Positions 1 to 64,000 of a stretch of 64,000 bases of DNA are shown here, piece after piece. The notes under the pieces were generated by a model. That model saw only the letters and a program-made list of their open reading frames with translations, searched no databases and was not told the DNA's origin. Position numbers and translations under genes: made by a program. The DNA is taken from positions 1 through 64,000 of the forward strand of contig NZ_CP029482.1 of the NCBI RefSeq assembly GCF_003151075.1. Reading direction: 5' to 3'. This stretch comes from Pseudomonas sp. 31-12. Its GTDB lineage: Bacteria; Pseudomonadota; Gammaproteobacteria; Pseudomonadales; Pseudomonadaceae. Numbering within the stretch: position 1 is the first letter of the stretch; each line of letters starts with the position of its first letter.

Positions 1-2010
1 ATGTCCCGACTCAATCCCCGGCAGCAAGAAGCCGTGAGCTACGTCGGCGGCCCTCTTTTGGTGCTCGCCGGCGCAGGCTCCGGCAAGACCAGCGTGATCA
101 CCCGCAAAATTGCTCACCTGATCCAGAACTGCGGCATCCGCGCCCAGTACATCGTCGCCATGACCTTTACCAACAAGGCCGCGCGCGAGATGAAGGAACG
201 AGTCGGCACCCTGCTCAAGGGCGGCGAAGGCCGTGGCCTGACGGTGTGCACGTTCCACAACCTGGGCTTGAACATCATCCGCAAGGAACATGTTCGCCTG
301 GGCTACAAGCCGGGCTTCTCGATCTTTGACGAAACCGACGTCAAAGCCTTGATGACCGACATCATGCAGAAGGAATACTCGGGCGACGACGGCGTCGACG
401 AGATCAAGAACATGATCGGCTCGTGGAAAAACGACCTGATCCTGCCGCCCGAAGCCCTGGAAAACGCGCGCAACCCCAAGGAACAGACCGCCGCCATCGT
501 CTACACCCACTATCAGCGCACGCTCAAGGCGTTCAACGCGGTGGACTTCGACGACCTGATCCTGCTGCCGGTGAAGCTGTTCCAGGAACACGCCGACATC
601 CTCGAAAAATGGCAGAACAAAGTCCGCTACCTGCTGGTGGACGAATACCAGGACACCAACGCCAGCCAGTATTTGCTGGTGAAGTTGCTGATCGGCACGC
701 GCAACCAGTTCACCGTGGTGGGCGACGATGACCAGTCGATCTACGCCTGGCGTGGCGCCCGTCCGGAAAACCTGATGCTGCTCAAGGACGATTACCCGTC
801 GCTGAAAGTGGTGATGCTCGAGCAAAACTACCGCTCCACCAGCCGCATCCTGCGCTGCGCCAACGTGCTGATCTCGAACAACCCGCACGAATTCGAGAAG
901 CAGCTGTGGAGTGAGATGGGCCACGGCGACGAAATCCGCGTGATCCGTTGCCGCAACGAAGACGCCGAAGCCGAGCGCGTGGCCGTGGAACTGCTGACCC
1001 TGCACTTGCGCACGGACCGGCCGTACAGCGATTTCGCGATCCTGTATCGCGGTAACTACCAGGCCAAGCTGATCGAGCTGAAGCTGCAGCACCACCAGAT
1101 TCCGTATCGTTTGTCCGGCGGCAACAGTTTCTTCGGACGTCAGGAAGTGAAAGACCTGATGGCCTACTTCCGCCTGATCGTGAACCCGGATGACGACAAC
1201 GCCTTCCTGCGGGTGATCAACGTGCCACGCCGGGAAATCGGTTCGACCACCCTGGAGAAGCTGGGCAACTACGCTACCGGGCGCAAAATCTCGATGTACG
1301 CCGCCACCGACGAAATCGGCCTGGGCGAGCACCTGGACGCGCGCTTCACCGATCGCCTGTCGCGCTTCAAGCGCTTCATGGACAAGGTTCGCGAGCAGTG
1401 CGCCGGCGAAGACCCGATCTCGGCGCTGCGCAGCATGGTCATGGACATCGACTACGAGAACTGGCTCCGCACCAACAGCTCCAGTGACAAGGCCGCCGAC
1501 TACCGCATGGGCAACGTGTGGTTCCTGATCGAGGCGTTGAAGAACACGCTGGAGAAGGACGAAGAAGGCGAGATGACCGTGGAGGACGCCATCGGCAAAC
1601 TGGTCCTGCGTGACATGCTGGAACGTCAGCAGGAAGAGGAAGATGGCGCCGAAGGCGTGCAGATGATGACCTTGCACGCCTCCAAGGGTCTGGAATTTCC
1701 CTACGTGTTCATCATGGGCATGGAAGAGGAAATCCTCCCGCACCGCTCCAGCATCGAAGCCGACACCATCGAAGAAGAACGCCGCCTGGCCTACGTCGGG
1801 ATTACCCGCGCACGTCAGACCCTGGCCTTCACCTTCGCCGCCAAGCGCAAGCAATACGGCGAGATCATCGATTGCGCACCGAGCCGATTCCTTGATGAGC
1901 TGCCGCCGGACGATCTGGCGTGGGAAGGCAATGACGACACCCCTGTTGAAGTCAAAGCCGTTCGCGGCAATACCGCATTGGCCGATATACGGGCGATGTT
2001 AAAGCGCTAG
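1..2010 (+). CDS. rep: ATP-dependent DNA helicase Rep
   Basis: Superfamily 1A 3'-5' DNA helicase of 669 residues that helps replication forks pass protein obstacles and restart. Walker A GAGSGKT lies at about residues 24-30. The Walker B region is VDEYQDTN near residue 214, followed by GDDDQSIYAWRGA (motif III), LHASKGLEFPYVF and the C-terminal RLAYVGITRAR motif. The length equals the usual Rep size and lacks the longer C-terminus of UvrD. The ATG is the first base of the window, so upstream signals cannot be seen. It is followed 84 bp later by xpt on the same strand. UvrD is the only realistic alternative; length and order before xpt favour Rep. Confidence 0.95.
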   Translation: MSRLNPRQQEAVSYVGGPLLVLAGAGSGKTSVITRKIAHLIQNCGIRAQYIVAMTFTNKAAREMKERVGTLLKGGEGRGLTVCTFHNLGLNIIRKEHVRLGYKPGFSIFDETDVKALMTDIMQKEYSGDDGVDEIKNMIGSWKNDLILPPEALENARNPKEQTAAIVYTHYQRTLKAFNAVDFDDLILLPVKLFQEHADILEKWQNKVRYLLVDEYQDTNASQYLLVKLLIGTRNQFTVVGDDDQSIYAWRGARPENLMLLKDDYPSLKVVMLEQNYRSTSRILRCANVLISNNPHEFEKQLWSEMGHGDEIRVIRCRNEDAEAERVAVELLTLHLRTDRPYSDFAILYRGNYQAKLIELKLQHHQIPYRLSGGNSFFGRQEVKDLMAYFRLIVNPDDDNAFLRVINVPRREIGSTTLEKLGNYATGRKISMYAATDEIGLGEHLDARFTDRLSRFKRFMDKVREQCAGEDPISALRSMVMDIDYENWLRTNSSSDKAADYRMGNVWFLIEALKNTLEKDEEGEMTVEDAIGKLVLRDMLERQQEEEDGAEGVQMMTLHASKGLEFPYVFIMGMEEEILPHRSSIEADTIEEERRLAYVGITRARQTLAFTFAAKRKQYGEIIDCAPSRFLDELPPDDLAWEGNDDTPVEVKAVRGNTALADIRAMLKR

Positions 2011-2064
2011 AATTGAGCACTTTTTAACCGAATATTTTTTTCCCAAGCATTTTTGACAAGCTAG

Positions 2065-2667
<603 letters not shown>

Positions 2668-2688
2668 CCCGCAGCACCGCATTTCCCC

Positions 2689-2777
2689 TGTGGGAGCCAG
2701 CCTGCTGGCGATGGCGTCATGTCAGTCAACATATTCATGACTGACAGACAGCCATCGCCAGCAGGCTGGCTCCCACA
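2689..2777. repeat. REP inverted repeat
   Basis: Two arms, TGTGGGAGCCAGCCTGCTGG and its reverse complement, are separated by about 40 bp that themselves contain an ATGTCAGTC/GACTGACA pair. It lies between convergent xpt and the acetyl-CoA hydrolase gene, where such elements can also act as transcription barriers. Confidence 0.85.
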
Positions 2778-2795
2778 GTTGTTTTGTGGTGGGCG

Positions 2796-4718
<1,923 letters not shown>

Positions 4719-4810
4719 CTGATCCTCCCTTACATTCCGTGATTTGGGGTTGGACCGAGCTTGCCGGGCCTTTACTGCAAAGAATAGTCCCCAAGGCAAA
4801 TCGCAGGCAC

Positions 4811-4837
4811 AAAAAAGCCGCTCGTAAGCGGCTTTTT
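4811..4837 (-). terminator. Rho-independent terminator of the cytochrome c5 gene
   Basis: AAAAAAGCCGCTCGTAAGCGGCTTTTT forms a GCCGCT/AGCGGC stem with A and T tracts on both sides. It lies 17 bp past the stop of the cytochrome gene. Confidence 0.85.
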
Positions 4838-4853
4838 CGCTGTAGATGAACGC

Positions 4854-5279
4854 TTATTTCAAGCCGGACATCTTCTCGATGGCGCCTTTGAGATCAGCGT
4901 CTGTGCAATCGGCACAGGTGCCTTTCGGTGGCATGGCATTGATGCCGGAGATCGCCTTGGCGAGCAGACCATCAACACCCCCCTCCTTCTTGGAACGCTC
5001 GCCCCAAGCGGCGGCATCACCGACTTTCGGTGCGCCCAACAGGCCGGTACCGTGGCAAGCGTTGCAATGTTTCGCAATCACGGAGTCAGGGGTCTTGGCA
5101 TCACCGCCACCCGCCGAAGCAGCGACTTCCATGCCCTTGCACTCTTGCCCCGTCACACAGACCTGGCCGACGGGCTCAAGGCGTTTTGCAATATCGTCGT
5201 TGGTCGCAGCTTGAGCGCTGACAGCCCATAGGGCCAATACGGTTGCTGGTGCAGCCAGCATTTTCATAATTAGATTCAC
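4854..5279 (-). CDS. Cytochrome c5 family protein (periplasmic monohaem)
   Basis: Small exported c-type cytochrome of 141 residues. An N-terminal signal peptide ends near AQA at about residue 24. A single haem-binding CNACH motif lies at about residues 72-76, with a downstream methionine in INAMPPKG as probable sixth ligand. The extra cysteines CADC near the C-terminus are typical of the c5 group. The start codon is GTG: GAGG sits 8 bases before it, whereas the internal ATG 12 bases later is too far from that site. The gene matches in position the cycB gene of P. aeruginosa. Its redox partner cannot be told from the sequence. Confidence 0.9.
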   Translation of the reverse strand: MNLIMKMLAAPATVLALWAVSAQAATNDDIAKRLEPVGQVCVTGQECKGMEVAASAGGGDAKTPDSVIAKHCNACHGTGLLGAPKVGDAAAWGERSKKEGGVDGLLAKAISGINAMPPKGTCADCTDADLKGAIEKMSGLK

Positions 5280-5362
5280 GCGTTCACCCTCAATGGTGGC
5301 TAGTCACGCCCACGGCCACGGTTCGCAGGCGGGCGCAAGTATAACGGTAAGCCCGCCGCACT

Positions 5363-5387
5363 GAAACAACCCCAAAGTCGAAGGGGT
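5363..5387 (-). terminator. Possible terminator downstream of pauR
   Basis: On the minus strand ACCCC, a nine-base loop and GGGGT are followed by TGTTT. The stem is short and the T tract is interrupted, so this is tentative. Confidence 0.35.
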
Positions 5388-5449
5388 CTTGTTGTGCGGC
5401 GGAAAAACGCTTCGGGTGCCTCTGCCGTGCTGGCAGGACGCCTCTTCTC

Positions 5450-5998
5450 TTAGAAATTCGCGGGCGTGGCTGCGCTGATTAGTCGCGCCGGCGCATCGAA
5501 CGGATTACGGAAACGGTGTGGCTTGGTACTTTCAAAGTAGTAGCTGTCGCCGGCTTCGAGCACAAAAGTTTCGAGCCCGACCACCAGTTCCAGTCGCCCT
5601 TCCACCAAAATGCCGGTTTCCTCGCCCTCATGGGTGAGCATCTCGTCACCGGTGTCGGCGCCAGGCGGGTAGATTTCATTGAGGAACGCGATAGCCCGGC
5701 TCGGGTGCGCCCGGCCGACCAGTTTCATGGTCACTGCGCCATCGGAAATATCGATCAGCTCGTTGGCTTTGTAGACGATCTGCGTCGGTTTTTCCTGCAG
5801 GATTTCTTCGGAAAAGAACTCGACCATGGACATGGGAATCCCGCCCAGTACCTTCCTCAGCGAACTGATCGAGGGACTGACGCTGTTCTTCTCGATCATG
5901 GAAATCGTGCTGTTGGTGACACCCGCGCGTTTGGCGAGCTCACGCTGGGAAAGACCTTTGAGCTTACGGATGGATTGCAGTCGTTCACCGACGTCCAA
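5450..5998 (-). CDS. pauR: XRE-cupin transcriptional regulator, PauR/PuuR-like
   Basis: Regulator of 182 residues with an N-terminal helix-turn-helix of XRE type (GLSQRELAKRAGVTNSTIS, about residues 15-33) and a C-terminal cupin domain (about residues 105-180, including HEGEETGILVEGRLEL). This is the architecture of PuuR, the repressor of putrescine utilisation; the P. aeruginosa gene at this place is PauR. The start is a TTG codon: GGAGG lies seven bases before it and no in-frame ATG fits. The neighbouring dad genes and the pauB4-like and pauC-like genes further along make polyamine/GABA control likely. An inverted repeat just upstream could be its autoregulatory operator. Confidence 0.85.
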   Translation of the reverse strand: MDVGERLQSIRKLKGLSQRELAKRAGVTNSTISMIEKNSVSPSISSLRKVLGGIPMSMVEFFSEEILQEKPTQIVYKANELIDISDGAVTMKLVGRAHPSRAIAFLNEIYPPGADTGDEMLTHEGEETGILVEGRLELVVGLETFVLEAGDSYYFESTKPHRFRNPFDAPARLISAATPANF

Positions 5999-6019
5999 GC
6001 TTGCGCCTCCAAGATTCAG

Positions 6020-6070
6020 GTTGTAGAAATATTGAGCGTTATCATGGCGACAGCGTTCAGTATTTACAAC
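6020..6070. promoter_or_regulatory. Candidate PauR operator upstream of pauR
   Basis: Imperfect inverted repeat: GTTGTAGAAATATTGAGCG and CGTTCAGTATTTACAAC, separated by about 15 bp. Read outward, the arms resemble the E. coli PuuR site AAAATATAATGAACA in their TGAAC core and AT-rich flank. Assignment to PauR is inference. Confidence 0.4.
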
Positions 6071-6124
6071 ACTTTGGCCTGAATCCTGTTCAGCCCGGCG
6101 ACTTTCGGTACGGAGCGCTGACCG

Positions 6125-7198
6125 TTAACCCTCGGAATAGAGCTTTGGCACCCGGCGCAGGTTGCAGAAGATCTGATAGGGAATCGTGTCTGCGGCGGCC
6201 GCCACCTCGCTGGCGAGGATGTTCTTGCCCCACAACTCGACGGTCGAGCCCAGGCCGGCCTGCGGCACATCGGTCAGATCAATGCAGAGCATGTCCATCG
6301 ACACGCGGCCGATCAACTGGCTAGGCTGCCCAGCGACCAATACTGGCGTGCCGGTTGGTGCCTGACGCGGGTAACCATCGGCATAACCCATGGCCACTAC
6401 GCCCACACGCATCGGCTTGGGGGTGATGAATTTGGCGCCGTAGCCGATCGGCTCACCGGCCGGCAGTTCACGCACGCAAATCACTTTCGATTCCAGGGTC
6501 ATCACCGGTTGCAGACGGGAAGCCACGGCGTTGGCTTCTTCAAACGGCGTGGCACCGTAGAGCATGATGCCCGGGCGCACCCAGTCGCTCGGAATCTGCG
6601 GCCAACCGAGTACCGCCGGCGAATTGCGCAGGCTGATCTCGGCCGACAAACCTTTGCGCGCCGCTTCAAACACCGCAACTTGCTCGGCGCTGGTCTGCTC
6701 GTGCAGCTCATCGGCCCGGGCGAAGTGGCTCATCAAGACAATCTTCGAGACTTTGCCGCTGGCCAGCAGCCGTTGATAGGCCGCCTGATAATCCTTTGGA
6801 TGCAAGCCAACCCGGTGCATGCCCGAATCGAGCTTGAGCCAGACCGTGAGCGGCTTGCTCAACGCGGCGTTCTCGATGGCTTCGAGCTGCCACAACGAAT
6901 GCACCACGCTCCAGAAATCATGCTCGACAATCAGCGACAGCTCATCAGCTTCGAAAAAACCTTCCAGCAACAACACCGGTGCACGAATGCCAGCGGCCCG
7001 CAGCTCCAAAGCCTCTTCGATACAGGCAACGGCAAACCCGTCCGCCTCGGCTTCCAGCGCCTGGGCGCAACGCACCGCGCCATGGCCGTAGGCATCGGCC
7101 TTGATCACGGCGAGGGCTTTGGCCCCCGTGACTTCACGGGCGATCTGGTAGTTGTGACGCAGGGCTTGAAGGTCGATCAGGGCACGGGCTGGACGCAT
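6125..7198 (-). CDS. dadX: Catabolic alanine racemase
   Basis: PLP-dependent racemase of 357 residues that interconverts L- and D-alanine, feeding D-alanine to DadA. The PLP lysine lies in [12 protein letters not shown] near residue 33. The second catalytic region is the GYADGYPR segment near residue 265, followed by [12 protein letters not shown]. The catabolic assignment rests on the adjoining RidA and dadA genes on the same strand. The last gene of the dad cluster, it lies about 95 bp after the RidA gene. The ribosome-binding site is weak (TAGAAG). Confidence 0.95.
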
Positions 7199-7294
7199 GG
7201 CGGCAGACTTCTAGGCGGTCATGGGAATAAAAACCGGCGCTGGCTGACGGCGTGAACCGCCAACAGCACCGGGAGAGGGATCTTTCTGACAGGC

Positions 7295-7648
7295 TTACGG
7301 CAGAGCGGCTACAACCGACAGCTCAACCAGGATTTCCGGTTCGCACAGTTTCGACTCAACGGTTGCACGGGCCGGGGCGACGCCTTTTGGCAGCCACTTG
7401 TCCCACACCGCGTTCATGCCTTCGAAATGTGCGTCGATGTCTTTCAGGTAAATCGTCACCGACAGCAAACGGCTCTTGTCGGTGCCTGCCAGATCGAGCA
7501 AACGCTCGATGTTGGCCAAGGTTTCACGAGTCTGCTGTTCAATCCCGGCACTCATGTCGTCGCCGACTTGCCCTGCCAGATAGACGGTGCCGCTGTGGAC
7601 AACGATCTGGCTCATGCGCTCATTGGTGAGCTGGCGCTGGATTGACAT
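7295..7648 (-). CDS. RidA family protein (enamine/imine deaminase)
   Basis: RidA/YjgF/UK114 protein of 117 residues. The family hydrolyses reactive enamine/imine intermediates to ketoacids and ammonia, which fits a place in an operon whose oxidase makes iminopropionate from D-alanine. Visible blocks are [11 protein letters not shown] near the N-terminus and [18 protein letters not shown] near the C-terminus. The C-terminal residue set differs from classical RidA, so it may belong to a Rid subfamily. The start was set at the ATG with AGGAG ten bases upstream; this start lies inside the last 29 bases of dadA, implying translational coupling. Confidence 0.85.
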
Positions 7649-8924
7649 GTTTTGCGGACTCCTGGGTTTTGTTTCCATAGCGAGAAATATCGAGGCCTTC
7701 GGCGCTGATTTGCGGCGTTTTCTTCGCCATCAGGTCAGCCAGCAAACGACCGGAGCCGCAGGCCATGGTCCAGCCGAGTGTGCCGTGACCGGTGTTCAGG
7801 AACAGGTTCTTGAACGGCGTGGCGCCAACGATCGGCGTGCCGTCCGGGGTAGTCGGACGCAGACCGGTCCAGAAACTCGCCTGGGCCAGATCGCCGCCCT
7901 GAGGATAAAGGTCGTTGACGATCATCTCCAGGGTTTCGCGCCGACGCGGGTTCAGCGACAAGTCAAAACCGGCTATCTCAGCCATGCCGCCGACGCGGAT
8001 GCGGTTGTCGAAACGGGTGATCGCGACCTTGTAGGTCTCGTCGAGAATGGTCGACGTCGGGGCCATCGCCGGGTTGGTGATCGGCACGGTCAGGGAGTAA
8101 CCCTTGAGCGGATACACCGGGGCCTTGATGCCCAGCGGCTTGAGCAGTTGCGGCGAGTAGCTGCCGAGTGCCAGGACGTAGCGGTCAGCGGTTTCCAGCT
8201 TGCCGTCGATCCACACACCGTTGATGCGATCACCGGCGAAGTCGAGTTTCTGAATGTCTTGACCGAAGCGGAATTCCACGCCCAGTTTCACGGCCATTTC
8301 AGCCAGTCGAACGGTGAACATCTGGCAGTCGCCGGTCTGGTCGTTCGGCAGGCGCAAGGCACCGGCGAGGATATCGGTGACGTTGGCCAGGGCCGGCTCA
8401 ACACGGGCAATGCCGGCGCGGTCGAGCAGTTCGAACGGTACGCCGGACTCTTTCAATACGGAAATGTCTTTCGCGGCGCCATCCAGTTGAGCCTGGGTGC
8501 GGAACAGTTGCGTAGTACCGAGGCTGCGGCCTTCGTAAGCAATACCGGTTTCGGCGCGCAATTCGTCGAGGCAGTCACGGCTGTACTCGGACAGACGGAC
8601 CATGCGTTCCTTGTTCACCGCGTAACGGCTGGCGGTGCAGTTGCGCAGCATCTGCGCCATCCACAGGTATTGGTCGATGTCGGCGGTGGCCTTGATCGCC
8701 AGCGGTGCATGGCGCTGCAACAGCCACTTGATGGCTTTCAGCGGCACGCCCGGCGCGGCCCACGGCGAGGCATAACCCGGCGATACCTGCCCGGCGTTGG
8801 CGAAACTGGTCTCCATGGCAGCGGCTGGCTGACGGTCAACCACCACCACTTCGAACCCGGCACGCGCCAGATAATAAGCACTGGTGGTACCGATGACGCC
8901 GCTACCCAAGACCATAACGCGCAT
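7620..8924 (-). CDS. dadA: D-amino acid dehydrogenase small subunit
   Basis: Membrane-associated FAD enzyme of 434 residues oxidising D-alanine to pyruvate and ammonia, passing electrons to the respiratory chain. The dinucleotide-binding motif [19 protein letters not shown] is at the N-terminus, with the DAO-family C-terminal [18 protein letters not shown]. Two ATG codons lie six bases apart; the second (MRVMVLG) has GAGGG at the better distance. It is first gene of the dadA-RidA-dadX unit, divergent from the Lrp-type regulator with a palindromic site between them. Confidence 0.95.
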
Positions 8925-8999
8925 TTTCATATCCCTCATCGCGGCTTGCCGCTGACGTTCGTAGTTGTAGAGCATTGATGTGCGCAGTGTAAAAAAGAT

Positions 9000-9030
9000 T
9001 AGGCAGTGCTTTTCACTATATAACTGCCTA
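9000..9030. promoter_or_regulatory. Palindromic operator candidate between dadA and dadR
   Basis: TAGGCAGT and ACTGCCTA form a perfect 8-bp inverted repeat with a 15-bp AT-rich spacer in the divergent promoter region. It is a plausible Lrp-family binding site controlling dadA and the regulator itself. Confidence 0.5.
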
Positions 9031-9081
9031 TATTTGGCGAGAATTCTCGGCAAAAACCCTTTTCACGGAGGCGCATCCCCT

Positions 9082-9570
9082 ATGCGTACCAACACTCAAA
9101 CCAAACGTGAGCTGGACAAGATTGACCGCAACATCCTGCGGATCCTGCAAGCGGACGGGCGCATCTCTTTCACCGAGCTTGGGGAAAAGGTCGGGCTCTC
9201 GACCACGCCGTGTACCGAGCGGGTCCGGCGGCTGGAGCGCGAAGGGATCATCATGGGCTACAACGCCCGCCTCAATCCGCAGCACCTCAAGGGTAGTCTC
9301 CTGGTGTTCGTCGAGATCAGTCTCGACTACAAATCCGGCGATACTTTTGAAGAGTTCCGACGTGCGGTGCTGAAACTGCCCCACGTGCTGGAGTGCCATT
9401 TGGTGTCAGGGGATTTCGACTACCTGGTGAAGGCGCGGATTTCCGAGATGGCGTCGTACCGCAAGTTGCTGGGCGACATTTTGCTCAAGTTGCCGCATGT
9501 GCGCGAATCCAAGAGCTATATCGTGATGGAAGAGGTGAAGGAGAGTTTGTGCCTGCCAATTCCGGATTGA
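9082..9570 (+). CDS. dadR: Lrp/AsnC family transcriptional regulator of the dad operon
   Basis: Leucine-responsive-protein family regulator of 162 residues, expected to sense alanine and activate dadA. The N-terminal helix-turn-helix is visible (ISFTELGEKVGLSTTPCTER, about residues 27-46), followed by the AsnC ligand-binding domain with VSGDFDYLVKA near residue 110. The start ATG is preceded by GGAGG ten bases upstream. The gene is transcribed away from dadA across about 157 bp holding a palindrome. Position and partner match the alanine regulator PA5308 of P. aeruginosa, also named lrp. Confidence 0.9.
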   Translation: MRTNTQTKRELDKIDRNILRILQADGRISFTELGEKVGLSTTPCTERVRRLEREGIIMGYNARLNPQHLKGSLLVFVEISLDYKSGDTFEEFRRAVLKLPHVLECHLVSGDFDYLVKARISEMASYRKLLGDILLKLPHVRESKSYIVMEEVKESLCLPIPD

Positions 9571-9596
9571 GGCTTTGTGGTGTCTGTTCAGACCCC

Positions 9597-9669
9597 ATCG
9601 CTAGCAGGCTAGCTCCCACAGTTGATCTTCGGCGGACATAGATTCAGTGGGAGCTAGCCTGCTAGCGAT
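9597..9669. repeat. REP inverted repeat
   Basis: Perfect 23-bp arms beginning ATCGCTAGCAGGCTAGCTCC, separated by 27 bp, between convergent dadR and the cysteine-cluster gene. The CTAGC version of the arm is a sequence variant of the common REP. Confidence 0.85.
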
Positions 9670-9690
9670 TACAGGCGACTCGGTCTTCCC

Positions 9691-10044
9691 TCAGACGAGG
9701 ACCTGCCGAGTAGAAGCCATGTACTCATGAATCTGCTTCTCCACCCGCGGATGGATCAGCTCCACCGGCCCCCGACCGTTCGGGCACGGCAAGGTCTTGG
9801 TGGTGCCAAACAGCCGACAGATCAGCGGCCGCTCGTCATACACCGTGCAGCCGTTGGGCCCCAAGTGCACACAGTTGAGTTCATCCATCGCCGCGTCCTG
9901 CTCGGCGCGGGTCTTGCGCGGCAGGCGGGACATTTCTTCCGGCGAGGTGGTCACCGGCCCACAGCAGTCATGGCAGCCGGGCACGCACTCGAACGAGGGG
10001 ATCTGCTGGCGCAGCGTGCGGATTTTCTGACTGTTGCAGCTCAT
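9691..10044 (-). CDS. YkgJ family cysteine cluster protein
   Basis: Protein of 117 residues with the CxxxCxDCC-type cluster (CVPGCHDCCGP near residue 20) and later cysteines in ELNCVHLGPNGCTVYDERPLICRLFG. These match the YkgJ/CxxCxxCC family thought to bind a zinc or iron-sulfur cluster. The function is unknown. The start was placed at the ATG of MSCNSQ; a TTG five codons earlier is possible, and neither has a strong ribosome-binding site. It stands between two REP-flanked catabolic genes with no obvious operon partner. Confidence 0.8.
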   Translation of the reverse strand: MSCNSQKIRTLRQQIPSFECVPGCHDCCGPVTTSPEEMSRLPRKTRAEQDAAMDELNCVHLGPNGCTVYDERPLICRLFGTTKTLPCPNGRGPVELIHPRVEKQIHEYMASTRQVLV

Positions 10045-10191
10045 CGAAGCGGTAACCAAAAGCGGAATAGACCGGGAGTCTGACGCAAAAGCCGCGATCC
10101 AGACAGCATCAACCGACCAATGTTGCCGCTGCCGGAAGGTCCGGCTTATGCTCCGTCACATTTTCCAGACACATGAATCAGGGACGCTCAC

Positions 10192-11484
10192 ATGAATGCC
10201 CGTGCCCAGCACACCGCCTCTTACTACGCCGCCAGCAGCCTGTCGCAGCCTGATCATCCGGTGTTGCAAGGCGACTTGGTGGCGGACGTGTGCGTGGTCG
10301 GCGGCGGGTTTTCCGGGCTGAACTCGGCGCTCGAACTGGCAGAACGTGGCTTCAGCGTGGTGCTGCTGGAAGCGCACAAGATCGGCTGGGGCGCCAGCGG
10401 ACGCAATGGCGGGCAGTTGATTCGCGGCGTCGGCCATGGCCTCGATCAGTTCGCCAATGCGATCGGCACCGACGGCGTGCGCCAGATGAAACTCATGGGC
10501 CTGGAAGCCGTGGAAATCGTCCGTCAGCGCGTCGAGCGTTTTCAGATCCCTTGCGACCTGACCTGGGGTTACTGCGACCTGGCAAACAAGCCCCGCGACC
10601 TCGAAGGCTTTGCCGAAGACGCCGAAGAGCTGCGCGGCCTCGGCTACCGCTACGAAACCCGGCTGCTGCAAGCTAATGAAATGCACACGGTGGTGGGTTC
10701 GGACCGCTACGTCGGCGGCCTGATCGACATGGGTTCGGGCCATCTTCACCCGCTTAACCTGGCACTGGGCGAAGCGGCCGCCGCGCTGCAGCTGGGCGCG
10801 AAGCTGTTCGAGCACTCGGCGGTGACCCGCATCGACTACGGCCCCGAAGTCACCGTCCATACCGCCCAAGGCTCGGTTCGCGCCAAGACGCTGGTGCTGG
10901 GCTGCAACGCCTACCTCAACGAACTCAACCCCGAACTCAGCGGCAAAGTGCTGCCCGCCGGCAGCTACATCATTGCCACCGAGCCCTTGAGTGAAGAATT
11001 GGCGCACTCACTACTGCCGCAGAACATGGCGGTCTGCGATCAACGGGTGGCGCTGGATTACTACCGGCTCTCGGCGGATCGACGTTTGCTGTTTGGCGGT
11101 GCTTGCCATTATTCAGGCCGCGATCCGAAGGACATCGGTGCGTACATGCGGCCGAAGATGCTGGAAGTCTTCCCGCAACTGGGCGGGGTCAAGATCGACT
11201 ATCAATGGGGCGGGATGATCGGCATCGGCGCCAATCGACTGCCGCAGATCGGCCGGCTCAAGGACCAGCCGAATGTGTATTACGCCCAGGCTTACTCGGG
11301 CCATGGGGTGAATGCCACGCATTTGGCGGGCAAGTTGTTGGCTGAGGCTATTAGTGGTCAGCAGGGAGGAGGGTTTGATCTGTTTGCCAAGGTGCCGCAT
11401 ATCACCTTCCCGGGCGGCAAGCATTTGCGTTCGCCGTTGCTGGCGTTGGGGATGTTGTGGCATCGGCTTAAAGAGTTGGTCTGA
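10192..11484 (+). CDS. pauB4: FAD-dependent oxidoreductase, gamma-glutamylputrescine oxidase-like
   Basis: DAO-family flavoenzyme of 430 residues. The FAD-binding GGGFSGLNSALELAERG lies near residue 37, followed by WGASGRNGGQ, and the C-terminal GHGVNATHLAGKLLAEA closes the FAD fold. This is the pattern of PuuB/PauB enzymes that oxidise gamma-glutamylated polyamines. The start ATG follows AGGGACGCTCAC. It lies in the same neighbourhood as pauR and the pauC-like dehydrogenase, which supports a polyamine role. Pseudomonads encode several PauB paralogues, and the number 4 is taken from position only. Confidence 0.75.
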   Translation: MNARAQHTASYYAASSLSQPDHPVLQGDLVADVCVVGGGFSGLNSALELAERGFSVVLLEAHKIGWGASGRNGGQLIRGVGHGLDQFANAIGTDGVRQMKLMGLEAVEIVRQRVERFQIPCDLTWGYCDLANKPRDLEGFAEDAEELRGLGYRYETRLLQANEMHTVVGSDRYVGGLIDMGSGHLHPLNLALGEAAAALQLGAKLFEHSAVTRIDYGPEVTVHTAQGSVRAKTLVLGCNAYLNELNPELSGKVLPAGSYIIATEPLSEELAHSLLPQNMAVCDQRVALDYYRLSADRRLLFGGACHYSGRDPKDIGAYMRPKMLEVFPQLGGVKIDYQWGGMIGIGANRLPQIGRLKDQPNVYYAQAYSGHGVNATHLAGKLLAEAISGQQGGGFDLFAKVPHITFPGGKHLRSPLLALGMLWHRLKELV

Positions 11485-11510
11485 AGGATTTCAGTGCCTG
11501 TACCGACGCC

Positions 11511-11601
11511 TTCGCGGGCAAGCCCGCTCCCACAGGGTTAGGTGGTGAACGCAAATTTTGTGAACAACACCAACCCTTGTGGGAGCGGGCTTGCCCGCGA
11601 A
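11511..11601. repeat. REP inverted repeat
   Basis: TTCGCGGGCAAGCCCGCTCC and its complementary arm TGTGGGAGCGGGCTTGCCCG frame about 43 bp between the oxidase gene and the convergent DUF1127 gene. Confidence 0.85.
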
Positions 11602-11626
11602 GACAGCCGCAAGAACACCGCAAAAC

Positions 11627-11872
11627 TCAGATCCGCCAGAATGGCTTGAGCCCCTCCTCCCGCGCCTGCTCCCGACTCAAACCGACATCCCTCAGTTGCT
11701 CCGGCGTGAGCGTCAGCAACGCCTTGCGCGTGTGCAGACGATGCCAGAACAGGCCCCAGCGACTCAGGCCGGACGGCGCGTTGCGCATGACCGCCTCGCG
11801 TGCACCGTTTATTTGCCCTGCCGCCAGTTCCTGACTGTGAATCGTCAGCCGCACATCACTCAAGCCGTTCAT
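11627..11872 (-). CDS. DUF1127 domain small protein
   Basis: Basic protein of 81 residues whose C-terminal half (TLTPEQLRDVGLSREQARE, with tryptophans in FWHRL and KPFWR) is the DUF1127/YjiS signature. Some longer or arginine-rich members of the family bind RNA or affect phosphate and carbon metabolism, but the role of this one is unknown. The start ATG is preceded by AGGAGTAATCAAA. It is divergent from the downstream MocR regulator with about 180 bp between them. Confidence 0.8.
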   Translation of the reverse strand: MNGLSDVRLTIHSQELAAGQINGAREAVMRNAPSGLSRWGLFWHRLHTRKALLTLTPEQLRDVGLSREQAREEGLKPFWRI

Positions 11873-12051
11873 TTTGATTACTCCTGTTTACTTGGGTAGC
11901 CAGAGCTTTCATGATGCGCGGACGGCGAAAAGCATTACAGATTCAACAAGTCTGTATTAACTCCATACAGATTTACCGATTTAGCGTCTGAATCGTATAT
12001 TTTCACTCGATCTGTATTGGTTAACCGAATCACCCACACCGAGACTGCGCC

Positions 12052-13485
12052 ATGACCCTTTACGTCAACCTCGCCGAATTGCTCGGCACACGTATTGAAC
12101 AGGGCTTCTATCGCCCCGGTGACCGGCTGCCGTCGGTGCGGGCGTTGAGTGTCGAGCACGGGGTCAGCCTGAGCACGGTGCAGCAAGCGTATCGAGTGCT
12201 GGAAGACAGTGGGCTGGCAACCCCGAAACCCAAATCCGGCTACTTCGTACCGGTGGGTCGCGAACTGCCGGAGCTGCCGGCCATCGGCCGCCCGGCCCAG
12301 CGCCCGGTGGATATTTCGCAGTGGGATCAGGTGCTGGAATTGATTCGCGCGGTCCCGCGCAAAGACGTCGTGCAACTGGGCCGCGGCATGCCGGACATCA
12401 CCACGCCGACCATGAAACCGCTGCTGCGCAACCTCGCGCGAATCAGCCGTCGACAGGACATGCCCGGTCTGTATTACGACAACATCTACGGCACCCTCGA
12501 ACTGCGCGAACAGATCGCCCGCCTGATGCTCGATTCCGGCTGCCAGTTGACGGCCCACGACCTGGTGGTGACCACCGGTTGCCACGAAGCGCTGTCCACC
12601 AGTATTCGCGCCATCTGCGATCCGGGGGATATCGTGGCGGTGGACTCGCCGAGCTTTCACGGCGCCATGCAGACCCTCAAGGGGCTGGGCATGAAAGCCC
12701 TGGAAATCCCTACCGACCCAATCACCGGGATTAGCCTCGATGCCCTTGAACTGGCCCTGGAGCAGTGGCCAATCAAGGCCATACAGTTGACGCCCAACTG
12801 CAACAACCCGCTGGGCTACATCATGCCGGAATCGCGTAAACGCGCGTTGTTGACGCTTGCACAGCGGTTCGACGTGGCGATTGTCGAAGACGATGTGTAT
12901 GGCGAGCTTTCCTACAGCTACCCGCGCCCGCGCACGATCAAATCCTTCGACGAAGACGGCCGTGTCCTGCTGTGCAGTTCGTTTTCCAAGACCCTGGCGC
13001 CTGGCTTGCGTATTGGTTGGGTTGCACCCGGCCGGTATCTGGAGCGGGTGCTGCACATGAAATACATCAGCACCGGCTCCACGGCACCACAACCGCAGAT
13101 CGCGATCGCCGAATTTCTCAAGGCCGGGCATTTCGAACCGCATTTGCGGCGAATGCGCACGCAATACCAGCGCAATCGCGACCTGATGATCGACTGGGTC
13201 ACGCGCTACTTCCCCGCCGGCACCCGCGCCAGTCGCCCGCAAGGCAGCTTCATGTTGTGGGTTGAACTGCCGGACGGCTTCGACACCCTGAAACTGAATC
13301 GTGCCCTGCACGATCAGGGCGTACAGATTGCCGTCGGCAGCATCTTTTCCGCCTCGGGCAAATACCGCAATTGCTTGCGGATGAACTACGCTGCCAAGCC
13401 AACACCGCAGATCGAAGAGGCTGTGCGCAAGGTCGGCGCCGCGGCGATCAAACTGCTGGCGGAAACGGATTACATCACTGACTGA
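12052..13485 (+). CDS. MocR/GntR-type regulator with aminotransferase domain
   Basis: Protein of 477 residues with an N-terminal GntR winged helix (YRPGDRLPSVRALSVEHGVS, about residues 23-42) fused to a fold type I aminotransferase domain. The PLP lysine lies in CSSFSKTLAPGLRIGW near residue 312, and VEDDVYGELSY precedes it. MocR regulators use PLP and an amine ligand to switch transcription. Target genes cannot be read directly; the divergent DUF1127 gene and the downstream lipoprotein gene are the nearest candidates. A paralogue of PdxR, GabR or TauR is possible, and the subtype is not resolved here. Confidence 0.9.
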   Translation: MTLYVNLAELLGTRIEQGFYRPGDRLPSVRALSVEHGVSLSTVQQAYRVLEDSGLATPKPKSGYFVPVGRELPELPAIGRPAQRPVDISQWDQVLELIRAVPRKDVVQLGRGMPDITTPTMKPLLRNLARISRRQDMPGLYYDNIYGTLELREQIARLMLDSGCQLTAHDLVVTTGCHEALSTSIRAICDPGDIVAVDSPSFHGAMQTLKGLGMKALEIPTDPITGISLDALELALEQWPIKAIQLTPNCNNPLGYIMPESRKRALLTLAQRFDVAIVEDDVYGELSYSYPRPRTIKSFDEDGRVLLCSSFSKTLAPGLRIGWVAPGRYLERVLHMKYISTGSTAPQPQIAIAEFLKAGHFEPHLRRMRTQYQRNRDLMIDWVTRYFPAGTRASRPQGSFMLWVELPDGFDTLKLNRALHDQGVQIAVGSIFSASGKYRNCLRMNYAAKPTPQIEEAVRKVGAAAIKLLAETDYITD

Positions 13486-13545
13486 CCTTTCTCAGGAATC
13501 CAGCGTCCATATGCCGACATTTTCCGCCAATCGGAACGATCCCAC

Positions 13546-15114
13546 GTGAGAGTCAGACAGCCCCTGCTCGCTCTTCTGCTACTCGCCTCGTTCCTGGGCG
13601 GTTGCGCCAGCTTCGATGTTCAGCGCGAACCGAGCCAGGCGCTGCCCGCCAGCGATTCGGCATTCGGTCGTTCAATCCAGGCCCAGGCCGCACCCCATGA
13701 GGGCCGGTCCGGCTTTCGTTTGCTGTCCAATAGCAGCGAAGCCTTCATGGCCCGCGCCGAGCTGATCCGCAACGCCCAAAGCAGCCTCGACTTGCAGTAC
13801 TACATCGTGCACGACGGCATCAGCACGCGGATGCTGGTGGACGAATTGCTCAAGGCCGCCGACCGCGGCGTGCGCGTGAGAATCCTGCTTGATGACACCA
13901 CCAGCGACGGCCTGGACTGGATCATCGCAACCCTCGCCGCGCATCCGCAAATTCAGATCCGCCTGTTCAACCCACTGCACCTGGGCCGCGCCACGGGCGT
14001 GACGCGCACCATGGGCCGCTTGTTCAACCTGTCGTTGCAACACCGACGCATGCACAACAAGCTGTGGCTGGCAGACAACAGCGCGGCCATCGTCGGCGGT
14101 CGCAACCTCGGCGACGAATACTTCGATGCCGAGCCCAACCTGAATTTCACTGACATCGACATGCTCGGCGTCGGGCCAGTGGCCGAGCAGCTTGGCCATA
14201 GCTTCGATCAGTACTGGAACAGCGCGCTGAGCAAACCGATCGACGAATTCCTGTCGAGCAGACCGACGCAAAAGGACCTGCAAAATACCCGCACGCGTCT
14301 GGAAGAATCGTTGGAAGAGACCCGCAAGCAGAATCATGCGCTGTATCAGCAGTTGATGACTTACACCACAAAACCACGCATGGACATCTGGCGCCGGGAG
14401 CTGATCTGGGCGTGGAACCAGGCGTTGTGGGATGCACCGAGCAAGGTCTTGTCGGACGGCGAGCCTGACCCGCACTTGCTGCTGACCACGCAACTGGCGC
14501 CTGAACTGACGGGCGTCAGCAAAGAATTGATCATGATCTCGGCTTACTTCGTACCGGGTCAGCCGGGGCTGGTGTACCTCACCGGCCGGGCCGACGCCGG
14601 GGTGTCGGTACACTTGTTGACCAACTCGCTGGAAGCCACGGATGTGCCGGCCGTGCACGGCGGTTATGCGCCTTATCGCCGGGCGCTGCTGGAACATGGT
14701 GTGAAGCTGTACGAACTGCGCCGCCAGCCCGGCGAAGGTGGCGGCAGCGGGCCGCATATTTTTTACAGCAAGTCCTTCCGGGGTTCTGATTCCAGTTTGC
14801 ACAGCAAGGCGATGATCTTCGACCAGCAGAAATCCTTCATCGGCTCGTTCAACTTCGACCCGCGCTCGGTGCTGTGGAACACCGAAGTCGGGGTGCTGGT
14901 GGACAGCCCCGAACTTGCCGCGCATGTGCGCAAAGCGGCCATGGAAGGTATGGCGCCGACCTTGAGTTATCAGGTGAAACTGGAAAATGACCGGATCGTC
15001 TGGCAGACCGAAGACAACGGCAAAATGCACACGCTGACCAAGGAACCAGGAAGCTTGTGGCGCCGCTTCAATTCCTGGTTCAGCACGGCGGTCGGGCTGG
15101 AGCGGATGCTCTGA
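13546..15114 (+). CDS. Phospholipase D family lipoprotein, cardiolipin synthase-like
   Basis: Protein of 522 residues beginning with a GTG codon. An N-terminal signal with lipobox LGGCAS places the mature protein on a membrane as a lipoprotein. Two HKD motifs are present, HNKLWLADN near residue 171 and HSKAMIFDQ near residue 423, as in ClsC/YmdC and other PLD-type cardiolipin synthases. The likely role is phosphatidyl transfer in envelope lipid metabolism. It follows the MocR gene by 60 bp. The lipobox is unusual for a ClsC-like protein, and the exact reaction is inferred from the family only. Confidence 0.85.
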   Translation: MRVRQPLLALLLLASFLGGCASFDVQREPSQALPASDSAFGRSIQAQAAPHEGRSGFRLLSNSSEAFMARAELIRNAQSSLDLQYYIVHDGISTRMLVDELLKAADRGVRVRILLDDTTSDGLDWIIATLAAHPQIQIRLFNPLHLGRATGVTRTMGRLFNLSLQHRRMHNKLWLADNSAAIVGGRNLGDEYFDAEPNLNFTDIDMLGVGPVAEQLGHSFDQYWNSALSKPIDEFLSSRPTQKDLQNTRTRLEESLEETRKQNHALYQQLMTYTTKPRMDIWRRELIWAWNQALWDAPSKVLSDGEPDPHLLLTTQLAPELTGVSKELIMISAYFVPGQPGLVYLTGRADAGVSVHLLTNSLEATDVPAVHGGYAPYRRALLEHGVKLYELRRQPGEGGGSGPHIFYSKSFRGSDSSLHSKAMIFDQQKSFIGSFNFDPRSVLWNTEVGVLVDSPELAAHVRKAAMEGMAPTLSYQVKLENDRIVWQTEDNGKMHTLTKEPGSLWRRFNSWFSTAVGLERML

Positions 15115-15127
15115 CCGACGATGAACA

Positions 15128-15163
15128 CCCCTGTGGGAGCGGGCTTGCTCGCTCCCACAGGGG
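15128..15163. repeat. Single compact REP hairpin
   Basis: CCCCTGTGGGAGCG and CGCTCCCACAGGGG form a perfect 14-bp stem with an 8-base loop. It sits between the convergent PLD and MFS genes and probably doubles as a bidirectional terminator. Confidence 0.8.
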
Positions 15164-15188
15164 TATGTGATTGGTTGGCAGTTTGGGT

Positions 15189-16334
15189 TTAGGCAGGCTC
15201 GACCACCGTGCCAAACGCGCCTTGACGCATCAGCAAAATCACCAACCCAAACGCCCCCGCCGCCATCAGCAACGGCAACGCATGCCCGCTGATCCACTGG
15301 CTGCCAGCACCGGCGGCCAACGGCCCGATCAGACAACCGATGCCCCACAGCTGCGCAATGTGCGCGTTGGCCCGCACCAGCGCATCGTCGCGATAGCGTT
15401 CGCCGATCAGGATCAGCGACAAGGTGAACAATCCCCCGGCGCTGGCGCCGAACAGCACCCACAACGGCCAGATCAGCAACGTGTCGATGAGCAACGGAAT
15501 CGCCAGGCTCGAGACCAGCAACACCACCGCACAACCGGTGAACAGCGTGCGACGCGACAAACGATCCGCCAGCGCACCAATCGGCAGCTGCAGCAAGGCA
15601 TCCCCCACCACCACGGTGCTGACCATTGCCAGCGCGATGTCTGTGCTGAAGCCCTGACGCAGGCAATACACCGGCAACAAGGTCAGGATCATCGCTTCAA
15701 ACGCCGCGAACAACGACACCGCCCAGGCAATCGCCGGCAGACCTCGGCAAAAGCCCCACAAGTCGCTGAAGGTCACGCTGCAGGCTTCGCTGGTCGGTGC
15801 GCCGCTGCGGCCCAGCAACAGGAACGGCGCCGCCGTCAGCAAGCCGACGCCGACCCAGAAGCCGTAATCGTGTTCGGTGCCCAGAACCCCCAGCAGCAAC
15901 GGCCCGGCGAGCTGACTCAGCGCATAACTGCTGCCGTACAGCGCCACCAATCGCCCGCGCCATTGTTCGACCACCAACTGGTTGATCCAGCTTTCGCCGA
16001 GGATGAAGACCAGGGTCAGGATCACCCCGATCATCAGGCGCAACAGCAGCCAGATCGGGTAACTCGGTAACAGCGCCAGCAAGCCGATGGACACCGCCCC
16101 GGCCCACAGGCACAGACGCATCAGATTGGCCGTGCCAAGGCGCGAGGCCAGATGGCTGGAGATCTTCGCCCCCAGCAATACGCCAATCGCCGGCATGGCG
16201 GCCATCACGCCGATGGCGAACGAACCGTAACCCCAGCCTTCCAGGCGAAACGACACCAGCGGCATGCTGACACCCAGGGCCAGGCCGACACTCAAGACAG
16301 ACGCCAACACGGCGAAATAAGTCGCCCAACGCAT
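15189..16334 (-). CDS. MFS transporter, YcaD-like
   Basis: Integral membrane protein of 381 residues with about twelve hydrophobic segments. The major-facilitator loop motif appears as ADRLSRRTLFTG near residue 248 and a looser copy SSHLASRLGTANLMR after the second segment. It resembles the YcaD group of uncharacterised MFS carriers. The substrate is unknown. It is flanked by REP elements on both sides and stands as a single-gene unit on the minus strand. Confidence 0.8.
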   Translation of the reverse strand: MRWATYFAVLASVLSVGLALGVSMPLVSFRLEGWGYGSFAIGVMAAMPAIGVLLGAKISSHLASRLGTANLMRLCLWAGAVSIGLLALLPSYPIWLLLRLMIGVILTLVFILGESWINQLVVEQWRGRLVALYGSSYALSQLAGPLLLGVLGTEHDYGFWVGVGLLTAAPFLLLGRSGAPTSEACSVTFSDLWGFCRGLPAIAWAVSLFAAFEAMILTLLPVYCLRQGFSTDIALAMVSTVVVGDALLQLPIGALADRLSRRTLFTGCAVVLLVSSLAIPLLIDTLLIWPLWVLFGASAGGLFTLSLILIGERYRDDALVRANAHIAQLWGIGCLIGPLAAGAGSQWISGHALPLLMAAGAFGLVILLMRQGAFGTVVEPA

Positions 16335-16382
16335 TGCCCACGCTCCTGTGGATATTTTTTTTCACAGACGACACAAAACAAA

Positions 16383-16472
16383 TGTGGGAGCGGGCTTGCT
16401 CGCGAAGAGGCCATCACATCCAACATCATCGTTGGCTGTTACGGCGCCTTCGCGAGCAAGCCCGCTCCCACA
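16383..16472. repeat. REP inverted repeat
   Basis: TGTGGGAGCGGGCTTGCTCG and CGAGCAAGCCCGCTCCCACA arms separated by about 40 bp, between the MFS and aldehyde dehydrogenase genes. Confidence 0.85.
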
Positions 16473-16524
16473 GGGGATCTGCGTCGCTCAGGAGCCCGGT
16501 TGATTGCCGGACTCCTTCACTGAC

Positions 16525-18018
16525 TTACAACTTGATCCAGGTCGCCTTCAGCTCGGTGTACTTGTCGAACGCATGCAGCGACTTGTCGCGACCGTTGCCG
16601 GACTGCTTGAAGCCACCGAACGGTGCGGTCATGTCGCCGCCATCGTATTGATTGACCCAAACGCTACCGGCACGCAACGCGCGGGCGGTCAGGTGCGCCT
16701 TGGAGATGTCCTTGGTCCACACCGCTGCGGCCAGGCCGTAAGGCGTGTCGTTGGCAATCGCAACGGCCTCTTCGGCGGTGTCGAAAGTGATGACCGACAG
16801 CACTGGGCCAAAGATCTCTTCCTGAGCGATTTTCATCGCGTTGGTCACGCCGTCGAAAATCGTTGGCTCAACGTAGGTGCCACCGGATTCCTGCAGCGTA
16901 CGCTTGCCGCCAGCCACCAGTTTGGCGCCATCGCTATGGCCGGATTCGATGTAGGACAGCACGGTGTTCATCTGCTGGGTATCCACCAGCGCGCCGACGT
17001 TGGTCGCCGGGTCCAGCGGGTTGCCCGGCTTCCAGGTTTTCAACGCTTCGATCACCAGCGGCAGGAAGGTGTCCTTGATCGAACGCTCGACCAGCAGACG
17101 CGAACCGGCGGTGCAGACTTCGCCCTGGTTGAAAGCGATGGCACCGGCCGCCGCTTCGGCTGCGGCTTGCAGGTCCGGGGCATCGGCGAACACGATGTTC
17201 GGGCTCTTGCCGCCGGCTTCAAGCCAGACGCGCTTCATGTTCGATTCGCCCGAGTAGATCAGCAATTGCTTGGCGATCTTGGTCGAACCGGTGAACACCA
17301 GGGTGTCCACGTCGTTGTGCAGGGCCAGGGCCTTGCCGACGGTGTGACCGTAACCCGGCAGCACGTTCAGCACACCTTTCGGGATGCCGGCTTCAACGGC
17401 CAGCGCAGCGATGCGGATGGCGGTCAGCGGGGATTTTTCGGACGGTTTGAGAATCACCGAGTTACCGGTGGACAGCGCCGGGCCGAGTTTCCAGCAGGCC
17501 ATCATCAACGGGAAGTTCCACGGCACGATGGCGCCGACGACGCCAACCGGCTCGCGGGTCACCAGACCCAGCTGATCGTGCGGGGTGGCCGCGACTTCGT
17601 CGTAGATTTTGTCGATGGCTTCACCGCTCCAGCTCAGGGCTTGCGCCGCGCCGGGAACGTCGATGTACAGGGAATCGCTGATCGGCTTGCCCATGTCCAG
17701 GGTTTCAAGCAGGGCCAGCTCCTCGGCGTGCTGCTTGAGCAGGCCGGCGAAACGGATCATGGTGGCTTTGCGTTTGGTCGGCGCCAGGCGCGACCAGATG
17801 CCGGAATTGAACGTGGTACGGGCGTTTTCAACAGCGCGTTGGGCGTCGGCGGCGTCACAGCTGGCGATCTTGCCCAGCAGACGGCCATCGACCGGGCTGA
17901 TGCACTCGAAGGTCTCGGCGGAGACGGCATCGGTGTATTCGCCATTGATGTAGGCGCGGCCTTCGATCTTCAGATCGAGAGCCCGTTGCTCCCAATCGGC
18001 ACGAGTCAGGGTGGTCAT
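16525..18018 (-). CDS. pauC: NAD(P)-dependent aldehyde dehydrogenase of polyamine catabolism
   Basis: Aldehyde dehydrogenase of 497 residues. The catalytic glutamate lies in WLEAGGKSPN near residue 267, and the catalytic cysteine in FNQGEVCTAGSR near residue 302. The N-terminal pattern resembles PuuC, which oxidises gamma-glutamyl-gamma-aminobutyraldehyde. The P. aeruginosa gene at this place is known as pauC or kauB and also acts on guanidinobutyraldehyde. The start ATG is preceded by GAGGAGGACACTCGA. It is divergent from a cupin gene, and a PuuR-like site lies between them, consistent with control by PauR. Confidence 0.85.
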   Translation of the reverse strand: MTTLTRADWEQRALDLKIEGRAYINGEYTDAVSAETFECISPVDGRLLGKIASCDAADAQRAVENARTTFNSGIWSRLAPTKRKATMIRFAGLLKQHAEELALLETLDMGKPISDSLYIDVPGAAQALSWSGEAIDKIYDEVAATPHDQLGLVTREPVGVVGAIVPWNFPLMMACWKLGPALSTGNSVILKPSEKSPLTAIRIAALAVEAGIPKGVLNVLPGYGHTVGKALALHNDVDTLVFTGSTKIAKQLLIYSGESNMKRVWLEAGGKSPNIVFADAPDLQAAAEAAAGAIAFNQGEVCTAGSRLLVERSIKDTFLPLVIEALKTWKPGNPLDPATNVGALVDTQQMNTVLSYIESGHSDGAKLVAGGKRTLQESGGTYVEPTIFDGVTNAMKIAQEEIFGPVLSVITFDTAEEAVAIANDTPYGLAAAVWTKDISKAHLTARALRAGSVWVNQYDGGDMTAPFGGFKQSGNGRDKSLHAFDKYTELKATWIKL

Positions 18019-18186
18019 TCGAGTGTCCTCCTCTTGGTGAATACGAGCGCCCTGCGGTCTTCGCGGGCGCTGTCAGGAATTCTGCCCAGCCAGCCTGATT
18101 TTTCGGCCAAAGGCAACCGCCACCCTAAACCAGCGGCCGGTGAAGTTTCAATATATTTGACATAAGGCCGGCAAACGGCCTTGCGA

Positions 18187-18205
18187 TGTTCATTTTAATA
18201 AACAT
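18187..18205 (-). promoter_or_regulatory. Candidate PauR/PuuR binding site
   Basis: On the minus strand the site reads TTATTAAAATGAACA, sharing AATGAACA and the AT-rich flank with the published E. coli PuuR consensus AAAATATAATGAACA. It is embedded in the inverted repeat ATGTT-N10-AACAT. It lies in the divergent region between pauC and the cupin gene. Confidence 0.5.
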
Positions 18206-18256
18206 AGACTTTGGGTCTTTCCAGCCATCGCGCCGCAATCACGGGGACTTACAACA

Positions 18257-18619
18257 ATGAATATCCAGGATGTCGTCGACTTCAGCCTCGCCACTACCGA
18301 GCCCGAGCGCTATAAGCCGGACCAGGCAAAAATCCTGAAGGGCGATCCCGAGCAAGTGGTCTACAACCACTACAACAGCCCTTGCGGCCAGTTGAATGCA
18401 GGCGTGTGGGAAGGTGCTGTTGGCCAGTGGCATGTGAACTTCACCGAGCATGAGTACTGCGAAATCATTCAGGGCGTTTCCGTGCTGCGCGACAACGAAG
18501 GCAACGGCAAGACCCTGCGCGCGGGCGATCGCTTCGTGATCCCGGCGGGTTTCCGCGGCACTTGGGAGGTGCTGGAAACGTGCCGCAAGATCTATGTGGC
18601 GTTTGAACAGAAGGCCTGA
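18257..18619 (+). CDS. Cupin domain protein (DUF861-type)
   Basis: Single-domain protein of 120 residues with the cupin_3/DUF861 pattern: FTEHEYCEIIQG around residues 61-72 and the second motif AGDRFVIPAGFRGTWEVLE. Members of this group often accompany polyamine and amino-acid catabolic genes. No catalytic function can be assigned. It is divergent from pauC across 238 bp holding a PuuR-like operator, so co-control with pauC is likely. Confidence 0.8.
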   Translation: MNIQDVVDFSLATTEPERYKPDQAKILKGDPEQVVYNHYNSPCGQLNAGVWEGAVGQWHVNFTEHEYCEIIQGVSVLRDNEGNGKTLRAGDRFVIPAGFRGTWEVLETCRKIYVAFEQKA

Positions 18620-18646
18620 AGATTTTTTGCTGTTTGGGCTGGCCCC

Positions 18647-18709
18647 TTCGCGAGCAAGCCCGCTCCCACAGTTGACCGCATTCCGATGTGGGGGCGAGCC
18701 TGCTCGCGA
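18647..18709. repeat. REP inverted repeat
   Basis: TTCGCGAGCAAGCCCGCTCC arm and imperfect partner TGTGGGGGCGAGCCTGCTCG separated by 16 bp, between the cupin gene and rpmG. Confidence 0.8.
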
Positions 18710-18743
18710 TGAGGCCCTGACAGGCGCTTCATAATCAGGCAAC

Positions 18744-18778
18744 AAAAAAGGCCCGTATCTCGCGATACGGGCCTTTTT
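18744..18778 (-). terminator. Terminator of rpmB-rpmG
   Basis: A GGCCCGTATC/GATACGGGCC stem with a four-base loop, flanked by A6 and T5 tracts, 20 bp past the rpmG stop. Confidence 0.9.
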
Positions 18779-18797
18779 CGTAAGGAGGAAAAATCAA

Positions 18798-18953
18798 TTA
18801 CTTGATTTTGCCTTCTTTGTAGATCACGTGCTTGCGAACAACCGGATCAAATTTCTTGATCTCGATTTTGTCCGGAGTAGTACGCTTGTTCTTGTCGGTA
18901 GTGTAGAAGTGACCAGTACCGGCGCTCGAAATCAAACGAATCAATTCACGCAT
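18798..18953 (-). CDS. rpmG: 50S ribosomal protein L33
   Basis: Protein of 51 residues reading [20 protein letters not shown] at its N-terminus and ending in [10 protein letters not shown], the standard zinc-independent (cysteine-free) L33. The gene lies 11 bp after rpmB and shares its terminator, the normal rpmB-rpmG operon. It is short and easily missed. Confidence 0.95.
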
Positions 18954-18964
18954 GATTAGCTCCC

Positions 18965-19198
18965 TTAGATCTTGCCGGCTTTGCGGATTTCGGCCAGCAC
19001 GACAGTGATGCCACGCTTGTCGATGATACGCATGCCTTTGGCAGATACGCGCAGACGCACGAAACGTTTCTCTTCTTCAACCCAGAAGCGGTGATGCTGC
19101 AGGTTCGGCAGGAAACGACGACGGGTTTTGTTGTTTGCGTGGGAAATGTTATTCCCAGTCACCGGACCCTTACCGGTAACTTGACATACTCTCGACAT
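18965..19198 (-). CDS. rpmB: 50S ribosomal protein L28
   Basis: Protein of 77 residues, a complete L28: [20 protein letters not shown] at the N-terminus, then the conserved [20 protein letters not shown] segment. It is first gene of the rpmB-rpmG pair. A good sigma-70 promoter lies about 140 bp upstream, leaving a long untranslated leader. Confidence 0.97.
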
Positions 19199-19643
19199 GC
19201 CTCAGCCCTCTAAAACCACATGCCCAACCCGGCATGGGTTGGCCGCTTAATCTCTCAGTCATTTGGCGCCAGGCGCCGCGTTTCTTTAGAGGTCTTACCG
19301 GCTACACCTACAGTGAAGGAACCGGGCCCCTAGAAAAGAGCGCTGCTTTATACCAGAAAGACTGAAGAGCAACAACATTCCGTGTGCGCGGACTTGATAA
19401 ATTCCCCATTTTTCCGGCGCCGGGCGCCTTGGATAAAGGCTGTCGTCGATTAAGACCGCTCGTCGCAGAGAATCGGCCAATCGACCGATTCCGGGTTTTC
19501 CTCGGCCCGCATCACCGAAAACAAGCGCACATAGTCCCCTTAAAATGAAAAAGGGGATAGTCATTTGCAAAAGAGCCCACTAGGGTAAGCCTTTTCCAGA
19601 CTGCACTTGCAGATGGGCCTTCGATCTGTAAAGGAATCCGACC
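19199..19643. other. 445-bp intergenic region between rpmB and the dppA-like gene
   Basis: No supported gene. It holds the rpmB promoter and, on the other strand, whatever drives the downstream peptide-binding protein. A 91-codon minus-strand reading frame covers part of it but has no family features. No strong promoter for the plus-strand gene was recognised. Confidence 0.6.
19347..19375 (-). promoter_or_regulatory. Sigma-70 promoter for rpmB-rpmG
   Basis: On the minus strand TTGTTG and TATAAA hexamers are separated by exactly 17 bp, about 150 bp upstream of the rpmB start. Confidence 0.65.
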
Positions 19644-21230
19644 ATGCGCCTCGCTGCCCTACCGCTGTTGCTCGCCCCGCTCCTGCTGAGCCCGCTGGCC
19701 CATGCCGCCGCCCTGAGCGTCTGCACCGAGGCCAGCCCGGAAGGGTTCGACGTGGTGCAATACAACTCGCTGACCACCACCAACGCCTCGGCCGACGTGC
19801 TGATGAATCGCCTGGTGGACTTCGACACGGCCAGCGGCAAAGTGGTCGCCAGCCTCGCGGACAGCTGGGAAGTCACGCCCGACGGCCTGACCTACGTGTT
19901 CAAGTTGCACCCGCAGGTGAAATTCCACCGCACCGAATATTTCAGCCCTACCCGCGAGCTGACCGCCGAAGACGTGAAGTTCAGCTTCGACCGCATGCTC
20001 GACCCGGCGAACCCGTGGCACAAAGTCGCCCAGAGCGGCTTCCCGCACGCCCAGTCGATGCAGTTGCCGGCGCTGATCAAGAAGATCGACGCACTGGACC
20101 CGCTGACCGTGCGCTTCACCCTTGATCACCCGGACTCGACCTTCCTCGCGACCCTGAGCATGGGCTTCGCCTCGATCTATTCCGCCGAATACGCCGACAA
20201 GCTGCTGAAGGCCGGCACACCCGAGAAGCTCAACAGTCAACCAATCGGCAGCGGCCCTTTCGTGTTCACGCGCTTCCAGAAAGACGCGTCGATTCGCTAC
20301 AAGGCCAACCCGGACTACTTCCGTGGCAAACCATCGGTTGACCCGCTGATTTTCGCCATCACGCCGGATGCCAACGTGCGATTGCAGAAATTGCGTCGCA
20401 ACGAGTGCCAGATCGCCCTGTCGCCAAAACCACTGGACGTACAGGCCGCGCTGAAAGAACCGACCCTGAAAGTCGAAAAGACTGACGCCTTCATGACCGC
20501 GTTCGTCGGCATCAACAGCCAGCATCCACCGCTGGACAAACCTGAAGTGCGCCAGGCCATCAACCTCGCGTTCGACAAAGCCAACTACGTCAAAGCCGTG
20601 TTCGAAGACACCGCCGAGGCCGCCAACGGCCCGTACCCGCCCAACACCTGGAGCTACGCCAAAGGCTTGCCGGGTTATCCGCATGACGTCGAGAAGGCCA
20701 GGGCCTTGATGGCCAAGGCCGGACTCAAGGATGGCTTCCAGACCACTATCTGGACCCGACCTTCCGGTAGCCTGCTCAACCCGAACCCGAGCCTAAGCGC
20801 GCAAATGCTGCAATCGGACCTCGCGGAAATCGGCATTCAGGCCGAGATTCGGGTGATTGAATGGGGCGAACTGATTCGCCGCGCCAAGGCCGGTGAGCAC
20901 GATTTGCTGTTCATGGGCTGGGCCGGCGACAACGGTGACCCGGACAACTTCCTCACGCCGCAGTTTTCCTGCGCCGCGGTCAAGTCCGGCACCAACTTCG
21001 CCCGTTACTGCAACCAGGAGCTGGACAAGCTGATCAGCGCCGGCAAGACCACTGGCGAGCAAGGTGTGCGCACCAAGCTCTATGAACAGGCCCAGGCGCA
21101 GATTCAGCAGCAAGCGTTGTGGCTGCCGCTGGCTCACCCAACTGCCTTCGCGCTGACGCGTAAAGGCGTTGAGGGTTACTCAGTCAGCCCGTTTGGTCGC
21201 CAGGACTACTCCAAGGTCAATCTCAAATAA
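19644..21230 (+). CDS. ABC transporter peptide-binding protein (family 5, DppA-like)
   Basis: Periplasmic solute-binding protein of 528 residues with a cleavable signal peptide ending near AHAA at about residue 23. It shows the SBP_bac_5 pattern: LADSWEVTPDGLTYVFKLH, then ADVLMNRLV and VRQAINLAFDK. This family delivers di- and oligopeptides, haem or related compounds to an inner-membrane ABC transporter. No permease or ATPase gene adjoins it here, so it may share a transporter encoded elsewhere. The start ATG is preceded by AAGGAATCCGACC. The P. aeruginosa gene at this position is a DppA paralogue. Confidence 0.9.
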   Translation: MRLAALPLLLAPLLLSPLAHAAALSVCTEASPEGFDVVQYNSLTTTNASADVLMNRLVDFDTASGKVVASLADSWEVTPDGLTYVFKLHPQVKFHRTEYFSPTRELTAEDVKFSFDRMLDPANPWHKVAQSGFPHAQSMQLPALIKKIDALDPLTVRFTLDHPDSTFLATLSMGFASIYSAEYADKLLKAGTPEKLNSQPIGSGPFVFTRFQKDASIRYKANPDYFRGKPSVDPLIFAITPDANVRLQKLRRNECQIALSPKPLDVQAALKEPTLKVEKTDAFMTAFVGINSQHPPLDKPEVRQAINLAFDKANYVKAVFEDTAEAANGPYPPNTWSYAKGLPGYPHDVEKARALMAKAGLKDGFQTTIWTRPSGSLLNPNPSLSAQMLQSDLAEIGIQAEIRVIEWGELIRRAKAGEHDLLFMGWAGDNGDPDNFLTPQFSCAAVKSGTNFARYCNQELDKLISAGKTTGEQGVRTKLYEQAQAQIQQQALWLPLAHPTAFALTRKGVEGYSVSPFGRQDYSKVNLK

Positions 21231-21249
21231 CAGCCACACCACAAAACCC

Positions 21250-21339
21250 TGTCGGAGCGGGTTTGCTCGCGAAGACGGTGTATCAGGCAGCAATGATGGT
21301 GACTGACACTCCCTCTTCGCGAGCAAGCCCGCTCCCACA
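21250..21339. repeat. REP inverted repeat
   Basis: TGTCGGAGCGGGTTTGCTCG and CGAGCAAGCCCGCTCCCACA arms framing about 40 bp between the convergent dppA-like gene and radC. One arm has two mismatches to the group consensus. Confidence 0.8.
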
Positions 21340-21359
21340 GGGGATTTTTGTTCGCCCCG

Positions 21360-22034
21360 CTACATCCACCCGTACTCAGCCATCGACAGCGGATCGCCAT
21401 CCCCGATGATGAAATGGTCAAGCACTCGCACATCGATCAGATCCAACGCCTCTTTCAGGCGCTTGGTCAGCGTTCGGTCGGCTTGACTGGGATTGGTATT
21501 CCCCGACGGATGGTTGTGGCAGAGGATCAACGCTGCGGCGTTGTGGGCCAGTGCGCGCTTGACCACTTGCCTCGGATAGACACTGGTGCTGTCGATGGAG
21601 CCGCGAAACAGCACTTCAAAGGTCAGTACTTGATGCCTGGAGTCGAGAAAAAGACAGCCGAACACCTCGTGGGGTTCGTGGCGCAACATTGATTTCAGGT
21701 AATCCCGAACGGCCTGTGGATTTTCCAGCGCCGACTTCTGGCGCGCACGCTCAGCCAAATGCCGCCGGCCCATCTCCTGTGCCGCTTGCAACTGCGCAAA
21801 TTTCGCGGGCCCGAGCCCCAATTGCCTGCTGAATGCTTCCTGATCGGCCTCGAGCAGTGCGCGCAGACTGCCAAACTGATTCAACAGGTGTCGCGCTAGA
21901 TCTACCGCGCTTTTACCCGATACGCCGGTTCGTAAAAAAATCGCCAGCAGCTCGGCGTCCGAAAGGCTTCCCGAGCCCAACTCAAGCAACCTCTCCCGCG
22001 GCCGCTCGGCCGCCGGCCAATCACGAATACTCAT
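21360..22034 (-). CDS. radC: RadC family JAMM/MPN protein
   Basis: Protein of 224 residues with an N-terminal helix-hairpin-helix-like part and a C-terminal JAB1/MPN domain. The metal-binding motif is [14 protein letters not shown] near residue 171, with the upstream glutamate in FEVLFRGS. It is called a DNA repair protein by tradition, but its enzymatic role is uncertain. The ATG is preceded by GGGAGGTGCT; the frame is open upstream but has no better start. It is divergent from coaBC. Confidence 0.9.
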
Positions 22035-22170
22035 AGCACCTCCCTGGAATATGGGCGCCGCTGTTCCATAGCGGTCGCTGTGATATCGTAGCCCATCTTT
22101 TTTGCGGGCGATTTCATCCCTGGGGAGGGGGTATCGCCACGCAGTCATCAACGAAATGAAAGGCAGACCT

Positions 22171-23379
22171 ATGCAGCGGCTGTATCGGAAACGCATCGTT
22201 CTGGGCGTCGGCGGCGGTATTGCTGCCTATAAGAGCGCCGACCTGGTTCGCCGCCTGATCGACCAGGGTGCCGAAGTGCGCGTGGTCATGACCCGTGGCG
22301 GCAGCGAGTTCATCACCCCGTTGACCATGCAAGCCTTGTCCGGCCACCCGGTTCATCTCGACTTGCTGGACCCGGCGGCTGAAGCTGCCATGGGCCATAT
22401 CGAGCTGGCCAAGTGGGCCGACATGGTGCTGATCGCCCCCGCTACGGCGGACCTGATCGCCCGCCTCGCCCAAGGCATTGCCGACGACTTGCTGACCACG
22501 CTGGTGCTGGCCACCGACGCTGTGGTCGCCGTTGCCCCGGCGATGAACCAGGCCATGTGGCGCGACCCGGCGACCCAGGCCAACCTGCAAATCCTCGAAA
22601 GCCGCGACATCAAAGCTTTTGGCCCGGCCTCCGGTAGCCAGGCCTGCGGTGACGTCGGCCTGGGCCGCATGCTTGAAGCCGTCGAACTCGCCCAATGCGC
22701 AGCGGACTGCTTCAAGCGCCAGGCATTGACCGGCAAACACGTGCTGATCACCGCCGGCCCGACCCAGGAAAACATCGACCCGGTGCGCTACATCACCAAC
22801 CACAGCTCCGGAAAAATGGGCTTTGCCCTGGCCGAAGCGGCGGTGGAAGCCGGCGCCCGCGTCACGCTGATCACCGGCCCGGTGCACCTGCCGACCCCGG
22901 ATCGCGTCACCCGCATCGACGTGGTCAGCGCTCGCGACATGCTCGCCGCCTGCGAAGCCGCAATCCCTTGCGACCTGTTTATCGCCTCGGCAGCGGTCGC
23001 GGATTACCGTCCGGAAGTCGTCGCCCCACAGAAACTAAAGAAAGACCCTACGAACGGCGACGGCTTGTTGCTACAGATGGTGCGTAACCCGGACATCCTG
23101 GCCACCATCGCCACACGCCCTGACCGTCCGTTCAGTGTCGGTTTCGCCGCCGAAACCGAGCACCTGCTCGACTACGCTGCCCGCAAGTTGAAAGACAAAA
23201 ACCTCGATCTGATCGTCGCCAACGACGTCGCCAACCCGAGTATTGGCTTCAACAGCGAGGAAAACGCCTGCAGCGTGATCGACCGTGAGCTTCACGCCAC
23301 ACTTTTCGCCCAGACCAGCAAGAGCAAGATTGCTCGCCAGCTGATCACTTTTATCGCCGAACGTCTGAACCAGGTTTAA
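22171..23379 (+). CDS. coaBC: Bifunctional phosphopantothenoylcysteine decarboxylase/phosphopantothenate-cysteine ligase
   Basis: Coenzyme A biosynthesis enzyme of 402 residues (formerly Dfp). The N-terminal flavoprotein CoaC domain starts [18 protein letters not shown] and holds the PAMNQAMW motif near residue 128. The C-terminal CoaB domain begins near residue 190 with [19 protein letters not shown] and contains KLKKDPT. The ATG is preceded by AAAGGCAGACCT. It is followed by dut after five bases, then algC and argB, a conserved Pseudomonas order. Confidence 0.97.
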
Positions 23380-23384
23380 TTTAC

Positions 23385-23840
23385 ATGCACGCTTTGCAAG
23401 CCAAGATCCTCGACCCCCGCATCGGTACCGAATTCCCGCTGCCGCAGTACGCCACGCCAGGCTCCGCCGGCCTCGACCTGCGCGCCATGCTGGAAAAAGA
23501 CATTGTGATCAAGCCGGGTGAAACCGTGCTGATCCCGACCGGCCTGTCCGTCTACATTGGCGATCCAGGCCTGGCCGCGCTGATCCTGCCGCGCTCCGGC
23601 CTGGGTCATAAGCACGGCATCGTGCTGGGCAACCTGGTCGGTTTGATCGACTCCGACTACCAGGGCCCGCTGATGGTCTCGTGCTGGAACCGCGGCCAGA
23701 CGGATTTCAACATGGTGGTCGGTGAGCGTCTGGCTCAACTGGTTTTGGTGCCGGTGGTTCAAGCGCACTTCGAGATGGTCGAAGAGTTCGTTGAAACCGA
23801 ACGCGGCGCCGGTGGTTTCGGGCATTCCGGCAGCCATTGA
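23385..23840 (+). CDS. dut: dUTP diphosphatase
   Basis: Trimeric dUTPase of 151 residues converting dUTP to dUMP and pyrophosphate. The five family motifs are present: [29 protein letters not shown], the ERLAQLVL segment and the C-terminal [10 protein letters not shown] that closes over the active site. It begins five bases after coaBC, so the two are surely cotranscribed. Confidence 0.97.
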
Positions 23841-23854
23841 TCCGATAAAGAACC

Positions 23855-23950
23855 CTGTGGCGAGGGAGCTTGCTCCCGCTGGGCTGCGAAGCGGCCCCAA
23901 GATTTTGTGAGTGCCGCGCACCCAAGCGCAAGCAAGCCTCCTCGCCACAA
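23855..23950. repeat. REP-like inverted repeat, TGTGGCGAGGGAG type
   Basis: CTGTGGCGAGGGAGCTTGCTCCCGC is followed by a GCTGCGAAGCGGCCCCAA stretch and then a degenerate opposite arm AAGCCTCCTCGCCACA. It belongs to the second REP class of this window and lies in the 307-bp dut-algC gap. Confidence 0.65.
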
Positions 23951-24147
23951 TTCGCACAACGTTCATCTGGAAGGTTTGCCCCCAAAATCAAGGCATTGAC
24001 CGGTCATTACCCCGCAAACGCAGGTGGCATGGCCTTTACACACCACGAACTCTCAGTGGAAAACGCCGTCATACCCTTCAGTTTGCGCCTGCTGACGAGT
24101 TCTTCGCAGACAGGTCCAGCCACCTTCGAGATGGAGCATTTCCAGTA

Positions 24148-25545
24148 ATGAGCACCCCAGCCCAAGTCGCACCCAAGTTCCCCGACAGCATTTTCCGCGC
24201 CTACGACATTCGCGGCACCGTCCCGGAATTCTTGAACGCTGAAACCGCTTATTGGCTCGGTCGCGCCATCGGTGCCCAGAGCCTGGCCCAGGACGAACCG
24301 AACGTTTCCGTTGGCCGCGACGGCCGTCTTTCCGGCCCGGAACTCGTTGAACAATTGATCAAAGGCCTGGCCGACAGCGGCTGCCACGTCAGCGACGTCG
24401 GCCTGGTGCCAACCCCGGCCCTGTACTACGCCGCCAACGTCCTGGCCGGCAAATCCGGCGTGATGCTGACCGGCAGCCACAACCCGTCGAACTACAACGG
24501 CTTCAAGATCGTGATCGCCGGCGACACCCTGGCCAACGAACAGATCCAGGCCCTGCACGACCGCCTCAAGACCAACAACCTGAGCAGCGGCAAGGGCAGC
24601 ATCACCCAGGTCGAGATCCTCGATCGCTACAACACCGAAATCGTCCAGGACATCAAACTGGCTCGTCGCCTCAAAGTCGTGGTCGACTGTGGCAACGGCG
24701 CGGCCGGCGTGATCGCTCCGCAACTGATCGAAGCGTTGAACTGCGAAGTCATCCCGCTGTTTTGCGAGGTCGACGGCAACTTCCCGAACCACCACCCGGA
24801 TCCGGGCAAGCCTGAAAACCTCGTCGACCTGATCGCCAAGGTCAAGGAAACCAACGCCGACATCGGCCTGGCCTTCGACGGCGACGGCGACCGTGTCGGC
24901 GTGGTGACCAACACCGGCAGCATCGTCTACCCGGACCGCTTGCTGATGCTGTTTGCCCGCGACGTACTAGCGCGCAACGCTGACGCGGAAATCATCTTCG
25001 ACGTCAAATGCACCCGCCGCCTGACGCCACTGATCAAGGAATACGGCGGTCGTCCGCTAATGTGGAAGACCGGTCACTCGTTGATCAAAAAGAAAATGAA
25101 ACAAACCGGCGCCCTGTTGGCCGGCGAAATGAGCGGGCACATCTTCTTCAAGGAGCGCTGGTTCGGTTTTGACGACGGCATTTACAGCGCCGCGCGTCTG
25201 CTGGAGATCCTCAGCAAGGAAAAATCCACCGCGGAAGAGCTGTTTGCGACCTTCCCGAACGATATTTCTACGCCGGAAATCAATATCCATGTGACCGAAG
25301 AGAGCAAATTCAGCATCATTGATGCATTGCACGACGCGAAGTGGGGCGAAGGCGCCGACCTGACCACCATCGACGGCGTGCGAGTCGACTACGCCAAAGG
25401 CTGGGGCCTGGTGCGCGCGTCCAACACCACACCGGTGCTGGTGCTGCGCTTCGAGGCTGATGACGAGGCGGAATTGCAGCGCATCAAGGACGTTTTCAAA
25501 GTCCAGTTGAAGCGTGTTGCACCTGATCTCCAACTACCGTTTTGA
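24148..25545 (+). CDS. algC: Phosphomannomutase/phosphoglucomutase
   Basis: Bifunctional alpha-D-phosphohexomutase of 465 residues that makes mannose-1-P and glucose-1-P for alginate, LPS core and other polysaccharides. The phosphoserine loop is TGSHNPSNYNG near residue 107, the metal site DGDGDRVG near residue 242, and the sugar-binding GEMSGHIFF near residue 327. The frame is open far upstream, but the ATG of MSTPAQVAPKFPD matches the known AlgC N-terminus. The 307-bp gap to dut, with a REP element, leaves room for its own promoter. No AlgR site matching the consensus was recognised. Confidence 0.96.
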   Translation: MSTPAQVAPKFPDSIFRAYDIRGTVPEFLNAETAYWLGRAIGAQSLAQDEPNVSVGRDGRLSGPELVEQLIKGLADSGCHVSDVGLVPTPALYYAANVLAGKSGVMLTGSHNPSNYNGFKIVIAGDTLANEQIQALHDRLKTNNLSSGKGSITQVEILDRYNTEIVQDIKLARRLKVVVDCGNGAAGVIAPQLIEALNCEVIPLFCEVDGNFPNHHPDPGKPENLVDLIAKVKETNADIGLAFDGDGDRVGVVTNTGSIVYPDRLLMLFARDVLARNADAEIIFDVKCTRRLTPLIKEYGGRPLMWKTGHSLIKKKMKQTGALLAGEMSGHIFFKERWFGFDDGIYSAARLLEILSKEKSTAEELFATFPNDISTPEINIHVTEESKFSIIDALHDAKWGEGADLTTIDGVRVDYAKGWGLVRASNTTPVLVLRFEADDEAELQRIKDVFKVQLKRVAPDLQLPF

Positions 25546-25584
25546 TTTATTGAAGCGCCTTTTATCGAAGTGCCGGAGCCCTGA

Positions 25585-26490
<906 letters not shown>

Positions 26491-26501
26491 TTCAAGAACG
26501 G

Positions 26502-26579
26502 CAAAAGATCGCAGCCTTCGCCGGCACCTACGAATGTACGAAAATTCTGTAGAAACTGACGAAGACTGCGATCTTTTTT
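26502..26579 (+). terminator. Inverted repeat/terminator after argB
   Basis: AAAAGATCGCAG and CTGCGATCTTTTTT form the outer stem, with secondary CCTTCG/CGAAGA pairing inside. This AAAGATCGCAGCCTTCG type of intergenic element recurs widely in Pseudomonas; here the T tract suits termination of argB. Confidence 0.6.
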
Positions 26580-26679
26580 ATGCGTGCGGGAAACGTCCGA
26601 CCTGAATCAGCGAAACGTCCGACATCTTGCCGGCATCCATCCGCTTAGGATCTTCCGTGAATCCACAGGAGAACTCCCC

Positions 26680-26883
26680 ATGCAAAAAGATTACGTTCCT
26701 TACGGCAGTGATGTTGCAGCAGGCACCTTTGAATGTGTGGACTGCGGACATCGGTATTCGAATCAGGCCAAAACCTCGATTCCGCCGTGCCCTCAGCACC
26801 AGAAATCGACGCACACGCGTAATGGCTGGAAGGTTCTGACCGGTCAGGGCGACGCGGAGAAAGATCCATACCCAAGCAGATAA
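26680..26883 (+). CDS. Small zinc-ribbon protein
   Basis: Protein of 67 residues with a CVDC pair near residue 18 and a CPQH pair near residue 36, a spacing typical of a rubredoxin-like zinc ribbon. The function is unknown. The start ATG is preceded by ACAGGAGAACTCCCC. It stands alone between argB and the convergent pyrE. Confidence 0.75.
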   Translation: MQKDYVPYGSDVAAGTFECVDCGHRYSNQAKTSIPPCPQHQKSTHTRNGWKVLTGQGDAEKDPYPSR

Positions 26884-26903
26884 GCACAGCCGTTTTGTCC
26901 GAT

Positions 26904-26936
26904 AAAAAAAGGCCCTGTTCTCACAGGGCCTTTTCT
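26904..26936. terminator. Bidirectional terminator between the zinc-ribbon gene and pyrE
   Basis: A7, GGCCCTG/CAGGGCC stem and TTTTCTTT. It touches the pyrE stop codon and serves both convergent genes. Confidence 0.85.
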
Positions 26937-27581
26937 TTAGACGCCGAACTGAGCCCTATAGGCTTCAACGGCTGGCAAATGCTGCTTGAGCTGCGGATCA
27001 TCCGCCAGGAATTCCAGCACCTGGCTCAGCGACACGATGCTGATCACCGGAATGCCAAAGTCACGCTCCACTTCCTGGATCGCCGACAACTCGCCGTTGC
27101 CACGCTCCTGACGGTTCAGGGCAATCAGCACGCCCTTGGCCTTGGCGCCGTCCTGGGAAGCGATGATCTGCATCACTTCGCGGATGGCGGTGCCGGCGGT
27201 GATCACGTCGTCGATGATCAGCACTTCACCGGTCAACGGCGCGCCAACGAGACTACCGCCTTCGCCGTGGGCCTTGGCTTCCTTGCGGTTGAAGCACCAC
27301 GGCAAATCACGGTCGTGGTGTTCGGCCAGGGCCACTGCAGTGGTCGCCGCTAACGGGATGCCTTTGTACGCAGGGCCAAACAGTACGTCGAACGAAATAC
27401 CGCTCTCGACAATGGCTGCCGCGTAGAAACGCCCCAGCTGCGCAAGGGCCGAACCCGAGTTGAACAGCCCGGCATTGAAGAAGTAAGGACTGGTGCGCCC
27501 GGACTTCAGGGTGAACTCGCCGAAGCGCAAAACGCCGCGATCGATGGCAAAACGAATGAAATCGCGCTGATACGCTTGCAT
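26937..27581 (-). CDS. pyrE: Orotate phosphoribosyltransferase
   Basis: Pyrimidine biosynthesis enzyme of 214 residues joining orotate and PRPP to OMP. The PRPP-binding motif [14 protein letters not shown] is near residue 118, with [12 protein letters not shown] near residue 67. The start was set at MQAYQRDF, the family N-terminus; its ribosome-binding site is weak (TTTGGGG). It is divergent from crc with 82 bp between the two starts, as in other pseudomonads. Confidence 0.96.
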
Positions 27582-27626
27582 GAAAAAAACCCCAAATACC
27601 ACGGATTTAGCTAATTAGGTTGACGC

Positions 27627-27641
27627 CGTGTATCATACACG
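27627..27641. promoter_or_regulatory. Perfect palindrome in the pyrE-crc divergent region
   Basis: CGTGTATCATACACG is symmetric around one base and contains -10-like hexamers on both strands (TATCAT and TATGAT). It could be a shared promoter core or a binding site. Confidence 0.4.
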
Positions 27642-27663
27642 CACGCGATTTTTGGGGCCATTT

Positions 27664-28443
27664 ATGCGGATCATCAGTGTGAACGTCAATGGTATTCAGG
27701 CTGCAGTGGAGCGAGGTTTGCTCAGTTGGCTGCAAGCACAGAATGCCGACGTCATCTGCCTGCAGGACACCCGCGCCTCCGCCTTTGAACTGGACGATCC
27801 AGCCTTCCAACTGGATGGCTACTTCCTTTATGCCTGCGAAGCCGAAGTTCCCGCCCAAGGTGGCGTGGCTTTGTATTCGCGGCTGCAACCGAAGGCAGTC
27901 ATCAGCGGTCTCGGCTTCGAGACAGCCGACCGCTACGGGCGCTACCTGCAAGCCGATTTCGACAAGGTCAGCATCGCGACCTTGCTGCTCCCTTCGGGGC
28001 AGAACGGCGATGAAGACTTGAACCAGAAGTTCAAGCTAATGGACGATTTCGCCCGTTATCTGGATAAACAGCGACGCAAACGTCGCGAGTACATTTATTG
28101 TGGCTCGCTGTACGTGGCGCAACAGAAGCTGGATATCAAGAACTGGCGCGACAGCCAGCAATCCCCGGGCTTCCTGGCACCTGAACGTGCCTGGATGGAC
28201 GAGATTGTGGGCAACATGGGCTATGTTGATGCCCTGCGTGAAGTCAGCCGTGAAGGCGATCAGTACAGCTGGTGGCCGGACAACGAACAGGCGGAAATGC
28301 TCAACCTCGGTTGGCGTTTCGACTATCAGTTGCTGACCCCTGGCCTGCGCCGTTTTGTTCGCAGCGCACGCCTGCCACGCCAGCCACGGTTCTCGCAACA
28401 CGCACCGCTGATCGTGGACTACGACTGGACGCTGACCATCTAA
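27664..28443 (+). CDS. crc: Catabolite repression control protein Crc
   Basis: Protein of 259 residues with an exonuclease III/endonuclease-exonuclease-phosphatase fold (MRIISVNVNGIQAAVERGLL at the start, WWPDNEQAEMLNLGWRFDYQ region near residue 205). In Pseudomonas, Crc has lost nuclease activity and acts with Hfq to repress translation of catabolic mRNAs. Length equals P. aeruginosa Crc. The ATG follows GGGGCCATTT. Position divergent from pyrE supports the call. Confidence 0.96.
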   Translation: MRIISVNVNGIQAAVERGLLSWLQAQNADVICLQDTRASAFELDDPAFQLDGYFLYACEAEVPAQGGVALYSRLQPKAVISGLGFETADRYGRYLQADFDKVSIATLLLPSGQNGDEDLNQKFKLMDDFARYLDKQRRKRREYIYCGSLYVAQQKLDIKNWRDSQQSPGFLAPERAWMDEIVGNMGYVDALREVSREGDQYSWWPDNEQAEMLNLGWRFDYQLLTPGLRRFVRSARLPRQPRFSQHAPLIVDYDWTLTI

Positions 28444-28458
28444 GCGTCTTTTCGCAGA

Positions 28459-28494
28459 CACAAAAAAGCCGACATCGCTGTCGGCTTTTTTGTG
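28459..28494 (+). terminator. crc terminator
   Basis: CACAAAAAAGCCGACA and TGTCGGCTTTTTTGTG form a perfect stem with a short loop, 15 bp past the crc stop. Confidence 0.9.
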
Positions 28495-28510
28495 CGCGCT
28501 GATTTTCTAC

Positions 28511-28600
28511 TGTGGGAGCGGGCTTGCTCGCGAAGGCGGCTTAACATTCAACATTGAAGTTGACTGACCCACCGCTTTCGCGAGCAAGCCCGCTCCCACA
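28511..28600. repeat. REP inverted repeat
   Basis: TGTGGGAGCGGGCTTGCTCG and CGAGCAAGCCCGCTCCCACA arms with about 42 bp between, separating crc from the convergent DUF4870 gene. Confidence 0.85.
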
Positions 28601-28618
28601 TAGATATCTGCGTCGTGG

Positions 28619-28987
28619 CTACTTGATCAACCGCCAGGTGAACGGATACCGATACGGCACCCCCTCATTGGCTTTCACGCCACCTATGATCGTCAGCACC
28701 AACGCGCCAATCGCCACCAGACCAAACAGGAAGAACCCGATGATCACCAACATCAGCAAGAAGCAGATAGCGGAGGCAATGGCGACGGTGATCTGAAAAT
28801 TCAGCGCCTCCTTGCCCTGGGCATCGACAAACGGGTCCATCTCGCGCTTCATCTGCCAGAGAATCAGCGGGCCGATCAACGTGCCGAATGGAATCCAGAT
28901 CCCCAGCAAGGCGGACAGGTGACAAAACATCGCCCACTGCCGAACGTCTTTGCTCGGGATGGGAAGTAGCTGCTGCTCGTCACTCAT
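28619..28987 (-). CDS. DUF4870 domain membrane protein
   Basis: Small inner-membrane protein of 122 residues with three hydrophobic stretches, around residues 18-42 and 68-100. The family pattern is MFCHLSALLGIWIPFGTLIGP, then a cytoplasmic KEALNFQITVAIAS. Function is unknown. The start is preceded by GGAGGACACC. It lies 27 bp after rph and may be cotranscribed with it. Confidence 0.8.
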   Translation of the reverse strand: MSDEQQLLPIPSKDVRQWAMFCHLSALLGIWIPFGTLIGPLILWQMKREMDPFVDAQGKEALNFQITVAIASAICFLLMLVIIGFFLFGLVAIGALVLTIIGGVKANEGVPYRYPFTWRLIK

Positions 28988-29014
28988 GGTGTCCTCCTTG
29001 CGTGGAACATCCGA

Positions 29015-29737
29015 TCAGTCGGCCAGTGCGGCCTTTTGCAGTTCGAAGATCTCGGACATGCCTTTCTTCGCCAGTTCAAGCATAGCGTTCAGCTCTTCCG
29101 GCTGGAATGGTGCGCCTTCGGCAGTGCCCTGGACTTCGATGAAGCCGCCAGTGCTGGTCATTACCACGTTCAGGTCAGTCTCGGCAGCCGAGTCTTCCAG
29201 GTAGTCGAGGTCGAGCACAGGCTCGCCCTGGTACATGCCAACGGAAACAGCAGCGATCATTTGCTTGAGCGGGTCGCCGCCTTTCAGGCCGCCGCGCTTC
29301 TTGATCACTTTCAACGCGTCGACCAATGCGACCATGGCGCCGGTGATGGAGGCGGTGCGGGTGCCGCCGTCAGCCTGGATCACGTCGCAGTCGACGTAAA
29401 GGGTGACGTCGCCCAGCTTGGACATGTCCAGCGAAGCACGCAGGGAACGACCGATCAGACGCTGGATTTCCAGGGTACGGCCGCCTTGTTTGCCCCGGCT
29501 CGCTTCACGCTGGTTACGCTCGCCGGTGGCGCGCGGCAGCATGCCGTATTCGGCGGTCAACCAGCCTTGGCCCTGACCTTTAAGGAAACGTGGCACGCCG
29601 TTTTCGACGCTGACGGTGCAGATGACTTTGGTATCACCGAACTCGACCAGTACAGATCCCTCGGCGTGTTTGGTGTAGTTGCGGGTAATGCGGATCGAGC
29701 GGAGCTGATCGGCAGCGCGACCACTTGGACGTTTCAT
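29015..29737 (-). CDS. rph: Ribonuclease PH
   Basis: Phosphorolytic 3'-5' exoribonuclease of 240 residues that trims tRNA 3' ends. The N-terminus [13 protein letters not shown] and blocks [33 protein letters not shown] and [19 protein letters not shown] are diagnostic. The ATG is the one starting MKRPSGR; the frame is open 19 codons upstream without support. A TATAAT hexamer lies about 40 bp upstream on this strand. Confidence 0.96.
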
Positions 29738-29774
29738 AGGGAATACCTGTACGGAGGACGGAAAACTGCCGAGC

Positions 29775-29780
29775 ATTATA
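29775..29780 (-). promoter_or_regulatory. -10 hexamer of rph promoter
   Basis: A perfect TATAAT on the minus strand, about 40 bp before the rph start codon. No convincing -35 is seen at 16-18 bp. Confidence 0.4.
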
Positions 29781-29896
29781 GAGCCGCGCGCCAAGACTGG
29801 GCACTTCTAAAAAATCCGCCCGACGATTGAAGGCCCTGAGTAGAGCGTAGAACAGCGCTTTACCGACGGCCTGCAGCCCTTTGTCACACCGTGTGT

Positions 29897-29926
29897 TTGG
29901 GCGCATCCGCCCCACTGCGCTACAAT
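29897..29926 (+). promoter_or_regulatory. Possible sigma-70 promoter for yicC-gmk
   Basis: TTGGGC and TACAAT separated by 18 bp, about 90 bp upstream of the yicC start. Confidence 0.35.
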
Positions 29927-30017
29927 CCTGCGCCTTTGCTGCCTGTCGGCTTTTATTCACATATATCGGGTTTCGCGAAACCTTTGGTAACGCAAACCTG
30001 AATTGCGAGGTACCTCC

Positions 30018-30881
30018 ATGGTGCACAGCATGACCGCCTTCGCCCGCGTTGAAAAAGCCGGCGCCCAAGGCACCCTGAGCTGGGAATTGCGCTCGGTCAA
30101 CAGCCGCTACCTGGAACCCCACCTGCGCCTGCCAGAGTCGTTTCGCGACCTCGAAGGTGCGGTCCGCGAAGCGCTGCGCCAGGGAATCTCCCGGGGCAAG
30201 CTCGAATGCACCCTGCGCTTCACCGAAGAAAACACCGACAAACCTCTGCAAGTGGACCGCGAGCGCGCCGCACAATTGGTCGCTGCCGCCGAGACCATCG
30301 CCGGCCTGATCAAGAATCCGGCTGCGCTGAACCCGCTGGAAGTCCTGGCTTGGCCCGGCGTGCTGGTGGGCGACGCCACCGACCCGCAAGCCCTGAATGC
30401 TGAAGCACTGGCTTTGTTCAACGAGGGCTTGAGGGAACTCAAGGCCGGCCGCGAGCGCGAAGGCGCGGAGCTGGCGCGGCTGATCAACGATCGCCTGACC
30501 TCCATTGAAGGAGACGTGGTGACCCTGCGCGAACTGGTTCCGCAGATGCTCGCCACCCAGCGCCAGAAAGTCCTCGACCGTTTTGCGGACATGAAAGCCG
30601 AGATGGACCCGCAGCGGCTGGAACAGGAAATGGTCATGCTCGCGCAAAAGAGCGACGTCGCCGAAGAACTGGATCGCTTGAGCACACACATCATCGAAGT
30701 TCGCCGGGTGCTCAAGTCCGGCGGCGCTGCCGGTCGGCGCCTGGACTTCCTGATGCAGGAGCTCAACCGCGAAGCCAATACACTGGGCTCCAAAGCCTTC
30801 GACCCGCGCAGCACCCAGGCGGCGGTCAACCTCAAAGTGTTGATCGAGCAGATGCGCGAACAAGTGCAGAATATTGAGTAA
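30018..30881 (+). CDS. yicC: YicC family protein (endoribonuclease-like)
   Basis: Protein of 287 residues with the YicC N-terminal domain (MVHSMTAFARVE, SVNSRYLEPHLRLPE) and the C-terminal DUF1732 (RRLDFLMQELNREANTLGSK). E. coli YicC promotes RNA decay in RyhB regulation and has endoribonuclease-like features. The start is the ATG with GAGG seven bases upstream, five codons after the first possible start. It precedes gmk by 12 bp and rpoZ-spoT further on. Confidence 0.93.
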   Translation: MVHSMTAFARVEKAGAQGTLSWELRSVNSRYLEPHLRLPESFRDLEGAVREALRQGISRGKLECTLRFTEENTDKPLQVDRERAAQLVAAAETIAGLIKNPAALNPLEVLAWPGVLVGDATDPQALNAEALALFNEGLRELKAGREREGAELARLINDRLTSIEGDVVTLRELVPQMLATQRQKVLDRFADMKAEMDPQRLEQEMVMLAQKSDVAEELDRLSTHIIEVRRVLKSGGAAGRRLDFLMQELNREANTLGSKAFDPRSTQAAVNLKVLIEQMREQVQNIE

Positions 30882-31514
<633 letters not shown>

Positions 31515-31581
31515 ACAGCCCTTCCAAAAACCGCTGCAAGGGCTTTACATTGGCACTTGCAGCGCGTTGAAGGGCTTGGTC

Positions 31582-31618
31582 AAAAAATCAGCGCTTCCCT
31601 AATCGCTGGTGATTTTTT
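31582..31618 (+). terminator. Imperfect terminator or attenuator between gmk and rpoZ
   Basis: AAAAAATCA(GCG) and (CGC)..TGATTTTTT form a stem with a small bulge, about 65 bp before rpoZ. Confidence 0.4.
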
Positions 31619-31681
31619 AAACTGTTGAGTCCGCTCGCCCACCCGGGCAGCGCGCATATTGCATTCGCTCCGAGGAATACC

Positions 31682-31945
31682 ATGGCCCGCGTAACCGTTG
31701 AAGACTGCCTGAACCACGTGGAAAACCGTTTTGAGCTGGTCATGCTGTCCACCAAGCGTGCCCGTCAACTGGCCACCGGCGGCAAAGAGCCACTGGTTCA
31801 GTGGGAAAACGACAAGCCTACCGTTGTAGCCTTGCGTGAAATCGCTGAAGGCCTGATGAGCTACGAGTTCATCGCCAATGCTGAAATCGTCGAAGACGAA
31901 CCGCTGTTCGCAGCGTTCGAGGACGAGTCCAACGAGGCCGTCTAA
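31682..31945 (+). CDS. rpoZ: RNA polymerase omega subunit
   Basis: Omega subunit of 87 residues ([20 protein letters not shown], then [15 protein letters not shown]). It helps assemble RNA polymerase and forms ppGpp site 1 with beta prime. The ATG matches the family start; the frame is open 19 codons upstream without support. It lies just before spoT, whose product sets ppGpp levels. Confidence 0.97.
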
Positions 31946-32002
31946 GCCTATGCCTGGTCGACGTAGCACGGCGCGGGGTCACAGCGAACGGCAGGAGTCA
32001 TC

Positions 32003-34108
32003 ATGCCGAGCATAGACGCCCTCGCCGATCGCTTATCGACCTACCTCGGCAAGGACCAGGTCAACCTGGTCCGCCGAGCGTACTTCTACGCCGAACAAGC
32101 ACACGACGGTCAACGCCGCCGCAGCGGTGAGGCGTATGTCACGCATCCTCTTGCCGTGGCGAATATTCTTGCCGACATGCACATGGACCATCAGAGTTTG
32201 ATGGCTGCAATGCTGCATGACGTGATCGAAGACACCGGTATTGCCAAGGAAGCGCTGCAAGCGCAGTTCGGCGAAACCGTGGCCGAACTGGTCGATGGGG
32301 TCAGCAAACTGACCCAGATGAATTTCGAGACAAAAGCCGAAGCCCAGGCCGAAAACTTCCAGAAAATGGCCATGGCCATGGCGCGCGACATTCGCGTGAT
32401 CCTGGTCAAACTGGCCGACCGCCTGCACAACATGCGCACGCTGGAAGTCCTGTCCGGTGAAAAGCGCCGGCGGATCGCCAAGGAAACCCTGGAAATCTAT
32501 GCGCCCATCGCCAACCGGCTGGGCATGCACGCCATCCGCATAGAATTCGAAGACCTCGGCTTCAAGGCCATGCACCCGATGCGTTCCGCGCGGATCAACC
32601 AGGCGGTCAAGCGCGCCCGGGGCAACCGCAAGGAAATCGTCAACAAGATCGAAGAATCCCTCAGCCACTGCCTGGCCATCGACGGCATCCAGGGCGAGGT
32701 CAGCGGTCGTCAGAAACACCTCTACGGCATCTACAAGAAAATGCGCGGCAAGCGTCGGGCCTTCAACGAGATCATGGACGTCTACGCGTTCCGGATCATC
32801 GTCGACAAGGTCGACACCTGCTACCGCGTGCTGGGTGCTGTGCATAATTTGTACAAACCGTTGCCGGGGCGCTTCAAGGATTACATCGCGATCCCCAAGG
32901 CCAACGGCTACCAGTCGCTGCACACCACGCTGTTCGGCATGCACGGTGTTCCGATCGAGATCCAGATCCGCACCCGTGAAATGGAAGAGATGGCCAACAA
33001 CGGCATCGCCGCGCATTGGTTGTACAAGTCCAGCGGCGACGAGCAGCCGAAAGGCACGCATGCCCGCGCCCGCCAGTGGGTCAAAGGCGTGCTGGAGATG
33101 CAGCAACGGGCCGGCAACTCGCTGGAGTTCATCGAGAGCGTGAAGATCGACCTGTTCCCGGACGAGGTCTACGTGTTCACGCCCAAAGGCCGGATCATGG
33201 AGCTGCCCAAAGGCTCCACGGCGGTCGACTTCGCTTACGCGGTGCACACCGATGTGGGCAACAGCTGCATTGCCTGTCGGATCAATCGTCGTCTCGCACC
33301 GCTGTCCGAGCCGCTGCAAAGCGGCTCCACGGTCGAGATCGTCAGCGCCCCGGGCGCGCGGCCAAATCCGGCGTGGCTGAACTTCGTGGTCACCGGCAAG
33401 GCGCGGACCCACATCCGCCACGCGCTGAAACTGCAACGCCGCTCCGAATCCATCAGCCTTGGCGAGCGCCTGCTGAATAAAGTGCTCAACGGTTTCGACA
33501 GCACCCTGGAGAAAGTCCCGGCCGAGCGCGTCAAGGCGATGCTGACCGAATACCGTCTCGAACTGATCGAAGACTTGCTGGAAGACATCGGCCTGGGCAA
33601 TCGCATGGCCTACGTGGTCGCCCGCCGCCTGCTCGGCGAAGGCGAACAGTTGCCAAGCCCGGAAGGCCCGCTGGCGATTCGCGGCACCGAAGGCCTGGTC
33701 CTCAGCTACGCCAAGTGCTGCACGCCGATCCCGGGCGACCCGATTGTCGGTCACCTGTCTGCGGGCAAAGGCATGGTCGTGCACCTGGACAACTGCCGCA
33801 ACATCAGCGAAATCCGCCACAACCCGGAAAAATGCATCCAGCTCTCGTGGGCCAAGGATGTCACCGGCGAATTCAACGTCGAGCTGCGCGTCGAACTGGA
33901 ACACCAGCGCGGCCTGATCGCCCTGCTGGCCAGCAGCGTCAACGCGGCCGACGGCAATATCGAGAAAATCAGCATGGACGAACGCGATGGTCGCATCAGC
34001 GTGGTCCAACTGGTGGTCAGCGTGCACGACCGTGTGCACCTGGCCCGCGTGATCAAGAAACTGCGCGCACTGACCGGGGTGATTCGCATCACCCGCATGC
34101 GCGCCTAA
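32003..34108 (+). CDS. spoT: Bifunctional (p)ppGpp synthetase/hydrolase SpoT
   Basis: Long RelA/SpoT homologue of 701 residues. The HD hydrolase domain carries HPLAVANILADM and LHDVIEDTG near residue 72 and is intact. The synthetase domain has GRFKDYIAIPKANGYQSLHT near residue 292. A TGS domain follows (VYVFTPKGRIMELPKGSTAVD near residue 390), then the CC/zinc-finger region (YAKCCTPIPGD) and a C-terminal ACT domain. The intact HD motif separates it from hydrolase-dead RelA. It follows rpoZ by 57 bp. Confidence 0.97.
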   Translation: MPSIDALADRLSTYLGKDQVNLVRRAYFYAEQAHDGQRRRSGEAYVTHPLAVANILADMHMDHQSLMAAMLHDVIEDTGIAKEALQAQFGETVAELVDGVSKLTQMNFETKAEAQAENFQKMAMAMARDIRVILVKLADRLHNMRTLEVLSGEKRRRIAKETLEIYAPIANRLGMHAIRIEFEDLGFKAMHPMRSARINQAVKRARGNRKEIVNKIEESLSHCLAIDGIQGEVSGRQKHLYGIYKKMRGKRRAFNEIMDVYAFRIIVDKVDTCYRVLGAVHNLYKPLPGRFKDYIAIPKANGYQSLHTTLFGMHGVPIEIQIRTREMEEMANNGIAAHWLYKSSGDEQPKGTHARARQWVKGVLEMQQRAGNSLEFIESVKIDLFPDEVYVFTPKGRIMELPKGSTAVDFAYAVHTDVGNSCIACRINRRLAPLSEPLQSGSTVEIVSAPGARPNPAWLNFVVTGKARTHIRHALKLQRRSESISLGERLLNKVLNGFDSTLEKVPAERVKAMLTEYRLELIEDLLEDIGLGNRMAYVVARRLLGEGEQLPSPEGPLAIRGTEGLVLSYAKCCTPIPGDPIVGHLSAGKGMVVHLDNCRNISEIRHNPEKCIQLSWAKDVTGEFNVELRVELEHQRGLIALLASSVNAADGNIEKISMDERDGRISVVQLVVSVHDRVHLARVIKKLRALTGVIRITRMRA

Positions 34109-34132
34109 GCCCACTATTACAAGGAGTCATTC

Positions 34133-34513
34133 ATGACCAAGACTGTTATCACCAGCGACAAGGCCCCGGCCGCCATCGGTACTTACTCCCAGGCGATCAA
34201 GGCTGGCAACACCGTCTACATGTCGGGTCAGATTCCCCTGGACCCAAAAACCATGGAACTGGTTGAAGGCTTCGAAGCCCAGACCGTCCAGGTGTTCGAG
34301 AACCTCAAAGCCGTGGCCGAAGCCGCTGGCGGTTCGTTCAAGGACATCGTCAAACTGAACATCTTCCTCACCGACCTGAGCCACTTTGCCAAGGTCAACG
34401 AGATCATGGGCAAGTACTTTGACCAGCCATACCCTGCCCGCGCCGCCATCGGCGTAGCTGCCCTGCCAAAGGGTTCGCAGGTTGAAATGGATGCCATTCT
34501 GGTCATCGAGTAA
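34133..34513 (+). CDS. ridA: RidA family deaminase
   Basis: Archetypal RidA protein of 126 residues, with [20 protein letters not shown] near the N-terminus and the catalytic arginine in [20 protein letters not shown]. It hydrolyses 2-aminoacrylate and related imines. It follows spoT by 24 bp with AAGGAG upstream, so it is probably cotranscribed. It is closer to classical RidA than the paralogue in the dad operon. Confidence 0.93.
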
Positions 34514-34519
34514 TAAATC

Positions 34520-34544
34520 CGGCGCAGCCCCAAGGGTTGCGCCG
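34520..34544 (+). terminator. Weak hairpin after ridA
   Basis: CGGCGCAGCCC and GGTTGCGCCG pair around CAAG, but only ATTTCG follows, so termination would be partial. Confidence 0.3.
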
Positions 34545-34568
34545 ATTTCGTCTTGAAAGGATTCCACC

Positions 34569-35309
34569 ATGCGCCAAGCGCTAGCTCTCTCGCTGGTCGC
34601 CCTACTCTTGGGCGGTTGTGCCAGCAACCCTGCCGATCGTGATATCAGCGGCACCTGGATCAATCAGGTGGCGATTGACGCTGCATCCAAAGGCGGCCCC
34701 CTGCGCGAAGCGCTTCAGGCTTATGGCCCGAACCTGGAATGGGACGTCAACACCAAGGCCGGCCAGGCCCGCTACACCAACGGTTTTGAAAACGTGGACG
34801 GCAAGCTGCTGGGCGAAGAGTCCGGCGCCTGGAAAGTCGACTTTTATGGCAGCTCCGCCAGTGAGCTGAAGCGTGACGGCAAGCAATTGGCCCAGGCCGC
34901 CTCCGACAACGAACCGGAACAGGTTTTTGATCGTGCGCTGATCCCCGTGCCGGACGGTGCACCGATGGGCGCCAGCTTCGAACGCGCGCTGTACACCGCC
35001 TACATGGGCGGCAGCTGGAAAATCGTCAACGGTCCGGGCGAAGGCAATACCGTGCAATTCCAGGCCGATGGCCAGGTTGCCGGCCTGCCGGGTGCCGATC
35101 GCTATGCCCTGTGCCTGGCGGGCGATTGCGCGTCGATGAGCGGCGGCAATGACAATATGTGGCTGCAAGTGAACGGCCAGGGCAATACCTGGATCTTTGC
35201 GCGCAAGGGCAAGGAACTGGAGATTGTGCAGGCGGTGAACACGGCTCAGGCAGACGAGATGCCTCAGTTCACGCCGGGCGAGCGCAAGTGGTTGCTGGAA
35301 AAGCAGTAA
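34569..35309 (+). CDS. Lipoprotein of unknown function
   Basis: Protein of 246 residues with a short signal and lipobox LLGGCAS (cysteine at residue 17), so a lipid-anchored envelope protein. The rest is rich in beta-type sequence (ISGTWINQVAID, FENVDGKLLGEESGAWKVDFYG). It ends with EMPQFTPGERKWLLEKQ. No known domain was recognised. The start follows GAAAGGATTCCACC. It lies downstream of ridA and is conserved at this place in Pseudomonas as far as remembered. Confidence 0.8.
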   Translation: MRQALALSLVALLLGGCASNPADRDISGTWINQVAIDAASKGGPLREALQAYGPNLEWDVNTKAGQARYTNGFENVDGKLLGEESGAWKVDFYGSSASELKRDGKQLAQAASDNEPEQVFDRALIPVPDGAPMGASFERALYTAYMGGSWKIVNGPGEGNTVQFQADGQVAGLPGADRYALCLAGDCASMSGGNDNMWLQVNGQGNTWIFARKGKELEIVQAVNTAQADEMPQFTPGERKWLLEKQ

Positions 35310-35337
35310 CCCGGCCCTGAAGCCAACGCAAAACCAA

Positions 35338-35427
35338 TGTGGGAGCGAGCCTGCTCGCGATGAGGCCATAACAGCCAACGATGATGTTGAATGTTATGCC
35401 ACCATCGCGAGCAGGCTCGCTCCCACA
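35338..35427. repeat. REP inverted repeat
   Basis: TGTGGGAGCGAGCCTGCTCG and CGAGCAGGCTCGCTCCCACA arms around about 42 bp, between convergent genes. Confidence 0.85.
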
Positions 35428-35449
35428 TTTGGTTTGTGGTGATGGGAAG

Positions 35450-36307
35450 TCAGCAGCGGCCTTCGAGAATGGCGGCGTAGCCTTCTCGATAGCTTGGGTA
35501 CTTTGACGTCCAGCCTAGGGCCTTCGCCCGTGCATTGCTGCATTGCTTGCTGCCTGTGCGCCGCACGCTCGCGTCGTCAGCCCACTCGGTCACGCCCAGA
35601 TACTCGCGCAACCACCCCACCACTTCGGCCAGCGGCGCTGGCGCGTCGTCGACACCGATGTAAACGTCATCCAACGCCACCCCGCGCCGATCCGCTTCAA
35701 GCAGAAACGCCATCAACCCCGCCGCGTCATCGGCGTGGATGCGGTTGCCGTAAAGCGGCGGGTCAACGGCCACTCGATAGCCACGACGCACCTGGGTCAG
35801 CAGCCATTCGCGGCCGGGGCCGTAAATGCCGGTCAAGCGCACGATGCTTGCAGGGATGCCGCTCTGGAGTGCCACTTGCTCGGCCTCCAGCATCAATCGA
35901 CCCGAGTAGCCTGATGCAATGGTCGGCGAAGTCTCATCGACCCACTCGCCATTCTGCTGGCCATACACACTGCTACTGGAAACGAAAAGCAGGCGATTAG
36001 GCACCTGGCCGTAGTCGTTCAGCCATTCCAGTACATGCTGCAAGCCTTCGACATAGGCAGCACGGTAACCGGCTTCATCGTGATCGGTAGCGGCCGCGCA
36101 ATACACGAGGTAATCCACCGCACCGATGGGCCACGTCTCAGGACAGTCCTTATTGAACAAGTCGCCGGCAACGCCAATGACCCCGTCGGGCAGACGTGAA
36201 ACGTCACGTCTCAGGCCATGAACTTCCCACCCGGAAGCCACCAATTGCGTGGCCAGACGACTGCCGACATCACCACAACCGGCAATCAAAACAGAAGGCG
36301 CAGACAT
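35450..36307 (-). CDS. NAD(P)-dependent epimerase/dehydratase-like protein (YeeZ-like)
   Basis: Atypical short-chain dehydrogenase of 285 residues with an N-terminal dinucleotide site GCGDVGSRLATQL near residue 10. The middle has VSSSSVYGQQNGEWVDE, then an altered YSGRLMLEAEQ instead of the usual YxxxK, so the catalytic lysine appears to be lost. It resembles YeeZ-type proteins whose substrates are unknown. It is divergent from the exbB operon. Confidence 0.8.
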   Translation of the reverse strand: MSAPSVLIAGCGDVGSRLATQLVASGWEVHGLRRDVSRLPDGVIGVAGDLFNKDCPETWPIGAVDYLVYCAAATDHDEAGYRAAYVEGLQHVLEWLNDYGQVPNRLLFVSSSSVYGQQNGEWVDETSPTIASGYSGRLMLEAEQVALQSGIPASIVRLTGIYGPGREWLLTQVRRGYRVAVDPPLYGNRIHADDAAGLMAFLLEADRRGVALDDVYIGVDDAPAPLAEVVGWLREYLGVTEWADDASVRRTGSKQCSNARAKALGWTSKYPSYREGYAAILEGRC

Positions 36308-36399
36308 CAGAAAACTCCCATCAGAAAGGCACAGACTAGCGCCGGCAAAGGACGAGCGGCTAGCAATGAAGGAAAAAAAGATACTCTATTACTTTTGTT

Positions 36400-36423
36400 A
36401 ACAAGAATTACTTGCAATAATGC
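36400..36423. promoter_or_regulatory. Possible Fur box upstream of exbB
   Basis: AACAAGAATTACTTGCAATAATGC is AT-rich with partial dyad symmetry (CAAGAA/TACTTG) and sits about 75 bp before exbB. Iron-controlled TonB operons normally carry a Fur site here, but the match to the consensus is modest. Confidence 0.3.
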
Positions 36424-36496
36424 ACGCCACTTTTGTTCTCGGCCTTACGAGGCCTGGAAGAACATTCACCCTATTTTTCTCTCAGGTCCGGCCAGC

Positions 36497-37474
36497 ATGA
36501 CACGCAATCAATTCCCCGCTTCGCCAACCAAACGACCTCGCGCCTGGAGCGCAGTGGCTGCCCTGCTGCTCAGCCTGATGCTGGCACCGACCGCCGCTTT
36601 CGCTGACGCACAGGCGCCAGCCACTCCGGCGACTCCGGCCGCCGCCGCTGCTCCAGCCCCGGCTGATCATGCCGCCCCCGCCGTAGCGCCAGCCGCAACC
36701 GACCCGGCCCAGGCAGTAGACGCCGACGACGTTCCTGAAGTCCTCGAAGCCGACAACACCCTGGGCATGGCCCACGACCTGTCGCCGTGGGGCATGTACC
36801 AGAACGCCGACATTATCGTGAAAATCGTGATGATCGGCCTGGCCATCGCCTCGATCATCACCTGGACCATCTGGATCGCCAAGGGCTTTGAGCTGATGGG
36901 CGCCAAGCGTCGTCTGCGCAGCGAAATCGTCCATCTGAAAAAAGCTACCACCCTTAAAGAAGCCAGCGCGTCAGCGACCAAGCAAGGCACCCTCGCCAAT
37001 TTGCTGGTGCATGACGCCCTGGAAGAGATGCGCTTGTCGGTCAACAGCCGCGAGAAAGAAGGCATCAAGGAACGTGTTGCCTTCCGTCTCGAGCGCTTGG
37101 TTGCAGCTTGCGGTCGCAACATGAGCAGCGGCACCGGCGTCCTCGCCACCATCGGCTCCACCGCGCCGTTCGTAGGTTTGTTCGGCACCGTGTGGGGCAT
37201 CATGAACAGCTTCATCGGCATCGCCAAAACCCAGACCACCAACCTCGCCGTCGTAGCGCCGGGCATCGCCGAAGCCTTGCTGGCCACCGCGCTGGGTCTG
37301 GTTGCGGCGATTCCGGCCGTGGTGATCTACAACGTCTTCGCTCGCTCCATCGCTGGCTACAAGGCCCAAGTGTCCGATGCCTCGGCTGAAGTCCTGCTGC
37401 TGGTCAGCCGTGACCTCGATCACCTGCCGACCACCGAGCGCTCCACGCAACCCCACGTGGTCAAAGTAGGGTAA
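36497..37474 (+). CDS. exbB: TonB-system energiser ExbB
   Basis: Proton-channel subunit of 325 residues of the TonB-ExbB-ExbD complex that powers siderophore and other outer-membrane receptors. An N-terminal signal ends near AFADA. An alanine/proline-rich periplasmic stretch of about 60 residues follows, as in the P. putida type of ExbB. Three membrane segments come next (ADIIVKIVMIGLAIASIITW; GTGVLATIGSTAPFVGLFG; LLATALGLVAAIPAVVIYN). The start was set at MTRNQFPASP. It is first gene of exbB-exbD-tonB. Confidence 0.95.
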   Translation: MTRNQFPASPTKRPRAWSAVAALLLSLMLAPTAAFADAQAPATPATPAAAAAPAPADHAAPAVAPAATDPAQAVDADDVPEVLEADNTLGMAHDLSPWGMYQNADIIVKIVMIGLAIASIITWTIWIAKGFELMGAKRRLRSEIVHLKKATTLKEASASATKQGTLANLLVHDALEEMRLSVNSREKEGIKERVAFRLERLVAACGRNMSSGTGVLATIGSTAPFVGLFGTVWGIMNSFIGIAKTQTTNLAVVAPGIAEALLATALGLVAAIPAVVIYNVFARSIAGYKAQVSDASAEVLLLVSRDLDHLPTTERSTQPHVVKVG

Positions 37475-37480
37475 TCAGCC

Positions 37481-37909
37481 ATGGGCTTGCATTTGAAAGA
37501 AGGCGCAGACGACGATCTGGCCGAGAACCACGAAATCAACGTCACGCCGTTCATCGACGTGATGCTGGTGCTGCTGATCATCTTCATGGTGGCGGCTCCG
37601 TTGGCCACCGTGGACATCAAGGTCGACCTGCCCGCCTCCAGCGCCAAGCCGGCCCCGCGGCCGGAGAAACCGGTGTTCCTCAGCGTCAAGGCTGACCAGC
37701 GCCTGTACCTCGGCGAAGAAGAAGTGAAGGCCGAAGCACTCGGCGCCACCCTCGACGCCAGGACTCAAGGCAAGAAAGACACAACGATCTTCTTCCAGGC
37801 CGATAAAGGCGTGGATTACGGCGACCTGATGAGCGTGATGGACAACCTGCGCTCCGCCGGTTACCTGAAGGTAGGTCTGGTCGGGCTCGAGACGGCAGTC
37901 AAGAAATGA
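37481..37909 (+). CDS. exbD: TonB-system energiser ExbD
   Basis: Protein of 142 residues with one N-terminal membrane segment preceded by NVTPFIDVMLVLLIIFMVA, holding the proton-relay aspartate in FIDVML. The rest is a periplasmic domain. It begins six bases after exbB and overlaps tonB by four bases (ATGA), so the three are translated together. Confidence 0.96.
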   Translation: MGLHLKEGADDDLAENHEINVTPFIDVMLVLLIIFMVAAPLATVDIKVDLPASSAKPAPRPEKPVFLSVKADQRLYLGEEEVKAEALGATLDARTQGKKDTTIFFQADKGVDYGDLMSVMDNLRSAGYLKVGLVGLETAVKK

Positions 37910-38661
37910 TCACGACGCGCCATAAGCTGACGCGTTACAGCGGGAGCCTGGCCGTGGTGCTGGGTGTCCATGCGCTGGCCATTGCGCTGGCGATGAACTG
38001 GACTGCGCGCCCACCCATCGAGCTGCCACCGCAGGCGATGATGGTCGAGTTGGCGCCGGTTCCGGCCCCGCCACCACCGGCACCGCCGAAGGTCATAACG
38101 CCGCCACAGCCACCGGCCCCGGTGGAAGAACTGCCGATCCCGAAACTGGCCGAAGTGCCGAAGGCCGAGATCGTTGCGCCGAAGCCGGTTAAACCCAAGC
38201 CCAAGCCGAAGCCGCAACCGCCCAAGCCTGTGGAGAAAAAGCCGGAGCCGCCGAAGGAGAAGCCGTCCGAGGAGAAGCCTAGCGACGCGCAACCGACCCA
38301 GGCGCCGACGGAGAAGTCCGCGCAACCGGCGCCGGGACCATCGCCGGCGCAACAGGCTGCCAAGGCCAGCTGGGAAGGCACTTTGCTTGCGCACTTGGGC
38401 AAGTACAAAAAGTACCCGGCGAGCGCACAGAATCGGGGCAAGCAAGGCACCAACCGTCTGCGCTTCATCGTTGATGGCGAAGGTAATGTGTTGTCGTACG
38501 AACTGGTGGGCCGTTCAGGCGTTGCCGATCTGGACCGGGCCACCCTGGAAATGATCCGCCTCGCCCAACCGCTGCCCAAGCCGCCGGCCGACATGCTGAC
38601 CAATGGCACCATCGAAATCACGGCGCCGTTTCTCTACTCCCTGGAAAAACGCCGCCGCTAA
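37906..38661 (+). CDS. tonB: TonB energy transducer
   Basis: Protein of 251 residues with an N-terminal membrane anchor (about residues 13-30), a long Pro/Lys/Glu-rich spacer from about residue 40 to 145, and the C-terminal TonB domain (YPASAQNRGKQGTNRLRFIV, SGVADLDRATLEMI). The spacer spans the periplasm to reach TonB-dependent receptors. The start overlaps the exbD stop. The operon ends at a REP pair and a terminator. Confidence 0.94.
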   Translation: MITTRHKLTRYSGSLAVVLGVHALAIALAMNWTARPPIELPPQAMMVELAPVPAPPPPAPPKVITPPQPPAPVEELPIPKLAEVPKAEIVAPKPVKPKPKPKPQPPKPVEKKPEPPKEKPSEEKPSDAQPTQAPTEKSAQPAPGPSPAQQAAKASWEGTLLAHLGKYKKYPASAQNRGKQGTNRLRFIVDGEGNVLSYELVGRSGVADLDRATLEMIRLAQPLPKPPADMLTNGTIEITAPFLYSLEKRRR

Positions 38662-38681
38662 ACGCAACACCGCCCCCCCCT

Positions 38682-38798
38682 GTGGCGAGGGGGCTTGCCC
38701 CCGTTGGGTCGCGAAGCGGTCCCAAAGCGGCGTCCGTGTTACCGCATTTGCCCTCTGGGACTGCTACGCAGTCCAACGGGGGCAAGCCCCCTCGCCAC
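38682..38798. repeat. REP-like inverted repeat, TGGCGAGGGGGC type
   Basis: GTGGCGAGGGGGCTTGCCCC followed by CGTTGGGTCGCGAAGCGG, and at the other end ACTGCTACGCAGTCC then GGGGCAAGCCCCCTCGCCAC. Each arm is itself a hairpin, so the element is a double-hairpin pair. It fills much of the 314-bp tonB-oxyR gap. Confidence 0.85.
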
Positions 38799-38834
38799 GG
38801 ACGATCACCTGATACAGATACAGCGCGAAAAATG

Positions 38835-38857
38835 AAGGCACCCGAAAGGTGCCTTTT
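38835..38857 (+). terminator. Terminator of exbB-exbD-tonB
   Basis: AAGGCACC, CGAA loop and AGGTGCCTTTT, a compact stem with a T tract. Confidence 0.75.
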
Positions 38858-38975
38858 GCATATCCGCCAGCGGCAAACCGGCATTACCCGGTGTCACTCA
38901 ACGCATGCACTCTGATAACGTGCGTCTATCGATTGCAGCCGGTATGCTTGGCTCGCAACTTCATGGACGCTTGCT

Positions 38976-39905
38976 ATGACTCTCACAGAATTACGCTACA
39001 TCGTTACCCTCGCCCAAGAGCAGCATTTCGGCCACGCGGCCGAGCGTTGCCATGTCAGCCAGCCGACCCTGTCGGTGGGCGTGAAAAAGCTTGAAGACGA
39101 ACTCGGTGTGCTGATTTTCGAGCGCAGCAAGAGTGCCGTGCGCCTGACCCCGGTCGGTGAAGGCATCGTTGCCCAGGCACAGAAAGTCCTGGAACAGGCC
39201 CAAGGCATTCGCGAACTGGCCCAGGCTGGCAAAAACCAGCTGACCGCCCCGCTGAAAGTCGGCGCGATCTACACCGTCGGCCCATACCTGTTTCCGCACC
39301 TGATTCCACAACTGCACCGGGTCGCCCCGCAGATGCCGTTGTACATCGAAGAAAACTTCACCCACGTGTTGCGCGACAAACTGCGCAACGGCGAGCTCGA
39401 CGCGATCATCATCGCCCTGCCGTTCAACGAAGCCGACGTGCTGACCCTGCAGCTCTACGACGAGCCGTTCTACGTCCTGATGCCGGCCCAGCACCCGTGG
39501 ACGCAAAAAGAATCCATCGACGCCGCCCTGCTCAACGACAAGAGCCTGCTGCTGCTCGGCGAAGGCCACTGTTTCCGCGATCAAGTGCTGGAAGCCTGCC
39601 CGACCCTCGCCAAAGGCAACGACGGCGCCAAGCACACCACGGTGGAATCCAGCTCTCTGGAAACCATTCGCCACATGGTCGCGTCCGGCCTCGGCATTTC
39701 GATCCTGCCGCTGTCGGCAGTCGATAGCCATCACTACGCCCCCGGCGTGATCGAAGTGCGTCCGCTGTCGCCGCCAGTGCCGTTCCGCACCGTGGCCATT
39801 GCGTGGCGTGCGAGCTTCCCGCGGCCGAAGGCAATTGAAATCCTCGCTGACTCCATTCGCCTGTGCTCGGTGGCCAAGCCGCCGGTGCCGGTGGTTGCGG
39901 CGTAA
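38976..39905 (+). CDS. oxyR: Hydrogen peroxide-inducible regulator OxyR
   Basis: LysR-family regulator of 309 residues with an N-terminal helix-turn-helix (HFGHAAERCHVSQPTLSVGV). The peroxide-sensing pair lies in GEGHCFRDQVLEACP, with cysteines nine residues apart as in Cys199/Cys208 of E. coli OxyR. It activates catalase, alkyl hydroperoxide reductase and related genes. It precedes recG by nine bases, the oxyR-recG order of pseudomonads. Confidence 0.96.
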   Translation: MTLTELRYIVTLAQEQHFGHAAERCHVSQPTLSVGVKKLEDELGVLIFERSKSAVRLTPVGEGIVAQAQKVLEQAQGIRELAQAGKNQLTAPLKVGAIYTVGPYLFPHLIPQLHRVAPQMPLYIEENFTHVLRDKLRNGELDAIIIALPFNEADVLTLQLYDEPFYVLMPAQHPWTQKESIDAALLNDKSLLLLGEGHCFRDQVLEACPTLAKGNDGAKHTTVESSSLETIRHMVASGLGISILPLSAVDSHHYAPGVIEVRPLSPPVPFRTVAIAWRASFPRPKAIEILADSIRLCSVAKPPVPVVAA

Positions 39906-39914
39906 GTCGCTGTC

Positions 39915-41990
39915 ATGACCGAGTTGTCGCAAGTGTCGGTAACGGCACTCAAGGGTGTCGGCGAGGCCATGGCCGAGAAACTGGCCAAGGTCGGCCTGGA
40001 GAATCTCCAGGACGTGCTGTTCCACCTGCCGCTGCGTTATCAGGACCGCACTCGCGTGGTCCCGATCGGCCATTTGCGACCGGGGCAAGACGCCGTGATC
40101 GAAGGCACCGTCAGCGGCGCCGACGTGGTCATGGGCCGGCGCCGCAGCCTCGTCGTGCGTCTGCAGGACGGCACCGGCGGGCTCAGTCTGCGCTTCTACC
40201 ATTTCAGCAACGCCCAGAAAGAAGGCCTCAAACGCGGCACGCGGATTCGCTGCTACGGCGAAGCGCGGCCCGGTGCGTCGGGACTGGAAATCTACCACCC
40301 GGAATACCGCGCCATCACCGGCGACGAGCCGCCGCCAGTGGATGAAACCCTGACCCCGGTCTACCCGCTCACCGAAGGCCTGACCCAGCAGCGTCTGCGC
40401 CAGTTGTGCATGCAAACCCTGACGATGCTCGGCCCGACCAGCCTGCCCGACTGGCTGCCGACCGAACTGGCCCGGGACTATCAACTGGCGCCGCTGGCCG
40501 ATGCGATCCGCTACCTGCATCACCCGCCCGCCGATGCCGACGTCGACGAACTCGCCCTCGGTCATCACTGGGCGCAGCACCGTCTGGCCTTCGAAGAACT
40601 GCTGACCCATCAGCTGTCCCAGCAACGCCTGCGCGAGAGCATGCGTTCCCTGCGCGCGCCGGCCATGCCGAAAGCGACCAAACTGCCGGCCCAATACTTG
40701 GCCAATCTCGGATTTACGCCAACCGGCGCCCAGCAACGGGTCGGCAACGAAATCGCCTACGACCTCAGCCAGCACGAACCGATGCTGCGCCTGATTCAGG
40801 GCGACGTCGGCGCGGGCAAAACCGTAGTCGCCGCCCTCGCCGCGCTTCAGGCGCTGGAGGCCGGTTATCAGGTCGCTTTGATGGCGCCCACCGAGATCCT
40901 CGCCGAACAGCACTTCATCACCTTCAAGCGCTGGCTCGAACCGCTGGGCATCGAAGTCGCATGGCTGGCCGGCAAGCTCAAGGGCAAAAACCGCGTGGCC
41001 GCGCTGGAGCAGATCGCCAACGGCGCACCCATGGTGGTCGGCACTCACGCACTGTTTCAGGAGGAAGTGCAGTTCAAGAACCTCGCGCTGGCGATCATCG
41101 ACGAACAGCACCGCTTCGGTGTGCAGCAGCGCCTGGCCTTGCGCCAGAAAGGTGTTGGCGGACGGATGTGTCCGCATCAGCTGATCATGACCGCCACGCC
41201 GATTCCGCGAACGCTGGCCATGAGCGCCTACGCCGACCTCGACACCTCGATCCTCGACGAACTGCCGCCCGGCCGAACCCCGGTCAACACGGTATTGGTC
41301 ACCGATACCCGGCGCGTCGAAGTCATCGAGCGCGTACGCGGCGCCTGTGCTGAAGGGCGTCAGGCCTATTGGGTGTGCACGCTGATTGAAGAGTCGGAAG
41401 AGCTGACCTGTCAGGCCGCCGAAACCACTTACGAAGACCTCACCGCCGCCCTCGGCGAGTTGAAGGTCGGCCTGATCCACGGCCGCATGAAGCCCGCCGA
41501 AAAGGCCGCCGTCATGGCCGAATTCAAGGCCGGCAACCTGCAGCTGCTGGTCGCGACCACCGTGATTGAGGTCGGCGTCGACGTCCCGAATGCCAGCCTG
41601 ATGATCATCGAAAACCCCGAACGCCTCGGTCTCGCGCAGCTGCACCAATTGCGCGGCCGTGTCGGTCGAGGCAGCGCCGCGAGCCATTGCGTGCTGCTCT
41701 ACCATCCGCCGCTGTCGCAGATCGGCCGTCAGCGCCTGGGCATCATGCGTGAAACCAACGACGGTTTTGTCATCGCCGAAAAAGACCTCGAACTGCGCGG
41801 CCCCGGCGAAATGCTCGGCACGCGCCAGACCGGCCTGCTGCAATTCAAGGTCGCCGACCTGATGCGCGATGCCGATTTACTACCCGCCGTGCGCGACGCC
41901 GCCCAGGCTTTGCTGGAGCGCTGGCCGGACCACGTCAGCCCATTACTGGACCGCTGGCTGCGTCATGGGCAGCAATACGGCCAAGTGTGA
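39915..41990 (+). CDS. recG: ATP-dependent DNA helicase RecG
   Basis: Branch-migrating helicase of 691 residues that remodels stalled forks and Holliday junctions. An N-terminal wedge/OB domain comes first. Walker A GDVGAGKTVVAALAAL lies near residue 296, DEQHRFGVQQR near residue 397, and the C-terminal QLHQLRGRVGRGSAASHCVL near residue 576. The start ATG lies nine bases after the oxyR stop, suggesting one transcript. Confidence 0.97.
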   Translation: MTELSQVSVTALKGVGEAMAEKLAKVGLENLQDVLFHLPLRYQDRTRVVPIGHLRPGQDAVIEGTVSGADVVMGRRRSLVVRLQDGTGGLSLRFYHFSNAQKEGLKRGTRIRCYGEARPGASGLEIYHPEYRAITGDEPPPVDETLTPVYPLTEGLTQQRLRQLCMQTLTMLGPTSLPDWLPTELARDYQLAPLADAIRYLHHPPADADVDELALGHHWAQHRLAFEELLTHQLSQQRLRESMRSLRAPAMPKATKLPAQYLANLGFTPTGAQQRVGNEIAYDLSQHEPMLRLIQGDVGAGKTVVAALAALQALEAGYQVALMAPTEILAEQHFITFKRWLEPLGIEVAWLAGKLKGKNRVAALEQIANGAPMVVGTHALFQEEVQFKNLALAIIDEQHRFGVQQRLALRQKGVGGRMCPHQLIMTATPIPRTLAMSAYADLDTSILDELPPGRTPVNTVLVTDTRRVEVIERVRGACAEGRQAYWVCTLIEESEELTCQAAETTYEDLTAALGELKVGLIHGRMKPAEKAAVMAEFKAGNLQLLVATTVIEVGVDVPNASLMIIENPERLGLAQLHQLRGRVGRGSAASHCVLLYHPPLSQIGRQRLGIMRETNDGFVIAEKDLELRGPGEMLGTRQTGLLQFKVADLMRDADLLPAVRDAAQALLERWPDHVSPLLDRWLRHGQQYGQV

Positions 41991-42068
41991 GCACCGTCGC
42001 AGTTTGTCGGCGATGCTTTTAAACAAGCTGGTTATACTCCTGCAATTGTTTGAATACGGATACAGACC

Positions 42069-43469
42069 ATGACAGAAGCTGCCCTCGCCCCCGACACCCT
42101 GCACGCTCCGTCTGTTATTCGGTTGCTGCTGGGCAAAATGGGCATTGCCTACGAAGAAGTCCTCGACCACCACGGCCTCAACGCCTCGCGCAAAGTGCAG
42201 GCGGTGCTGGTGGACGACGCGGTCGGCGCCCTGATGGTGCTGTTCCCGCAAAGCCAGTTGCTGGACCTCAATCGCCTCGCCGAACTGACCGGTCGCCGCC
42301 TCACCGCCGTGCCCACCGAACGCCTGGTGAAAATGCTCGGCAAGCACAACCTGAGCCTACTGCCCGGCCTGCCGGCGCTGACCAGTTCGCCGTGCCTGTA
42401 CGAAGAAAGCCTGCTGCGCGAACCGAAGTTGCTGATCAACTCGGGCGAGCCGGGCCTGCTGCTGGAAATCACCAGCGAAGATTTCAAGAGCATGCTGACC
42501 AAGGCCAGCGCCGCCAACTTCGGCGAGAACCTGACCAGCATCCGCCCGAACCTCGACCGCCCCGACGATGACCGCCAGGAAATCACCCAGGCCGTCCAGG
42601 CGTTCACCGCGCGACGCATCCAGCAACGTCTGGAAGAGACCATCGAGATTCCGCCGCTGGCCGAGACCGCGCAGAAAATCATCAAGTTGCGCGTCGACCC
42701 CAACGCCACCATCGACGACATCACCGGCGTGGTCGAAACCGACCCGGCGCTGGCCGCCCAAGTCGTCAGCTGGGCCGCGTCGCCGTACTACGCCTCGCCG
42801 GGCAAAATTCGTTCAGTGGAAGACGCGATCGTGCGCGTGCTGGGTTTCGACCTGGTGATCAACCTCGCGCTAGGCCTGGCCCTGGGCAAAACCCTGAGCC
42901 TGCCCAAAGACCACCCGCAACACACCACGCCGTACTGGCAGCAATCGATCTACACCGCCGCCGTCATCGAAGGCCTGACCCGCGCCATGCCCCGCGCCCA
43001 GCGCCCGGAAGCCGGCCTGACCTACCTCGCCGGCCTGCTGCACAACTTCGGCTACCTGCTGCTGGCCCACGTCTTCCCGCCGCACTTCTCGCTGATCTGC
43101 CGTCACCTGGAGGTCAACCCGCACCTGTGCCACAGCTACGTCGAGCAACACCTGCTCGGCATCAGCCGCGAACAGATCGGCTCCTGGCTGATGCGCTACT
43201 GGGACATGCCCGACGAACTGGCCACCGCCCTGCGCTTCCAGCACGACCCGAGCTACGACGGTGCCTACGCTGAATACCCGAACCTCGTGTGCCTTGCCGT
43301 ACGCCTGCTGCGCAGCCGCGGCATCGGCTCCGGCCCCGACGAAGACATCCCCGACGCCTTGCTCGAACGCGTCGGCCTGACCCGCGACAAAGCCAACGAC
43401 GTCGTCAGCAAAGTCCTCGAAGCCGAAGTGCTGCTGCGCGAACTGGCTTCGCAATTCAGCCAGGCCTAA
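42069..43469 (+). CDS. YbaK-like/HDOD domain fusion protein
   Basis: Protein of 466 residues. Residues ~10-150 resemble a YbaK/EbsC aminoacyl-tRNA deacylase domain (VIRLLLGKMGIAYEEV, KVQAVLVDD, LTGRRLTAVPTERL). Residues ~195-410 are an HDOD domain (IEIPPLAETAQKIIKLRVD, AYCG-type loops replaced by LAGLLHNFGYLLLAHVFP). HDOD proteins are signalling scaffolds without HD phosphodiesterase residues. The combination is known in Pseudomonas, but its task is unclear. It follows recG by 78 bp and could share its transcript. Confidence 0.85.
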   Translation: MTEAALAPDTLHAPSVIRLLLGKMGIAYEEVLDHHGLNASRKVQAVLVDDAVGALMVLFPQSQLLDLNRLAELTGRRLTAVPTERLVKMLGKHNLSLLPGLPALTSSPCLYEESLLREPKLLINSGEPGLLLEITSEDFKSMLTKASAANFGENLTSIRPNLDRPDDDRQEITQAVQAFTARRIQQRLEETIEIPPLAETAQKIIKLRVDPNATIDDITGVVETDPALAAQVVSWAASPYYASPGKIRSVEDAIVRVLGFDLVINLALGLALGKTLSLPKDHPQHTTPYWQQSIYTAAVIEGLTRAMPRAQRPEAGLTYLAGLLHNFGYLLLAHVFPPHFSLICRHLEVNPHLCHSYVEQHLLGISREQIGSWLMRYWDMPDELATALRFQHDPSYDGAYAEYPNLVCLAVRLLRSRGIGSGPDEDIPDALLERVGLTRDKANDVVSKVLEAEVLLRELASQFSQA

Positions 43470-43476
43470 AGCACGA

Positions 43477-43536
43477 CGGGCAAGCCCACTCCCACAGGAT
43501 TCACGCAATCCCTGTGGGAGCGGGCTTGCCCGCGAT
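43477..43536. repeat. REP inverted repeat
   Basis: GGGCAAGCCCACTCCCACAGG and CCTGTGGGAGCGGGCTTGCCC arms with a short 16-bp centre, directly after the HDOD gene. Confidence 0.8.
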
Positions 43537-43570
43537 GAATCCAACTCAATCCACCTGAATGACACTGAAC

Positions 43571-43707
43571 CCTGTGGCGAGGGGACTTGTCCCCGTTCGG
43601 CTGCGCAGCAGTCGCAAACCCCGCCAACACGGTACGCCTGATACAACACAGTCTCAGGCTTTAGGGCCGCTTCGCAGCCCAACGAGGATAAATCCCCTCG
43701 CCACAGG
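43571..43707. repeat. REP-like inverted repeat, TGGCGAGGGGAC type
   Basis: CCTGTGGCGAGGGGACTTGT and the far arm AAATCCCCTCGCCACAGG enclose GCTGCGCAGCAGTCGC and GGGCCGCTTCGCAGCCC hairpins. It is the second class of repeat, directly next to a first-class REP. Confidence 0.85.
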
Positions 43708-43721
43708 GTTAACCATCAACC

Positions 43722-44111
43722 TCAAGCCTTGGCTTTAGCCTTCGCCTTGCGCGGCTTCAAATACTTGGTCAACCCCTGAAACCAGATCACCAGCGCCGGG
43801 TTGCCCTTGATCTGAATCGACTTGTCCTGAATCCCCGTCATAAACGCCAGCTGCTTGTTCTTCGCCTGCATCGTGGCAAAGCCATACGCCGCATCTTTGA
43901 ACGCAATCGCAAACGCCGGCTCGGCATACACGCCGGACTTGCTGGTAATGCGCTGATCCTTCACAAAGAAATGCCGCGCCACTTTCCCGTCCTGGGTCTG
44001 TAATTGGAATACAAGCTCCTTGTCACCCAACTGCTGTTGAAATGCAGGATTAGTCCGACTGGCTTTACCCATCAACAAACCCAGCATCCACAGAAGAAAA
44101 CGAAATTTCAT
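43722..44111 (-). CDS. Conserved hypothetical protein with Lys/Ala tail
   Basis: Protein of 129 residues, no certain family. A hydrophobic N-terminus (FRFLLWMLGLLMGKASR) could be a membrane anchor or signal. The middle holds VARHFFVKDQRITSKSGVY and IQIKGNPALVIWFQGLTKYL, slightly reminiscent of SCP2 sterol-carrier folds. The C-terminus ends in PRKAKAKAKA, a basic repeat. The start ATG has GAGG eight bases upstream. It is divergent from the DUF6124 leader. Confidence 0.7.
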   Translation of the reverse strand: MKFRFLLWMLGLLMGKASRTNPAFQQQLGDKELVFQLQTQDGKVARHFFVKDQRITSKSGVYAEPAFAIAFKDAAYGFATMQAKNKQLAFMTGIQDKSIQIKGNPALVIWFQGLTKYLKPRKAKAKAKA

Positions 44112-44387
44112 GCGCACAGCCTCAAAAGGAAAATGAACGGCCGGCGCAGTGTAGCGGCTTCAAGCGAGAACGCCACTGTTGTGCAGCGATAGGAGAAGAT
44201 GCCGGGGTTTTTGACGCTGATGACTACCAAGTCATTGACGAAACTCGAGTGTTTAAAAGCGTGAATATTTTGATCTTTCTACGCTCGACTCCATAGGACA
44301 TTTCCTTCAACACGTGGCGCTGTTCATGAACTAGGCAGCCCTCGGCTTCATCGATAGTCTTTTCTCGTCGCCGCAAAATCGGTGACA

Positions 44388-44593
44388 CGGACGTGCAAGT
44401 CCGGTCTGGAACACTTTCGTTATGGCTATTGACCGAGCATTTTCTTATGCTCGCGAATCGTTATGGCGACTGTGTGTGGGAGACCTTCGGGTCTGCCGGA
44501 GTTCCGGACCGGTCTTGCACACCTATACACAGTTGCCACCTCTTTCGAAGTGCGAGCGAAACGGTGTCAGCTCCAATTTCCGGAAGATACCTA
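44388..44593 (+). ncRNA. Structured 5' leader of the DUF6124 gene (candidate cis-RNA)
   Basis: The leader contains a series of stems. CGGAC/GTCCG lies at 44388-44403. A perfect CGAGCAT/ATGCTCG hairpin lies at 44434-44453. An 11-bp outer stem pairs 44465-44475 with 44527-44537 (one G-U pair). Inside it are an AGACC-UUCG-GGUCU tetraloop hairpin (44481-44494) and a CCGG-AGUU-CCGG hairpin (44496-44507). A competing fold pairs GUGUG and AGACC with 44511-44522. Similar leaders precede related DUF6124 genes in other pseudomonads as far as remembered. Status as a regulatory RNA is inference. Confidence 0.5.
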
Positions 44594-44977
44594 ATGATCA
44601 AGCCAACACCGAATCCACCTGAACACGAAGACACATCTCCCTACGAATCCTTCGATTCGAAAAAACTCCACGAAGCCGCTGAGCGCGCCCTCGATCTTCA
44701 CCTCGGCACACCTCCGGATAAAAATTCCAAACGTCGCAATGGCGGTCTCTTCATCGTCGCTCCCGACCTCCACACCGAAACCCTCCTGGCCAACGCTTCG
44801 GAAGACCTGCTATCCATCAGCGCTATCGCCGCTGACCTGGCCGACGGTGTTGAAGGCTCACGCCGCTCCGTCGCACTGGCACTCAGCAGAATGGCGGACG
44901 GTGTGCATCTGTTAGTGGAACGAGCGCTGGATCACATTGATTCGCCGAATCCGGCGGAGCATCGGGCCAAGGTGTAG
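44594..44977 (+). CDS. DUF6124 family protein
   Basis: Protein of 127 residues, soluble and acidic at the N-terminus, with the family pattern LLANASEDLLSISAIAADLADGVEGSRRSVAL and QLVERAL-like helices near the C-terminus. Function unknown; pseudomonads often have several copies. The start is the ATG of MIKPTPNPPEH after GGAAG. The reading frame stays open upstream through the leader, but those codons are not family-like. It ends at a bidirectional terminator. Confidence 0.75.
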   Translation: MIKPTPNPPEHEDTSPYESFDSKKLHEAAERALDLHLGTPPDKNSKRRNGGLFIVAPDLHTETLLANASEDLLSISAIAADLADGVEGSRRSVALALSRMADGVHLLVERALDHIDSPNPAEHRAKV

Positions 44978-44987
44978 AAGGAAATGA

Positions 44988-45022
44988 GGGGATGGGTTTA
45001 GTCTTAAAACTCATCCCCTTTT
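44988..45022. terminator. Bidirectional terminator, DUF6124 gene and T6SS cargo end
   Basis: GGGGATGGGTTT and AAAACTCATCCCC pair with a small mismatch, followed by TTTT. It lies between the convergent DUF6124 gene and the last lipoprotein gene of the T6SS cargo. Confidence 0.7.
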
Positions 45023-45024
45023 AT

Positions 45025-45618
45025 CTAGTTCGCCAACTTCAAAAGCCGATGCACCAACATCTCGCCGGGACTCCAATCACGCAGGGTCGGCAATAACCCC
45101 TTGTTCCGACTTTTTTCGTAATCGTCCGCGCCCTCCGGAACGACCAGTTCATCCCACACAAAGTAGACCTTCGCAACAATGCCCGTTTGCACGTAATACT
45201 CGGGCGACTCTCCTCGCGCATCCGTTTCAAAATAGGCGGGAACCGGGTTATTTGAGAACACCATCGCCATGTTTACGTGCTTCACAGGTGAGTCCGGGCC
45301 AGCGAGAATCCTGACTTGAACAACTGAAGTCGGAGGAAACACCGACATCCAAAGGTCATCGACTTGGCCAAGGTCCACGATGCCCGGTAGAACTGGAGCA
45401 AGCAGACTGAGATTCACCAAATCCCAATCGTCTCCACCCGCACGCAGAGAAACAATGGGCTCTTGATCAGAAAAATCGGCGATCTCCTGGCTGACCAGCG
45501 CAATGTCATTCTCGATATGGTTTTCTACGACACCGCTCAGGGTACCGCTATCGCGACTGGCATCACCGCATGCGCAGAGCAGAAGAAAAGAAAGTAACCA
45601 AAAAAGCTTCATTAGCAT
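45025..45618 (-). CDS. Lipoprotein with a VgrG C-terminal-like domain
   Basis: Protein of 197 residues with a signal and a lipobox ending at LCACGD, so a lipoprotein. Residues about 100-175 align with the last ~75 residues of the VgrG encoded 2 kb away: WDELVVPEGADDYEKSRNK here, WDELIVPPGSDDYEASRNK in VgrG, 15 of 19 identical, and weaker similarity before it. Its C-terminus continues with GLLPTLRDWSPGEMLVHRLL, which VgrG lacks. It could be an immunity-type protein or a cargo remnant. The start ATG has GGAG five bases upstream. It is separated from the coupled cassette by a repeat-bearing gap. Confidence 0.7.
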   Translation of the reverse strand: MLMKLFWLLSFLLLCACGDASRDSGTLSGVVENHIENDIALVSQEIADFSDQEPIVSLRAGGDDWDLVNLSLLAPVLPGIVDLGQVDDLWMSVFPPTSVVQVRILAGPDSPVKHVNMAMVFSNNPVPAYFETDARGESPEYYVQTGIVAKVYFVWDELVVPEGADDYEKSRNKGLLPTLRDWSPGEMLVHRLLKLAN

Positions 45619-45698
45619 TACAACTCCTGACCATCAACTTAAATTTTGGAGACTGGTAGCTCTCTTCAATATCTACCCCCGTAAAAACAAAGAAAAAC

Positions 45699-45770
45699 AA
45701 AGGGGACGGATTTATTTACTGATGAGCGCCCCACAAAACAATAAGGTCAGTTAATAAATCCGCCCTCTTT
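45699..45770. repeat. Inverted repeat with AAAGGGGACGGATTTATTT arms
   Basis: AAAGGGGACGGATTTATTTAC and its near-complement GTTAATAAATCCGCCCTCTTT frame about 24 bp in the 187-bp gap between the two lipoprotein genes. This arm resembles a repeat widely scattered in proteobacterial genomes, and is unlike the REP classes elsewhere in the window. Confidence 0.7.
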
Positions 45771-45805
45771 TCCCTCCAATTAAATAAATACAGCCACTTT
45801 CATAA

Positions 45806-46681
45806 TTAGTTAAGCGCTTGAATGGTAGGATCCTTATAACTTGAATCAACCTCTATACCCGCATCCGCTGCTTTCTCCTCAAGGTCGCGCCGCTGTTTCT
45901 TATATTTTAAAAGAAGACCAGGTAGCAGCTCTTTCCAGCGTTTCTTATCTTCTTCCTTACCAAACGCAGACCTCCAGTATGCACTTTCACTTTTAAATGT
46001 CAGCGTAATGAGATACGTCGCGCGATCATTTGGCGCATCGTCAGAGTCTCGTCGCCAAGCCCTTAGCGTCAGGTAGGTACCGTCGTTATAAAAATGCCAA
46101 TTGTAGAATTTACCTATCTCCAGCCACTTATCCAGGCTTATTTCGTAATCGGGATCTAACCATGGATGACTCATCACATAGCTGCCTAATACCTCGGCCG
46201 GAGAGGCTATTTTTTCAAGTTGAGAGCCTGATATTCGCGGATCAGATGGCGCGTAATAATTGGACCACCCGGAATTCTTAATCACCTTTATAAAATCATA
46301 TATAAAAGCCTGATACTCTTCATGCCGACTATTGCTTGGAATACTTCTAATAGTCAATTCCAGATTTTCAACGGCCTCACTCACATCTTGATTGACAGCT
46401 ATCTTTACGCCGACAACCTGATCAATGTGCAAGGTCTTATTCACAACGACTGATGGAAGATCATCATCACCAAATGATTTGTCAAATTTGTAAAAACACA
46501 TATTTGCTTGAAGCAAACAATCCTGAAGAAACGTTACAGGACTATTGGACATTACGTCCTTGACAGTCTCACTCATTTGAATTTCAATTAACGGTTTTTT
46601 TGACATGGAGTCACTCCCGGCGTCACTAGCATCGCCACACGCGCCAAGTAAAAGAAAAGAAAGAAGCCAATATTTTTTCAT
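45806..46681 (-). CDS. Candidate T6SS immunity lipoprotein
   Basis: Protein of 291 residues with signal and lipobox LLLGACGDAS. The mature part is acidic in the middle and Lys-rich near the end, with no recognised domain. Its ATG overlaps the stop of the upstream effector candidate (ATGA), which strongly suggests co-translation as an effector-immunity pair. Its signal peptide (WLLSFLLLGACGDAS) nearly equals that of the next lipoprotein (WLLSFLLLCACGDAS), so the two may share an origin. The AT-rich codon use differs from the T6SS core genes. A lipid-anchored immunity protein would fit a periplasm- or membrane-acting toxin. Confidence 0.65.
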   Translation of the reverse strand: MKKYWLLSFLLLGACGDASDAGSDSMSKKPLIEIQMSETVKDVMSNSPVTFLQDCLLQANMCFYKFDKSFGDDDLPSVVVNKTLHIDQVVGVKIAVNQDVSEAVENLELTIRSIPSNSRHEEYQAFIYDFIKVIKNSGWSNYYAPSDPRISGSQLEKIASPAEVLGSYVMSHPWLDPDYEISLDKWLEIGKFYNWHFYNDGTYLTLRAWRRDSDDAPNDRATYLITLTFKSESAYWRSAFGKEEDKKRWKELLPGLLLKYKKQRRDLEEKAADAGIEVDSSYKDPTIQALN

Positions 46682-47685
46682 GTTGCGGCCTTCCAGGTTG
46701 CGATAGTCTCTATCTCACCTTCCATATAGACCTGCTTTTCTTCCATTAATAAATGGTATTGACTAGCGATATCGCCAATAAACTTCATCCGATCATCTTC
46801 ACTGTATAAACTTCCCTTTTCCATTTGGACGCGTAGCTCTGGCGCTTTAACATCACAAGCAGTACTAAAAGCAGCTACTCGCACAGGAACAAACGGGGCC
46901 CATTCAAACCCTGCTTGCATCCACAGTGTCGCCTGAAATAAATAGTCATTATAAATAAGCGGCTGCAGAATTCTACGCTGCTCATGATCAGCAATAGAAA
47001 GAAGGGATTGCAACTGCAAGTCTCTTTTGGCCACAAGGTTAGTAGTCGTTTCAAATCGTTTAATGTACCCGAACCCATCCATTACGTCAGGTGTCGATTT
47101 AAGGTTTTTTAATATGGGCAACGCCTCATCTGCCCAAGGCAAACTGTCCATATTCATCTGCACTTGTGCATCACAACTTTTCGCATTGCGAACGGGCGCA
47201 CAGCTCTCAAACTGCTCCGGATATTTCTTATAAAACCAATGCCAGACAAAGATATCTTGAAATAACCAGAAATTGCCTTTCCCTAGCCCTTTCTTGCCAA
47301 TCCTCAATGGCGGCTGGCCAACAGGTGGCACTCCAATCGTCAGGTAAGGTTCTGCCGGAATAAAATCCAAACCGCACTTAACCTGTTTACTGGCAAAAGC
47401 TGCCAATCCCATCCAATAAAACCGACCTTTTAAATCTGGCTTTCCGTCTTCACCGCGCTCCAAATAAAACTCAGCATAAGCAGCAGCGATCCGCGCAGCT
47501 CGAGCACCAAAATCCGAAACCAAAACCGTTTTTGTCGACTTAGAAAAAAAGGTTTTTTCCGGAATACTTAAACGGCTAATCGCTTCCTGCTGCCCCATCG
47601 TCCACAGCTTGTCGCACTTCAACGCGATCTCTTGAATTGAACAACTCTGGGTGTTCGTTTTAAAAGTAGCTACGGGTGCACTCAT
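46678..47685 (-). CDS. Candidate T6SS effector (DUF2515-like)
   Basis: Protein of 335 residues, no signal peptide. The segment RIAAAYAEFYLERG followed by FYWMGLAAFASKQVKCGL recalls the DUF2515 family; this assignment is from memory and uncertain. Several aromatic clusters are present (FWLFQDIFVWHWFYKKYP near residue 160). It starts within the last four bases of vgrG (ATGA) and ends overlapping the immunity candidate, so it is almost certainly VgrG cargo. Codons are AT-richer than in the structural genes, suggesting recent exchange. Toxic activity is inferred from context only. Confidence 0.65.
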   Translation of the reverse strand: MSAPVATFKTNTQSCSIQEIALKCDKLWTMGQQEAISRLSIPEKTFFSKSTKTVLVSDFGARAARIAAAYAEFYLERGEDGKPDLKGRFYWMGLAAFASKQVKCGLDFIPAEPYLTIGVPPVGQPPLRIGKKGLGKGNFWLFQDIFVWHWFYKKYPEQFESCAPVRNAKSCDAQVQMNMDSLPWADEALPILKNLKSTPDVMDGFGYIKRFETTTNLVAKRDLQLQSLLSIADHEQRRILQPLIYNDYLFQATLWMQAGFEWAPFVPVRVAAFSTACDVKAPELRVQMEKGSLYSEDDRMKFIGDIASQYHLLMEEKQVYMEGEIETIATWKAAT

Positions 47686-49907
47686 TTATTTCTACTCGCT
47701 TCGTAATCGTCAGAGCCTGGCGGAACAATCAGTTCGTCCCACATAAGGTGGACTTCAGCCGTTTCTTCAACGTCGGTTTCGATCCGCGGGTGAAGGCCGT
47801 CTGCATTACTTCTGGAAATTTTTGGTGCGACCGACGAAGGCACAATAATTGCTGCTTTCACAGACTTGATTGGTTTCCCGGTCCCGGTCACAAAACGAAT
47901 CTGCTCATCGAATTTTTCACTGTTTGCCGTACCGGATTTAAGCGTGTTCCCCGCCCGAGCCTGATCCGCAATCAACGGCAAACCCGGTATCAAAATACCA
48001 ATCCCCGTCCCACTCCCCGCCGAACCGCCAGCATTGATCTTGATCACCGGTCCAACAACCGTAATCCCGCCAGCGTCGAGTTTGATAAAGCTCCCACCCG
48101 CCTTCACGGTGAGCTCCATCCCAGCCTCAATCACAATCTTGTCCCCAGCCTTCAGATGAATCTCTTTCCCAACACTAGTCAGCTGCGCAGTCCCCAACTT
48201 CACATGCTGGTTCTGCCCAATCGTCAGGTGGTCATCCATCCGCGCTTCAGTCTTGCGATCCGCAATCGTGGTCCGATGCTCTTCCGCCTTCAACTCGGTG
48301 TAAGTGTTCTTCACCACCGTATCGTGACGTTCATTGCCGACCCGAATCTTCTGATCATGCTCAATGTTTTCATCCCAATCCCGCTGGGCATGGATGAAGA
48401 TCTGCTCGGCGCCTTTCTTGTCTTCAATGCGCAGTTCGTTGTACCCACCACCGCCCGGTGAGCTGAGGGTTTTGAACACGGTGCGAGTCTTGTTCGCCGG
48501 CAGTTCGTAGGGAACCTGGTTTTCCTTGTGATACAGGCACCCAGTCACCAACGGCTGATCGGGATCACCCTCAAGGAACGTAACGAGCACTTCCATGCCG
48601 ATACGCGGAATGACGATGGCGCCATACCGATCCCCGGCCCAACTCGAAGACACGCGCATCCAGCAGCTGGTTTTGTCGTCCGCCAACCCTTCGCGGTCCC
48701 AGTGGAATTGCACTTTGATGCGGCCGTATTGGTCGCAGTGAATCTCTTCGCCTTTGGGCCCGGTGACCATGGCGGTCTGGCTGCCGAGTACGCGGGGCTT
48801 TGGATGTTCCAGCGCGGGGCGGTAGAACACGGTCCATGGGGTGGCGAGGAAGCGGTTGCGGTAGCCCTGGTGGAAGTCGTCTTTGTTGTCGGTGGTGTCG
48901 CTGGTCACGGACTCTTCGAGGACTTGCGGTTGTTTGCCTTCGTGGACGATTTCGGTGAGCAGCCAGAGGTCGTTCCACTCGGTGCGCGGGTGGTCGGACA
49001 TTTCCAGGAAGTGGCCGCTGACCAGAGTGGTCTGATCGCTTTTCCCTTCGGCTTGCTGGTAGTCGGCGCGGTGGCGTTCGAGGGCGCGTTGGCTGAGGAA
49101 TTTGCCGCGCGCGCGGTCGAGGAAGCGGCCGGGGTAGTCGTAATCTTCGAGGTCGGGCTCGGTACTTTCGCCGTCGGGTTTGTACGCGGCTTCAAGTTGC
49201 AGGCGCGGCTTTTCGAAATCGTAGTCGCGGCGGGTGACGCGGCCGGTGCGGGTTTCGAGGCGCAGTTTGAAGCCTTTGATCACCGGTTCGTCAGCGACCA
49301 TGCCGCTGCCTTGCACGTAGGCCGTTGGCTGGCCGAGTTTGGGGAATACGGTCTGGTCGTCGCCGAAGACCAGCAGATGACCTTTCTCGCTGTGCTGGAA
49401 GTGGTAGTGAATGCCTTCCTCTTCGCACAGGCGCTGGACGAAGTGCAGGTCGGTTTCGTCGTATTGCACGCAGTAGTCGCGGTCCGGGCAGGGCTGGCTG
49501 AGCTGGAAGCGGTAGGCGTTGCCCTTGATGCCGTGCTCGTCGAGGATCAGCGCGATGATTTTCGGCGCGGACATCTGCTGGTAGATGCGCTGGTTGGTGC
49601 GGTGATGCAGGTATTGCAGTTGTGGCACCAGGGAGACTTTGTAGCGGGTCAGGCGCTTGCCGGCATCGCCTTGGGCGACGCGGTAGATCTGACCGTGGAT
49701 GCCGGAACCCTGCGGATCGAACGCCAGGAACGCCTGTTTGTGCAGGAGTTTTTCCAGGTCCAGATCGGGGTTTTCGCTGACCAGTTCGAGGTCGAAGCGA
49801 TACGGCTGGCTGATGCCTTCGGTGCCGGTGAACGACAGCACTTGCAGGTCGCCGACGTAGTCTTCGACGGTCAGGCTGAAGTGGGTTTCGTTAGCGGAGT
49901 TGAACAT
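47682..49907 (-). CDS. vgrG: T6SS spike protein VgrG
   Basis: Trimeric spike of 741 residues tipping the Hcp tube. The N-terminus HFSLTVEDYVGDLQVLSFTG begins the gp27-like part. The gp5-like OB fold has HCDQYGRIKVQFHWDREG and CWMRVSSSWAGDRYGA, followed by a beta-helix with repeated T/D motifs (VKNTYTELKAEEHRTT). A C-terminal domain of about 75 residues, DEQIRFVTGTGKPIKSV to the end, resembles an Ig/transthyretin-like adaptor and also occurs in the last lipoprotein of this cluster. The start has GGGAG upstream. It lies 28 bp after stk1 and overlaps the effector gene by four bases. Confidence 0.95.
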   Translation of the reverse strand: MFNSANETHFSLTVEDYVGDLQVLSFTGTEGISQPYRFDLELVSENPDLDLEKLLHKQAFLAFDPQGSGIHGQIYRVAQGDAGKRLTRYKVSLVPQLQYLHHRTNQRIYQQMSAPKIIALILDEHGIKGNAYRFQLSQPCPDRDYCVQYDETDLHFVQRLCEEEGIHYHFQHSEKGHLLVFGDDQTVFPKLGQPTAYVQGSGMVADEPVIKGFKLRLETRTGRVTRRDYDFEKPRLQLEAAYKPDGESTEPDLEDYDYPGRFLDRARGKFLSQRALERHRADYQQAEGKSDQTTLVSGHFLEMSDHPRTEWNDLWLLTEIVHEGKQPQVLEESVTSDTTDNKDDFHQGYRNRFLATPWTVFYRPALEHPKPRVLGSQTAMVTGPKGEEIHCDQYGRIKVQFHWDREGLADDKTSCWMRVSSSWAGDRYGAIVIPRIGMEVLVTFLEGDPDQPLVTGCLYHKENQVPYELPANKTRTVFKTLSSPGGGGYNELRIEDKKGAEQIFIHAQRDWDENIEHDQKIRVGNERHDTVVKNTYTELKAEEHRTTIADRKTEARMDDHLTIGQNQHVKLGTAQLTSVGKEIHLKAGDKIVIEAGMELTVKAGGSFIKLDAGGITVVGPVIKINAGGSAGSGTGIGILIPGLPLIADQARAGNTLKSGTANSEKFDEQIRFVTGTGKPIKSVKAAIIVPSSVAPKISRSNADGLHPRIETDVEETAEVHLMWDELIVPPGSDDYEASRNK

Positions 49908-49935
49908 TGCTTGCTCCCTGTTCGGTAGTCATCCG

Positions 49936-50937
49936 TTACGCCCGCAGTCGCAGGCGTTGCAGCAAAGACGAAGTGGCGCCCAGGGCGTCACGCAATTGGG
50001 CGGCGGTGATGGTGCGCTTGGCCGCATCGAAAGCCAGCGCCGTTCGCAGCGCTGGCCAGCAGTGTTTCGGTAGATTCCGTGGAGCGTGCAGCTCGCGTTC
50101 GAGGTGGCCGTCGCGGGCTTCGGTCGAGGGCAAGCGGCGGAACGGGTGTTTGCCACCCGCCAGTTCGTAGAGCACGCAGGCCACGCCGTAGACATCTGCA
50201 CTGGCCGACAGCGGTTGGCCTTCAAGCAGTTCGGGGGCGGCGTAGCCGGGGGTCCAGGCGTTGAAGCGATCGCGGCTCAGGTGTGGCAGGCCGGGCAGGA
50301 TGCCTTCTTCGGCCTGGCCGAGGCCGAAGTCGAACAGGCGCACGCCTTCTTCGCTGAGCATCACGTTGCTCGGCTTCATGTCACCGTGCAGCACGCCGCG
50401 AGCGTGGGCGTAGGCCAGCGCGTCGAGCAGCGGCAGCGCGATGTCGCGCAGTTCTTTCCACGGCAGGCCCAAGGGGCGCTCGCAGAGTAATTTATCCAGG
50501 GTCAGCCCACGCATGAGTTCCATGGTGATGAAGGCGCGCTGGCAGTCGGTGTCCACTTCAAAGGTGTGAAAGCGCAGCACGTTGTCGTGGCGCAATCGTC
50601 GGGTCAGGGCGAACTCGCTGTAGAGCAAGGCGCTGGCGTCCGGCGATTCGGCAAATTCTTCGCTGAGGATTTTCAGCGCGATGTAAGGGTCGGGATCGCC
50701 GAACTGTTCGCTCAGCAAGTCCCGTGCGCGGTAAACCGCGCCCATGCCGCCGGCACCGAGCAGACGCTCGATGCGGTAACGGCCTGCGAGCACGTCGGGC
50801 ATTTCGCCGACGCTGGCCTTGGTTGGCGCCAGCGCAGGTTCCGCCTGATGAGATTTGGCAAACGCAAAGTAAGTCAGGTTATTGGCTTCCTCGTCGGTCA
50901 CCAGCAGGTCGTCGAGCGGCGGCATGAGTTGGGTCAT
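49936..50937 (-). CDS. stk1: T6SS-linked serine/threonine kinase (Stk1/PpkA-like)
   Basis: Hanks-type kinase of 333 residues. The P loop is LLGAGGMGAVYRARD near residue 60, the lysine in YIALKIL, the catalytic loop VLHGDMKPSN near residue 180, the DFG motif in RLFDFGLGQ, and the APE segment in GYAAPELLEG. The residue before the catalytic aspartate is Gly instead of Arg, so it is a non-RD kinase. No membrane segment follows the kinase, as in the short Stk1 of HSI-II. Its ATG overlaps the phosphatase stop. The kinase-phosphatase pair probably tunes the T6SS through the FHA protein. Confidence 0.9.
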   Translation of the reverse strand: MTQLMPPLDDLLVTDEEANNLTYFAFAKSHQAEPALAPTKASVGEMPDVLAGRYRIERLLGAGGMGAVYRARDLLSEQFGDPDPYIALKILSEEFAESPDASALLYSEFALTRRLRHDNVLRFHTFEVDTDCQRAFITMELMRGLTLDKLLCERPLGLPWKELRDIALPLLDALAYAHARGVLHGDMKPSNVMLSEEGVRLFDFGLGQAEEGILPGLPHLSRDRFNAWTPGYAAPELLEGQPLSASADVYGVACVLYELAGGKHPFRRLPSTEARDGHLERELHAPRNLPKHCWPALRTALAFDAAKRTITAAQLRDALGATSSLLQRLRLRA

Positions 50938-51662
50938 TGTCGGATCACCACGGCAGTCAGGTTGTCCCGGGCCGAGCCACGCAGGGCGCCGTCGAACAGA
51001 CGCTCCAGCGCAACGTGCGGCGCGGTCAGGCTCAGGGCATTGCCCAAGGCATCGCTGCTGAGCCCTTGGTACAAACCGTCGCTGCACAACAGAAACGTAT
51101 CGCCGGGGTAAACCTCGAGCTCGAGCACGTCCAGCGTCAGCACATCAGCCGCCCCGACCGCGCGGGTCAGGGCATGGGCCGACGGATGCGCACGGGCGTC
51201 TTCGAGGCTCATGTTTTGCTCGTCGATCAGTTGCTGTTGCAGCGAATGGTCCTTGGACAGCTGATACAACCGCTGGCCACGCCACATATAGCAGCGGCTG
51301 TCGCCGGCCCAGATGCAGGCCGCGCGATTGCCGTCCACCAGCAGCGCCACCACGGTGCTGCCCATGATGCTGTCGTGGCGCCCGGCGGTGACGGTCAACT
51401 CCTGACCCAAGCGGCGATTCAACCAGTGCAGGCACTGGCGAATGCCTTTGAGTCGTTCGTCGAAGTCATCCTGCACCGGCAATTCCGCCAGGCTGGCGAC
51501 GATCAACTGGCTGGCGATGTCGCCCCCCTGATGACCGCCCATGCCGTCCGCGACCACCCACAGCCCCTGCTGTGGACAGTCGAGAAAAGCATCTTCGTTG
51601 CGCGCCCGAACCTTGCCGGCGTCGGTACGCGCAGCGCTGCGCCAGGGACTGGCAACCAGCAT
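50934..51662 (-). CDS. stp1: T6SS-linked PP2C phosphatase (Stp1/PppA-like)
   Basis: Protein of 242 residues with the PP2C metal-site motifs VRARNEDAFLD, VVADGMGGHQGGDIA, IWAGDSRCYMW, FLLCSDGLYQGL and SARDNLTAVV. It opposes the adjoining kinase. Its start overlaps the tssM stop (TGATG) and its stop overlaps the kinase start (ATGA). The frame is open upstream within tssM, but MLVASPWRSA matches the family start. Confidence 0.93.
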   Translation of the reverse strand: MLVASPWRSAARTDAGKVRARNEDAFLDCPQQGLWVVADGMGGHQGGDIASQLIVASLAELPVQDDFDERLKGIRQCLHWLNRRLGQELTVTAGRHDSIMGSTVVALLVDGNRAACIWAGDSRCYMWRGQRLYQLSKDHSLQQQLIDEQNMSLEDARAHPSAHALTRAVGAADVLTLDVLELEVYPGDTFLLCSDGLYQGLSSDALGNALSLTAPHVALERLFDGALRGSARDNLTAVVIRQ

Positions 51663-54600
51663 CAGAGCTGCACCGGCATACGGAAGGTGCGCAGCACGCC
51701 CATGTCGAACGGGTTCGGCGTGCGCTGGCTGCTGAGCAGGTAATTTGCGCGCAGGCCGCCCACGTCCGCCTTGAGCACCATGACGTCGCGACCGTTCAGG
51801 TATTCGGTCTGCATCAGGTCGAACAAGCGGAACAGCGACCATGGGCCGGTGTTCTTTTCGATACCGATCGGGCGGCCGGCCATTTTGTCGAGGACCAGGC
51901 TGGTGCGTCCGTCTTCAGCGTCGGTCGGCCATTTGAACGACACCGGCACGATCGGGCCGTGGCGGTATTCGATGGTCTTGTCGCCAAACTTGAACTCGGA
52001 ACGGCTGACGGCCGGGTCGAGGGTGTACGGCTCCAGTTTGAACTGCACTTGCGGCTCGGCCGGGTTGACCGAGAAGAAGCTCTGGCGGATCACTTGGGCC
52101 GCGGCCATCTGGTCGAGGTAGACCTTGGAGATCGGCATGCTGTGACCGTCGATGCTGCGCAGGCGGTAGTTACCTGGGTCGCCACTGACGAACGGACGCA
52201 TGTAGGTCTCGAAGAAGCGATCGTTGATGCCCTGCGCCTTAAAGAACTCGCGGAAATCGCTGATCGCGACGTCGCTGGTGCTGTGGGCGCTGAACGGGTA
52301 ACGCTTGTTGATCGCCTTGCCATAGAAGCTGTACAGCTCGCTCTGATAACGCTGGTTCAGGTACTGGTAGGAATCGTTGAGCACCAGACGCCAGGTGTCT
52401 TCGGCCAACACGTTGAACCACACGCTCACCGGACGCGGCAGGCGATTGGAGGCATTGCGCAGGGCGCTCAGCGCATCACGCTGGCCGCTCATGCGGGTCT
52501 TGGCCATTTCGAACGCGGCCTGATCCGGGGAACTGGCACGCGCCAGGCTCGCCAGTTGCAGTTGCAGGTCGTTGAGCGCCGCGAGTGCCGGGGTCAGATC
52601 AGCGGCCGGGCCGTTGTTGTCATCCAGCAAACGGTGCAGCGGTTCGAAGCGACGTTGCAGTGATTTCTTCGCGGTGTCCGGCAGGTTTTTCATCGCCGCC
52701 ATTTCCGAAGCCTGGTCCGCTGCGGCCGACGCCAGTTTGCCGATTTTGCCCAACTTGCCTTTCTGATCGGCCAGTGCGCCAGCGGCATCAGCCGCTTGAT
52801 CAGCCGGTTCGGCGTCTGCCGGGAACCGGGTATTCTCGCGCACTTCCACCAGCAGTTGCAGCACCGGGGAATTGGCAGAAGTCAGGCCCGCCAGTTGCTC
52901 GGCGCCCTCGCCCGCATCGTTGATCGGTGGCAAGGCCACCTGGCCGACCGCTTCACTCCAGAAGTTGGCGTAGTCGCGGAAGTACAGTTGCTCCAGTTCG
53001 ACCATCAGGCGACGCAAGTCCATGCCGCTGATGCCCGTGCCTTCGCCCAGCACCCAGTTGTCACGCAGGATATCGGTGACCAGCGCACTGCCCTGGACCG
53101 AGAAATACTGCTGATAACCCTGTTGGGTGTAGAAGCCCGGGATCACGTAATCGGTGCCGACAAACAGTGAAGCCTGCGGCCCCATGTGTTGGCTCAAACG
53201 GTATTCCGGCAGGTTGCGAGCCTGCTCGCGCAGCATCCGGTAAACCACGTTGGCCAGCGATTCGCTGCGCAGCACCTGACGCGCTTGCGCCACCAGTTGA
53301 TCGTTCAGCGGGTAGATAAACGGCTGCTTGAGCAAACGCTCGAAGTGCGTGTTCAAACCGTTCTGCACCGCGGTGTTGCCGGCGTAGCGCTGGGACCACT
53401 CGGTGGCGACCCAATCCTTGAGCCACGGCCCGTCGCGACGATCCTTCATGTTCAACATCAGGTACGCGCGCAGGCTGTTGAGCAGGCGCTCGCGGTCCTT
53501 CATGTTGGCGCGGATCTGCGCTTCCAGCAGGGTCGCGACCTTCGGCAGCAGTTGCGCTTCAAGCTCACGCTCGTAGGCGTCCTTGACCACCGGGTTGACC
53601 TCTTCACCTTGGAACAGGCCGCCACGTTCGTGGTACGACACATCACCTTTTTTCGGGAAGACCTGGGTCGCCGCGTAACTGCTATCGAGCGGTTTGAGCA
53701 CCGCCATGGAATCATCGCGTGCGGTCAGGGCCGAGCGCTCTTGAGTCCAGTTGGTGGCCAGGTTGCGCAGGTTTTCCAGACGCTCGTAGTTGGCGGAGAA
53801 ACCGCCCGCCCAGAGCATGCCGAACAGCGCCAGTGCCGCCAGTGCGCCCACGTACAGCGCACGTTGGCCCCAATGGATGCGGCTGCGTTCGCGCTTGTCC
53901 AGACCGGCCAGGTCGGCCTCGGGGAAAATCACCCGACTGAGCAAATGGTGAATGAACCGCGAACGGCCACTGCGCAAGGTCGGCAGCATGCCGGCGCTCA
54001 TGCCCAGGCTCGCGCCGATGCCGGCGGTGGTCTGGTCCATCTCTTGAGTCAGGTGCGGTGCGCTGGTCAGGTAGAAACCGCGCAACTGGCTGACACGCTG
54101 GTAGCGGTTGCCGGTGAACGCCATGTCGACGAACAGGCACAGGCGCTCGCCGATCTGCCCCAGTTGATGCGGGAAGTCGAGAATGCGACCACGGCGCTGG
54201 GTGTCGCGCTCCTGGTGCATGCGCATGATCACCTGGCTGTTCAGGCGACGCAGCAGCTCTTCGAACTCGGCGCGCAGGACGGCGACGTCGGTGCCGCTCT
54301 GCTCTTTACGGAAGCTGGTGCCAAGCACCTGATCGCTTTCTTCGCGGGTAAGCTGATCGAAGAACTCGTCGAAACCGAGCAGCTTGTCCGCCTTGCTCAG
54401 CACCAGATAAACCGGCACATCAACGTGCAGTTTCTGATGCACGTCTTGCAGACGCGCACGCACCTGGCGAGCCAGGGTGTCGAGGTCCTGCTCGGTGTTG
54501 CCCAGCAGTAATTCAACCGGGATGGTCACCAGCACGCCGTTCAACGGACGGTTGCGGCGACGCTTGCGCAGCAGGTCGAGCAAGGTGCTCCAGGCACTGC

Positions 54601-55201
54601 CATCGACTTCGGCATCCGGCTGGGTCAGGTAACGCCCGGCGGTGTCGATCAGCACACCGTGGTCGGCGAAATACCAGTCGCAATGACGGGTGCCGAGGGT
54701 GTCCCGGGTCAGTTTGCGGTCGATCTTGTTGATCGGAAACTCAAGGCCCGAGAAGTCCAGCAGGCTGGTCTTGCCGCTGCCCTGCGGGCCGATCAGCAAG
54801 TACCACGGCAAATCACTGCGCCAGCGTTCGCTGCGACCGCGATACAGGCTCGAGGTCTTCAGGGTTTTCAACGCATCCTTGAAGCGCACACGAAGCTCTT
54901 TCTGCTCTTCGTCGATCAGCTCTTCACGGCGAATACGATCCTGGCCGTCTTCCGTGTCTTCAATGGCTTTCTTGCGTACGCCCGCGCGCCAGCTGACGAA
55001 GACCATGGTCAGGCCCCAGATCAGGAACAGCACACTGATGGTCAGCAGACGGGAGGTCGAACCTTCCCAGAACTTGTAGTCATCCACCGCCAGCAGCGGC
55101 CCGACGAACCACACCAGCAGCGCCAGAAACAGCACCACCAGCAAGGTCCAGACCCAGGTCTTGCGCAAGAATGCGCCGACTTTCTTGAAAAACTTTTTCA
55201 T
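51662..55201 (-). CDS. tssM: T6SS membrane-complex protein TssM (IcmF)
   Basis: Inner-membrane protein of 1179 residues spanning to the periplasm, part of the TssJLM complex. Two membrane segments lie near the N-terminus (about residues 15-34 and 44-64), then a cytoplasmic GTPase-like domain with Walker A GPQGSGKTSLLDFSG near residue 131. A third segment lies near residue 448 (LYVGALAALALFGMLWAGG). The large periplasmic part follows. The ATG was chosen over a GTG one codon earlier. The Walker motif is intact, unlike some IcmF proteins. Confidence 0.96.
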   Translation of the reverse strand: MKKFFKKVGAFLRKTWVWTLLVVLFLALLVWFVGPLLAVDDYKFWEGSTSRLLTISVLFLIWGLTMVFVSWRAGVRKKAIEDTEDGQDRIRREELIDEEQKELRVRFKDALKTLKTSSLYRGRSERWRSDLPWYLLIGPQGSGKTSLLDFSGLEFPINKIDRKLTRDTLGTRHCDWYFADHGVLIDTAGRYLTQPDAEVDGSAWSTLLDLLRKRRRNRPLNGVLVTIPVELLLGNTEQDLDTLARQVRARLQDVHQKLHVDVPVYLVLSKADKLLGFDEFFDQLTREESDQVLGTSFRKEQSGTDVAVLRAEFEELLRRLNSQVIMRMHQERDTQRRGRILDFPHQLGQIGERLCLFVDMAFTGNRYQRVSQLRGFYLTSAPHLTQEMDQTTAGIGASLGMSAGMLPTLRSGRSRFIHHLLSRVIFPEADLAGLDKRERSRIHWGQRALYVGALAALALFGMLWAGGFSANYERLENLRNLATNWTQERSALTARDDSMAVLKPLDSSYAATQVFPKKGDVSYHERGGLFQGEEVNPVVKDAYERELEAQLLPKVATLLEAQIRANMKDRERLLNSLRAYLMLNMKDRRDGPWLKDWVATEWSQRYAGNTAVQNGLNTHFERLLKQPFIYPLNDQLVAQARQVLRSESLANVVYRMLREQARNLPEYRLSQHMGPQASLFVGTDYVIPGFYTQQGYQQYFSVQGSALVTDILRDNWVLGEGTGISGMDLRRLMVELEQLYFRDYANFWSEAVGQVALPPINDAGEGAEQLAGLTSANSPVLQLLVEVRENTRFPADAEPADQAADAAGALADQKGKLGKIGKLASAAADQASEMAAMKNLPDTAKKSLQRRFEPLHRLLDDNNGPAADLTPALAALNDLQLQLASLARASSPDQAAFEMAKTRMSGQRDALSALRNASNRLPRPVSVWFNVLAEDTWRLVLNDSYQYLNQRYQSELYSFYGKAINKRYPFSAHSTSDVAISDFREFFKAQGINDRFFETYMRPFVSGDPGNYRLRSIDGHSMPISKVYLDQMAAAQVIRQSFFSVNPAEPQVQFKLEPYTLDPAVSRSEFKFGDKTIEYRHGPIVPVSFKWPTDAEDGRTSLVLDKMAGRPIGIEKNTGPWSLFRLFDLMQTEYLNGRDVMVLKADVGGLRANYLLSSQRTPNPFDMGVLRTFRMPVQL

Positions 55202-55214
55202 CACACGTCCCTGT

Positions 55215-56090
55215 TTACGGCTGCGACTGCGGCTGGACCGCGGCCGGATCTAGCTGCTGAAAAGGTTGCAGAACGGTTTCGCGTTGCTCGCCCAAGACCC
55301 AGGCGAAACCCGAATACATCACCACCAGGCAGACCACGGTGAACAGCACCACCATCCACGCCGGCACGATGCGCACCAGGCTGCGGCGCTGATCGTTCAA
55401 GCCTTCCCAGTGCGGCGAAAGCTCACGTGGCACGTCGCCGCGCAACTGACGAATCTGGCGATACAACGCGTCGCGGATGCCTTCGAGTTCGAGCATGCCG
55501 CGCGCTTGCACGCGGTACTTGCCTTCGAAACCGAGGGACAGGCACAGGTACATCAGCTCCAGCATCGGCAGGTGCTTGACCGGGTTTTTCGACAAGCGAT
55601 CCAGCAGCTGGAAGAACTTCTCGCCGCCGAAGGTTTCGTTGTGGAAGCTGCTGAGCAGGCTCATCTGCGACCATTCGCTTTCGTTGCCCCACGGTGTGGT
55701 CACAACGGCTTCGTCGACCACGGTGCAGAGCACGTAACGCGCGGCCATCACCTGGCTGCTTTCGGCGCCGTTGTGCAGCGCGCGCACTTCAAACAGTTTC
55801 AGCCCGGCGGTCAGTCGCTCGTTGAGCGCGTACATGTCTTCGCGGGTGTCGCTGTGCTTGAGGCGCACCACTTCCGACAACAGATCGGACGCGGCGGCCA
55901 CCAGCGAATTGAGGCTGATGTTGAAGGATTCCGCCGGGCGCAAACGCGCGGCGTAGATCATCCGTTCTTCGAGCTGTTCGAAACGCGGCGGTGCGGCGAA
56001 ATCGGTTAGCGGGCTCGAAGCAGGGCCGTGGCCCTGACGGTCGAGCAGGACGGTTTTGTCGTCCTGGTTGTGTTCCATGTCCTTGATCAT
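55215..56090 (-). CDS. tssL: T6SS membrane-complex protein TssL (DotU)
   Basis: Protein of 291 residues with a cytoplasmic DotU domain (VDEAVVTTPWGNESEW, FFQLLDRLSKNP, LYLCLSLGFEGKY) and a single C-terminal anchor (WMVVLFTVVCLVVMYSGFAW near residue 262). It lacks a fused peptidoglycan-binding OmpA domain, as in HSI-II. It lies five bases after tssK and ten before tssM. Confidence 0.96.
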   Translation of the reverse strand: MIKDMEHNQDDKTVLLDRQGHGPASSPLTDFAAPPRFEQLEERMIYAARLRPAESFNISLNSLVAAASDLLSEVVRLKHSDTREDMYALNERLTAGLKLFEVRALHNGAESSQVMAARYVLCTVVDEAVVTTPWGNESEWSQMSLLSSFHNETFGGEKFFQLLDRLSKNPVKHLPMLELMYLCLSLGFEGKYRVQARGMLELEGIRDALYRQIRQLRGDVPRELSPHWEGLNDQRRSLVRIVPAWMVVLFTVVCLVVMYSGFAWVLGEQRETVLQPFQQLDPAAVQPQSQP

Positions 56091-56095
56091 GTCAG

Positions 56096-57427
56096 TCAGT
56101 TCCTGATGGCCCAGAATTTCAGTTCAAGCTCGGCGAATTCGCCGGACACGTGGAACGCGAAGCCGCCGGAGCGCTCGAGTTGTGCCAGGTCTTCAGAACT
56201 GAGTTCGAGAATGAAATAGGTTTTGTTGGAGTGGAACGCGATCTGCCGTGGTGCCACCGGCAACGGTTTGACCTTGATGCCCGGCAGATGCAGGTTGACC
56301 AGTTGGCGGATGCGCTCCACCGGGCCGACCTTGAGGTGCGCCGGCAAGCGGTGGCGCAGTTCTTCGGAGTCGCAGTTGGCACTGGCCGCGAGCACGAACG
56401 AGGCCGAGCCCAGCAGTTTGTGGTCGTGCAACGGCGAGACGATGATGCCGTACTGACGCGCTTGCAGAACCAGTTCGATGGCGTGCTGTTCGAGCACCAT
56501 CGACAGCACCTGACGAATCGCTTCCATCAGTTTGCGGAAGCTCGCACCCTGGTCGCTGTGCTGGTAACGGCTGTCCAGGCGCGGGCGTTTGCTGTCGCTT
56601 GAAAACGTCGCCAAGTCGCCGAGCATGGTCAGCAGCGTGCGGTACAACTCTTCCGGGTGAACCTGTTCCAGGCCGAGGTAGTGACGCAGCAGCAGTTCGG
56701 TGCGGTTGATCAGTTGCAGCATCATGAAGTCGCCGACTTCCGCGCCACCGACCTTGCCGTTGGAACGAATGCGCTCGGCGATGGTGTCACCACGGTGACC
56801 GAGCATGCTGATCACTTCTTTCAGGCACGACAGCAGGTAGCTGGAGGCATGCGCCTGAATGTAGGTCGGCACGAAATCCGGATCGAGGCTGATCACGCCA
56901 TCGGGCGTGGTGTCCAGCACGTCGCAGATCTTCAGCTTCACGTAAGCCTGGTCGCTCTGCTGCTCGCCGAGCAACAGTTTGAAGTCCGGGCGACCGCAAC
57001 TGACCTGGCTGGCGGAATCATCGCCCGCGTTGGAGTCGGCCACTTCCGCTTCGTACGCGGTGTAGCGCGCCAGCACGTCGGATTGCTCCGGGCGACGGGC
57101 CTCGATGTGGTTGCCGGTGACCAGCGGCAGTGCCAGGTAGATCGGCGTGTTGCCGGTGTTCGGCGGCACGTCGAGGGCCAACGGCTCGGTGTTGCCGCCG
57201 AGTTCGAACAGGCTGCCGTCCGGCAGAATCCCCGAGGCCTGGCTGATCACCAGTTTGCCCATGTTGAGGAACTGCAAATCGATTTCCAGGTTGAGGAAGC
57301 CCCAAGTGTAGCTGCCCAGCAACTGGGTGCGGGTCTTCATCTGGTGGTCGTAATAGCGGTCGTTATGCTGGAAGTGCTGCGGACGCAGCAGCATGCCTTC
57401 CTGCCAAATGACTTTATGGGAATTCAT
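56096..57427 (-). CDS. tssK: T6SS baseplate protein TssK
   Basis: Protein of 443 residues. The N-terminus KVIWQEGMLLRPQHFQHNDR is diagnostic, and the end follows the known GFAFHVSGEFAELELKFWAI pattern. TssK links the baseplate to TssJLM. It begins two bases after tssJ. Confidence 0.97.
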   Translation of the reverse strand: MNSHKVIWQEGMLLRPQHFQHNDRYYDHQMKTRTQLLGSYTWGFLNLEIDLQFLNMGKLVISQASGILPDGSLFELGGNTEPLALDVPPNTGNTPIYLALPLVTGNHIEARRPEQSDVLARYTAYEAEVADSNAGDDSASQVSCGRPDFKLLLGEQQSDQAYVKLKICDVLDTTPDGVISLDPDFVPTYIQAHASSYLLSCLKEVISMLGHRGDTIAERIRSNGKVGGAEVGDFMMLQLINRTELLLRHYLGLEQVHPEELYRTLLTMLGDLATFSSDSKRPRLDSRYQHSDQGASFRKLMEAIRQVLSMVLEQHAIELVLQARQYGIIVSPLHDHKLLGSASFVLAASANCDSEELRHRLPAHLKVGPVERIRQLVNLHLPGIKVKPLPVAPRQIAFHSNKTYFILELSSEDLAQLERSGGFAFHVSGEFAELELKFWAIRN

Positions 57428-57429
57428 GT

Positions 57430-57930
57430 TCAGTCATCCGCCTTGGCGAGCGTTTCGTTGCTGTTGCGAATACCGGCCTGATCGAGGGTCAAGTCTGCGT
57501 CGGTGACTTCCACCGGAGTGACTTGCACCGTGTAGCGCCATTTGGTTTCCGGCAGATCGCGGTAGGCGGCGAGGATGCCGACGTAGCGGCTGCCCTCCTC
57601 CACGCTGAGCTTGAGTTCGACGGTTTCACCCGGGCGCAACTCGAGTTCTTCGCTGGCCACCAGGTCCGGGGCCAGGGATTCCTTGGCGCGCTCGTACAGG
57701 CTGAAGAAGTCGGCATTCTCGAAGGTCACCGGGTGCTTGAGCTCGAACAGACGCACGACGATCGGCGACGGACGACCGTTGAGGTCCGGGTTCAACTGAT
57801 CGCTGGCGGTGAGCTTCAGGTTGAGCTTGGTGACGTGGGAATACGGCGACAGCGACGAGCAGCCGGCCAGCAGCACCAGGGCCGCGAACGCCGTCAGCGT
57901 CTTGAAAAAAGCGGTCGAGCAGCGAGACAT
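57430..57930 (-). CDS. tssJ: T6SS outer-membrane lipoprotein TssJ
   Basis: Lipoprotein of 166 residues with lipobox LLAGCSS and the transthyretin-like fold typical of TssJ (PSPIVVRLFELKHPVTFENA, FFSLYERAKESL). It anchors TssM to the outer membrane. Three ATGs lie within nine bases (57939, 57936, 57930). The last, MSRCST, has AAGG at the best distance and is preferred. Any of the three gives nearly the same protein. Confidence 0.93.
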   Translation of the reverse strand: MSRCSTAFFKTLTAFAALVLLAGCSSLSPYSHVTKLNLKLTASDQLNPDLNGRPSPIVVRLFELKHPVTFENADFFSLYERAKESLAPDLVASEELELRPGETVELKLSVEEGSRYVGILAAYRDLPETKWRYTVQVTPVEVTDADLTLDQAGIRNSNETLAKADD

Positions 57931-57935
57931 GCGCA

Positions 57936-59132
57936 TCATCCTTGGTGGTCGGTGTGAAGGGTGGAAATCAGACGGATCTGTTCTTCGTAGGCCTGAGCAA
58001 AGTCTCGGGCAAGCAGGCGCTCGCTCCAGTCATCGTCTTGGCGCAATGCCTGGTGATAACGGCCGTACGCTCTCCAACGGCTGCCGGACGTGGCCATAAT
58101 CGGCTTGTTGTCGCGCTCGAAACGCAGGGTCAATTGCTCAGGCGAGAAGTGCTCCAGCGTGCCGCGAACGGCGGCGCGGCTGGCGGTCAGCAAGGCCACC
58201 TGGTGCGCCTGCAAATCACGGAACGAGCGAGAGATCGCCTGCTCGGCCGGCAACTGGCCCGGCTTGTTCGGCTGCAACAAAATGCCCAGCGCTTCACCGG
58301 CATCAACGGCGAATTTCAGCGGGTTTTTATTCGTGCCTTGAACGATGGTCTGGGCCAGGCGCAGTTCGTTTTTCAGCTCACTGCGGGTGCGCAGGCTCTG
58401 CTGCAAACCGCCGACGCTCTGCTTGAGCAGGCGTGCGGCGTTCAGCGCCAGGGCTTCGCGGGCGTCGTGGTCGAGGCCTTTGAGGTCCACGCCCAGTGCC
58501 GCGCCGAAGTGCTCCCAGAAACCTTCGCTCTGACGCTCGACGGCTTTCGGTGCCGGGGCTGGCTCGGGTTCTGCCGGGGCGTTGATCAGCTCCGGAACCA
58601 TCAGGCTTTCCATGTCGATGCGCGCGTAGTCGGCGCGCTGACGGGTGTCCTGTGGAGCATTGTTTGGCGAGATCAGCTCGTCGATTTCCGAGTACACGCG
58701 CTCTTGCTGATCGAGGGCGTTCAACGGGTCGAGGTCGAGGAACGCATCGTCCGGGATGATGCTCCCCGCCGCTTGCGGACGGCCGACTTCCACGTCGAAG
58801 GTCGCCGGGTCACGCACCAGTCGCGCACGGATCTCGAAATCACCCAGCACGTACACGCTGCCGTGCTCGATGCGCATCGCTTCACCCTTGCGCAGGCGCG
58901 CGCCGCTTTCGCTGTCCTGGATACCGTTGCTGCTGGTATCGGTCAGGAAAAACGTGCCTTCGCGGTAGCTGATCACCGCGTGGTGGTTGGACAGGTGACG
59001 CTTGCGATCAGGAATGATCCAGTCGCAGTCCTCGCCACGCCCGATCACGCCACCGGCCTGCTTGAAGGTCTTCTGGCACAAATCCGTGGGCACGAACTGC
59101 TTGGTGTTCAGCATTTCGAAAACCAGTTCCAT
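57936..59132 (-). CDS. fha: T6SS FHA-domain protein
   Basis: Protein of 398 residues with an N-terminal FHA domain (about residues 20-95: GRGEDCDWIIPDRKRHLSNH, then TDTSSNGIQ) that reads phosphothreonine, and a C-terminal VasC-type region (LLKQSVGGLQQSLRTRSELK to the end). It is the expected target of the kinase-phosphatase pair. The start has AAGGAG; its stop overlaps the ATG cluster of tssJ. It starts 18 bp after the small lipoprotein gene stops. Confidence 0.93.
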   Translation of the reverse strand: MELVFEMLNTKQFVPTDLCQKTFKQAGGVIGRGEDCDWIIPDRKRHLSNHHAVISYREGTFFLTDTSSNGIQDSESGARLRKGEAMRIEHGSVYVLGDFEIRARLVRDPATFDVEVGRPQAAGSIIPDDAFLDLDPLNALDQQERVYSEIDELISPNNAPQDTRQRADYARIDMESLMVPELINAPAEPEPAPAPKAVERQSEGFWEHFGAALGVDLKGLDHDAREALALNAARLLKQSVGGLQQSLRTRSELKNELRLAQTIVQGTNKNPLKFAVDAGEALGILLQPNKPGQLPAEQAISRSFRDLQAHQVALLTASRAAVRGTLEHFSPEQLTLRFERDNKPIMATSGSRWRAYGRYHQALRQDDDWSERLLARDFAQAYEEQIRLISTLHTDHQG

Positions 59133-59149
59133 GGTGATACTCCTTGCGG

Positions 59150-59290
59150 TCACTTGCCGCGATTGACCGCCTGCGGATCACCCAATGGGCGATAGGTGTT
59201 GTCGTTGAATTTGTAATTGCCGCTACAGCCGCCGAGGCCGCATAGAACGACGAGGGTCAGCAGGACGGCTTGCCAGTGACGAACAGGCAT
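59150..59290 (-). CDS. Tiny T6SS-cluster lipoprotein (46 aa)
   Basis: Short gene reading MPVRHWQAVLLTLVVLCGLG, then GCSGNYKFNDNTYRPLGDPQ and AVNRGK. The signal and lipobox GLGGCSG give a mature peptide of only about 26 residues anchored by lipid. GGAG lies eight bases before the ATG. It stands between the activator and fha genes, where a small lipoprotein is found in related clusters of P. fluorescens. No function is known; it could modulate TssJ assembly. It is too short for most gene finders and was found by reading the gap. Confidence 0.75.
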   Translation of the reverse strand: MPVRHWQAVLLTLVVLCGLGGCSGNYKFNDNTYRPLGDPQAVNRGK

Positions 59291-59321
59291 CAGAGGGTCT
59301 CCATGGGTAGACAAAGCACAA

Positions 59322-59346
59322 AGCGCCGACCCGGTTGGGCGGCGCT
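59322..59346 (-). terminator. Terminator-like hairpin upstream of the tiny lipoprotein gene
   Basis: On the minus strand AGCGCCGCCC, AACC loop and GGGTCGGCGCT are followed by TTGTGCTTTG. The stem is strong with a one-base bulge, 32 bp before the start codon. It may end the activator transcript or attenuate read-through. Confidence 0.5.
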
Positions 59347-59422
59347 GTTAGAAGCGGATGAGGTAGGTTTCAAGGCTCTAGTCAGGGACTTTGAGCCGAA
59401 CACCTGTGGTGAGGCTTGCCTT

Positions 59423-59554
59423 TGTGGCGAGGGGACTTGTCCCCGCTGGGTCGCGAAGCGCCCCCAAAACCGGCTACCCCGTTTATTCAGGCAAACCGAG
59501 TTGGCCGGATTGCGACTGCTGCGCAGCCGAACGGGGATAAATCCCCTCGCCACA
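59423..59554. repeat. REP-like inverted repeat, TGGCGAGGGGAC type
   Basis: TGTGGCGAGGGGACTTGTCC and GGATAAATCCCCTCGCCACA arms, with a GCTGCGCAGC hairpin in between. It sits in the 324-bp gap between the activator gene and the tiny lipoprotein gene, inside the T6SS cluster. Confidence 0.85.
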
Positions 59555-59614
59555 GGGAATGCGCTGGCCACAGGGGGCATTCCAACCTGAGTGGTCGGGT
59601 TGTAGAAATTGAGA

Positions 59615-61132
59615 TCAACCATCGAAATCACCCAGGTTGATATTCAAACGGCCGAGGCGGTACAGAAGCGTGCGGCGTGGCAGGCCGAGTTCGCGGGCGG
59701 CGAGGGTCTGGTTACCGTCGTTTTTGCGCAGGCAATCGAGCAGCAGACTGCGCTCGACCTGCTCCAGGCGTTCGCGCAGGTTCAGGCTGTTGTCTTCGGG
59801 CATGGCTTCCATGCGCAGGGAGAAGTGCTCGGCCAGCAACTCGCCGCCCTCGCACAGCAAAACGGCACGTTCGACCAGGCCTTTGAGTTCGCGCACGTTG
59901 CCGGGGAAGGCATAACCGGACAGGTGATCCAGCGCCGCATCGGACCAACGCACCGCATCGCGCTGCAAGAACGAGCACGCCTTGTCGGCGAAGTGCCGGG
60001 CCAGGTCGAGGATGTCGCCTTCGCGCTGACGCAAGGCCGGCAACTCGATCGGGAATTGCGCGAGGCGGTAGTACAAGTCCTCGCGGAATTTGCCTTCGCT
60101 CACCAGCACCGACAAATCCCGGTGCGTCGCGGCGATGATGCGCACGTCGATCTTGTGGGTGTCGTTGGAGCCCAGCGGACGGATCTCGCCTTCCTGCAAA
60201 ACCCGCAACAGCTTGGCTTGCAGGGACAACGGCATGTCGCCAATTTCATCCAGCAACAAGGTGCCGCCATTGGCCGCATCAAACAGCCCGGCGCGGTCGC
60301 GATCAGCACCGGTGAACGCGCCTTTGCGGTAGCCGAACAGCTCGCTTTCCAGCAGGTTCTCGGGGAACGCCGCGCAGTTCTGCACGATGAACGCCTGGGA
60401 GCGGCGCGGGCCACAGTCGTGAATCGCCCGTGCGACCACTTCCTTGCCGGTGCCGGTTTCGCCGCGCAGCAGTACGGTGTACGGGCTGTGCAGGACTTTG
60501 CTGATCAGCGAGTAGGTCTGGCGCATGGCCTTGCTCTTGCCGATCAAGCCGTAACCGCTGGCGCTCGGGACACTGACCTTCATCGGTCGTACGTCACCGC
60601 TCGGCTGACGCAAACGCTGAAGCAAATGCAGTTGACCCAGCACGAACGAACCCAGTTGCCCGAGGGAATCGGCGAAGCCTTGCAGGTCGATGTGCCGGCG
60701 ACTGGCGCACAGCAGCAAGCCTTCGACGGCTTTCTGCTGATTGACCAGCGGCACGCACAACAGCGACTGCCAAGGCGTGGCCTGCGGCGGCAGGAAACTG
60801 GTTTCGTGCAGGCTGCCGCTCAGTTCGCTGAGGCTCACCACGCGGTTCTGGCACAGGGCGAATTGCAGCAGTTGTTCACCGTTGTAATCCGCCGGCAGGC
60901 TCTCCGCTTCACGGGGTTGCAGGATGCCGTTGAGGCACTCGGCGTTCATCCCCAGGCACGTGTGAGTGGCGTCCAGCAGGTACAACTGAGTCAGCTCGCA
61001 ACCGCTGAGCTCGGCCAACCCGCGTACGAAGTCACCCAGCAGCGCAGCACCGTCCGCCGCGCGCGACAGGCTGGCGAACTGCGCCAGCAAGGCTTCGGCA
61101 TAGACCAGCGGTTGCGGCACTTGAGTGAACAT
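59615..61132 (-). CDS. sfa: Sigma-54-dependent T6SS activator (Sfa)
   Basis: Enhancer-binding protein of 505 residues with an N-terminal GAF-like domain (about residues 25-175), AAA+ domain (Walker A GETGTGKEVVARAI near residue 220, GAFTGADRDRAGLFDAANGG near residue 288, DEIGDMPL), and a Fis-type C-terminal helix (NQTLAARELGLPRRTLLYRL). GAFTGA is the sigma-54-contact loop, so it activates RpoN promoters, as Sfa of HSI-II. The ATG was chosen with GAGG eight bases before it, the site overlapping the clpV stop. The frame also begins three codons earlier with a GTG. Confidence 0.93.
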   Translation of the reverse strand: MFTQVPQPLVYAEALLAQFASLSRAADGAALLGDFVRGLAELSGCELTQLYLLDATHTCLGMNAECLNGILQPREAESLPADYNGEQLLQFALCQNRVVSLSELSGSLHETSFLPPQATPWQSLLCVPLVNQQKAVEGLLLCASRRHIDLQGFADSLGQLGSFVLGQLHLLQRLRQPSGDVRPMKVSVPSASGYGLIGKSKAMRQTYSLISKVLHSPYTVLLRGETGTGKEVVARAIHDCGPRRSQAFIVQNCAAFPENLLESELFGYRKGAFTGADRDRAGLFDAANGGTLLLDEIGDMPLSLQAKLLRVLQEGEIRPLGSNDTHKIDVRIIAATHRDLSVLVSEGKFREDLYYRLAQFPIELPALRQREGDILDLARHFADKACSFLQRDAVRWSDAALDHLSGYAFPGNVRELKGLVERAVLLCEGGELLAEHFSLRMEAMPEDNSLNLRERLEQVERSLLLDCLRKNDGNQTLAARELGLPRRTLLYRLGRLNINLGDFDG

Positions 61133-61142
61133 CACACCCACC

Positions 61143-63791
61143 TCAGGCGAACTCGCACGTCACGCTGGCGCCGCCATCGAGCGTCGCGTGGACTCGCTTG
61201 AGGCTTTCACCGGTGGCCATCGCGTCGAGCAAGCGGTCGGCCACCAGCGGCAGCACGTGCAGGTCGAGCAAGTGGTCGATCAGGCGCGCGCCGCTGTCGC
61301 TTTGAGTGCAGCGTTCGGCCAGGTGATCGACAAGGTCTTGCGAGTAGGTGAAATCCAGCTGACGACGGTTCAGGCGTTCGCCCAGACGACCGAGTTTGAT
61401 CTCGATCAGCTCGCGCAGCACCGGGCCGCCCACCGGGTAGTAAGGCACCACACGCATCCGCGCCAGCAGCGCCGGCTTGAAGTGTTTGCTCAGCACCGGG
61501 CGGATGGTTTCTTCGAGCACTTCAGCCGATGGCCGTGCGCCGTTTTCGCAGAGCTCGCTGATGCGGTCGCTGCCCAGGTTCGAGGTCATCAGGATCAACG
61601 TGTTGCGGAAGTCGATCTCGCGTCCTTCGCCATCGTTGGCCACGCCTTTGTCGAAGATTTGGTAGAACAGGTTCAGCACGTCCGGATCAGCCTTCTCGAC
61701 TTCATCGAGCAACACGACCGAGTACGGCTTCTGGCGCACGGCTTCGGTGAGCATGCCGCCTTCGCCGTAACCGACGTAGCCCGGTGGCGCACCGATCAGG
61801 CGTGAGACGGTGTGCTTCTCCTGGAACTCGGACATGTTGATGGTGGTGATGAAACGATCACCGCCGTACAGCAAATCCGCGAGAGCCAGCGCGGTTTCGG
61901 TCTTGCCGACGCCGCTCGGGCCGACCAGCAGGAACACGCCAACCGGCGCGTCAGGTTTGTTCAGGCCGGCAGCGGTGGCGCGCATCGAGCGGTCCAGGGC
62001 ATGGACGGCTTGTTCCTGACCACGGATGCGCGTGCGCAGGTCGGTGGCGAAACTCGCGACCTTGGCATTGTGCTCACGGGCCAGTTGCGCCAATGGCACG
62101 CCGGTCCAGGCGCTGATCACTTCGGCCACCAGACGCGGGCACACTTCGAAGCTCACCAGGCGTTCTTTGACCTGAAGTTCGGTCAGCGCCTTGTGAGTTT
62201 CGTTGAGTGCGGCTTCCAGGGTTTCGACGCTGTGCGCTTCGTCTATGGGCAGCGTTTCGATCACGGTGCCTTCGGCGTCTTCTTCCACGGTGACGATTGG
62301 CTCGACGGCAGCGGCTTCGCGCGCCTTGGCCAGTTGCTGACGCAGATCCAGCAAGCGTTCGGCCAGTTCTTTCTGTTCGGTCCACAGGGTTTCCAGCGCG
62401 ACCATTTCCTCTTCGGCAGCGGCCAGGCGATCTTCCAACGCGTCCAGCGCTTCGTGATCGATCAGCAAACCGGCCTCGGCATCCCGGCGCAGGGCCTGAC
62501 GCTGACGGCCACCTTCAGCCAGTTCGCCACGCAGGCGCTCAAGGCTTTCCGGGGCGGCGGCGAGGCTGATGCGAACGCGAGCGCACGCGGTGTCGAGCAC
62601 GTCGACGGCTTTGTCCGGCAGCTGACGGCCCGCGAGGTAGCGAGCGGACAACTCGGCCGCCGCAACCACCGCGTCATCGCGCAGGTAGATGCCGTGGCTC
62701 TTCTCGTAGACCTGAGCCAGGCCACGGAGGATGGTCACCGCTTCGCTGACGGTCGGTTCGTGCAGTTGCACCGGCTGGAAACGACGGGCCAGGGCCGGGT
62801 CTTTTTCGAAGTATTTTTTGTACTCCGCCCACGTGGTGGCGGCGATGGTGCGCAATTCACCTCGAGCCAGGGCTGGCTTGAGCAGGTTGGCCGCATCGGA
62901 ACCGCCGGCATTGCCGCCCGCGCCGATCAGCGTGTGGGCTTCGTCGATGAACAGAATGATCGGTTTCGGCGAGGCTTTGACTTCGTCGATCACGCCTTTG
63001 AGGCGACGTTCGAATTCACCTTTGACGCTGGCGCCGGCTTGCAGCAAGCCCATGTCCAGCGACAGCAGCTCCACGCCTTTGAGCACTTGCGGCACTTCAC
63101 CGGCGGCGATGCGCGAGGCCAGGCCTTCGACGATCGCAGTCTTACCGACGCCGGCTTCACCGACCACGATCGGGTTGTTCTTGCGGCGACGGGCGAGGAT
63201 GTCGACCATCTGGCGGATCGCGCCATCGCGGCACAGCACCGGGTCGAGTTTGCCGTCGCGGGCTTGTTGAGTGAGGTTATGCGTGAAGCGCTCCAGCAGC
63301 GATTCACCCGGTACAGCCGGTTTGCCGGTAGCCGGTTGCTCTTTCTGCGACAGGGCGAATTCTTTCAAGCGTTCGATGTTCAGCTTGGCCAGCAACGACT
63401 GGTAGCGGCTGCCGGCGTAGCGCATCGGGTTGCGCAGCAGCGCGAGGATCAACGCGGCTTGCTCGACCTGGCTCTGGCCCAGTTCAAGGTTGGCCACCAG
63501 CAACGCGTCTTGCAGCCACTGCACCAGTTCCGGGGCGAACACCGGGTTGCGCGAGGCGCTGTGCTCGACCCGCGATTGCAACGCGGCGCTCAGTTCGCCG
63601 GCATCCACTTCGGCGTCTTGCAGCGCGCGTGCGAGCAAGCCTTGAGGGCGCTCCAGCAGGCCGAGCAGCAAGTCTTCGACGAGGATTTTGCTGCCGCCAC
63701 GGGCGACGCAACGCTCGGCAGAACTTTCCAGATCACGACGGGTTTCGGCGTCCAGCGCCTGGATAAGTTGTTGCAGGTCTACGTTGATCAT
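61143..63791 (-). CDS. clpV: T6SS contracted-sheath ATPase ClpV (TssH)
   Basis: AAA+ unfoldase of 882 residues that recycles contracted TssB/C sheaths. Clp N-domain (NVDLQQLIQAL...), first Walker A GEAGVGKTAIVEGLA near residue 217, a coiled middle domain (about residues 420-535), second Walker A GPSGVGKTETALAL near residue 625 and IGAPPGYVGYGEGG. Length and the tssG neighbour distinguish it from ClpB. The start is ATG; the gene lies 13 bp after tssG. Confidence 0.97.
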   Translation of the reverse strand: MINVDLQQLIQALDAETRRDLESSAERCVARGGSKILVEDLLLGLLERPQGLLARALQDAEVDAGELSAALQSRVEHSASRNPVFAPELVQWLQDALLVANLELGQSQVEQAALILALLRNPMRYAGSRYQSLLAKLNIERLKEFALSQKEQPATGKPAVPGESLLERFTHNLTQQARDGKLDPVLCRDGAIRQMVDILARRRKNNPIVVGEAGVGKTAIVEGLASRIAAGEVPQVLKGVELLSLDMGLLQAGASVKGEFERRLKGVIDEVKASPKPIILFIDEAHTLIGAGGNAGGSDAANLLKPALARGELRTIAATTWAEYKKYFEKDPALARRFQPVQLHEPTVSEAVTILRGLAQVYEKSHGIYLRDDAVVAAAELSARYLAGRQLPDKAVDVLDTACARVRISLAAAPESLERLRGELAEGGRQRQALRRDAEAGLLIDHEALDALEDRLAAAEEEMVALETLWTEQKELAERLLDLRQQLAKAREAAAVEPIVTVEEDAEGTVIETLPIDEAHSVETLEAALNETHKALTELQVKERLVSFEVCPRLVAEVISAWTGVPLAQLAREHNAKVASFATDLRTRIRGQEQAVHALDRSMRATAAGLNKPDAPVGVFLLVGPSGVGKTETALALADLLYGGDRFITTINMSEFQEKHTVSRLIGAPPGYVGYGEGGMLTEAVRQKPYSVVLLDEVEKADPDVLNLFYQIFDKGVANDGEGREIDFRNTLILMTSNLGSDRISELCENGARPSAEVLEETIRPVLSKHFKPALLARMRVVPYYPVGGPVLRELIEIKLGRLGERLNRRQLDFTYSQDLVDHLAERCTQSDSGARLIDHLLDLHVLPLVADRLLDAMATGESLKRVHATLDGGASVTCEFA

Positions 63792-63804
63792 TGGTCATCT
63801 GTCC

Positions 63805-64000
63805 TTAATGAATTTTGCTGCCCAGGGTCACCACGCCGTCCGCTTTTTCGCGGCCCAGCCAACTGGTCCATCCCAGGCGACAGGCGTTTTGCTCACCGAT
63901 GCGCAGTTCGCGGATTTCTTCCTGGCGCAACACCAGGCGAATGTCGTAATCGAGCGGGTCACGCAGGGTGAACCGCACCAGCGCGCACAGCGGCTGATAG
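63805..64000 (-). CDS. tssG: T6SS baseplate protein TssG, C-terminal part
   Basis: The last 64 codons of a gene cut by the window end. It reads RFTLRDPLDYDIRLVLRQEE, then RIGEQNACRLGWTSWLGREK and ends TLGSKIH. The LGWTSWLG block is typical of TssG C-termini, and the place directly before clpV is the HSI-II order. The rest of the cluster (tssF, tssE, tssC, tssB, tssA) should lie beyond position 64000. Confidence 0.85.
   Translation of the reverse strand, partial: YQPLCALVRFTLRDPLDYDIRLVLRQEEIRELRIGEQNACRLGWTSWLGREKADGVVTLGSKIH

Follow-up and report, generated by a model that had tools for sequence, protein, structure and literature searches.

A Pseudomonas lipoprotein apparently derived from the C-terminal tail of a VgrG spike is a candidate accessory immunity protein

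The TTR domain of EAEC VgrG1 binds and inhibits the phospholipase effector Tle1, and a transthyretin-type fold is also found in TssJ. In V. cholerae, as described in the partial text of PMC5361080, the C-terminus of VgrG-2 varies over ~60 residues in step with the effector module, older modules end up further downstream, and immunity arrays lie behind VgrG/effector cassettes. According to the abstract of PMC13392607, the P. aeruginosa DNase toxin Tde5 has dual immunity, provided by the unrelated proteins Tdi5a and Tdi5b, one of which is modelled on an exosite off the active site. The abstract of PMC9860674 describes a fold for Tli3 that is new. Docking tails of the TTR type are known, and so are immunity lipoproteins; their fusion was not found elsewhere in the literature searched. 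Titles and abstract openings among the matches listed, mostly from non-subscription literature, gave no immunity protein or lipoprotein derived from a VgrG tail, and no mention of DUF2515 was found in the literature searched.

The window analysed here is a stretch of 64,000 nucleotides from Pseudomonas sp. 31-12 (contig NZ_CP029482.1, positions 1 to 64,000). On its minus strand the genes are transcribed in the order VgrG, DUF2515 protein, Lip1 and Lip2 (Table 1). The DUF2515 protein is a probable T6SS cargo effector. Since Lip1 follows this effector in 21 of 22 loci, five of which are second fetches of one genome, Lip1 is the probable cognate immunity protein and the likelier main immunity protein of the two lipoproteins; the 22nd locus (L076) is without both genes. 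PADLOC and NCBIfam searches with Lip1 and the effector returned nothing informative. The ORF directly upstream of VgrG (49936-51087, minus strand) is protein-kinase-like by eye and probably encodes the PpkA-type kinase that belongs to the T6SS cluster.

Lip2 consists of a leader, MLMKLFWLLSFLLLCAC, with the lipobox LLCAC and its cysteine C17 (as read by eye), a fast-evolving spacer up to about residue 53, a VgrG-derived part (54-173) and a private tail (174-197). It is without the gp27/gp5-like spike body and has the lipoprotein leader in its place. Lip2 was without a family in Pfam and PADLOC (both searched up to E 1) and in NCBIfam (up to E 0.1). The protein is probably anchored in the outer membrane and faces the periplasm. 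Like Tli1, Tli3 and P. aeruginosa Tli1a, it is a small lipoprotein encoded behind a T6SS effector and presumed to be periplasmic. Unlike Tli3, for which the abstract of PMC9860674 reports its own new fold, Lip2 appears to be built from a spike docking domain, and Lip1 is the closer counterpart to the Tli type.

Table 1. Positions of the VgrG, effector and lipoprotein genes and of the parts of Lip2; the last two rows refer to loci of genome G382
Feature	Position	Strand	Remark
VgrG, 741 aa	47682..49907	-	linker, TTR domain and end peptide tied to the effector fill the last ~120 residues
VgrG tail homologous to Lip2 (VgrG 620-741)	47685..48050	-	sequence alignment
DUF2515 (PF10720) protein, 335 aa	46678..47685	-	PF10720 E 1.1e-61
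Lip1, 291-aa lipoprotein	45806..46681	-	adjoins DUF2515 effector
Lip2, 197-aa lipoprotein ORF	45025..45618	-	ORF reading
Lip2 leader through lipobox cysteine	45568..45618	-	protein and DNA similar to Lip1 leader
Lip2 segment homologous to VgrG post-helix linker (residues ~54-95)	45334..45459	-	alignment and shuffles
Lip2 TTR-like core (residues ~96-154)	45157..45333	-	low-confidence model; best match 6sjl 778-834
Lip2 docking-type peptide WDELVVPEGADDYEKSRNK	45100..45156	-	sequence comparison; 15/19 identical to VgrG C-terminus
Lip2 private C-terminal tail GLLPTLRDWSPGEMLVHRLLKLAN, 24 residues past VgrG end	45028..45099	-	conserved in orthologs
G382 VgrG with new tail and new cargo	L104 612-7826	-	
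G382 old cassette: exported-protein/tail fusion, split effector, Lip1, Lip2	L063 4140-8648	-	fusion at 7977-8648

A BLASTP comparison of Lip2 with the VgrG at 47682-49907 gave 35 identical residues out of 104 (E 1e-16). The Smith-Waterman score was 178, and the best of 2000 shuffles reached 56; without the part from WDEL to the end it was still 89, against a shuffle maximum of 46. Chance or low-complexity similarity is excluded by the E value and the shuffle controls. An earlier inspection of the letters (the sequence-only reading) had proposed that the spike and the lipoprotein share a domain, with 15 of 19 residues identical around WDEL. Both statements are borne out by these comparisons, and the shared stretch is not a common low-complexity motif. 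The same reading put the extent at 75 residues; the similarity is real but the limit was set too short, since the linker (Lip2 54-82) matches too and the homologous span comes to about 120 residues, Lip2 54-173 against VgrG 620-741. The match within the window genome begins at Lip2 residue 52, and VgrG 620-741 was covered when tblastn was run against the Lip2 orthologs of genomes G300 and G382.

Identity between Lip2 and its own VgrG is 8/37 in the linker, 13/56 in the TTR core and 15/19 in the end peptide from WDEL to SRNK. At the join, near Lip2 residue 54, Lip2 reads PIVSLRAGG and VgrG proteins PVIKINAGG or PVVKINAGG; in the linker that follows, LLAPVLPGIVD in Lip2 stands against ILIPGLPLIAD or ILAPVIPLIAD. 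The score for the linker alone (Lip2 54-82) was reached by none of 5000 shuffles for the VgrGs of the window, of P. sputi (L072) and of G107, by one of 5000 for G177 and by 49 of 5000 for L071. Among the positions that are near-invariant in VgrG tails (identical in at least 11 of 12 tails, with the W and D of the motif counted in the core), Lip2 retains 2/4 in the linker, 8/17 in the core and 8/8 in the peptide. Judged by these alignments, Lip2 comprises the linker, a TTR-like core and the end peptide of a VgrG tail. Similarity of the DNA had also been claimed, and it is present: 42 of 57 bases are identical over the 19-codon motif. It does not, however, exceed the 37.9 +/- 2.4 expected from the protein identity and the codon usage (P 0.07) and carries no signal of recent exchange. 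A recent exchange of DNA between VgrG and Lip2 was rejected, as the DNA is no closer than the proteins predict and the Lip2 sequences form one clade on a long stem.

Profile searches were made in genomes of the genus. DUF2515 (PF10720) is present in 68 of 398 genomes and the tail domain in 17 of 398, all 17 among the 68; the tail-profile searches scored part of the first-look candidates (at most 12 per genome in the 398 genus genomes, 16 in the order-wide run), so that weak copies may be missed. The tail-bearing genomes are those with a short effector (~330-345 residues) or a broken copy of it, the other DUF2515 proteins being longer or fragmentary. The VgrGs that carry the tail have 735-745 residues, apart from a diverged one with 921 residues, and the tail usually lies directly before the DUF2515 effector. 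All 11 named loci recovered with the tail profile are from Pseudomonas. In nine, the tail is followed at once by effector and Lip1; in L073 (the same as G085) a second, degenerate tail stands in between, and in L076 only the first effector codons are left.

The tail ends in ATGA in 28 of 29 cases and in GTGA in one (four of the 29 are second fetches of one genome and two are orphan pieces), and the ATG or GTG is the start codon of the effector where the effector directly follows. Therefore VgrG ends normally, and the last 24 residues of Lip2 are the addition. The proposal that the end of VgrG is a recombination break is not supported. There is a counter-case to the pairing of tail and effector: in G093, G181, G191 and G379 a short effector lies behind a gene of ~390-420 residues without the tail, and therefore another delivery route exists for this effector type. 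In the corresponding loci (L052, L054, L056 and L062) this gene contains MLKPYGQGHRSLWDVIGER, and Hcp- and TssA-like genes are seen nearby by eye.

The models of the VgrG tail and of Lip2, both of low confidence, have the same best match in a second-look structure alignment, the TTR domain of EAEC VgrG1 (6sjl), and in this respect the two folds do not appear unrelated. Foldseek gave no match at E 0.001 or better; of the PDB sequence searches, two were without match and one had a single match at E 0.28. As in EAEC VgrG1, the domain is placed after the VgrG helix and a linker, and the tail is tied to one effector family. Here, in contrast, the effector is DUF2515 and not Tle1, the PDB sequence search found no match, and in Lip2 the domain is carried by a lipoprotein instead of a spike and is followed by 24 extra residues. 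The tail is very likely the docking module of the DUF2515 effector, with putative binding. The effector-docking adaptor suggested in the sequence-only reading is thus very likely, given that all 17 tail genomes are among the 68 of 398 with DUF2515 and that the closest fold in the low-confidence model is the Tle1-binding TTR domain.

Lip2 is far rarer than the tail. It was found in four of the 398 genus genomes (the window genome, G046, G300 and G382), that is in four of the 17 tail-bearing genomes, and is absent from the other 13. Other samples gave two of 298 genomes and two of 194 relatives, and among 293 genomes of the order only its own copy. No Lip2 was found at the 11 named loci, tblastn against plasmids gave no match, and none of 30 candidate stretches from a pattern scan of genome contigs, a collection that may lack records near the window's genome, was confirmed as Lip2. 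In the window, G046 and G300, Lip2 trails the effector in the same direction (VgrG, DUF2515, Lip1, Lip2); in G382 it lies behind a displaced, split effector. Three of the four copies are open over 197 codons. The copy in G046 is interrupted between VVPE and GADDYEK by an insertion, IS66-like by eye (the sequence is partly masked), and the effector beside it is open. G300 and G382 conserve the 24-residue private tail in their orthologs, and G046 does so beyond its insertion.

The P. sputi locus (L072), whose VgrG is 92% identical, shows the site without Lip2: Lip1 stops at 7188, and at 7368 begins the counterpart (59% identical, E 2e-64) of a 168-residue gene located after Lip2 in G046 and G300. 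In the window, part of the stretch 45690-45800 between Lip1 and Lip2 resembles the DNA behind the G046 Lip2 (81% over 74 bases). A repeated mobile element as carrier between Lip1 and Lip2 was considered and rejected, these 111 bases being single-copy in the genome (E 0.001).

The overall dN/dS of Lip2 was 0.23-0.26 in five ortholog pairs (Nei-Gojobori), the pair G300-G046 being too close for a ratio. By parts, from three pairs among the window, G300 and G382, it was 0.62-1.0 for residues 1-50, 0.03-0.15 for 51-100, 0.11-0.12 for the TTR part and 0.10-0.32 for the 24 codons of the private tail. Three pairs with unsaturated synonymous sites gave 0.07-0.11 for the effector, 0.05-0.08 for VgrG and 0.13-0.19 for Lip1. 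The VgrG-derived part of Lip2 is under purifying selection. A tree of 22 tails unites the four Lip2 rows in one clade with 100/100 support, and the stem leading to it measures 1.65 changes per column; 14 of the 19 inner branches are open, and the attachment of Lip2 among the VgrG tails has no firm place. Because of the low dN/dS, the conserved private tail and the single clade on a long stem, we regard Lip2 as maintained, not as a fresh scar, and as probably old.

The genome G382 indicates how such a gene could arise. Its VgrG is open, has 680 aa, is 92% identical over residues 1-671 and ends in a different short tail. Downstream lie an 886-residue protein, two exported proteins and then a third exported protein whose frame runs into NAGGAAGSG..., the old VgrG tail, near the join point of the Lip2 linker. 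A nonsense codon interrupts this old tail at the motif W; next come the old effector, which an insertion (IS3-like by eye) has cut in two, and open Lip1 and Lip2 genes. As read from the gene order, a new cargo took the place of the old cassette, and in the process an exported protein became fused to a VgrG tail. By analogy, Lip2 could have arisen when a displaced cassette of tail, effector and immunity gene left a VgrG tail behind and a Lip1-like lipoprotein leader was joined to it in frame; the leaders of Lip2 and Lip1 are similar in both protein and DNA. The displaced modules downstream, seen here in G382, are like those reported for V. cholerae in the partial text of PMC5361080. There, however, the leftovers are immunity genes and 3' regions, whereas here a leftover VgrG tail is apparently part of a lipoprotein. 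The earlier suggestion that the shared domain marks recombination of an older cargo stands in part: orphan tails in G168 and G085 and the displaced tail fusion in G382 agree with it, but a break at the VgrG end is not supported.

Further rearranged cassettes were seen. In G168 the order VgrG, effector and Lip1 is followed (L016, 5625-7716, plus strand) by an orphan tail piece (5625-5828) that immediately precedes another effector, which is frame-broken, and another Lip1; this second set is a displaced or duplicated cassette. G085 (L019, 2-1824, plus strand) has two VgrG tails in a row before an effector that starts with GTG; the first tail has no effector start behind it and the second is degenerate (to 802). 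In G107 (L018, 1569-8979, minus strand) three genes that resemble Lip1 at 32-38% identity, one of them frame-broken, lie behind one effector amid other small exported proteins, a possible immunity array.

On the periplasmic face of the outer membrane, Lip2 would display a copy of the DUF2515-docking domain. We believe that it most likely grips the docking surface of effector arriving in the periplasm from sister cells; the gripped effector would then be sequestered, or blocked as VgrG blocks Tle1, or kept from its target. We give a probability of roughly 0.5 to Lip2 being an accessory immunity protein of the decoy kind that supplements Lip1 as the main one. This reading is favoured because the docking peptide is the part kept by selection, and because Lip1 and Lip2 are both open in G382 though the old tail and effector there are broken. 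Evidence against it is the diverged TTR core. Absence from 13 of 17 tail genomes and the break in G046 beside an open effector also count against accessory immunity, since they mark Lip2 as dispensable; a cognate immunity protein would be expected wherever the effector is, and Lip2 is present in four of 17 tail genomes. The more specific proposal, that a spike docking domain has become a membrane-anchored decoy which disarms effectors through their loading handle and not their active site, is put forward tentatively.

Lip2 might instead be derived from the VgrG tail and now bind another partner (Lip1, the spike or an envelope component), aiding immunity or spike handling. The low identity of the core to its own VgrG (13/56), the conserved 24 residues that Lip2 has gained and the long stem of its clade all fit such a role, but the best-kept residues of Lip2 are those of the peptide that is near-invariant in DUF2515-carrying VgrGs (8/8), and we consider it unlikely. 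It is quite unlikely that Lip2 is an orphan immunity protein to a different, displaced effector on the same VgrG tail, kept against non-self DUF2515 variants: Lip2 resembles Lip1 in the N-terminal part only, and neither tblastn on L015, L059 and L063 nor a PF10720 search of its own genome turned up a second effector piece. Such a history would agree with the immunity arrays known behind VgrG/effector cassettes (PMC5361080, partial text), with the additional copies of Lip1 in L016, L018 and L068, found with effector remnants or without them, and with the displacement of the cassette in G382.

Lip2 could also be a recombination scar, a leader joined by chance to a displaced VgrG tail that is translated and functionless. 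Comparable debris exists in the orphan tails of G168 and G085 and in the G382 fusion with its nonsense codon, and the G046 copy of Lip2 itself contains an insertion. Against this stand one clade in four genomes, three copies open over their full length and a VgrG-derived part whose dN/dS (0.03-0.15) is near that of effector and VgrG; a scar is also quite unlikely. As a small lipoprotein with a TTR-like core and adjoining T6SS genes, Lip2 invites comparison with the core lipoproteins of the TssJ/SciN type, an identity that is almost certainly wrong given its clear sequence descent from VgrG and its presence in 4/398 genus genomes, unlike a core part. The TssJ family profile was not matched in the Pfam and NCBIfam searches above, and this identity was rejected.

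Under the decoy proposal, Lip2 would give protection from any toxin carried by this VgrG tail, regardless of catalytic domain, and the immunity would be aimed at the delivery step. If Lip2 binds the effector by its docking-domain copy, this would be a route for immunity genes to be born from the delivery machine and not as active-site inhibitors; in G382 a comparable fusion is under way. The arrangement would resemble Tdi5a and Tdi5b in having two unrelated immunity proteins for one toxin, with Tdi5b as a precedent for an off-active-site inhibitor; the toxin there is a DNase, and the abstract of PMC13392607 gives neither immunity protein as spike-derived. Whether VgrG releases its cargo in the target cell is an open T6SS question, as posed in the part of PMC13133936 available. 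Were Lip2 to bind the effector in the way just described, it would be a natural separation-of-function tool for this question.

In the order-wide search with the tail profile (293 genomes) three matches were found, including the window's own; the other two are PAAR-like proteins and not Lip2. These proteins (L102 in G577 and L103 in G476, from another family of the order) have ~458 residues, match the profile weakly (E ~3e-5) and show by eye a TTR-like segment followed by a metal-dependent peptidase-like part.
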